From positions 1 through 20,464 of IMG/VR virus record IMGVR_UViG_3300020129_000286: a stretch of DNA of 20,464 nucleotides; one strand, 5' to 3'. The translations under genes were made by a program, and so were the position numbers. The DNA comes from a virus. This document shows, piece by piece, positions 1 to 20,464 of this stretch (positions within the stretch are counted from its first letter, which is position 1; the number at the start of each line of letters is the position of its first letter). The notes under the pieces were generated by a model, which did no database searches, was not told where the DNA came from, and worked only from the letters and a program-made list of their open reading frames with translations.

Positions 1-2
1 AA

Positions 3-41
3 TATGGGGGGAGTAAGACTAAAACTAAGTCGAGTAAATGA
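3..41 (+). CDS. possible C-terminal tail of an upstream gene (partial)
   Basis: The third frame is open from the window edge to a TGA at 39-41 and would encode a short tail rich in Gly, Ser and Lys (YGGSKTKTKSSK). That TGA overlaps an ATG at 38 in the ATGA arrangement common elsewhere in this window. This is the only support. The stretch is AT-richer than the genes downstream, and only twelve codons are visible, so it may simply be non-coding leader sequence. Confidence 0.25.
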   Translation, partial: YGGSKTKTKSSK

Positions 42-114
42 TCAAGGAGCAAATACCGGCTATGCCAGTGGTGTGCGACAATGGTAGGAGCACTGTCAGA
101 CCGGCGAGGAAATC

Positions 115-124
115 AAGGAGAGAG
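115..124 (+). promoter_or_regulatory. strong ribosome binding site before the GTG at 131
   Basis: The purine run AAGGAGAGAG lies six bases before the GTG at 131. It is the best Shine-Dalgarno match in the first 350 bases and is the reason for placing the first gene's start at 131 and not at the ATG at 38. Confidence 0.55.
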
Positions 125-130
125 AATCAA

Positions 131-346
131 GTGGCATTTGAGAACAAGGTAATTCTCCGGGTGACCGTCCGGCACGATGAGCACCGAGTTCGCGCGGTCT
201 GCTCGTGCGGGGAGTTCATGTCACCGTGGGTAACCGCCGTAGTAAATCCGGATGACGACGGAGTGCCGCTCAGGGCGGGGTTCGAGCAGCGCGCGGTGCG
301 GGCCGGCGAGTGGCACATCAGGACGGTGGCGGGTGGTCATAAGTGA
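131..346 (+). CDS. small CxC-containing hypothetical protein
   Basis: This 71-residue protein has no family I recognise. It contains a CSCGEF motif near residues 24-29, which could be half of a metal site, followed by an acidic Asp-Asp-Asp turn. The GTG start at 131 is chosen because a strong ribosome binding site precedes it. The same frame is open back to an ATG at 38, giving 102 residues, but codons 38-130 have about half G/C at third positions, unlike the genes that follow. Its stop overlaps the GTG start of the helicase by four bases, so the two are probably translationally coupled. Confidence 0.6.
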   Translation: MAFENKVILRVTVRHDEHRVRAVCSCGEFMSPWVTAVVNPDDDGVPLRAGFEQRAVRAGEWHIRTVAGGHK

Positions 347-2001
347 CCCCGTTCATCACGGCGGGGCCACCTCGATTCCTGCACCAGAAGCGCGGCCTAC
401 AGGCCCTCATCCGGACCCAGGGCGTCTGCGCGCTGCTGTTCGATCCGGGCCTGGGCAAGACGGCCACGGTGCTCGACTACGCAGCCCTGCTGGCGCTCAA
501 GAGTCCAGCCCCTGAGGTCAGGGTGCTGGTCGTCTGCCCCCTGGTCGCGGTGGACACCTGGGTCCTGCAGGCCGAGATCTTCACCAGCCCGCAGGTCAAC
601 GTCTGGGCAGAGGCGCTGGGTGGTGGGCTGCTGCAACGGGCCGAGGCACTCGCGGCACGCGGCGGGAATCCGTACCCGCACCCGTTCGGCTGGCGGAAGG
701 GCGACCCGCCGCCCAAGCGGAGGCTGGGCCACCCTCGTGCCTTGCACTTCGAGAAGAGCTGGGCGTTCTTCTCGCGGCGGGACGGCCAGGTCGGGGCGGT
801 CACCTCGTCGGAGGGACCGGACGGGCTCGGGGTCAACAAGCCGCGGCTGGTCATCGAGGTGATCAACATCGACACCCTGGCCAGCCGCGCCACGGTGGGC
901 GCCAAGACGATGGCCGACGTGATGGTGGACGCGATCCAGCGGTACGCGCCGGACCTGGTGGTGGTCGACGAGAGCCACAAGATCAAGGGCGCGCAGGCCA
1001 ACGCCTCTCGATTGCTCGGTCGGGTGAGCAAGTACGTCCGCCGGCGGGTGATCCTGACCGGCACGGTGATGCCGCACTCACCGCTCGACGTGTTCGGCCA
1101 GTGGCGGTTCCTCCAGCCCTACGCCTTCGGTGAGCTGCAGCCGGACGGCTCGACCCGGCAGGCCACCATCACCGGGTTCCGCACGCGGTACGCGGAGCTG
1201 GGCGGCTGGATGGGCAAGGAGGTGGTCAGCTTCAAGCGGCTCGACGAGATGCAGATGATCATGGCCAAGAACGCGGTCGTGGCTCGCAAGGCGGAGGCCC
1301 TCGACCTGCCGCCGACCACCGACGTGACGATCCCGGTGACCCTCTCGGCCGCAGAGAAACGGGCATATTCGGACATGAAGGATCAGCTGGCCACCCAGCT
1401 CTCGTCGGGCGCGCTGGCCAGTGTGCCGAACCGGCTGGCCCAGTTGCTCCGCCTCCGGCAGATCACCGCAGGCCACCTGCCGGACGACAACGGCGTGATC
1501 AACGTGGTCGGCAACAGCAAGGTCAACACGATCCGGTCCCTCGTCCAGGACACCCTCGCGGGCGAGCACCGGATCGTGGTGTTCGCCTACTTCACCATCG
1601 AGATCGCCATGCTCAAGCAGGCTCTCAAGGCGGGGCCGGGCGACCAGCCGACCGAGGTGATGGTGATCGAGGGCGGCACCAGCAACGACGACCGGCAGCG
1701 GATGCGCCGCCGCTTCGGCTCGGACGACCCGGCGCGGATGGTGCTGATCGCGCAGATCAAGACGATGAGCCTGGCGGTCAACGAGCTGATCACCAGCAAC
1801 CACGCGATCTTCGCGTCGATGTCGCAGCAGCGGGACGACTGGGTCCAGGCCCGCGACCGGCTCGACCGGATCGGCCAGACCCGGCCGGTGACCTACTGGT
1901 ACGCGCTCGCGCCCGGCACCGTCGACGAGGTGATTTTGAAGAGCCATCGGGAGAGGACATCACTGGAGGACGCGATGCTCCGCCATATTCAGAACGATTG
2001 A
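343..2001 (+). CDS. SNF2-like DNA helicase/ATPase
   Basis: This 552-residue superfamily 2 helicase should use ATP to translocate on or remodel DNA during phage replication or recombination. Visible motifs in order are Walker A DPGLGKT (residues 34-40), motif Ia-like LVVCPLVAVDTW (62-73), the DEAH-type box DESH (209-212), motif III LTGT (238-241), and a SNF2-type motif VI with RDRLDRIGQ near residue 505. The last is typical of the Rad54/SNF2 group found in phages. An insertion of about 80 residues (roughly 85-165), rich in Gly, Pro and Arg, separates motif Ia from the next conserved segment. The GTG start overlaps the upstream stop (GTGA). The next gene begins after a short gap containing AGGAGAGAG. 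Confidence 0.92.
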   Translation: MTPFITAGPPRFLHQKRGLQALIRTQGVCALLFDPGLGKTATVLDYAALLALKSPAPEVRVLVVCPLVAVDTWVLQAEIFTSPQVNVWAEALGGGLLQRAEALAARGGNPYPHPFGWRKGDPPPKRRLGHPRALHFEKSWAFFSRRDGQVGAVTSSEGPDGLGVNKPRLVIEVINIDTLASRATVGAKTMADVMVDAIQRYAPDLVVVDESHKIKGAQANASRLLGRVSKYVRRRVILTGTVMPHSPLDVFGQWRFLQPYAFGELQPDGSTRQATITGFRTRYAELGGWMGKEVVSFKRLDEMQMIMAKNAVVARKAEALDLPPTTDVTIPVTLSAAEKRAYSDMKDQLATQLSSGALASVPNRLAQLLRLRQITAGHLPDDNGVINVVGNSKVNTIRSLVQDTLAGEHRIVVFAYFTIEIAMLKQALKAGPGDQPTEVMVIEGGTSNDDRQRMRRRFGSDDPARMVLIAQIKTMSLAVNELITSNHAIFASMSQQRDDWVQARDRLDRIGQTRPVTYWYALAPGTVDEVILKSHRERTSLEDAMLRHIQND

Positions 2002-2011
2002 GGAGAGAGCG

Positions 2012-2332
2012 ATGAAGAACACCACGAACTACGAGCCCAGCGCGTGGATGCGGGAGACGGTGGCCGCGCGGCTGAACCAGATGCCGGCGATCAAGCGGGC
2101 CGCGGTGCACTACGAGATCGTCATGTTGATGCTGACCGAGCCACCCGAGGACGCCACTAAGGAAGAGCGCGACCGGTGGGAGACGCAGTGCGACCGCTGC
2201 GGCAAGCAGTGCGAGCCCGGCCAGGACTTCCACACCGGCAGCCTGACGCCGAACGAGTTCGGTGGCCGGATTGCCATCACCTTCGGCCTGTGCGATGCCT
2301 GCAAGGTGCTCGAGGTGGGTGCCGGTGAGTGA
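2012..2332 (+). CDS. zinc-knuckle hypothetical protein
   Basis: This 106-residue protein is not a family I can name. Its N-terminal half is predicted helical and charged. The C-terminal half carries CDRCGKQC followed about 30 residues later by CDAC, a layout expected for a zinc ribbon. Such small zinc-binding proteins are frequent accessory proteins in actinophage replication regions. The ATG at 2012 follows an AGGAGAGAG ribosome binding site. Its end overlaps the nuclease gene by eight bases, which suggests coupled expression with the helicase and nuclease on either side. The function is unknown. Confidence 0.8.
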   Translation: MKNTTNYEPSAWMRETVAARLNQMPAIKRAAVHYEIVMLMLTEPPEDATKEERDRWETQCDRCGKQCEPGQDFHTGSLTPNEFGGRIAITFGLCDACKVLEVGAGE

Positions 2333-3512
2333 GCAGGTGTGGGCCAGCTACAGCCAGCTGACCAGCCACAGGACCTGTCCACAGAAGTGGATGTACGGCT
2401 ACGAGCGGCGGCTGGAGAAGGTCGACCCGGAGGACATCGCGGTCGAGCGCGACTTCGGCTCGTGGTGGCAGCTGCTGCGGGCGGTCGACTCGATCGAGCG
2501 CGGCCGGAAGCTGGACAGCCTCAAGTGGCTGCCGACCGAACTGACCGCGACGGACGGCGTGTCGATGATCGCGCACACGGCCAGGTGCGACGAGGTGTTC
2601 GCGATGGCCAACGACTGGTGGCGACAGCAGACACCGCACACCTGGGAGACCTGGGCCGAGCGGCTGGGCGAGGCGATGCCCGACCGGCTGGCCGCCCTCG
2701 ATCAGCGGTGGCGGGACCAGTGGGCCACCGAGATCGAGACCGAGCGCCCGCTGGCCGTCGAGCTGGGCTGGGGCCGGAACCTGCCGACCATGCCCGGCCC
2801 CGACAACACGTCGGTCGATCCCAACTGCCGGCTGGTGGGCTACGTCGACGAGGTGTACGAGGACACGAAGCGGCACCTCGTGGTGGTCCGGGACAACAAG
2901 ACCAGCAAGGGCCTGGGCACCCAGTCGGTGGCCGACGACATGATGGACAGCCAGCTCCAGTTCTATGCCTGGGGCGCGAGCCCGACGGTCACCTCGTGGG
3001 GCGTGGGACCGATCCGGGCCACCGCCTACGACCGGATCAAGACGACTAAGCCCAAGACCCCGGTGGTCACGCAGGCCGGCTCCCTCGGCAAGTCCGTCAC
3101 CGACTTCGACCTGGCCACCTACGTCGAGTGGTCGCGCGGCACGGACGGCAACGGCGTCTCGTATCCGGGCCGGTTCAAGGACGGCTCGGGTGCCGGGCGG
3201 TACGTGGCCGAGCCCGCGGTGATCGAGCGGCTCAGCTCACCCTCGTCTGTGTCGGCCTGGTACCAGCGCACCCTCACCCCGCTGAACAACAACCTGATCA
3301 AGGTTCATCTGCGGGCCGCGGTCGACTCGGCCGTCGACCTGCGCCAGTCACGCGCGAGAGTCGCCTTCGCCAACGAGGCGGCGCGGAACCTGACCTCCGG
3401 CTGCCGCTGGTGCGACTTTGCCGGGCTGTGCCGGGCTGAGATGGTGGGTGGCCCTGACGGCGAGTACGAGCTGAGCGACTACCGCCTTCGAGTGCGTCCA
3501 GCCCGCCAGTAA
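2325..3512 (+). CDS. Cas4/RecB-like PD-(D/E)XK nuclease with Fe-S cysteines
   Basis: This 395-residue protein resembles the PD-(D/E)XK (PDDEXK_1) exonucleases of the Cas4/AddB/RecB group, which process DNA ends. The catalytic core is visible as GYVDEVY, then VVVRDNKTS (the D-x-K motif), then QLQFYAW, which matches the QxxxY helix. One cysteine lies at residue 18 (TCPQKW) and three near the C-terminus at 360, 363 and 369 (CRWCDFAGLC). This is the split four-cysteine pattern that binds a 4Fe-4S cluster in AddB and Cas4. The GTG at 2325 is chosen because it overlaps the preceding stop and places the conserved Tyr-Ser start of the domain near the N-terminus. The frame is open further back to 2262, inside the upstream gene. 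It probably supplies end resection for the Sak4/DUF669 pair downstream. Confidence 0.9.
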   Translation: MSEQVWASYSQLTSHRTCPQKWMYGYERRLEKVDPEDIAVERDFGSWWQLLRAVDSIERGRKLDSLKWLPTELTATDGVSMIAHTARCDEVFAMANDWWRQQTPHTWETWAERLGEAMPDRLAALDQRWRDQWATEIETERPLAVELGWGRNLPTMPGPDNTSVDPNCRLVGYVDEVYEDTKRHLVVVRDNKTSKGLGTQSVADDMMDSQLQFYAWGASPTVTSWGVGPIRATAYDRIKTTKPKTPVVTQAGSLGKSVTDFDLATYVEWSRGTDGNGVSYPGRFKDGSGAGRYVAEPAVIERLSSPSSVSAWYQRTLTPLNNNLIKVHLRAAVDSAVDLRQSRARVAFANEAARNLTSGCRWCDFAGLCRAEMVGGPDGEYELSDYRLRVRPARQ

Positions 3513-3514
3513 TT

Positions 3515-3529
3515 TCAAGTCCGACTTGA
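3515..3529. promoter_or_regulatory. perfect 15-bp palindrome, operator candidate
   Basis: TCAAGTCCGACTTGA has two perfect 7-base arms around a single central C. It lies just after the nuclease stop and about 30 bases upstream of the candidate -10 element at 3559. The length and symmetry fit a dimeric helix-turn-helix repressor site. As RNA it could also form a weak hairpin (6-bp AT-rich stem, CCG loop) followed by TATTT, so a weak terminator is the alternative. Confidence 0.5.
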
Positions 3530-3555
3530 TATTTCGAGCGGGCAGGGCGGGGTTG

Positions 3556-3564
3556 TGGTACGCT
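3556..3564 (+). promoter_or_regulatory. candidate extended -10 promoter for the recombination operon
   Basis: TGGTACGCT matches the extended -10 form TGN-TANNNT used by actinobacterial SigA-type factors. No good -35 hexamer lies at the expected spacing, which fits an extended -10 promoter. Transcription would begin near 3571, about 50 bases before the ATG at 3622. This is a motif-based guess, supported mainly by its position in the only gap between two gene blocks. Confidence 0.4.
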
Positions 3565-3576
3565 GGTATGAGTCGT

Positions 3577-3605
3577 GGTCGGACGGACTCACCGTCCCCG
3601 CGACC
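3577..3605 (+). promoter_or_regulatory. leader hairpin upstream of the 3622 start
   Basis: GGACGG (3581-3586) pairs perfectly with CCGTCC (3592-3597) around an ACTCA loop. Below it, GGTC (3577-3580) pairs with GACC (3602-3605) across a four-base bulge. The structure ends a few bases before the GAGAAGGGGAG ribosome binding site, so it could affect translation initiation or mRNA stability. Confidence 0.4.
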
Positions 3606-3621
3606 GGAGAGAAGGGGAGCA

Positions 3622-3960
3622 ATGACCGAACGAGAACTGCCCGATGTGGTGGTGTTCGACAACATGTCCAGGCCGGTCCGGGTGTTGATCGCACACTCGC
3701 CCATCGCGGACAAGGTCAAGCTGTTCGACCGGGGCTCGATGATCGGCGCGGCCGGCATGGTGACCGAGGTGCAGCCACAGCTGTTGCCGCTGCACATGTG
3801 GTCGACCGGCGAGCAGGTGTTCTGGCAGTACCTCGCCAGCCTGGCCGGACAGGGCCAGGTCAATCTGTACGAACTGGCCAACTACTTCAGAGGATCCGGA
3901 CAGATCGTGGCGATCCGCGATGCCTTTGAGTCCACCTGCGGATTGGTGGACGCAGGGTGA
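3622..3960 (+). CDS. hypothetical protein, first gene of the recombination operon
   Basis: This 112-residue protein has no recognised family. It is a compact mixed alpha/beta sequence without cysteine clusters, signal peptide or membrane segment. The N-terminal region reads as strands (DVVVFDN, VRVLIAH), and the C-terminal region as helices. The ATG at 3622 is preceded by GAGAAGGGGAG at ideal spacing. The frame is open further back to 3526, but that extension would cross the promoter candidate and leader hairpin. Its stop overlaps the GTG of the Sak4-like gene by four bases, so it may work with that ATPase, but nothing in the sequence shows how. Confidence 0.75.
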   Translation: MTERELPDVVVFDNMSRPVRVLIAHSPIADKVKLFDRGSMIGAAGMVTEVQPQLLPLHMWSTGEQVFWQYLASLAGQGQVNLYELANYFRGSGQIVAIRDAFESTCGLVDAG

Positions 3961-4835
3961 GCATCCCGATGATGGCCGGGCCGGACCTGGCGTTCGACGA
4001 GATGGGCGACGTGCCGGAGGACTGGGGCCGGTGGATGATCCACGGCCCGCAAGGCTCGGGCAAGACGACACTGGCCAGCACAATCGCTGAGCTGGGGATG
4101 ACGCTGTTCATCGACCTGACCGGCGAGAAGGGCATCCGCAGTTTCAGGGGCGCGCCGTTCGCCAAGAACATCAGGATCAGCCGACCGCAGTCGATCACCG
4201 CGCTCGACGACGTGTTCTGGTGGCTGGCCGCCGGCAACCACCCGTTCGCGGCGGTGGTCGTGGACAGCCTGACGGCGGTCCAGAAGATGACCACCCGCTA
4301 CCTGCTGGGCCACGACGAGACGGCGGTCCGGGAGATTCGGAAGGGCACCAGCCCGGCCGATGTGCGGACGTGGGGCCAGAGCCTGGACGTGATGGTCGAT
4401 ACCGCGACGTTCTGGTACGGCCTGGCGGACGGCAATCGGAAACGACCGATGCACGTCGTGATGACCGCCCAGACCAAGATCAGCGAGAACGAGGAGACGG
4501 GGAGCATCCAGCGCACACCGGATGTCCAGAAGGGAGCCCTATCAATCACTCTCGCCGCGCCGGACTACATCCTCTACACGGATGTGGAGGACAACCCGGA
4601 CGCGGTGGCAGACGACACGCTGCCGCCGATGAATCACATCGTGCGGTTCGGCGCCAACCCCGGCTACCGGACGAAGGCCCGGCTGCCGTACCACCTGCGG
4701 GGCAAGATCCCGCCGGTCCTCGGCCGTCAGCGGCCGACCAGCCTCAAAGATCTCAGCAAGGCGCTGGGCATCGGGGGAGTGCCCAAAGAGGCACCTGCCC
4801 CAGCTATCGAGAGCAAGAAGGAGAGTGACGCCTGA
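3957..4835 (+). CDS. Sak4-like RecA-fold ATPase (single-strand annealing/recombination)
   Basis: This 292-residue P-loop NTPase resembles the phage Sak4/AAA_24 group, RecA-related ATPases that support annealing or strand exchange together with an ssDNA-binding partner. Walker A is GPQGSGKT at residues 30-37. A Walker B-type strand, AAVVVDSLTA, lies near residues 97-106, and the MTAQTK segment near residue 168 matches the sensor-like position of RecA-fold proteins. There is no RecA C-terminal domain, which is normal for Sak4. The neighbouring DUF669 protein is the usual partner. The GTG start overlaps the upstream stop, and the stop (TGATG) overlaps the next start. Confidence 0.85.
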   Translation: MSIPMMAGPDLAFDEMGDVPEDWGRWMIHGPQGSGKTTLASTIAELGMTLFIDLTGEKGIRSFRGAPFAKNIRISRPQSITALDDVFWWLAAGNHPFAAVVVDSLTAVQKMTTRYLLGHDETAVREIRKGTSPADVRTWGQSLDVMVDTATFWYGLADGNRKRPMHVVMTAQTKISENEETGSIQRTPDVQKGALSITLAAPDYILYTDVEDNPDAVADDTLPPMNHIVRFGANPGYRTKARLPYHLRGKIPPVLGRQRPTSLKDLSKALGIGGVPKEAPAPAIESKKESDA

Positions 4836-5356
4836 TGCCATCATCCGATGACGTCGACATCGACCTGACCGGATTCAAGGAGAGAGTGGGCGGCCGGGTC
4901 AATCCCGGGCGGTATCGCGTGATCGTCGACGACGCGGAGAACGACGTGTCCAAGCAGGGAAACAACATGGTCAACCTGTGGCTCCGGGTGCTGGAGGGCG
5001 AGTACAAGGACGCGGTGATCATCGACCGGCTGGTGATGAGCGAGAAGTCGCTGTTTCGGGTGGTCGGGTTTCTCCAGGCGCTCGGCATTCCGACGCCCAA
5101 GAAGAAGTTCCGGCTCAACCTGACGATGTTCAAGGGCCGGGTGCTCGACGTGGACCTGGACGACGGCGAGCCGTACCTCGGCACCGTCAAGAGCGAGGTC
5201 CGCGGCTACATCAGGGTCGATCGCAAGGGCGGCGCGAACGCCGCGGCCGACCTGCCGACCGACCTCTCGGGGCTGGACGAGTTCGCCAAGGCGGAGTCGT
5301 CGACGGGCAGTGATGTGCCGGATGACGTCGACCTAGAGAACCTCGACCTCGGATAG
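4835..5356 (+). CDS. DUF669-like single-stranded DNA-binding protein
   Basis: This 173-residue protein fits the DUF669 group of phage ssDNA-binding proteins. The features I recognise are the N-terminal NPGRYRVIVDDAE strand, the GNNMVNLWLRVLEGEY segment and the FRVVGFLQALGIP helix followed by a basic KKKFR patch, all in the usual order. The C-terminus is strongly acidic and ends in LENLDLG, comparable to the acidic tip through which SSB proteins recruit partners. It starts by a one-base TGATG overlap with the Sak4-like gene, the typical pairing of the two families. It would coat ssDNA for replication and Sak4-driven annealing. The family assignment is from remembered pattern, not a search. Confidence 0.75.
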   Translation: MPSSDDVDIDLTGFKERVGGRVNPGRYRVIVDDAENDVSKQGNNMVNLWLRVLEGEYKDAVIIDRLVMSEKSLFRVVGFLQALGIPTPKKKFRLNLTMFKGRVLDVDLDDGEPYLGTVKSEVRGYIRVDRKGGANAAADLPTDLSGLDEFAKAESSTGSDVPDDVDLENLDLG

Positions 5357-5365
5357 GAGGACGCA

Positions 5366-5524
5366 ATGTCGTTGCGGGACAAGATGATCGGCCTGTCGGA
5401 TGAGCTGTGGGAACAGGCGAAGGCTGCGGCCGAGCGGCACAGCAACGTCGAGGCGTCGGTGAAGCGGGCGGTCTCCAACGACATCCGCGTCGCCCTCGGA
5501 ATGGACGCGCGGGAGAACGGGTAG
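5366..5524 (+). CDS. 52-residue small helical protein, possible ribbon-helix-helix type
   Basis: A short ORF with an excellent ribosome binding site (AGGAGG, six bases before the ATG) fills the gap between the ssDNA-binding gene and the VRR-NUC gene. Its stop abuts the next ATG directly (TAGATG). The product, beginning MSLRDKMIGLSDELWEQAK, has a short strand-like start, then a helix containing a run of alanines and a second basic helix (VEASVKRAVSNDIRVALG). This resembles the strand-helix-helix layout of Arc/CopG regulators. It could be a small DNA-binding regulator. The function is inferred from shape alone. Confidence 0.65.
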   Translation: MSLRDKMIGLSDELWEQAKAAAERHSNVEASVKRAVSNDIRVALGMDARENG

Positions 5525-5878
5525 ATGGCGCCGACCACCGAGGCCGGGTTGGTCCAGGCGATCGCGAAGGCGATCCACACGGCCTACCCGGATAGCTGGG
5601 CGTTCAAGGTGGTCGGCAGCCCGTACCAGGTGGCAGGCATCCCGGACTGCTTGTTCTGCATCCGGGGCCTGCTCATCGGGCTGGAAGTGAAGCACCGCAA
5701 ACCCGGGGAGAGCCGGGAGCACGCGCTGGCCAGGGCGACACCCCAACAGCTCGTACAGATCATGCGGATCAACCGCGCCGGCGGAGTGGCCGGCGTGGTG
5801 CTGTCCGTGCACGAGGCCCTCGAACTGATCGGGTCGGGGCTCACCGAGAGAGAGGAACGACAGCGGCATGGCACATGA
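5525..5878 (+). CDS. VRR-NUC domain nuclease
   Basis: This 117-residue protein matches the VRR-NUC branch of the PD-(D/E)XK nucleases, small stand-alone enzymes common in phages that cleave branched or structured DNA. The conserved run is visible: an early acidic helix, G-SPYQVAGIPDCLFC (GxPD motif, residues about 36-50), GLEVKH carrying the E-x-K catalytic pair (about 57-62), and TPQQ introducing the next helix (about 78-81). The likely role is Holliday-junction or branch resolution after Sak4-mediated annealing. It begins immediately after the small upstream gene and overlaps the DUF932 gene by 11 bases. Confidence 0.87.
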   Translation: MAPTTEAGLVQAIAKAIHTAYPDSWAFKVVGSPYQVAGIPDCLFCIRGLLIGLEVKHRKPGESREHALARATPQQLVQIMRINRAGGVAGVVLSVHEALELIGSGLTEREERQRHGT

Positions 5879-6872
5879 GATCACTGAGACGGACGGGGTT
5901 TTCAGCGTCCGGCAGGAGATGTGGCACGGGCTGGGCCTGGTGCTGACCGACTATCCGACGCGCGAGGCGGCGCAACAGCTGGTGCACGGCTGGGAGCCGG
6001 TCGCGGAGCCGATCTACCGCAAGCGCTACCACGAGGTGCCATTCGGCCCGCCTCGGGTGGAGTACGAGGAGATCAAGGGCAGCTACCTCAACGTCCGGTC
6101 GGACGACGACGAGCCGCTCGGCGTGGTGCCCTCGACCTTCGTGACGGTCACCAACGGCGAGATGTGGGACATCGCGGAGATCATCGAGGGCCAGGACAAG
6201 GGCTCGGTGCAGTACGAGACCGGCGGCAGCCTCAAGGGCGGCCGGAAGGTGTGGCTACTGCTCCGGCTGAAGGAGCCGCTGGTGGTCGCCGGCGACCCGC
6301 GAGGCGCGACGATCCCCTATTACTCGCTCCAGAACGCACACGACGCGAGTGGTTCGTTCCGGGGCCAGGCGACGATGACCCGGATCGTCTGCGCGAACAC
6401 CAGCCAGGCCGCGGACATCGAGTCGGAGGCCAGGGGAACGTCTTTCGAGTTCCATCACACCAAGAACATCGCGGTCCGGGTGCAGCAGGCCCGGGAGGCG
6501 CTGGCCGGCTGGCGCGTTGCCCTGCAAGCCTGGCAGGAGAAGAGCGAGGCGATGGCGCAGGAGTACGTCAGCCTCGATCAGCAGGCCCAGTTCATCCGCA
6601 AGTTCATCCCGATGCCGCCGCCGCACGCGACCAGCGACATCGTGGTGGCGAACGTCGAGACGGCCAGGCTCCAGCTCCGCTCGATCCTGGACGGCCCGAC
6701 CTGCGAGGGGATCAACCACTCGACCTACGGCCTGGTCCAGGCGTCGGTGGAGTACCTCAACCACGTGCGCCGCGCGACCAGCAACGAGAGCCGGTTCAAG
6801 CGCGCCTACCTCGACAAGAACGAGATCACCCGCGACGCGGTGCGGATCGCGCGAGAGGTTGTGCACGCATGA
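5868..6872 (+). CDS. DUF932 (phage/plasmid-like, TIGR03299) protein
   Basis: This 334-residue protein belongs to the DUF932 family, which is widespread in phages and plasmids but biochemically uncharacterised. Landmarks are the N-terminal QEMWHGLGLVL segment, the FVTVTNGEMW and GGRKVWLLLRL strands, the PYYSLQNAHDASGSFRG loop and the TRIVCANTSQAA motif near the middle. The C-terminal third is helical. The length is normal for the family. Family members often sit with recombination and replication genes, as here. The ATG at 5868 is preceded by GAGAGAGGAACG. The gene overlaps the VRR-NUC stop and is followed by an ATGA-coupled gene. Confidence 0.88.
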   Translation: MAHEITETDGVFSVRQEMWHGLGLVLTDYPTREAAQQLVHGWEPVAEPIYRKRYHEVPFGPPRVEYEEIKGSYLNVRSDDDEPLGVVPSTFVTVTNGEMWDIAEIIEGQDKGSVQYETGGSLKGGRKVWLLLRLKEPLVVAGDPRGATIPYYSLQNAHDASGSFRGQATMTRIVCANTSQAADIESEARGTSFEFHHTKNIAVRVQQAREALAGWRVALQAWQEKSEAMAQEYVSLDQQAQFIRKFIPMPPPHATSDIVVANVETARLQLRSILDGPTCEGINHSTYGLVQASVEYLNHVRRATSNESRFKRAYLDKNEITRDAVRIAREVVHA

Positions 6873-7066
6873 GCGAAGCAGCGGCAGAGGATCTCTCGAA
6901 GTTCAAGATCGACTCGCTGTGGGCGCACCCGGACGGTAAGCGGATCACCGTGTTTGCCGACGACACCTACGTCTGCCTCGGGTCGAACGGCAAGCGGAAG
7001 ACGACCAGCGCGACACCCGAAAAGCTGCGCGCCGGCTACGGCCGGTGGGTCCGGGTGAGCCAGTGA
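6869..7066 (+). CDS. 65-residue hypothetical protein
   Basis: This short protein begins MSEAAAEDLSKFKIDSL and has a basic centre (GSNGKRKTTSATPEKLRAG). I recognise no family. The WAHPDGKRITVFADDTYVC segment suggests two paired strands, so it may be a small beta-rich protein. The start is supported by the ATGA overlap with the DUF932 stop. Its own stop lies inside the GTGA start of the SWIM gene, placing it in an unbroken coupled chain. The same frame is open across the DUF932 gene, but codon use and the overlap support the short form. Confidence 0.7.
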   Translation: MSEAAAEDLSKFKIDSLWAHPDGKRITVFADDTYVCLGSNGKRKTTSATPEKLRAGYGRWVRVSQ

Positions 7067-7338
7067 TCGAGTTCAGTGACCTGGTCCTGGAGAAGGCCAA
7101 GCGACTGAGCGATGAGCGGGTCGTGCAGGACAAGGACTACCCGCTGATCTGGTGGGTCGAGGGAAACAGCGAGCACCCCTACCGGGTGCAGATCGGAGCG
7201 GACGCCAACGGGGAGATCTGGTTTGCGACATGCACATGCCCACATGGGCTGAACAAGGGCGCCGGAGAGACGACCTGCTATCACGTGGCGGCTGTACTGC
7301 TGCGACTCCAGGAGAGGGAGACAGACAATGACCGATGA
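7063..7338 (+). CDS. stand-alone SWIM zinc-finger protein
   Basis: This 91-residue protein contains a clear SWIM-type zinc site: Cys57-x-Cys59, then Cys72-x-His74 (CTCPHGLNKGAGETTCYH). That matches the CxCx(n)CxH signature seen in SWI2/SNF2 helicases, MuDR transposases and MEKK1. The residues before it (YRVQIGADANGEIWFATCTC) form the strands that usually lead into the finger. SWIM domains bind DNA or proteins. A phage that also carries a SNF2-like helicase without its own SWIM finger could use this protein in trans, but that is only a suggestion. The GTG start at 7063 overlaps the upstream stop by four bases. The frame is open 18 bases further back. Confidence 0.85.
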   Translation: MIEFSDLVLEKAKRLSDERVVQDKDYPLIWWVEGNSEHPYRVQIGADANGEIWFATCTCPHGLNKGAGETTCYHVAAVLLRLQERETDNDR

Positions 7339-7894
7339 GAAAGACAGCACCGCAACGACTTTCGACTACGCGGCGGTGAAGGACCTGACCGGAGGCGACC
7401 TGGCCGTGGTGGTCCTCGACCTGATCGAGGACAACCGCGACCGGTGGTATCAGGGCGCGTGGCGGCAGGACCGCGACCCGCTCGACGGCGACTACCTCCA
7501 GCCGTGCGACAAGGGCGCGTCCCCGACGGTCTACGAGATGTTCGCGGAGGACCCGCTGAATCCGGCCTGCACCACCTCGTTCTGCTTTGCCGGCTGGGTG
7601 GGCGCGGTCAAGCAGGTGAAGTGGGCGAAGGGTGACCAGGAGTCAATCGGTGACCCGGAGCGCTGCGACTGCAAGAGCCTGTGCTGCACCAACCATTACC
7701 ACCAGATCAGCCTGCCGCACTACGCCCGGCAGCAGCTCGGGATCAGCGGTCACGAGGGCGATCTGCTGTTCAACGGCGACAACACGATCGACACCCTTCG
7801 GCAGCTCGTCGAGAGTCTTGACAGGTACGGCTCGATCGACGATGACGACAGCGAATACGACGGCGACGATGACGACGACGAGGAGTCGGCGTGA
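7328..7894 (+). CDS. Cys-rich hypothetical protein with acidic tail
   Basis: This 188-residue protein is of unknown function. Its core contains CTTSFCFAGW (about residues 77-86) and a CDCKSLCCTNHYH cluster (about 109-121), so metal binding is likely. Proteins with an FCFAGW-like segment and a following LFNGDNT segment are, as I recall, recurrent phage hypotheticals. The last 20 residues are almost all Asp, Glu and Ser, encoded by a GAC/GAT-rich run near 7837-7890. Such tails often act as DNA mimics or as docking sites. The ATG overlaps the SWIM gene by 11 bases. Confidence 0.78.
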   Translation: MTDEKDSTATTFDYAAVKDLTGGDLAVVVLDLIEDNRDRWYQGAWRQDRDPLDGDYLQPCDKGASPTVYEMFAEDPLNPACTTSFCFAGWVGAVKQVKWAKGDQESIGDPERCDCKSLCCTNHYHQISLPHYARQQLGISGHEGDLLFNGDNTIDTLRQLVESLDRYGSIDDDDSEYDGDDDDDEESA

Positions 7895-8175
7895 GCGACC
7901 TCGATCGGGCGGACATGCAGCAGGTGCTCGACAAGGCGGTTGATGCGACCGAGGTCGCGCGCCGGTTCCTGATTCCGCAGATGCCCGCCGAGCTGGCGGA
8001 CCGGATCGCGCGGGGTGAGCCGGTCTGGAACACCGAGCAGATGCAGGAACAGTTCCAGGTGATCGGCTTCGAGGCACCCTTCGTGGTCGTCCAGCGCCGG
8101 TCGGACGGCGTGAAGGGCTCGCTGCTGTTCACCCACAACCCTCGCTACTACTTCGGCTGGGAGGCCGCTGAATGA
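7891..8175 (+). CDS. 94-residue hypothetical protein
   Basis: A small protein with no recognised family. The N-terminal 45 residues are likely helical and charged. The second half (FEAPFVVVQRRSDGVKGSLL, then FTHNPRYYFGW) looks like beta hairpins ending in aromatic residues. It has no cysteines and no membrane segment. The GTGA start overlaps the acidic-tail gene's stop, and its stop overlaps the next ATG (ATGA), so it is translated in line with its neighbours. Confidence 0.72.
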   Translation: MSDLDRADMQQVLDKAVDATEVARRFLIPQMPAELADRIARGEPVWNTEQMQEQFQVIGFEAPFVVVQRRSDGVKGSLLFTHNPRYYFGWEAAE

Positions 8176-8957
8176 CCGCGACGATCTACCGGTGCCCGCG
8201 CTGCAACACGGCCAACGACGACCAGGACAACGACGCCGGCGAGTACACCATGTGCTTCAACTGCGGGCTGATGCTCAAGTTCACCGAGGACAGCCTGATC
8301 GAAGCGCCCGAGGAGGAGCTGGTCGAGCTGCGCAAGGACCGCCGCTTCCGGCGGGCCGAGATGCTCGGCAACCTGCTCACGCAGGTGATCAAGCTGCGCG
8401 AAGAGCCGGAGCCAGACGATGAGCCGGTCGGCCACGCCGGTCTCGACGAGACACCGGAGGACGGCTGGACGATCGTCGACCACGGCGATCACCAGCACCG
8501 GGTGCCGACCAACCTCGGCGGGATCGCGCTGGAGATCCACGACGGCGAGGTGAGCCTGGTCGGCAAGGATGTCGAGCTGCCGCCCGAGCTGCAACAGATG
8601 ATCAAGGACGGCATCGAGAAGCTACGGATGGACGAGCAGGCGCGGGACGTGAAGCGCTACGTCACCGCTGAGGTGGCGAACCACGTCCTCTCGGCCTACG
8701 GGGACGAACGGGCGTCGATGCCCAGCCTCTCGATCAGTGCGCTGATCACCCTGATCCGGACCTGCGCGATCAGCGACGAGGGCCTGCTCGAAGAGCTGAA
8801 CCAGTCGAGCTGGCAGATCCACGGCTACGTAGTGGCGATCATGCTGCTGGCCGAGCCCTCGGTAGAGAAGGGCTTGGACGGTGGGATGGGCGTTCTTCGC
8901 CGGATAGCCGGCATCGACCCTCCGCTCGAAGGCGAGGCCGGTGAGCACGATGTCTGA
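8172..8957 (+). CDS. zinc-ribbon protein with long unknown C-terminal region
   Basis: This 261-residue protein begins with a classic zinc ribbon: Cys8-x2-Cys11 and Cys28-x2-Cys31 (CPRC and CFNC). A highly acidic helical region follows. The last third (about 150-255) is predicted helical and leads to a hydrophobic segment, VVAIMLLA, which is too short and interrupted to be a clear membrane span. I do not recognise the family. The ribbon suggests binding to nucleic acid or RNA polymerase, but nothing confirms this. The start is set by the ATGA overlap with the previous gene. Confidence 0.75.
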   Translation: MTATIYRCPRCNTANDDQDNDAGEYTMCFNCGLMLKFTEDSLIEAPEEELVELRKDRRFRRAEMLGNLLTQVIKLREEPEPDDEPVGHAGLDETPEDGWTIVDHGDHQHRVPTNLGGIALEIHDGEVSLVGKDVELPPELQQMIKDGIEKLRMDEQARDVKRYVTAEVANHVLSAYGDERASMPSLSISALITLIRTCAISDEGLLEELNQSSWQIHGYVVAIMLLAEPSVEKGLDGGMGVLRRIAGIDPPLEGEAGEHDV

Positions 8958-9207
8958 CCACACCCACGATGCGGCCCTACAGAGGGCGATCGACACGATG
9001 GCCGCGGTCGTGCACAACGCCATCGTGGAGACCGCGATCCAGGACGGCGACCTCTGGGCCACCTGGCCGGAGATCGGGGAGCACGACTGGAACTGGATCT
9101 CGACGGCGGTGGGTGAGTACGCCAGTCGTCCTCCGCAGGACGAGATCGACCGGGCCACAGAGTTTCTCGCGGCTCGAGCCAAGGTGCACAAGGAGGACGG
9201 CCGGTGA
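8941..9207 (+). CDS. 88-residue hypothetical protein
   Basis: A small acidic, helical protein rich in Trp (three in the segment WATWPEIGEHDWNW). I recognise no family. Two starts are plausible: GTG at 8941, following GAAGGCGAGG closely, and ATG at 8950. They give 88 or 85 residues, and both overlap the previous gene. The stop overlaps the GTG of the tiny membrane-protein ORF that follows. Confidence 0.65.
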   Translation: MSTMSDHTHDAALQRAIDTMAAVVHNAIVETAIQDGDLWATWPEIGEHDWNWISTAVGEYASRPPQDEIDRATEFLAARAKVHKEDGR

Positions 9208-9296
9208 TAGTCGCGTTGCTCTGGCTGTTCTGCGTGAAGGTGGCTGCGCCGCTTGACCTCTCGGCTTGGGTGCACGTCTGCGGGGTGGTCATGTGA
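9204..9296 (+). CDS. 30-residue hydrophobic peptide, putative small membrane protein
   Basis: A very short ORF bridges the 9207 and 9293 coordinates. Its GTG overlaps the preceding stop (GTGA), and its TGA overlaps the GTG of the following gene. The product, starting VIVALLWLFCVKVAAPLDL, is nearly all hydrophobic and could span the membrane once. The coupling at both ends is the main evidence that it is translated. It is otherwise too short to be sure of and could just be a coupling spacer. Confidence 0.45.
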   Translation: MIVALLWLFCVKVAAPLDLSAWVHVCGVVM

Positions 9297-9628
9297 ACCA
9301 CCTCGATGTACAGCTGATCGGTGTCTTCGACTGCGTGCCGCCGCAGGAGAACTTCACCTACACAGTGGACCTGCCCGCTCCGTGGAACCTGTGGGTGGAG
9401 GCGCTCTGCACGGACGGAACCCGGATGCACCCGCTGTTCATGGGGTTCCTGCTCAACGCACTGATCGCGGAGGACAAGTGGAACGAGGGCGACTGGGTGG
9501 ACATCGTGGACCAGGACGACGCCACGCTTCGGTGCACGGTCGGGGACCTGATGCCGAAGCGGTCGGTCGAGGCGTACGCCGCCAAGACCGACTGCGTCCG
9601 GGTGGTCATGGTGGGGCCCGATGAGTGA
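9293..9628 (+). CDS. 111-residue hypothetical protein
   Basis: No family recognised. The sequence is rich in beta-strand patterns (LDVQLIGVFDCV, FTYTVDLPAPWNLWVEAL) followed by an acidic KWNEGDWVDIVDQDD loop. This could be a small beta-barrel or OB-like fold, but that is not established. The GTG at 9293 is chosen because it overlaps the stop of the hydrophobic peptide. The frame is open back to 9266. The end overlaps the next membrane-protein gene by eight bases. Confidence 0.7.
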   Translation: MNHLDVQLIGVFDCVPPQENFTYTVDLPAPWNLWVEALCTDGTRMHPLFMGFLLNALIAEDKWNEGDWVDIVDQDDATLRCTVGDLMPKRSVEAYAAKTDCVRVVMVGPDE

Positions 9629-9782
9629 CACGGGCGTGTGGGTGGTGGCCGCCGTCGGCTTCGTGCTCGGGCTGGCGGTGAGCGCACTGCTGGGCCGGCG
9701 GCCGCGTTTCCGCAAGGTCGAGACACCGGACGACCTGCTGCCGCACTACCGCGGCATGTACCGGGAGGGGAGATGGGAGTGA
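9621..9782 (+). CDS. 53-residue single-pass membrane protein
   Basis: Residues 6-25 (VWVVAAVGFVLGLAVSALLG) form a convincing transmembrane helix. A basic cluster (RRPRFRK) follows at once and predicts that the C-terminal 28 residues lie in the cytoplasm. The ATG overlaps the previous gene by eight bases and the stop overlaps the next ATG by ten, and a gene of this size is easily missed. Small membrane proteins of this shape in phages can be superinfection or lysis accessories. No specific function can be assigned. Confidence 0.65.
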   Translation: MSDTGVWVVAAVGFVLGLAVSALLGRRPRFRKVETPDDLLPHYRGMYREGRWE

Positions 9783-10045
9783 TCTACCAGGCCGACCAGC
9801 AGGGCGACGTGCTGATCGAGAACGTGCGCTGGCTGCTCGAACAGGGCCAGCACCGCGACCGGATCGTCGTGCAGACCGGGCGGCCCTCCCTCGAAGCTCT
9901 CTGCCGCGCGCTCGAACGGCTGGACGCGCACGAGCTGGCCAGGCGGCTGCGCGCCGACCCCAGCCCGGAGGGCGTCAATCACCGGGCGTGGGTGGCCGCG
10001 CCGCTCACCCAACACGAGGTCAGACACGGACAGGAGAACCGATGA
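9773..10045 (+). CDS. 90-residue hypothetical protein
   Basis: A charged, mostly helical small protein without cysteine clusters or a membrane segment and with no recognised family. The ATG at 9773 is chosen because GGAGGGGAG directly precedes it. The open frame extends back to 9638, but that would read through the membrane-protein gene in another frame. The helix LEALCRALERLDAHELARRLRAD could form a coiled coil or a dimerisation helix. Its stop overlaps the next ATG (ATGA). Confidence 0.7.
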   Translation: MGVIYQADQQGDVLIENVRWLLEQGQHRDRIVVQTGRPSLEALCRALERLDAHELARRLRADPSPEGVNHRAWVAAPLTQHEVRHGQENR

Positions 10046-10416
10046 CCACTCACTACACCCGTGGTCAGGAGCAGGACGTGCGGATGGCCCTGAAATTGTT
10101 GGAGGAGCTGGTCGGGCACGCCGACCGGATCGCCACGGCACTGGAGGCCCTGGCCGAGGCGGGTTTCATCGGCTACGACCCGGACGAAACCGAATACCGC
10201 CCGCCGCGCCCGGAGGTGGACGTGGAGCTGCCCAACGACGACTGGGTGCTCTGCGAGCGCTGCCACACCGCCCGGCCGGTCGATCCGCTCCATCCGGGCC
10301 AGCCGGTCGTGCACGAGTGCATCGCGGACTGGGAGCGGCCGGACCAGCGGAAGGTCGTGGTGGACGACCCGCGCGTACCGCAGCGCGACCTCGGGGCCGT
10401 GAACCCCGATGTCTGA
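10042..10416 (+). CDS. 124-residue hypothetical protein with Cys/His cluster
   Basis: The N-terminal 45 residues form an amphipathic helix (DVRMALKLLEELVGHADRIATALEALAEAG), likely a coiled coil. A central segment, LCERCHTARPVDPLHPGQ, with a later HEC, gives a Cys-x2-Cys plus His/Cys set that may bind zinc. No family recognised. The ATG is set by the ATGA overlap with the previous gene. The end overlaps the next ATG by eight bases. Confidence 0.7.
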   Translation: MTTHYTRGQEQDVRMALKLLEELVGHADRIATALEALAEAGFIGYDPDETEYRPPRPEVDVELPNDDWVLCERCHTARPVDPLHPGQPVVHECIADWERPDQRKVVVDDPRVPQRDLGAVNPDV

Positions 10417-10708
10417 GCCGCAGCTGGCCTGGGAGCAGGGCTGGAAGGCGGGCGTGGCCGACGCCCATGCCAGCATCGCGGCCAAGCTGCTCAAGCGCCC
10501 CGACCCCAGCCCGACCCGCAATCCCTACCGCCCCGGCCCGGGCATCCACCGCGATCCGGGCCTGTGCCGGGTGCACACCGAGCTGGAGAACTGCTGGCTG
10601 AAGACCGGCCACGCGGGGCTGCACTCGTGGCAGCGGGAGCAGGGCGACCGCACCGTGAGCCTGAAGATCCAGGCGAGCGGGCACGTCGAGGCACCAGGCG
10701 CGGAGTAG
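10409..10708 (+). CDS. 99-residue hypothetical protein, last gene of operon
   Basis: This small protein begins MSEPQLAWEQGWKAGVADAH, a pattern shared by many actinophage hypotheticals whose N-terminal helix contains WEQGW.AG. In the centre, CRVHTELENCWLKTGHAGLH supplies two Cys and several His residues at spacing that could hold a metal. It is the last gene before a 12-bp hairpin, which fits the end of a transcription unit. The function is unknown. Confidence 0.7.
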   Translation: MSEPQLAWEQGWKAGVADAHASIAAKLLKRPDPSPTRNPYRPGPGIHRDPGLCRVHTELENCWLKTGHAGLHSWQREQGDRTVSLKIQASGHVEAPGAE

Positions 10709-10720
10709 ATCGAGGCAGAC

Positions 10721-10751
10721 CGGGCCGTCCTCCACCAGCGAGGGCGGCCCG
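10721..10751 (+). terminator. GC-rich hairpin, terminator candidate
   Basis: CGGGCCGTCCTC (10721-10732) pairs with GAGGGCGGCCCG (10740-10751) over 12 base pairs with one G-U wobble and a 7-base loop. It lies 13 bases after a gene's stop and before the next block. The following bases (TTCTGCTGG) form only a weak T-tract, as is common for actinobacterial terminators. Confidence 0.65.
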
Positions 10752-10757
10752 TTCTGC

Positions 10758-10786
10758 TGGTCACCGTCCGTTGGCCGTATTACGGT
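10758..10786 (+). promoter_or_regulatory. candidate promoter for the modification/packaging operon
   Basis: TGGTCA (10758-10763) and TACGGT (10781-10786) are separated by 17 bases and weakly match SigA -35/-10 elements. Transcription would begin near 10793-10794, at the GTG proposed as the start of the next gene, implying a leaderless mRNA. No ribosome binding site is seen before that GTG, which agrees with this reading. Confidence 0.35.
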
Positions 10787-10793
10787 GCACCCT

Positions 10794-11051
10794 GTGTCAC
10801 CACCTCTCCGCTGCCCCGAGTGCCTGGCCTACGGCCTCGGCGGTCGTGGAGGGGCCGTGCTGATGGGTGCCCGCCCCTCCCGGTGCTGGCTGTGCAACCG
10901 GTGGCGCGTGCGGGTGGCTGCCAAGGTGGGCCAGGCTCTCCGGGCGGAGTACCCGGATGAGGCCGCTGAGCTGCGGAAACAGATCGGCCAGACGGTCTAC
11001 GACGAGCTGATGGAGATCTGGCGCGAGGAGCAGGCAGCGATGAGCGCATGA
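10794..11051 (+). CDS. 85-residue zinc-knuckle hypothetical protein
   Basis: The protein contains CPEC near its N-terminus and CWLC about 25 residues later, a zinc-ribbon layout. A helical, charged C-terminal half (AAELRKQIGQTVYDELMEIW) follows. No family recognised. Two GTG codons could start it, at 10785 and 10794. The second is chosen because it coincides with the predicted transcription start. It heads the block that includes the arginine decarboxylase and is coupled to it through an ATGA overlap, so it could be a regulator of that block, though nothing proves this. Confidence 0.65.
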   Translation: MSPPLRCPECLAYGLGGRGGAVLMGARPSRCWLCNRWRVRVAAKVGQALRAEYPDEAAELRKQIGQTVYDELMEIWREEQAAMSA

Positions 11052-11575
11052 GGTGGGTGCTGGGTAACCGCGTCCCGCGTGACTTCTTCCTGACCCAGGG
11101 CCGGGGCGAGAGCGACATCACCGTCCACGCCGGTTCATTCCATCTGGCCTTGCGGGACGCGGGCATCGAGATGGCGAACATCATGACCTACTCGTCGATC
11201 CTGCCGGCCATCGCGCGGGAGGTCCCTCGACCGCCGATCCGGCACGGCGAGGTGATGGAGTCGATCATGGCCGAGGCGACCTGCGAGAAGGACGAGACGT
11301 GCACTGCCGGGCTGGCGTTCGGCTGGCTGCACGGCCGCGCCTCGGGCGACGTGTGGGGCGGGCTGGTGACCGAGTACACCGGCTCGATGAACGAGGGCCT
11401 GGCGAAGGAGCACATGCGCGACATGCTGACCGAGCTGCACGTCAACGGCTACGAGCACTTCACCCTGGAGGGGATCCGCTGTCTGACCCAGTCCGTCACT
11501 CCCTCGAAGCGGTACGGCACCGCCGTCGTCGGCCTGTGCTTCACGAGCTACGAGTACCCGGTGATCGGGGCATGA
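11048..11575 (+). CDS. pyruvoyl-dependent arginine decarboxylase (AaxB-like)
   Basis: This 175-residue protein matches the pyruvoyl-dependent arginine decarboxylase family, which converts arginine to agmatine and CO2 using a pyruvoyl group made by self-cleavage. Visible landmarks are GRGESD (18-23), SFHLALRDAGIEMANI (30-45), the cleavage site Ser49-Ser50 within YSSILP (48-53), and GEVMESIMAEA (67-77). The Glu in the last segment fits the catalytic acid, and Asn44 aligns with the family's active-site Asn. TAGLAFGWLHG and GGLVTEY follow. The GxGESD and GG-EY segments fit the bacterial AaxB branch (Chlamydia) better than the archaeal enzyme. The length is slightly short of AaxB (about 195). Cleavage would give chains of about 49 and 126 residues. 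Substrate specificity cannot be proven from sequence. An arginine decarboxylase in a phage is unusual. Confidence 0.85.
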   Translation: MRWVLGNRVPRDFFLTQGRGESDITVHAGSFHLALRDAGIEMANIMTYSSILPAIAREVPRPPIRHGEVMESIMAEATCEKDETCTAGLAFGWLHGRASGDVWGGLVTEYTGSMNEGLAKEHMRDMLTELHVNGYEHFTLEGIRCLTQSVTPSKRYGTAVVGLCFTSYEYPVIGA

Positions 11576-12420
11576 GGGCGGCCAGTCTGGCGCGTGACCA
11601 GACCGTCGTCGTGATGGTCACCGTGTCCGAGCGACTGCCGATGCTGAACGCCTTCCTCCGCTCCCTCTCCGCACATGAGCCCGACCGGCCGATCTTCGTG
11701 CACATGCAGGGCGATGACCTGCACCGCGAGATCGAGTGGCCCCGCGGCCTGGCCCACGAGTACATGCACACGCCCGTCCGGCTGGGCTGCCACGCGGCCA
11801 GGGTCCGGGCTCTCCGCCGGCTGGCCAGCACGCCGTTCACCAGCTTCATCAACGTGGACGACGACGTGCTGCTGCTCGACGAGACGAACTGGCAGCCTGC
11901 GATCGACCGCACGATGGAGGAGCCGGGCATCGGGTTCGTGCTGACCGGCTGGGTGAACCACCTCAACCGGGTGCCACACGCCCGCGAGATTATGGCCGAC
12001 GAGTACATCCCGCAGGTGCTCGTCTACAACGGCGGCGGGATGGCGTACACCGAGCAGGTGGCCCGGCTCATCCGCGCCCTCGATCCCTGCCCTGCCCGCT
12101 TCGACGACATCTGGCCGATGACCGCCTACCTCGATGGGCGCCGCAGCTACCGCTACCGGGGCAGCTTGGCCGTGCACGCGATCATGCAGCGGGGCGGGAT
12201 GAACGCCTACATGAAGCAGGAGCCGCGGCCGCTGCTGTGCCAGCAGTGGATCGACTACCGCCCGATCTTCAACGCCAAGGTGGGGCTGGACACCGCGATC
12301 CCGCAGGACAGCGACATCCGCCCCTCCGCCCGCGTGCTGCACCGACAGCGCCGCCTCGAGCAGGGCTGGCCCGTCACCGGCCAGCACCGCACCGCAGTGC
12401 AGGCCGCGAGCCGCAGGTGA
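11572..12420 (+). CDS. GT-A fold glycosyltransferase (GT2-like)
   Basis: This 282-residue protein looks like a nucleotide-sugar glycosyltransferase. The N-terminus (VVVMVTVSERLPMLNAFLRSL, residues 12-32) matches the Rossmann-like start of GT-A enzymes. VDDDVLLLD (95-103) carries the DxD-type metal/nucleotide-sugar site. A mid-protein GGGMAYT loop and the acidic FDDIW segment near residue 181 fit the acceptor side and catalytic base region. No signal peptide or membrane helix is present, so it acts in the cytoplasm, on DNA, a phage protein or a metabolite. The ATG overlaps the decarboxylase stop, and the frame is open further upstream inside that gene. A second GT-like gene follows with a GTGA overlap. 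Confidence 0.8.
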   Translation: MRAASLARDQTVVVMVTVSERLPMLNAFLRSLSAHEPDRPIFVHMQGDDLHREIEWPRGLAHEYMHTPVRLGCHAARVRALRRLASTPFTSFINVDDDVLLLDETNWQPAIDRTMEEPGIGFVLTGWVNHLNRVPHAREIMADEYIPQVLVYNGGGMAYTEQVARLIRALDPCPARFDDIWPMTAYLDGRRSYRYRGSLAVHAIMQRGGMNAYMKQEPRPLLCQQWIDYRPIFNAKVGLDTAIPQDSDIRPSARVLHRQRRLEQGWPVTGQHRTAVQAASRR

Positions 12421-13145
12421 CCACCCGCCACCGCCTGCACGTGATCCATGTGCCGGGCGTGGACCCGATCAGGGACGCGGCTGTGGCCACCCTTCAGCAG
12501 GAGGCCGACGTCTGCCTGCACCCGGACACCGAGCGCCGCGGAGTGATGTGGAACTGGGTGACCGCGATGGACTGCATCGCCGGCCGAGTGGCCCGTCCCT
12601 CCCTCGATGCGGACTGGGCCGACTGGCACTTCGTGGTGCAGGACGACATGCGCCCGTATCCCCGCTGGGAGCAGGAGCTGAGCCGCGCCACGAAGTACAG
12701 CCCGGCCCTCGTGCTCGGCCTGTGCTGGATCGGTGAGCGGTGGAGCGAGGGCGTCGCCGCCAACCGGCCGTACATGACCGGGAAGTACATCCTCCGGGGC
12801 GGGGCGATCGCCTACCACCGGTCCGTCTTCCCCGCGCTCAGCCACTTCGCCCGGGGTATCAGCACCCTGACCACGTTCAAGCACGATGATGTGGCCGCCA
12901 GCCTGTGGTGCCAGCGGGTGGCCGGGTTCGACCCCGCGCTCACCTCCCGCTGCCTGTTCGAGAGCCTGATGACCCGCTCCCTCGTGAGCCACGGCCGTTA
13001 CCCGACCGGTGTTCACTCGATCGAGAACACCCCCGGCCCGGACTGGGCGACCATGCCCCGCTCGATCGAGGTGAACATCGACCGCTACCGATCGGACACG
13101 AACGTGGTGCTGGCGGAGATGAAGAAGAAGGGCTGGCGACCGTGA
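12417..13145 (+). CDS. second glycosyltransferase-like protein
   Basis: This 242-residue protein has a GT-A-like layout: a first strand LHVIHVPG (7-14), an Asn/Trp-rich helix, and the strand WHFVVQDDMRPYP (70-82), which holds the Asp-Asp pair where the DxD motif is expected. KHDDVAASLW (about 156-165) matches the acidic segment found after the acceptor loop in such enzymes. It shares little obvious sequence with the preceding GT, so a recent duplication is unlikely. The GTG start is set by the four-base overlap with the previous gene. The assignment as a glycosyltransferase is moderately sure; donor and acceptor are unknown. Confidence 0.65.
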   Translation: MTTRHRLHVIHVPGVDPIRDAAVATLQQEADVCLHPDTERRGVMWNWVTAMDCIAGRVARPSLDADWADWHFVVQDDMRPYPRWEQELSRATKYSPALVLGLCWIGERWSEGVAANRPYMTGKYILRGGAIAYHRSVFPALSHFARGISTLTTFKHDDVAASLWCQRVAGFDPALTSRCLFESLMTRSLVSHGRYPTGVHSIENTPGPDWATMPRSIEVNIDRYRSDTNVVLAEMKKKGWRP

Positions 13146-14071
13146 CCACGACACCCGTACCACGCAGCGACTCGCTGTTGGTCACCCGCGCGGACCTGGA
13201 CTCGTGGCTGGCCACGGCCCCCGACCTGGACTGGACGTGGGCCAAGACCTACGCCGACACCGCACCGCACAGCTACGTCGTGCACCCGCACAAACAGCTG
13301 GACCGGGAGGACTTCCGCCGAGCATCCAGAGTGATCCGCGCCTTCGGTGAGCCGGGCCGGTTCTACACCAACACCAACATCTATCTGGCCGATCACCCGA
13401 GCGGCAAGAAGTGGTGGTCGATGGACCGCCACCCGGACGACGGCGACCTGATCAACCAGGCCGACCTCGCCCTCGTGTACGGCCCGCAGGACGCGCCCGC
13501 CACCGCCCTCCGCCCGCCCGTCACGGCCACCCCGCCACCGCCCTCGGCCGACCGGTTCACCGCGATCGCGCCCAACTACGACGCCACCCGCCCGTCCGCG
13601 GACACCTCTGCCGGACAGACCCTGCGGTCGATCGTGGTCCGGCACTTCGGGGCGTACGCGCCGACCACCCTCGACGTGGGCTGCGGGACCGGCCGGCTGC
13701 TGGACCTGGGGATCACCGCGCCGGGCGTCTACATCGGGGTCGACGCCAGCCAGGGGATGCTCAACGAGCTGGTGCTCAAGCACCCCCGGCTGACCGCCCC
13801 ATCGGTCATCGCTGCCGATGCGAACGCCCTGCCGTGGCAGTACACGCCCCAGCCCGACCTGGTCGTCGCGCTGTTCGGCAGCGCGGACTACCTCGCCCCA
13901 CAAACCATCCGCGAGCTGGCCAAGCACGCCCGCTCGATGGCGATCTTCATGCACGACGCCGACCACCGCCCCGTCGCCTCGACCACGGCCACCGCGCGCG
14001 GACTGCTCGCCCACCACCGCGGCTATCAGCTCAAGCTGGCGAACTACGAGACGGTGGTGATCGAGAAGTGA
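13142..14071 (+). CDS. class I SAM methyltransferase with N-terminal extra domain
   Basis: This 309-residue protein has two parts. Residues 1-115 form a separate domain with WAKTYADTAPHSYVV, then FRRASRVIRAFGEPGRFY, then KKWWSMD and LINQADLALVYG. I have seen this pattern in phage proteins, but it has no function I can name. A Pro-rich linker (about 116-137) leads to a class I methyltransferase: motif I LDVGCGTG (177-184), the acidic residue after strand 2 in GVDAS (199-203), ADANALPW (225-232) and the strand-4 segment LVVALFGSADYL (240-251). No DPPY/NPPY motif of N6-adenine or N4-cytosine DNA methylases is seen, so the target may be a small molecule, sugar or protein. It is coupled to neighbours on both sides by GTGA overlaps. 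Confidence 0.85.
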   Translation: MTTTPVPRSDSLLVTRADLDSWLATAPDLDWTWAKTYADTAPHSYVVHPHKQLDREDFRRASRVIRAFGEPGRFYTNTNIYLADHPSGKKWWSMDRHPDDGDLINQADLALVYGPQDAPATALRPPVTATPPPPSADRFTAIAPNYDATRPSADTSAGQTLRSIVVRHFGAYAPTTLDVGCGTGRLLDLGITAPGVYIGVDASQGMLNELVLKHPRLTAPSVIAADANALPWQYTPQPDLVVALFGSADYLAPQTIRELAKHARSMAIFMHDADHRPVASTTATARGLLAHHRGYQLKLANYETVVIEK

Positions 14072-15288
14072 TCATCCAGCCGCGCACCAAGCCTGCCTCG
14101 ACCAGGTTGCTCCAGCACCGGCCGACCTTCGTGGGCCCGGCAAGGCCGCGGATCGTGACGAATCTGAGCGTCTACGACGCCGCCCTCGACCGGATCAGGT
14201 GGCTGTTCGACGAGTTCGACGACCACATCATGGTGTCCAACTCGGGCGGCAAGGACTCGACCGTGCTGCTCGAGCTGGCGGCCATCGTGAACAACGAGCG
14301 CGGCCGCAAGCGGGGCCCGCTCAAGGTGCACTGGCTGGACCAGGAGTGCGAGTTCCAGGCGACCGTGGACTACCAGCGCTACATCATGTACGAGCGCCCC
14401 GACATCGACTTCCGTTGGTACCAAATACCTTTCAAGCTGGAGAACTCCTCCAACATGGAGGACGAGTGGCTGTACGTCTGGGACCCGGAGCTTGAGCCCG
14501 ACCCGACCGCCGACCCGCCGCGGCCGCACGGCTGGGTGCGGGACAAGGAGCCCAACAGCATCCACGTCAACGACACCGGGGAGTGGGAGTTCTACTCGAT
14601 CCTCAAGACCCTCGGCACCCGCGAGTTCGAGGGCGCGATCCTCGACGGCATCCGGGCGGACGAGTCCCCGGCGCGGCGGCTGGCCAGCACGAGCAGTCCG
14701 ATGTACAAGTGGACGACCTGGAGCGCAGAGGACGTGGTGCCCAGCACGGGCAAGCACCTGTTCCGCTTCCACCCGATCTACGACTGGCTCTACCACGATG
14801 TCTGGAAGGCGATCCAGGACCACGGCTGGCGGTACAACGAGCACTACGAACACCTGTTCCAGCACGGCATCTCGATCAGGAACATGCGGGTTAGCAACTA
14901 CCACCACAAGTCGGCGCTGTCCTCCCTGACCTGGCTGCAGGAGGTCGAGCCCGACACCTGGGAGGCCGCGACCAAGCGCTTGAGTGGCATCAGCACCTGG
15001 GGCCACATCGGCAAGGACCAGATCCCCACCTCCCTGCCGTACATGTTCGCCAGCTGGGACGAGTACCTCGACCATCTGATCGAGAACCTGGTGACCCGCG
15101 AGGACCGGCGAGCCACCTACCGGCACCACTACGCGAAGCTGCTCAAGGCGTGCAGTCACCTGCCCAAGGAGGAGCTGGCCCAGGTGATGGTGACCGGCGT
15201 GCTGGGCAACGACTTCTACGGTGTGCACATCGGGAACTTCATGGTCAACCACCGGACCCGCAAGGACACGGAGTGGAGAGCCACATGA
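14068..15288 (+). CDS. ibrA-like: IbrA-like PP-loop protein (PAPS reductase family, DUF3440-like)
   Basis: This 406-residue protein has the PP-loop SGGKDS at residues 59-64, used by PAPS reductases and related ATP pyrophosphatases. The C-terminal half resembles the DUF3440 region of IbrA: FHPIYDWLYHDVWKAIQDHGWRYNEHYE, a following MRVSN, then EVEPDTWEAATKRLSGIS. IbrA is found on prophages and mobile elements beside IbrB, a ParB-like protein, exactly as here. There is no cysteine motif of the assimilatory reductase (ECGLH) at the C-terminus, so sulfate assimilation is unlikely. The true reaction is unknown. The GTG start at 14068 overlaps the upstream stop, and the frame is open much further back only as a shadow of the methyltransferase gene. 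Confidence 0.85.
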   Translation: MIIQPRTKPASTRLLQHRPTFVGPARPRIVTNLSVYDAALDRIRWLFDEFDDHIMVSNSGGKDSTVLLELAAIVNNERGRKRGPLKVHWLDQECEFQATVDYQRYIMYERPDIDFRWYQIPFKLENSSNMEDEWLYVWDPELEPDPTADPPRPHGWVRDKEPNSIHVNDTGEWEFYSILKTLGTREFEGAILDGIRADESPARRLASTSSPMYKWTTWSAEDVVPSTGKHLFRFHPIYDWLYHDVWKAIQDHGWRYNEHYEHLFQHGISIRNMRVSNYHHKSALSSLTWLQEVEPDTWEAATKRLSGISTWGHIGKDQIPTSLPYMFASWDEYLDHLIENLVTREDRRATYRHHYAKLLKACSHLPKEELAQVMVTGVLGNDFYGVHIGNFMVNHRTRKDTEWRAT

Positions 15289-16046
15289 CCAGCCCCGCCG
15301 GCAGAGCCGCGCACCCCAACGCAGGCCAGGTCCTGCACACGAACGGCGGCCCGCACTCTCGGACCAGCCCGCCCGACGCCACGGCCCGCTACCAGCCCGT
15401 CACGATCGCGGAGAAGGTGGACCACGCGAACCGGCTGGCCCGCGAGGCCGCGGCCCTGCTGCCGTGGAACGACCCGGTCGGCGTGGTCCAGTGGGTGCAC
15501 ATCAGCCGGATCCAGGCCAACGAATACAACCCGAACTCGGTGGCCAACCAGGAGATGAAGCTGCTGTACACGAGCATCGACGCTGACGGCTACACCCAGC
15601 CGGTGGTGGCGATCTGGGACCCGGACGCCGCCTCGGGAGACGGGCGCTACATCATCGTCGACGGCTTCCACCGCTGGACCGTGATGCGGAAGTACGCCGA
15701 CATCCGCGCCGCCCGCTCCGGTTACCTGCCGGTCGTGGTGCTCGACAAGCCGCCCGCGGACCGAATGGCCTCGACCATCCGGCACAACCGGGCACGCGGG
15801 AAGCACTCGGTCACCGGCATGGGCGCGCTCATCTTCGGGATGCTGAACGAGGGCCAGACCGACGAGCAGATCTGCAACAAGCTGGGCATGGAGCCGGGCG
15901 AGCTCTCCCGGCTCAAGCACATCACCGGCTACAGCAAGCTGTATGCCAACGCCACCCACTCGATGGTCGCCCAGACCAAGACCCAGATCGAGGCCAAGGC
16001 GGCCTACAAACAGGACCACCCCGATGAGGAGATACCGCCGTGGTGA
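15285..16046 (+). CDS. ibrB-like: IbrB-like ParB-domain protein
   Basis: This 253-residue protein is the expected partner of the preceding IbrA-like gene. After a low-complexity N-terminus (1-35) it has a ParB/Srx-type domain: NEYNPNSVANQEMKLL (79-94), DGYTQPVV (101-108), YIIVDGFHRW (122-131) and STIRHNRARGKHSV (163-176). The last two are strongly diagnostic of the IbrB branch. A helix-turn-helix-like region follows (DEQICNKLGMEPGELSRLKH). In E. coli IbrA and IbrB act together to control expression of immunoglobulin-binding proteins, so a regulatory or nucleotide-dependent DNA-binding role is the best guess. There is no ParA gene nearby. The start is coupled to the previous stop by ATGA. Confidence 0.87.
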   Translation: MTSPAGRAAHPNAGQVLHTNGGPHSRTSPPDATARYQPVTIAEKVDHANRLAREAAALLPWNDPVGVVQWVHISRIQANEYNPNSVANQEMKLLYTSIDADGYTQPVVAIWDPDAASGDGRYIIVDGFHRWTVMRKYADIRAARSGYLPVVVLDKPPADRMASTIRHNRARGKHSVTGMGALIFGMLNEGQTDEQICNKLGMEPGELSRLKHITGYSKLYANATHSMVAQTKTQIEAKAAYKQDHPDEEIPPW

Positions 16047-16651
16047 AAGCCCGCCCGCGCACGAACGCAACCGCCCCCTTATCGGCCGGCGAGCTGGTCA
16101 CGGTGCCGATCGACTCGATCAAGCCGTACTGGCGGAACCCGCGGCGGGTGACCGAGGACGCCGTCAACCAGCTGGTCGAGAGCATCACCCGGTACGGCTA
16201 CCAGCAGCCGATCGTCACCGACAAAGACAGGGTGATCATCGTCGGCCACACCCGCTACGCGGCCCTTCGGAGGATGAAGGTCACCGACGTGCCGATCAGG
16301 ATCGACACCAGCCTGACCCAGGAGCAGGTGAAGCAGTACCGGCTGATCGACAACAAGGTCGGAGAGCTGACCTTCTGGGACTACGAGGCACTCGTCGAGG
16401 AGATCGCGGACCTCGACCAGTCCCTGATCCACTCGTTCTTCCCGGAGGTGGACACCAAGCGGCCGATCGTGGACGTCGACCTGGAGACGATGAACCGGGA
16501 GTGGGACAAGGTGGAGACGGGCGTGGGGTTCACCTGCCCGAAGTGCTACCACTCGTGGGAGGTGCAGGTCACCCGCGACGATCTGCAGGCGGGCCTGATC
16601 CCCGCGCCCACCCCGACCACCACACCCGCCACCGAGGACGCGACGGCATGA
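16040..16651 (+). CDS. ParB-domain protein, first of a tandem pair
   Basis: This 203-residue protein carries the ParB N-terminal domain of the type often fused to, or encoded beside, phage DNA methylases: IKPYWRNPRR (27-36), VESITRYGYQQPIV (46-59), VIIVGHTRYAAL (65-76) and the trailing KQYRLIDNKVGELTFWDYEAL. The C-terminal part has one zinc-knuckle half-site, Cys166-x2-Cys169 (CPKC), and a low-complexity Pro/Thr tail. No other cysteine is present, so a complete site would need a partner chain. Two adjacent GTG codons (16040 and 16043) can start it. 16040 has the better spacing from GAGGAGA. The next gene encodes a clear paralog, coupled by ATGA. Confidence 0.85.
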   Translation: MVKARPRTNATAPLSAGELVTVPIDSIKPYWRNPRRVTEDAVNQLVESITRYGYQQPIVTDKDRVIIVGHTRYAALRRMKVTDVPIRIDTSLTQEQVKQYRLIDNKVGELTFWDYEALVEEIADLDQSLIHSFFPEVDTKRPIVDVDLETMNREWDKVETGVGFTCPKCYHSWEVQVTRDDLQAGLIPAPTPTTTPATEDATA

Positions 16652-17274
16652 GCATCCAGATCGCACCGCCCGAGACCCGCACTCTCGCGCTCGCGGACAT
16701 CAAACCCTACTTCCGCAACCCTCGGAAGATCCCGCAGAACGCCATCGACCAGGTCCGCTCCTCGATCGAACGCTATGGATACCAGCAGTCGATCGTGGTG
16801 GACCCCGACAACGTGGTGGTAGTCGGGCACACGAGACTCCTTGCGCTGCAACAACTTCCCGACCCGCCCCAACAGGTCGAGGTGTACGTCACGCACCTGC
16901 CGGCGGACAAGGTGCGGGAGTACCGGCTGGTCGACAACCGGACCAGCGAGCTGAGCCAGTGGGACCCCTCGGCCCTGGTGATGGAGCTGCGCGAGTTCGA
17001 GACCAGCCTGCTGGAGGAGTTCTTCCCCGAGGTCGACCTGGAGATATCGGCCATCAACGACGTGCTGGTCAACAGCAACGACGTGGACGCCGCGAACAAG
17101 AAGCTGCTGGACGTGAAGCTGGACAACCCGCTGCTGGTCACCCTCGTCGAGTGCCCGGCCTGCTTCGAGCGGTTCGAGGTCAGCACCGCCTCCCTGCCAG
17201 GACTCAGCCGCGCCGACCTCGCGACCCTGACGGCAGCCCAGCTCGAGCCGGCAGACGATGGCGAGACCGGGTAG
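16648..17274 (+). CDS. ParB-domain protein, second of a tandem pair
   Basis: This 208-residue protein is a paralog of the preceding one: IKPYFRNPRK (18-27), SSIERYGYQQSIV (38-50), VVVVGHTRLLAL (56-67), REYRLVDNRTSELSQWDPSAL, and FFPEVD at the same relative place. It also has a single Cys169-x2-Cys172 (CPAC) near the C-terminus, and no other cysteine. The middle (INDVLVNSNDVDAANKKLL) differs from its partner. The GHTR residues suggest ParB-type nucleotide or DNA contact; whether it binds CTP, cleaves DNA or acts on a modified base is unknown. It overlaps the terminase small subunit gene by 17 bases, linking the island to packaging. Confidence 0.85.
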   Translation: MSIQIAPPETRTLALADIKPYFRNPRKIPQNAIDQVRSSIERYGYQQSIVVDPDNVVVVGHTRLLALQQLPDPPQQVEVYVTHLPADKVREYRLVDNRTSELSQWDPSALVMELREFETSLLEEFFPEVDLEISAINDVLVNSNDVDAANKKLLDVKLDNPLLVTLVECPACFERFEVSTASLPGLSRADLATLTAAQLEPADDGETG

Positions 17275-17797
17275 CAAGCCGCCCGCCTCCGGGAAGCCCG
17301 CCCTCGTGGTGCATCGGAACATCAACGACGCACGGGTGAAGCGGGAGGAGTCGCGGCGCAGCGAAGCGCTCAGCCTGCGGATGGCCGGGCTGACCTACAG
17401 CCAGATAGCCGAGCGGCTGGAGATCAGCGAGACCGCCGCCAGCGAGCTGATCGGCCGCACCCTCGAACACGGCAACGCGCCCGAGGTGGATGAGCTGCGG
17501 GCACTGGAGAACGCGCGGCTGGACCGCAGCCAGGCCTCGATCTGGTCGAGAGTGCTGGAGGGCGACACCCAGGCGATCGACGCGTTTCTGCGGATCAGCC
17601 AGCGCCGGGCGCGGCTCAACGGGATGGACGCGCCGGTCCGGGTGGACCTCTCCGTGAGTGTCAGGCAGGAGATGGAGAGCGCGCTGACCGCCCTCGAAGC
17701 CGTTGTGCTGAACACCGCGACCACGGCGGCCGGCATTCGCCCGTACCAGGTGGTCGACAGCGACGACGATCCGAGCGACCGTGACTCAGACGACTGA
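17258..17797 (+). CDS. terS: terminase small subunit
   Basis: This 179-residue protein fits the phage terminase small subunit, which recognises the packaging site and loads the large subunit. A helix-turn-helix lies near residues 38-66 (LSLRMAGLTYSQIAERL and onward). The conserved central helices read LDRSQASIWSRVLEGDTQAIDAFLRISQRRARLNGMDAP, typical of actinophage small terminases. The acidic tail (DSDDDPSDRDSDD) may contact the large subunit. It starts at an ATG inside the ParB gene and overlaps the large subunit gene by 17 bases. Confidence 0.85.
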   Translation: MARPGSKPPASGKPALVVHRNINDARVKREESRRSEALSLRMAGLTYSQIAERLEISETAASELIGRTLEHGNAPEVDELRALENARLDRSQASIWSRVLEGDTQAIDAFLRISQRRARLNGMDAPVRVDLSVSVRQEMESALTALEAVVLNTATTAAGIRPYQVVDSDDDPSDRDSDD

Positions 17798-19466
17798 CCC
17801 GTCGGAGCTGATCGCCCAGCTGCGCGAGGCCGCCTCCCGCGCGCGGAACGACGACGAGGTGCGGCAGGTCACCAGCAAGATCGCGCAGCTCACCCGCGCC
17901 TACCGGATCGCGCACGGCATCGGGATACCCAGCAGCCCGGCGGACCAGGCCCGCGAGATCGACCCCGGCTACGTCGTGCGGCCGCACCTGCGCTACCTCT
18001 CGGACCGGCTCGCCCAGGCGGTCAAGGACGTGGAGCAGGGCCAGAACCGGATGCTCGCGGTGTCCATGCCGCCGCGGGCCGGCAAGAGCACCCTGCTCTC
18101 GATCTACAGCCCGCTGTGGCTGCTCCGGCGGCACCCGGAGTGGAAGATCGTGCTGGCCTCCCACGACGGCGGCCTGACGACCGTGTGGGCCCGCAGCATC
18201 CGCCGGATGATCGAGGACCGGCCGTCCCTCGGGATCGCGCTATCGAGAGACGGCGGAGCCGGTAGCCAGTGGGAGACCGTCGAGGGCGGCGGGATGTTCT
18301 CGACCTCGGTACGCGGCACGCTGACCGGCCGCGGTGCCCGCGTGCTGATCATCGACGACCCGGTCAAGGGCTTCGTCGAGGCGCACAGCCAGGCGACCAG
18401 GCAATCCCTCTGGGACTGGTGGCTCTCGGTCGCCCAGACCCGGCTCGAGCCGCCGTTCCTCTGCCTGGTGGTGATGACCCGCTGGCACGAGGACGACTTC
18501 GTGGGCCGGCTGTTCAGCCCGGACCACGAGGGCGATCCGCAACTGTGGGAGCGGATCAGTCTGCCCGCCATCGCGGACCGGCCGGACGATGTGCTGCACC
18601 GCACCGAAGGAATGCCGCTGCTGTCCCCGCTGGTGGCCGAGTCGACCGAGCAGGCCTCGATCAGGTGGGCCGAGGTGCGCCGCTCGGTCGGCACCTACAC
18701 CTTCTCGGCCATGTACCAGCAGCGACCGGCGCCGGCGAAGGGCGCGATCTTCGACTCGGGCTGGTGGCGGTTCTGGACGATCGACCCGGAGAAGGCCACC
18801 CTCGACGGCCGGGTGCTGCACCTCGACCCCTCGTCCCTGATCAACGCGCGGTGGCTGGACAGCTGGGACTGCAACTTCGAGTCCTCCGACGACTCGGTCG
18901 GCGGCTGGGTGGTCGGCCAGCGGTGGGTGCGCTTCGGCGCGAACAGGTTCCTGATCGCGCAGCAGCGCAAGCGCTGGACGTTCACCCAGACCCTGGCCGC
19001 GATGGACAAGTGGGCGCAGACCGACAACCCCGTCGGGTCTCCGTGCGGGCACCTCGTGCACGAGCGGCTGATCGAGAAGAAGGCCAACGGCGCGGCCATC
19101 ATCAACGTGCTGCAGGACCGGATATCGGGCCTGAAGCCGATCATCCCGACGGCCTCGAAGGAGTCGCGCGCCCGCGCTATCACGCCCGAGGTGGAGTCCG
19201 GCAACGTCTACCTGCCGCACCCCTCGGACCCGGGCAACGAGTGGGTCCAGGACCTCCTCTCGGAATTGCGCAACTTCCCGCACGACGCCTTCGACGACCA
19301 GGTGGACAGCCTGACCCAGGCCCTCTCGAATCTGCGCGACACCGGCCGCGGAATGGTGACCGTGCCCGGCCACAGCAATGGCACGCCGGGCCGGCAGATA
19401 CCGCAGTCCAGGACAGCCGCGGCATTCACGGATATGAACAGGCATCGCGGGTTCGGCCGCAACTGA
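17781..19466 (+). CDS. terL: terminase large subunit (ATPase/nuclease)
   Basis: This 561-residue protein is the DNA-packaging motor. Walker A is PPRAGKST at residues 97-104. Walker B is VLIIDD at 188-193, with the second Asp likely acting as the catalytic carboxylate. A coupling segment, VMTRWHEDD, follows near residue 232. The C-terminal nuclease half begins near WLDSWDCNFESSDDS (about 358-372), where the first acidic residue of the RNase H-like site is expected, and ends with a DAFDDQVDSL-type acidic motif near residue 510. The length is normal for a complete subunit. The GTG start lies inside the small-subunit gene. It is followed by a 299-base region and not directly by a portal gene. Confidence 0.95.
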   Translation: MTQTTDPSELIAQLREAASRARNDDEVRQVTSKIAQLTRAYRIAHGIGIPSSPADQAREIDPGYVVRPHLRYLSDRLAQAVKDVEQGQNRMLAVSMPPRAGKSTLLSIYSPLWLLRRHPEWKIVLASHDGGLTTVWARSIRRMIEDRPSLGIALSRDGGAGSQWETVEGGGMFSTSVRGTLTGRGARVLIIDDPVKGFVEAHSQATRQSLWDWWLSVAQTRLEPPFLCLVVMTRWHEDDFVGRLFSPDHEGDPQLWERISLPAIADRPDDVLHRTEGMPLLSPLVAESTEQASIRWAEVRRSVGTYTFSAMYQQRPAPAKGAIFDSGWWRFWTIDPEKATLDGRVLHLDPSSLINARWLDSWDCNFESSDDSVGGWVVGQRWVRFGANRFLIAQQRKRWTFTQTLAAMDKWAQTDNPVGSPCGHLVHERLIEKKANGAAIINVLQDRISGLKPIIPTASKESRARAITPEVESGNVYLPHPSDPGNEWVQDLLSELRNFPHDAFDDQVDSLTQALSNLRDTGRGMVTVPGHSNGTPGRQIPQSRTAAAFTDMNRHRGFGRN

Positions 19467-19479
19467 TTAGTTCTCTGGC

Positions 19480-19500
19480 CTAACTAACCCAATCTAACTA
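19480..19500. repeat. two direct copies of CTAACTA
   Basis: CTAACTA occurs at 19480-19486 and 19494-19500, starts 14 bases apart, in an AT-rich stretch directly after the large terminase stop. TTAGTT at 19467-19472 is inverted relative to AACTAA at 19482-19487, giving a weak 6-bp hairpin. It may be a minor protein-binding region or a weak transcription stop. The repeats are short and could be chance. Confidence 0.3.
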
Positions 19501-19528
19501 GCGCACAGCAGTCCATCTGTCCAGACCA

Positions 19529-19546
19529 GTGTGACGAAGGTCACAC
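19529..19546. promoter_or_regulatory. CRP/GlxR-type palindrome (TGTGA-N6-TCACA)
   Basis: GTGTGACGAAGGTCACAC has perfect 7-base arms around GAAG. Its inner part, TGTGA-N6-TCACA, is the exact consensus of CRP-family regulators, including actinobacterial GlxR/Crp. Its centre lies about 63 bases upstream of the predicted transcription start, close to the spacing used by upstream-acting CRP activators. The host would have to encode a regulator with this specificity. Confidence 0.55.
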
Positions 19547-19585
19547 CGGAACTTGGCTGCTAGAACGGGCTAGGCCCACCCCTGG

Positions 19586-19594
19586 TGCTACAAT
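19586..19594 (+). promoter_or_regulatory. extended -10 promoter upstream of the last gene
   Basis: TGCTACAAT is a near-consensus extended -10 (TGN-TATAAT with one change). No recognisable -35 lies at the usual spacing, as expected for extended -10 or activator-dependent promoters. Transcription would start near 19601, giving a leader of about 165 bases before the ATG at 19766. Confidence 0.6.
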
Positions 19595-19634
19595 GGAGGT
19601 ACGGCGGTAGGACAGCCGGGAACGGAGTTAGGCA

Positions 19635-19733
19635 ATGCAGAACATTACAACTGAACAGAGCACATGGGATGCCGTGTTGATCGAAATCGCCGGCAACGGC
19701 GATACGCACAGAGAATGCCCGCTCGTGCGCTGA
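19635..19733 (+). CDS. 32-residue small ORF in the leader region
   Basis: An ATG at 19635 follows GGAG at seven bases and opens a 32-codon frame (starting MQNITTEQSTWDAVLIEIAG). The G/C share at third codon positions is about 69 percent, lower than in the neighbouring genes, and no family is recognised. It could be a leader peptide whose translation affects the downstream gene, a real small protein, or a chance frame in a structured leader. Confidence 0.35.
   Translation: MQNITTEQSTWDAVLIEIAGNGDTHRECPLVR
19686..19703 (+). other. perfect hairpin with GNRA tetraloop
   Basis: ATCGCCG (19686-19692) pairs perfectly with CGGCGAT (19697-19703) across a GCAA tetraloop, a GNRA loop known for stability. 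No T-tract follows, so it is not an obvious terminator. It lies in the predicted 5' leader of the last gene and inside the small ORF, where it could be a regulatory RNA element. Confidence 0.45.
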
Positions 19734-19765
19734 TGAGATCAGGGCAAGTAGAGAGAAGGTCAGTC

Positions 19766-20464
19766 ATGACCGAAGGCAACACGGCAAGCGCTTCAGTGGT
19801 GGAGAGCTTCTGGAAGCAGAAGCTGGCCGACTACGTCATCCGCCAGGAGGCGGACGGCGCGGTCGGATTCCAGAAGCCGAAGGACATGTGGCACCGGGTC
19901 GGGAGCAAGTGCTTCCCGGCCGCCTGGGGCCCCATGCGGAGCCTGCAGATCCCGCAGAGCCAGATCGTCTCGTGGTTCGAGGCGGACAAGCTCGCGGTGC
20001 AGACCGGGGGAGCGGCCGAGCACGGGTACTGCACCCGCTGCCTGATCGTCTCCACCGTCAAGCAGGAACGTCCGGCCGCAGCCGCCAAGGCAGCCGCGCC
20101 CGCCGCAGCTACGTCGACGCAGGTCGACAGCGAGGGCAAGGCACTATGCCCGCGGTGCTTCGTCGAACTCAACGCAGAGGGATTCTGCGAGGAGCACGGC
20201 GACGCGGTCGAGGTCCGGGCCGAGATGGACGCCGAGGACAAGGCGGCCATCACCGAGGCGGTCGCGGCCGAGGTCGCGCCGGTCGTCGAGGCGATCGTCG
20301 AGATGCTCGACAACCCGCCGACCGTGGCGGACATGATCGCCGCGGATCGCGCCGATGCGGAGGTCGAGGTGGACCTCAGCCAGGCGGAGGTGGAGGCGGA
20401 CGATCCGATCGTGATCGAGGCCGACACCCCGGACGAGCGCAGCGCGGAGATGGAGGCGGAGCTG
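19766..20464 (+). CDS. acidic zinc-knuckle hypothetical protein (partial, runs off the window)
   Basis: The frame is open from the ATG at 19766 to the window edge, at least 233 codons with no stop. GAGAGAAGG precedes the start. The N-terminal 90 residues contain several aromatic residues (FWKQKLADYVIR, DMWHRVGSKCFPAAWGPMRSL). Then come CTRC near residue 93, an Ala-rich linker, and CPRC plus CEEH about 40 residues later, which together could form a zinc site. The remainder is very acidic and helical (repeated Glu/Ala/Val/Asp), ending VDLSQAEVEADDP and beyond. I recognise no family. It is in the place where a portal gene often follows the terminase, but it does not resemble a portal protein. 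Confidence 0.75.
   Translation, partial: MTEGNTASASVVESFWKQKLADYVIRQEADGAVGFQKPKDMWHRVGSKCFPAAWGPMRSLQIPQSQIVSWFEADKLAVQTGGAAEHGYCTRCLIVSTVKQERPAAAAKAAAPAAATSTQVDSEGKALCPRCFVELNAEGFCEEHGDAVEVRAEMDAEDKAAITEAVAAEVAPVVEAIVEMLDNPPTVADMIAADRADAEVEVDLSQAEVEADDPIVIEADTPDERSAEMEAEL

Follow-up and report, generated by a model that had tools for sequence, protein, structure and literature searches.

A phage-encoded pyruvoyl-dependent arginine decarboxylase and its recurrence in a viral PP-loop/ParB/glycosyltransferase/methyltransferase module

The stretch of viral DNA analysed here, hereafter the window, is a 20,464-base IMG/VR record that belongs to a distant relative of the Rogerhendrixvirus phages of Microbacterium and, judged from this phage kinship alone, to a virus of soil-type bacteria. 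On the forward strand, positions 11048-11575 hold an open reading frame with an ATG start that encodes the 175-residue proenzyme of a pyruvoyl-dependent arginine decarboxylase (PvlArgDC). This identity, proposed in the original prediction from the letters of the DNA, is borne out by profile search: the protein matches PF01862 over residues 9-165 (E 1.8e-27, 96.7 bits against a cut-off of 22.7). This is its sole match in the Pfam scan, in which the AdoMet_dc domain PF02675 was absent, and the protein is thus not a member of the SpeDA type. The NCBIfam model TIGR00286 also matches (E 6.8e-14, 51.9 bits), below its equivalog cut-off of 106.95, which is likewise missed by the Nesterenkonia protein (39.1 bits) and by the viral copies L088 (38.3) and L181 (52.2). 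The PvlArgDC of Methanocaldococcus jannaschii, whose structure is solved, is matched on sequence with E 4e-4 and about 24% identity. Moreover, the start and stop codons overlap both neighbouring genes as ATGA, and the GC3 of 0.93 is the same as that of those genes.

The predicted self-cleavage site is the Ser49-Ser50 pair (codons at 11192-11197, forward strand) within the segment YSSILP (residues 48-53), and it aligns with Ser52-Ser53 of the M. jannaschii enzyme. Cleavage would leave a beta chain of residues 1-49 and an alpha chain of residues 50-175, with Ser50 predicted to become the pyruvoyl group. In the same alignment Asn44 (11177-11179, forward strand) corresponds to M. jannaschii Asn47, and Glu109 (11372-11374, forward strand) to Glu109, a residue that facilitates cleavage in this family (PMC2720952). 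The serine pair, Asn44 and Glu109 are invariant in 35 aligned relatives, 3 other viral copies included; the intact cleavage pair and the active-site Asn and Glu that had been read from the sequence are indeed there. An AlphaFold2 monomer model, computed from an input alignment of 35 sequences, has a pLDDT of 96 and a pTM of 0.88 and adopts the alpha/beta sandwich of the family. Specifically, it matches 1n2m in Foldseek (TM 0.76/0.86, E 3e-13) and 2qqd in VIA-align (Z 20.5, rmsd 1.8 Å over 152 residues); histidine decarboxylase 1pya reaches a VIA-align Z of only 6.9, and no AdoMetDC chain is among the VIA-align matches. The gene is a real and apparently intact PvlArgDC gene, whose product is predicted from sequence and model to cleave itself and to decarboxylate its substrate, and we consider it very probable that the enzyme is active.

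The genes around it lie on the same strand. Directly upstream, a small Cys-rich protein is encoded at 10785-11051, sharing the ATGA overlap at 11048, and a Rogerhendrixvirus homologue (32%) stands at the same place. Downstream, GT1 (11572-12420) is a GT-A type glycosyltransferase-like protein with a DDD motif, 36% identical to the product of L181:8096-8842 and with homologues in other PP-loop modules, and GT2 (12417-13145) is a homologue of annotated Microbacterium phage glycosyltransferases (36% to gene 156 of Leaf and gene 153 of Rasputia). In the Pfam scan neither window protein has a match of its own, and the L181 homologue of GT1 passes the cut-off of Glycos_transf_2 (PF00535). A PDB sequence search with GT2 gave nothing useful, and the structure prediction of GT1 (pLDDT 53) was left unused. 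Next comes a methyltransferase (13142-14071, PF13649) with a conserved N-terminal domain that occurs in many modules. This unnamed domain of about 100 residues, with the pattern W.(W/F)AK(T/S)(Y/F)A...PH.Y, is fused to the methyltransferase in the window (13142-13600) and free-standing in other phages, and a free-standing copy (L090:16431-16907) has no Pfam family. The row continues with a PP-loop protein of the PAPS reductase/CysD-like kind carrying the motif SGGKDST (14068-15288, PF01507, E 3.6e-15) and three ParB-like genes, of which the first (15285-16046) matches phrog_2159 with E 3e-65 and is 54% identical to its L090 counterpart, the second (16040-16651) matches PF02195 with E 4.3e-8, and the third (16648-17274), with no Pfam match of its own, resembles the ParB-like genes of L090. 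A small DNA-binding protein, by its HTH/sigma-r4 matches and position a probable terminase small subunit (17258-17797), and the terminase large subunit (17781-19466; phrog_38, E 3e-83; 73% DNA identity to Microbacterium phages) complete it. The gene order agrees with the earlier description of the decarboxylase as the head of a glycosyltransferase and methyltransferase block.

In the Rogerhendrixvirus phages, one genome end carries the small Cys-rich protein, variable glycosyltransferases, the GT2 homologue, an acetyltransferase, the methyltransferase and the PP-loop protein, and the other end three ParB-like genes, the DNA-binding protein and the terminase; in Hendrix the methyltransferase precedes the acetyltransferase. 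PvlArgDC is absent from these phages. Compared with them, the window has PvlArgDC and GT1 in the variable slot and is missing the acetyltransferase. Such variation of the accessory genes beside the terminase between relatives is what would be expected if PvlArgDC were a recently captured, functionless gene in a hot spot. However, the gene keeps all catalytic residues, is translationally coupled on both sides and matches its neighbours in GC3, and the PvlArgDC genes of the viral contigs L181 and L182 are under purifying selection, as their dN/dS is 0.13, so that we give practically no credence to this reading.

As for its origin, cellular relatives that share 50-60% identity with the window protein come from Nesterenkonia (Actinomycetota), from DPANN archaea, and from Bacteroidales and Spirochaetota. 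The nearest kin is Nesterenkonia (58%), to which the phage protein is sister with support of 99/92 in one tree and 100/94 in another, and the gene was probably acquired from an actinobacterial relative. In Nesterenkonia's order PvlArgDC is rare (13 of 297 genomes). In keeping with the tree placement, two residues of the region encoded at 11273-11284 are shared with Nesterenkonia: Glu76, a Val in nearly all relatives, is Glu in one of the two Nesterenkonia proteins and Gln in the other, and Cys79 is common to both. A match in a Parabacteroides 'plasmid' looks chromosomal and was set aside.

The broad bacterial/DPANN clade, whose signature is GESD...HAGSxH, offers a view of the likely substrate. 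An arginase/agmatinase-family gene is present in 26 of the 46 clade loci, mostly directly downstream of PvlArgDC, and a deoxyhypusine synthase family gene in 16, mostly adjacent. The agmatinase-family gene of locus L034 scores above the TIGR01230 agmatinase equivalog cut-off and that of PF00491, the deoxyhypusine synthase family gene of L015 passes PF01916, and the PvlArgDC gene of L011 is accompanied by genes for AdoMetDC and spermidine synthase. Neither an agmatinase-family nor a deoxyhypusine synthase family gene lies within the Nesterenkonia loci; an arginase-family gene is present in Nesterenkonia genomes. Since agmatinase and deoxyhypusine synthase family genes adjoin clade members, arginine is the likely substrate and the clade would decarboxylate it for polyamine synthesis; with good confidence, we take arginine to be the main substrate of the window enzyme as well. 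Activity on a different amino acid, or on one that is already linked to a base or a sugar, would suit the modification-type neighbours and the TIGR00286 score below the equivalog cut-off. It would also suit the replacement of M. jannaschii Asp35, which we take to be a substrate-contacting residue, by His32 in the window protein and, invariantly, across the whole clade. The same His, however, is found in cellular relatives that adjoin agmatinase; it was therefore dropped as a mark of a new substrate, and a different substrate appears improbable. An acid-resistance or pH-shifting role, like that of chlamydial AaxB in arginine/agmatine exchange, draws on membership of the same enzyme family (PF01862; PMC2720952) and on the GRGESD motif, taken in the original prediction to suggest the AaxB branch. 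It is highly improbable: the neighbours of the relatives are biosynthetic, with the agmatinase-family gene in more than half of the clade loci, unlike an exchange system, and Pfam scans recognised no porin- or antiporter-like gene in the 20-kb window, itself part of a phage genome.

The gene row downstream of PvlArgDC is widespread among viruses. A scan of IMG/VR for the PP-loop protein gave 502 confirmed viral loci, and in most of the 80 that were fetched and annotated with profiles built for this analysis the PP-loop gene is followed by ParB1, often together with the methyltransferase N-domain, GT1- or GT2-type glycosyltransferases, further ParB-like genes and the terminase. In 76 homologues of the PP-loop protein the motif SGGKDS is conserved at 100%; no column has Cys in more than 50 of the 76, and five homologues are entirely without Cys. 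As the protein lacks a conserved cysteine, it is unlikely to transfer sulfur in the manner of PAPS reductase or DndC, and the name 'PAPS reductase' for the product of 14068-15288 is probably misleading. The PP-loop protein would rather perform an adenylation followed by attack of a nucleophile other than sulfur. PvlArgDC is found in none of the 80 fetched loci, and the module therefore normally works without it. Pfam matches among the 131 non-core ORFs in the vicinity of PP-loop genes comprise five GNAT acetyltransferases, one AdoMet_dc gene and one saccharopine-dehydrogenase-like gene.

Viral PvlArgDC genes were found by profile-guided scans from three alignments (A4, A8 and A9), which yielded 15 IMG/VR viral contigs, the window and 14 further, in about nine lineages; a single-protein search of the IMG/VR viral contigs and one with a sequence pair (A3) gave none. 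Four of these contigs, representing three of the nine lineages, have the gene in the module. In the window the order is PvlArgDC, GT1, GT2, methyltransferase, PP-loop, ParB; in L090 it is PvlArgDC, PP-loop, ParB; and in L181 and L182 it is GT1, PP-loop, PvlArgDC, ParB, that is, the decarboxylase is wedged between the core genes PP-loop and ParB1. The reading frames of these module copies overlap their neighbours or are closely spaced. The AU test rejects a grouping of the window copy with those of L181/L182 in one clade (p=0.002). For the window and L090, whose terminases share 25% identity, the same test is marginal (p=0.037 and 0.049, and 0.057 in an earlier tree), L090 being on a long branch. 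PvlArgDC was recruited into the module at least twice independently, and the firm claim is limited to two because the test of L090 against the window is borderline. By pattern counts, PP-loop loci make up about 0.02% of IMG/VR contigs; as a rough estimate, made without a formal test, three of nine lineages in the module is far from chance, even with the PP-loop share underestimated tenfold.

Most viral PvlArgDC lineages are located outside the PP-loop module. At L183:6374-7976 the gene has as its neighbour a member of the deoxyhypusine synthase family (PF01916, E 1e-39), and the two possibly belong to a homospermidine pathway. At L089:406-3083 it follows directly after two genes, one ATP-grasp-like (weak GARS_A match) and the other of LPG_synthase_C type (PF09924), a set that could serve to couple an amino acid or an amine to some acceptor. 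Near-identical copies occur in L184, L185, L186 and L189, viral contigs between 59 and 349 kb long and some of them very large, where none of the profiled neighbour genes is present.

Other amine-forming genes also enter the module. In a family search of 86 records, L169 and L174 alone had AdoMet_dc genes, in both cases inside it. The AdoMetDC-fold protein of L169, with the segment TTSHIVLHTWD, lacks a proline that is diagnostic of true AdoMetDC (PMC10407285), and that of L174 has it. These genes lend weaker support, as the viral AdoMetDC-fold loci checked are almost all located away from the module: one of 79 adjoins a PP-loop gene, and it is a near-copy of L169. In addition, a saccharopine-dehydrogenase-like gene directly upstream of a PP-loop gene (L165:8817-9983) resembles carboxynorspermidine synthase, well below the cut-off. 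Elsewhere, L233:6237-8357 and L253:3154-5244 carry consecutive genes resembling those for deoxyhypusine synthase and agmatinase, with one of AdoMetDC fold, apparently a viral polyamine operon; PMC9992855 reports one phage agmatinase only.

Taken together, PvlArgDC would cleave itself at Ser49-Ser50 and turn arginine into agmatine in the infected cell, and agmatine or an amine derived from it would be the likeliest small molecule to serve as substrate for the PP-loop/ParB/glycosyltransferase/methyltransferase module, which would probably decorate phage DNA. In the weakest step, the PP-loop enzyme would adenylate the target, to be attacked by an amine rather than by sulfur. We put this explanation as a whole, a functional PvlArgDC feeding its operon, probably for DNA decoration, at slightly under an even chance. 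What favours use of the amine by the operon is the recurrence of PvlArgDC in the module, together with the AdoMetDC-fold and carboxynorspermidine-synthase-like genes there; whether the product goes to the module rather than serving as a general polyamine is evenly balanced. DNA as the target of the module is a tentative proposal. Lysidine synthetase is a PP-loop enzyme that uses lysine, agmatidine synthetase uses agmatine, and both act on tRNA. By analogy, the module might join groups of the agmatine, putrescine or polyamine type, perhaps along with sugars, to DNA by a reaction of this kind, with pyruvoyl decarboxylases of two unrelated folds independently recruited as amine source, a version that we regard as rather unlikely in its full detail. 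The modification role that the original prediction considered worth testing is thus strengthened, as a hypothesis, by the recurrent recruitment of PvlArgDC and other amine-forming genes into one module.

A serious competitor, to which we assign a lesser but considerable probability, is an ordinary auxiliary polyamine gene: host agmatinase or deiminase would turn agmatine into putrescine and spermidine for replication, translation or the charge balance of packaged DNA, and the operon would be a mere location. Viral polyamine genes are common (PMC9992855). Such a role also fits the gene neighbours of the cellular clade, which are agmatinase, deoxyhypusine synthase and, at L011, spermidine synthase together with AdoMetDC, as well as the arginase-family gene of Nesterenkonia genomes and the gene pair of L183. 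The placement of three of nine viral lineages in one rare module, with the L181/L182 copy between core genes, argues against it, as does the lack of an arginase/agmatinase-family gene in the window and the three Rogerhendrixvirus genomes searched. Other polyamine genes of the phage may be out of view, because the window, itself a fragment, covers 20 kb, against about 95 kb in the relatives of this phage. The repeated entry of PvlArgDC into one conserved, widespread operon is a concrete biochemical clue that this operon may consume an amine; the clue opens a so far unexplained phage gene cluster to tests by nucleoside mass spectrometry, and it suggests that viruses may use amines of the agmatine kind as a chemical building block.

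Several known systems share parts of this picture. PP-loop and ParB-like proteins occur in DNA-modification systems, as DndC/DndB and DpdB (PMC10853773, PMC12839542). The pairing is common to Dnd/Ssp phosphorothioation, with DndC and the ParB-family DndB, and to the window module, whereas conserved cysteines are missing from the phage PP-loop protein and no DndA, DndD or DndE was recognised in the window. Phages also ligate amines to DNA bases through CmoY, and in phage DNA glycine is amide-ligated to carboxymethylcytosine, with ParB genes nearby (PMC12783734). CmoA/CmoX/CmoY (PMC12783734), with ParB-domain genes near CmoX, and the putrescinylthymine of phiW-14 (PMC5977210) place an amine or amino acid on a DNA base; the window shows no recognisable homologue of CmoX or CmoY and has a PP-loop protein and glycosyltransferases instead. 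Chlamydial AaxB, a homologue of the M. jannaschii enzyme, is an arginine decarboxylase that cleaves itself (PMC2720952); it works with a porin and an antiporter (aaxA, aaxC), neither of which was recognised in the window. The AdoMetDC-fold pyruvoyl arginine and ornithine decarboxylases of pelagiphage HTVC201P and other phages (PMC9992855, PMC10407285) are also phage-encoded basic-amino-acid decarboxylases, of a fold unrelated to that of the window enzyme. Li et al. 2023 treat the M. jannaschii enzyme as non-homologous to them, and the available part of that article (PMC9992855) holds no mention of a viral enzyme of PvlArgDC fold. That fold has no match in BFVD or PHROGs, and tblastn with the window protein found none in the 50,697 phage records of the phage GenBank collection, yet about nine IMG/VR viral lineages carry it. 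The association of PvlArgDC with the module appears undescribed in the literature searched. The M. jannaschii enzyme (1n2m, 1mt1, 2qqd) shares fold, Ser-Ser pair, Asn47 and Glu109 with the window enzyme, which is the longer of the two and has His32 in place of Asp35; the Nesterenkonia/DPANN/Bacteroidales/Spirochaetota clade shares all signature residues, and its members are cellular. The window copy, phage-encoded and in a modification-like operon, is a known family in a new setting.

Follow-up and report, generated by a model that had tools for sequence, protein, structure and literature searches.

The window, that is, the whole 20,464-base stretch of DNA analysed here, is an IMG/VR fragment of a soil phage (IMGVR_UViG_3300020129_000286) whose source genome is incomplete, so the absence of a gene from the window means little. 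Eight open reading frames at 11048-17274, all on the + strand, were chained by 4-base start/stop overlaps, as expected from the original prediction of a coupled eight-gene run before terS/terL. The run began one gene earlier than predicted, with a ninth, zinc-ribbon gene at 10785-11051 that overlapped the arginine decarboxylase gene by 4 bases. The GC3 of the island genes, computed in frame, was 0.90-0.95. A promoter and terminator scan of the window gave results at chance level, and neither Rfam families nor tRNA genes were found in it. The genes and their assignment to a core or to cargo were as follows.

10785-11051, + strand: zinc-ribbon protein (hp0), 88 aa, left island edge; 32% identity to Rasputia gp149
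11048-11575, + strand: pyruvoyl-dependent arginine decarboxylase (ArgDC), activity predicted, cargo; PF01862
11572-12420, + strand: GT1, putative GT-A glycosyltransferase, cargo; VDDDV motif
12417-13145, + strand: GT2, glycosyltransferase with a predicted GT-A fold, cargo, common across the clade
13142-14071, + strand: methyltransferase with an N-terminal PHxY/YWxM domain, core; PF13649, AF2 model
14068-15288, + strand: PP-loop ATPase, IbrA-like, core; phrog_2302 E 5e-68, SGGKDST
15285-16046, + strand: IbrB-like ParB, core; phrog_2159 E 3e-65, 52-58% identity to Rogerhendrixvirus gp1
16043-16651, + strand: ParB-like protein; ParB_N over the cut-off (the only one of the two ParB-like proteins to exceed it), phrog_620 E 3e-40
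16648-17274, + strand: ParB-like protein, paralogue of the preceding product (~40% identity); phrog_620 E 4e-32
17258-17797, + strand: terS-like HTH protein preceding terL; HTH matches, phrog_645, 43-52% identity to Rogerhendrixvirus gp4
17781-19466, + strand: terminase large subunit (terL); PF17289, PF03237, phrog_38 E 3e-83, Terminase_6C 6.8e-11

Pfam and PHROGs supported the identities first assigned to ArgDC, the two-domain methyltransferase, the IbrA-like PP-loop protein, the IbrB-like ParB and the two further ParB proteins. The product of 11048-11575 is a pyruvoyl-dependent arginine decarboxylase predicted to convert arginine to agmatine; it scored 96.7 bits against PvlArgDC (PF01862; cut-off 22.7) and below the NCBIfam equivalog cut-offs. 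It shared the self-cleavage site Ser49-Ser50, Asn44, and the catalytic Glu109 with the solved M. jannaschii enzyme and with cellular relatives, and Ser49-Ser50 and Glu109 were invariant in relatives.

Of the two predicted glycosyltransferases, GT2 was upheld by its predicted fold and annotated homologues, and GT1 by motif only; neither had a Pfam match, and PDB sequence searches with both returned nothing relevant. The GT2 model, of moderate confidence (pLDDT 68), matched GT-A structures over residues 4-194, with Z 13.1 and rmsd 3.5 over 172 residues for a GT-A protein. Its acidic metal motif, QDD, was invariant in 5/6 or partly so. A single-sequence scan for GT2 relatives was empty and a profile scan succeeded; the homologues in Rogerhendrixvirus, with 33-36% identity, are annotated as glycosyltransferases. 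GT2 is therefore probably a GT-A fold glycosyltransferase. GT1 is a putative glycosyltransferase on account of its DDD motif and a sub-threshold match to phrog_2456 (E 0.14); profile searches with it gave no match.

The methyltransferase matched PF13649 with 33.5 bits (domain at residues 177-264), and residues 138-309 of its AF2 model (pLDDT 90) matched TylM1 with Z 16.5. By structure comparison it was closer to amino-sugar N-methyltransferases than to DNA methylases; the match lists were filled by its catalytic domain, and the PHxY/YWxM signature of the N-terminal domain was conserved. The PP-loop protein scored 56.9 bits against PAPS_reduct and 23.9 bits against DUF3440, slightly under the cut-off of 25, and together with its adjoining ParB partner it corresponded to an IbrA/IbrB-type pair. 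Its SGGKDST motif was invariant across 21 sequences. A PP-loop domain of PAPS reductase type, with weak PADLOC matches to BrxP (E 1e-5) and DndC (E 1e-3) and no stronger ones, would be consistent with a DndC/SspD-like sulfurtransferase that thiolates bases or makes phosphorothioates. DndC needs both a cysteine dyad and a cluster bound by cysteines (PMC10853773). No cysteine column was conserved among the 21 PP-loop sequences, the best being present in 12/21 and absent from the window protein, and sulfur transfer was rejected on this ground as extremely improbable.

Comparison with other phages showed that the eight genes do not form a single unit but comprise a fixed trio with swappable cargo. 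The core order of methyltransferase, PP-loop protein and IbrB-like ParB, on the same strand, was found in 28/28 IMG/VR viral loci, which had been selected by the methyltransferase; the Hendrix copy has IbrB at the other end of the record. Counting the window and isolates, the core spanned 16 PP-loop lineages at 70% identity. A terminase followed it in the whole clade and in 8/10 of the distant loci examined; the TerL proteins belonged to two different families, so that the predicted position beside the terminase recurs in related phages and persists when the TerL family is replaced. The cargo included glycosyltransferases, an acetyltransferase, a DPPW-type DNA methylase and a possible oxygenase, and within the clade ArgDC occurred solely in the window's phage. 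DPPW-motif DNA-methylase-like genes were present in 6 of the loci fetched. Wherever a clade contig extended far enough, it had glycosyltransferase genes ahead of the core, and most clade members long enough to show it had hp0 ahead of the cargo, whereas the distant core loci mostly had no recognised glycosyltransferase. An all-or-none unit, in which the eight genes would be gained and lost together, was thus ruled out.

Because of the core order, the TerL linkage, the DPPW genes, the invariant PP-loop motif in a family with no conserved cysteine, and the glycosyltransferases ahead of the core, our preferred reading, at a probability of roughly 45%, is that the island is a phage nucleic-acid, probably DNA, modification cassette in which tailoring enzymes can be exchanged alongside a fixed core. 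That DNA would be the target is something we infer, and the best comparative hint is the DPPW-motif gene in some cassettes. The PP-loop enzyme might use ATP to adenylate an oxygen on a base, or on a group attached to a base, and then couple a nucleophile other than sulfur, for instance an amine. The ParB-fold partner could assist through DNA contact or NTP chemistry, and the methyltransferase and cargo (glycosyltransferases, acetyltransferase, possibly agmatine derived from ArgDC) would complete or vary the decoration, which would make related phages look different to host restriction enzymes. In this scheme the step involving agmatine is the least certain one. Several findings count against the cassette: the likeness of the methyltransferase to amino-sugar N-methyltransferases, the frequent occurrence of PP-loop/IbrB pairs without glycosyltransferases or the methyltransferase, a second viral ArgDC in an unrelated phage, and the failure to identify any handle-making enzyme for base modification. 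A hydroxymethylase search found no thymidylate-synthase-family enzyme in any of three complete relatives or of 12 other records, in a search that did match control genomes, and the hydroxymethyl-pyrimidine route is accordingly disfavoured. A search for Tet_JBP oxygenases gave no match, and the control genomes likewise gave none.

The occurrence of PP-loop/IbrB pairs in many phages without glycosyltransferases or the two-domain methyltransferase, some annotated as co-activators (in annotations, IbrA and IbrB co-activate the expression of prophage genes), could instead point to two unrelated neighbours: a regulatory or counter-defence unit of PP-loop protein, IbrB and ParB, preceded by a separate cluster whose glycosyltransferases, methyltransferase and acetyltransferase would act on proteins of the virion or on glycans of the host surface as decorating enzymes. 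The nearest folds of GT2 include the protein glycosyltransferases COLGALT1, LH3 and the PBCV-1 capsid glycosyltransferase, and the methyltransferase's amino-sugar-type fold would suit the same division. But an acceptor cannot be read from fold similarity, and the cluster adjoins the terminase, not structural or tail genes. The methyltransferase, moreover, always accompanied PP-loop/IbrB, even where no glycosyltransferase was seen, and therefore belongs to the core. We consider this division of the locus rather unlikely; the virion-surface alternative offered with the original prediction is weakened for the core and retained for the glycosyltransferases.

A core that would modify tRNA, or another RNA, in the infected cell, in the manner of the PP-loop enzyme TilS and with an incidental terminase neighbourhood, appears quite improbable. 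In Hendrix, Rasputia and Dewdrop the island does have tRNA genes immediately upstream of it, an RtcB-type ligase is encoded by Hendrix, tRNA enzymes are found among the PP-loop relatives, and the methyltransferase weakly matches phrog_4752 (tRNA methyltransferase). Against this, the window lacks tRNA genes, and in unrelated phages the core is linked to the terminase and not to tRNA genes.

The place of ArgDC in the modification cassette was considered separately. Its closest cellular relatives lay in polyamine operons in 5/6 cases, beside agmatinase genes. No ArgDC was found in other members of the examined clade, in isolated phages, or in IMG/VR by the first two pattern scans; an improved profile scan of IMG/VR recovered one further viral ArgDC, isolated in the AT-rich contig of an unrelated phage, where no PP-loop match was obtained. 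These observations fit an independent auxiliary gene, apart from the modification core, whose agmatine would be converted by host enzymes to polyamines that neutralise the charge of packaged DNA or support the infected cell. Yet the gene is translationally coupled to the island, within the cargo slot, and no downstream polyamine gene was found in the 20,464-base window, itself a genome fragment. We put the independent role at even odds. Agmatine as a decoration is a weak proposal, and the fuller version, in which the PP-loop enzyme joins ArgDC-made agmatine to a DNA base that is elaborated by the methyltransferase and glycosyltransferases while the cores of other phages attach other amines, is very unlikely. 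Lysidine and agmatidine are tRNA bases, and an agmatine-DNA base would be a DNA counterpart; if real, such amine-bearing bases would make up a class not known before in phage DNA, made with no hydroxymethyl handle.

The recurrence of an unnamed trio before different terminase families points to one modification strategy in many phages, and the trio is easily overlooked, since annotation labels its members PAPS reductase, adenylyltransferase, methyltransferase or ParB. If IbrA/IbrB-type proteins modify DNA, they would provide a route to base decoration independent of hydroxymethylases, and many phage PAPS reductase annotations would be recast. This is directly testable, since the closest carriers are isolated phages, the Microbacterium phages Hendrix, Rasputia, Leaf and Dewdrop (Rogerhendrixvirus), which are grown in the laboratory on M. 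foliorum and M. paraoxydans and in which the island lies at the genome ends. They share the zinc-ribbon protein, a GT2 homologue, the two-domain methyltransferase, the PP-loop protein, IbrB, two ParB proteins, the terS-like protein and terL with the window, but have an acetyltransferase and other glycosyltransferases and lack ArgDC and GT1. In a survey of Microbacterium phages, Hendrix was described as a singleton most of whose genes are orphans, and no discussion of the island was found in it (PMC7302621). IbrA/IbrB and the phage 'PAPS reductase'/ParB pairs likewise combine a PP-loop protein with an adjoining ParB; outside the window's group, such pairs lack the two-domain methyltransferase, and their function is putative. 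In phage S-B43, CmoX/CmoY couple glycine to a cytosine base by an ATP-dependent asparagine-synthetase-type ligase, and many CmoX/CmoY neighbourhoods contain ParBc genes (PMC12783734). This is a precedent for the proposed cassette, as a likeness of strategy only, namely a base handle and ATP-dependent amine ligation with ParBc genes nearby; the eight island proteins have neither a C5-cytosine methylase nor an asparagine-synthetase domain and so do not form a CmoX/CmoY system. In Dpd 7-deazaguanine systems, the ParB-like ATPase DpdB works with base modification enzymes (PMC12839542). The idea of a ParB-fold partner is shared with them, whereas no queuosine-type transglycosylase was found in the island proteins scanned. 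Iyer et al. in 2013 reportedly predicted that phage PP-loop enzymes make a lysidine-like modification of pyrimidines, and there, as in the modification cassette proposed here, a phage PP-loop enzyme would add an amine to a base.

The window, a 20,464-base IMG/VR virus record, is a fragment of a genome, and its left part contained replication and recombination genes, all on the plus strand:

343-2001, plus strand: SNF2-type helicase
around 2325-3512, plus strand: PD-(D/E)XK nuclease
left part of the window, plus strand: AAA ATPase, DUF669 protein, DUF932 protein and SWIM protein

The eight genes at 11048-17274 that the original prediction had called a candidate modification island were real ORFs joined to one another by 4-base overlaps; that run of eight stood, but its start was moved one gene upstream, to a zinc-ribbon gene at 10785. 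The products were assigned to PvlArgDC, two putative glycosyltransferases (GT1, from its motif alone, and GT2, with a GT-A fold in a predicted structure model), a two-domain protein (an N-terminal domain joined to a class I methyltransferase), a PP-loop/PAPS_reduct protein and three ParBs, the first of them IbrB-like; an HTH protein in the terS position and terL follow.

Queried with the methyltransferase family, IMG/VR yielded 28 loci. In each of them the PP-loop protein was the next core gene, and IbrB came after it unless the record ended first (the Hendrix copy, with IbrB at the opposite end). The core genes lay on one strand in all of these loci, of which L195 was the weakest case, and third-position GC differed widely between the contigs. 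The PP-loop proteins of the 28 loci, the window and the isolates formed 24 groups at 90% identity and 16 at 70%, the most diverged one from a core locus showing 29% identity with the window protein. An N-terminal signature (PHxY, YWxM, N) accompanied the methyltransferase almost throughout; this domain (PHxY ... YWxM ... NxA) matched no Pfam or PHROG family, and in two viral loci it was encoded apart, beside the methyltransferase (L192:2073-2408 and L194:3203-3541; window counterpart 13142-13470). Outside the core group, the PP-loop/IbrB pair occurred without the core methyltransferase, for example in Athena, Salgado, FCL-2 and Gaia, and also in Streptococcus, Bacillus, Rhizobium, Faecalibacterium and Escherichia phages. 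The core methyltransferase is thus linked to PP-loop/IbrB, and the reverse dependence does not hold. In Streptococcus/Flavobacterium phages, an SNF2-type helicase gene lay right before the IbrA/IbrB pair (L204:3267-4505, L208:3227-4450 and L093:4145-5356), and in Mycobacterium phage Gaia the IbrB-like ParB partner (gp104, L091:7356-8255) was fused to an ectoine-synthase/cupin domain.

The closest isolates were the Microbacterium phages Leaf, Dewdrop, Hendrix and Rasputia (Rogerhendrixvirus, 95-98 kb; TerL approximately 62% identical to that of the window), whose genomes carry IbrB, ParB, ParB, terS-like and terL at the left end. tRNA genes lay directly upstream of the island in three Rogerhendrixvirus phages (L082, L084 and L085). 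IMG/VR contigs selected by TerL (58-69% identity), read as far as each extends, kept the order PP-loop, IbrB, ParB, ParB, terS-like, terL where they reached far enough upstream, and terL lay 3' of the ParBs in every member of the window's clade reaching far enough. When the downstream large ORF was checked in ten more distant core loci, Terminase_6 was found in five (L178, L180, L184, L189 and L195) and TerL_ATPase/TerL_nuclease in three (L185, L193 and L196), while the ORF gave no terminase in L183 and L197. Because two different TerL families were linked to the core, the linkage suggests more than common descent of one locus. A system that acts on DNA prior to packaging would explain this linkage, but shared late expression would do so equally well.

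The eight genes did not recur as a single unit: the core trio of methyltransferase, PP-loop protein and IbrB was constant, and the cargo varied between loci. Variable genes filled the stretch from the zinc-ribbon gene to the core, at times also sat within the core, and encoded GT2, GT25-like, GT32-like, Stealth-like, GNAT and second methyltransferase proteins, with at least one glycosyltransferase in the cargo slot of clade contigs extending that far. The GT2 and GT25-like proteins appear mutually related (HHalign probability 91%). Other genes in or beside the cassettes were as follows:

L174:2119-2841, DPPW-motif DNA-methylase-like
L183:5253-5900, DPPW-motif DNA-methylase-like
L193:10434-11051, DPPW-motif DNA-methylase-like
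L195:12243-12926, DPPW-motif DNA-methylase-like, the only one of the six over the Pfam N6_N4_Mtase cut-off
L196:8300-8932, DPPW-motif DNA-methylase-like
L198:10753-11358, DPPW-motif DNA-methylase-like
L173:1725-2336, possible oxygenase, HxD...H pattern like 2-oxoglutarate/Fe(II) oxygenase
L185:3407-4120, possible oxygenase, HxD...H pattern, related to the L173 protein
L005:391-1089, peptidase-like gene (phrog_16701) inserted between PP-loop and IbrB in a close relative

The two HxD...H proteins, which had no Pfam match, possibly represent a handle-making enzyme in two cassettes.

ArgDC was cargo in the window only, among the loci compared, and none was found in three complete Rogerhendrixvirus genomes searched. 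In the window protein the Ser-Ser pair at which cleavage occurs was retained, as were Asn44 and Glu109. Its closest cellular relatives (Microscilla, Spirochaetes and Woesearchaeota; 54-59% identity) had polyamine-type neighbours in five of six cases, namely agmatinase, AdoMet decarboxylase, spermidine synthase or deoxyhypusine-synthase-like genes, none of which was seen in the window. A second viral ArgDC (L210:7990-8511, IMGVR_UViG_3300037308_000440; 53% identity) lay among small unknown genes on an AT-rich 86 kb phage contig, in which the profiles used matched no PP-loop or polyamine gene; therefore, ArgDC can be an independent auxiliary gene. This explanation and a modification cassette can be compatible, and confidence in one does not exclude the other.

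Across the PP-loop family SGGKDST was invariant and a conserved cysteine absent, so that the protein should adenylate its substrate without relaying sulfur via its own cysteines. A hydroxymethyl handle of TS-type origin is unlikely, because TS-type hydroxymethylases were absent from the complete relatives searched. The catalytic half of the methyltransferase resembled amino-sugar N-methyltransferases. Taken together, these three features favour a cassette for nucleic-acid modification, with DNA, we infer, as the target. In such a cassette, the PP-loop enzyme would activate either a base or a group attached to that base, a non-sulfur nucleophile would then be coupled to the activated base or group, and cargo enzymes would complete the decoration. 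Gene content and order, gene coupling, conservation of the core, variation of the cargo and the terminase linkage come directly from the sequences, whereas the chemistry and the succession of steps are inferred, as is any tie between ArgDC and the core. If ArgDC is linked to the core, agmatine may be the amine coupled, as suggested from the ArgDC gene of the window phage alone. In the CmoX/CmoY pathway, a phage joins an amine to a base using an ATP-dependent ligase, and ParBc genes are frequent neighbours (PMC12783734); this pathway is a precedent for the window cassette rather than a homologue.
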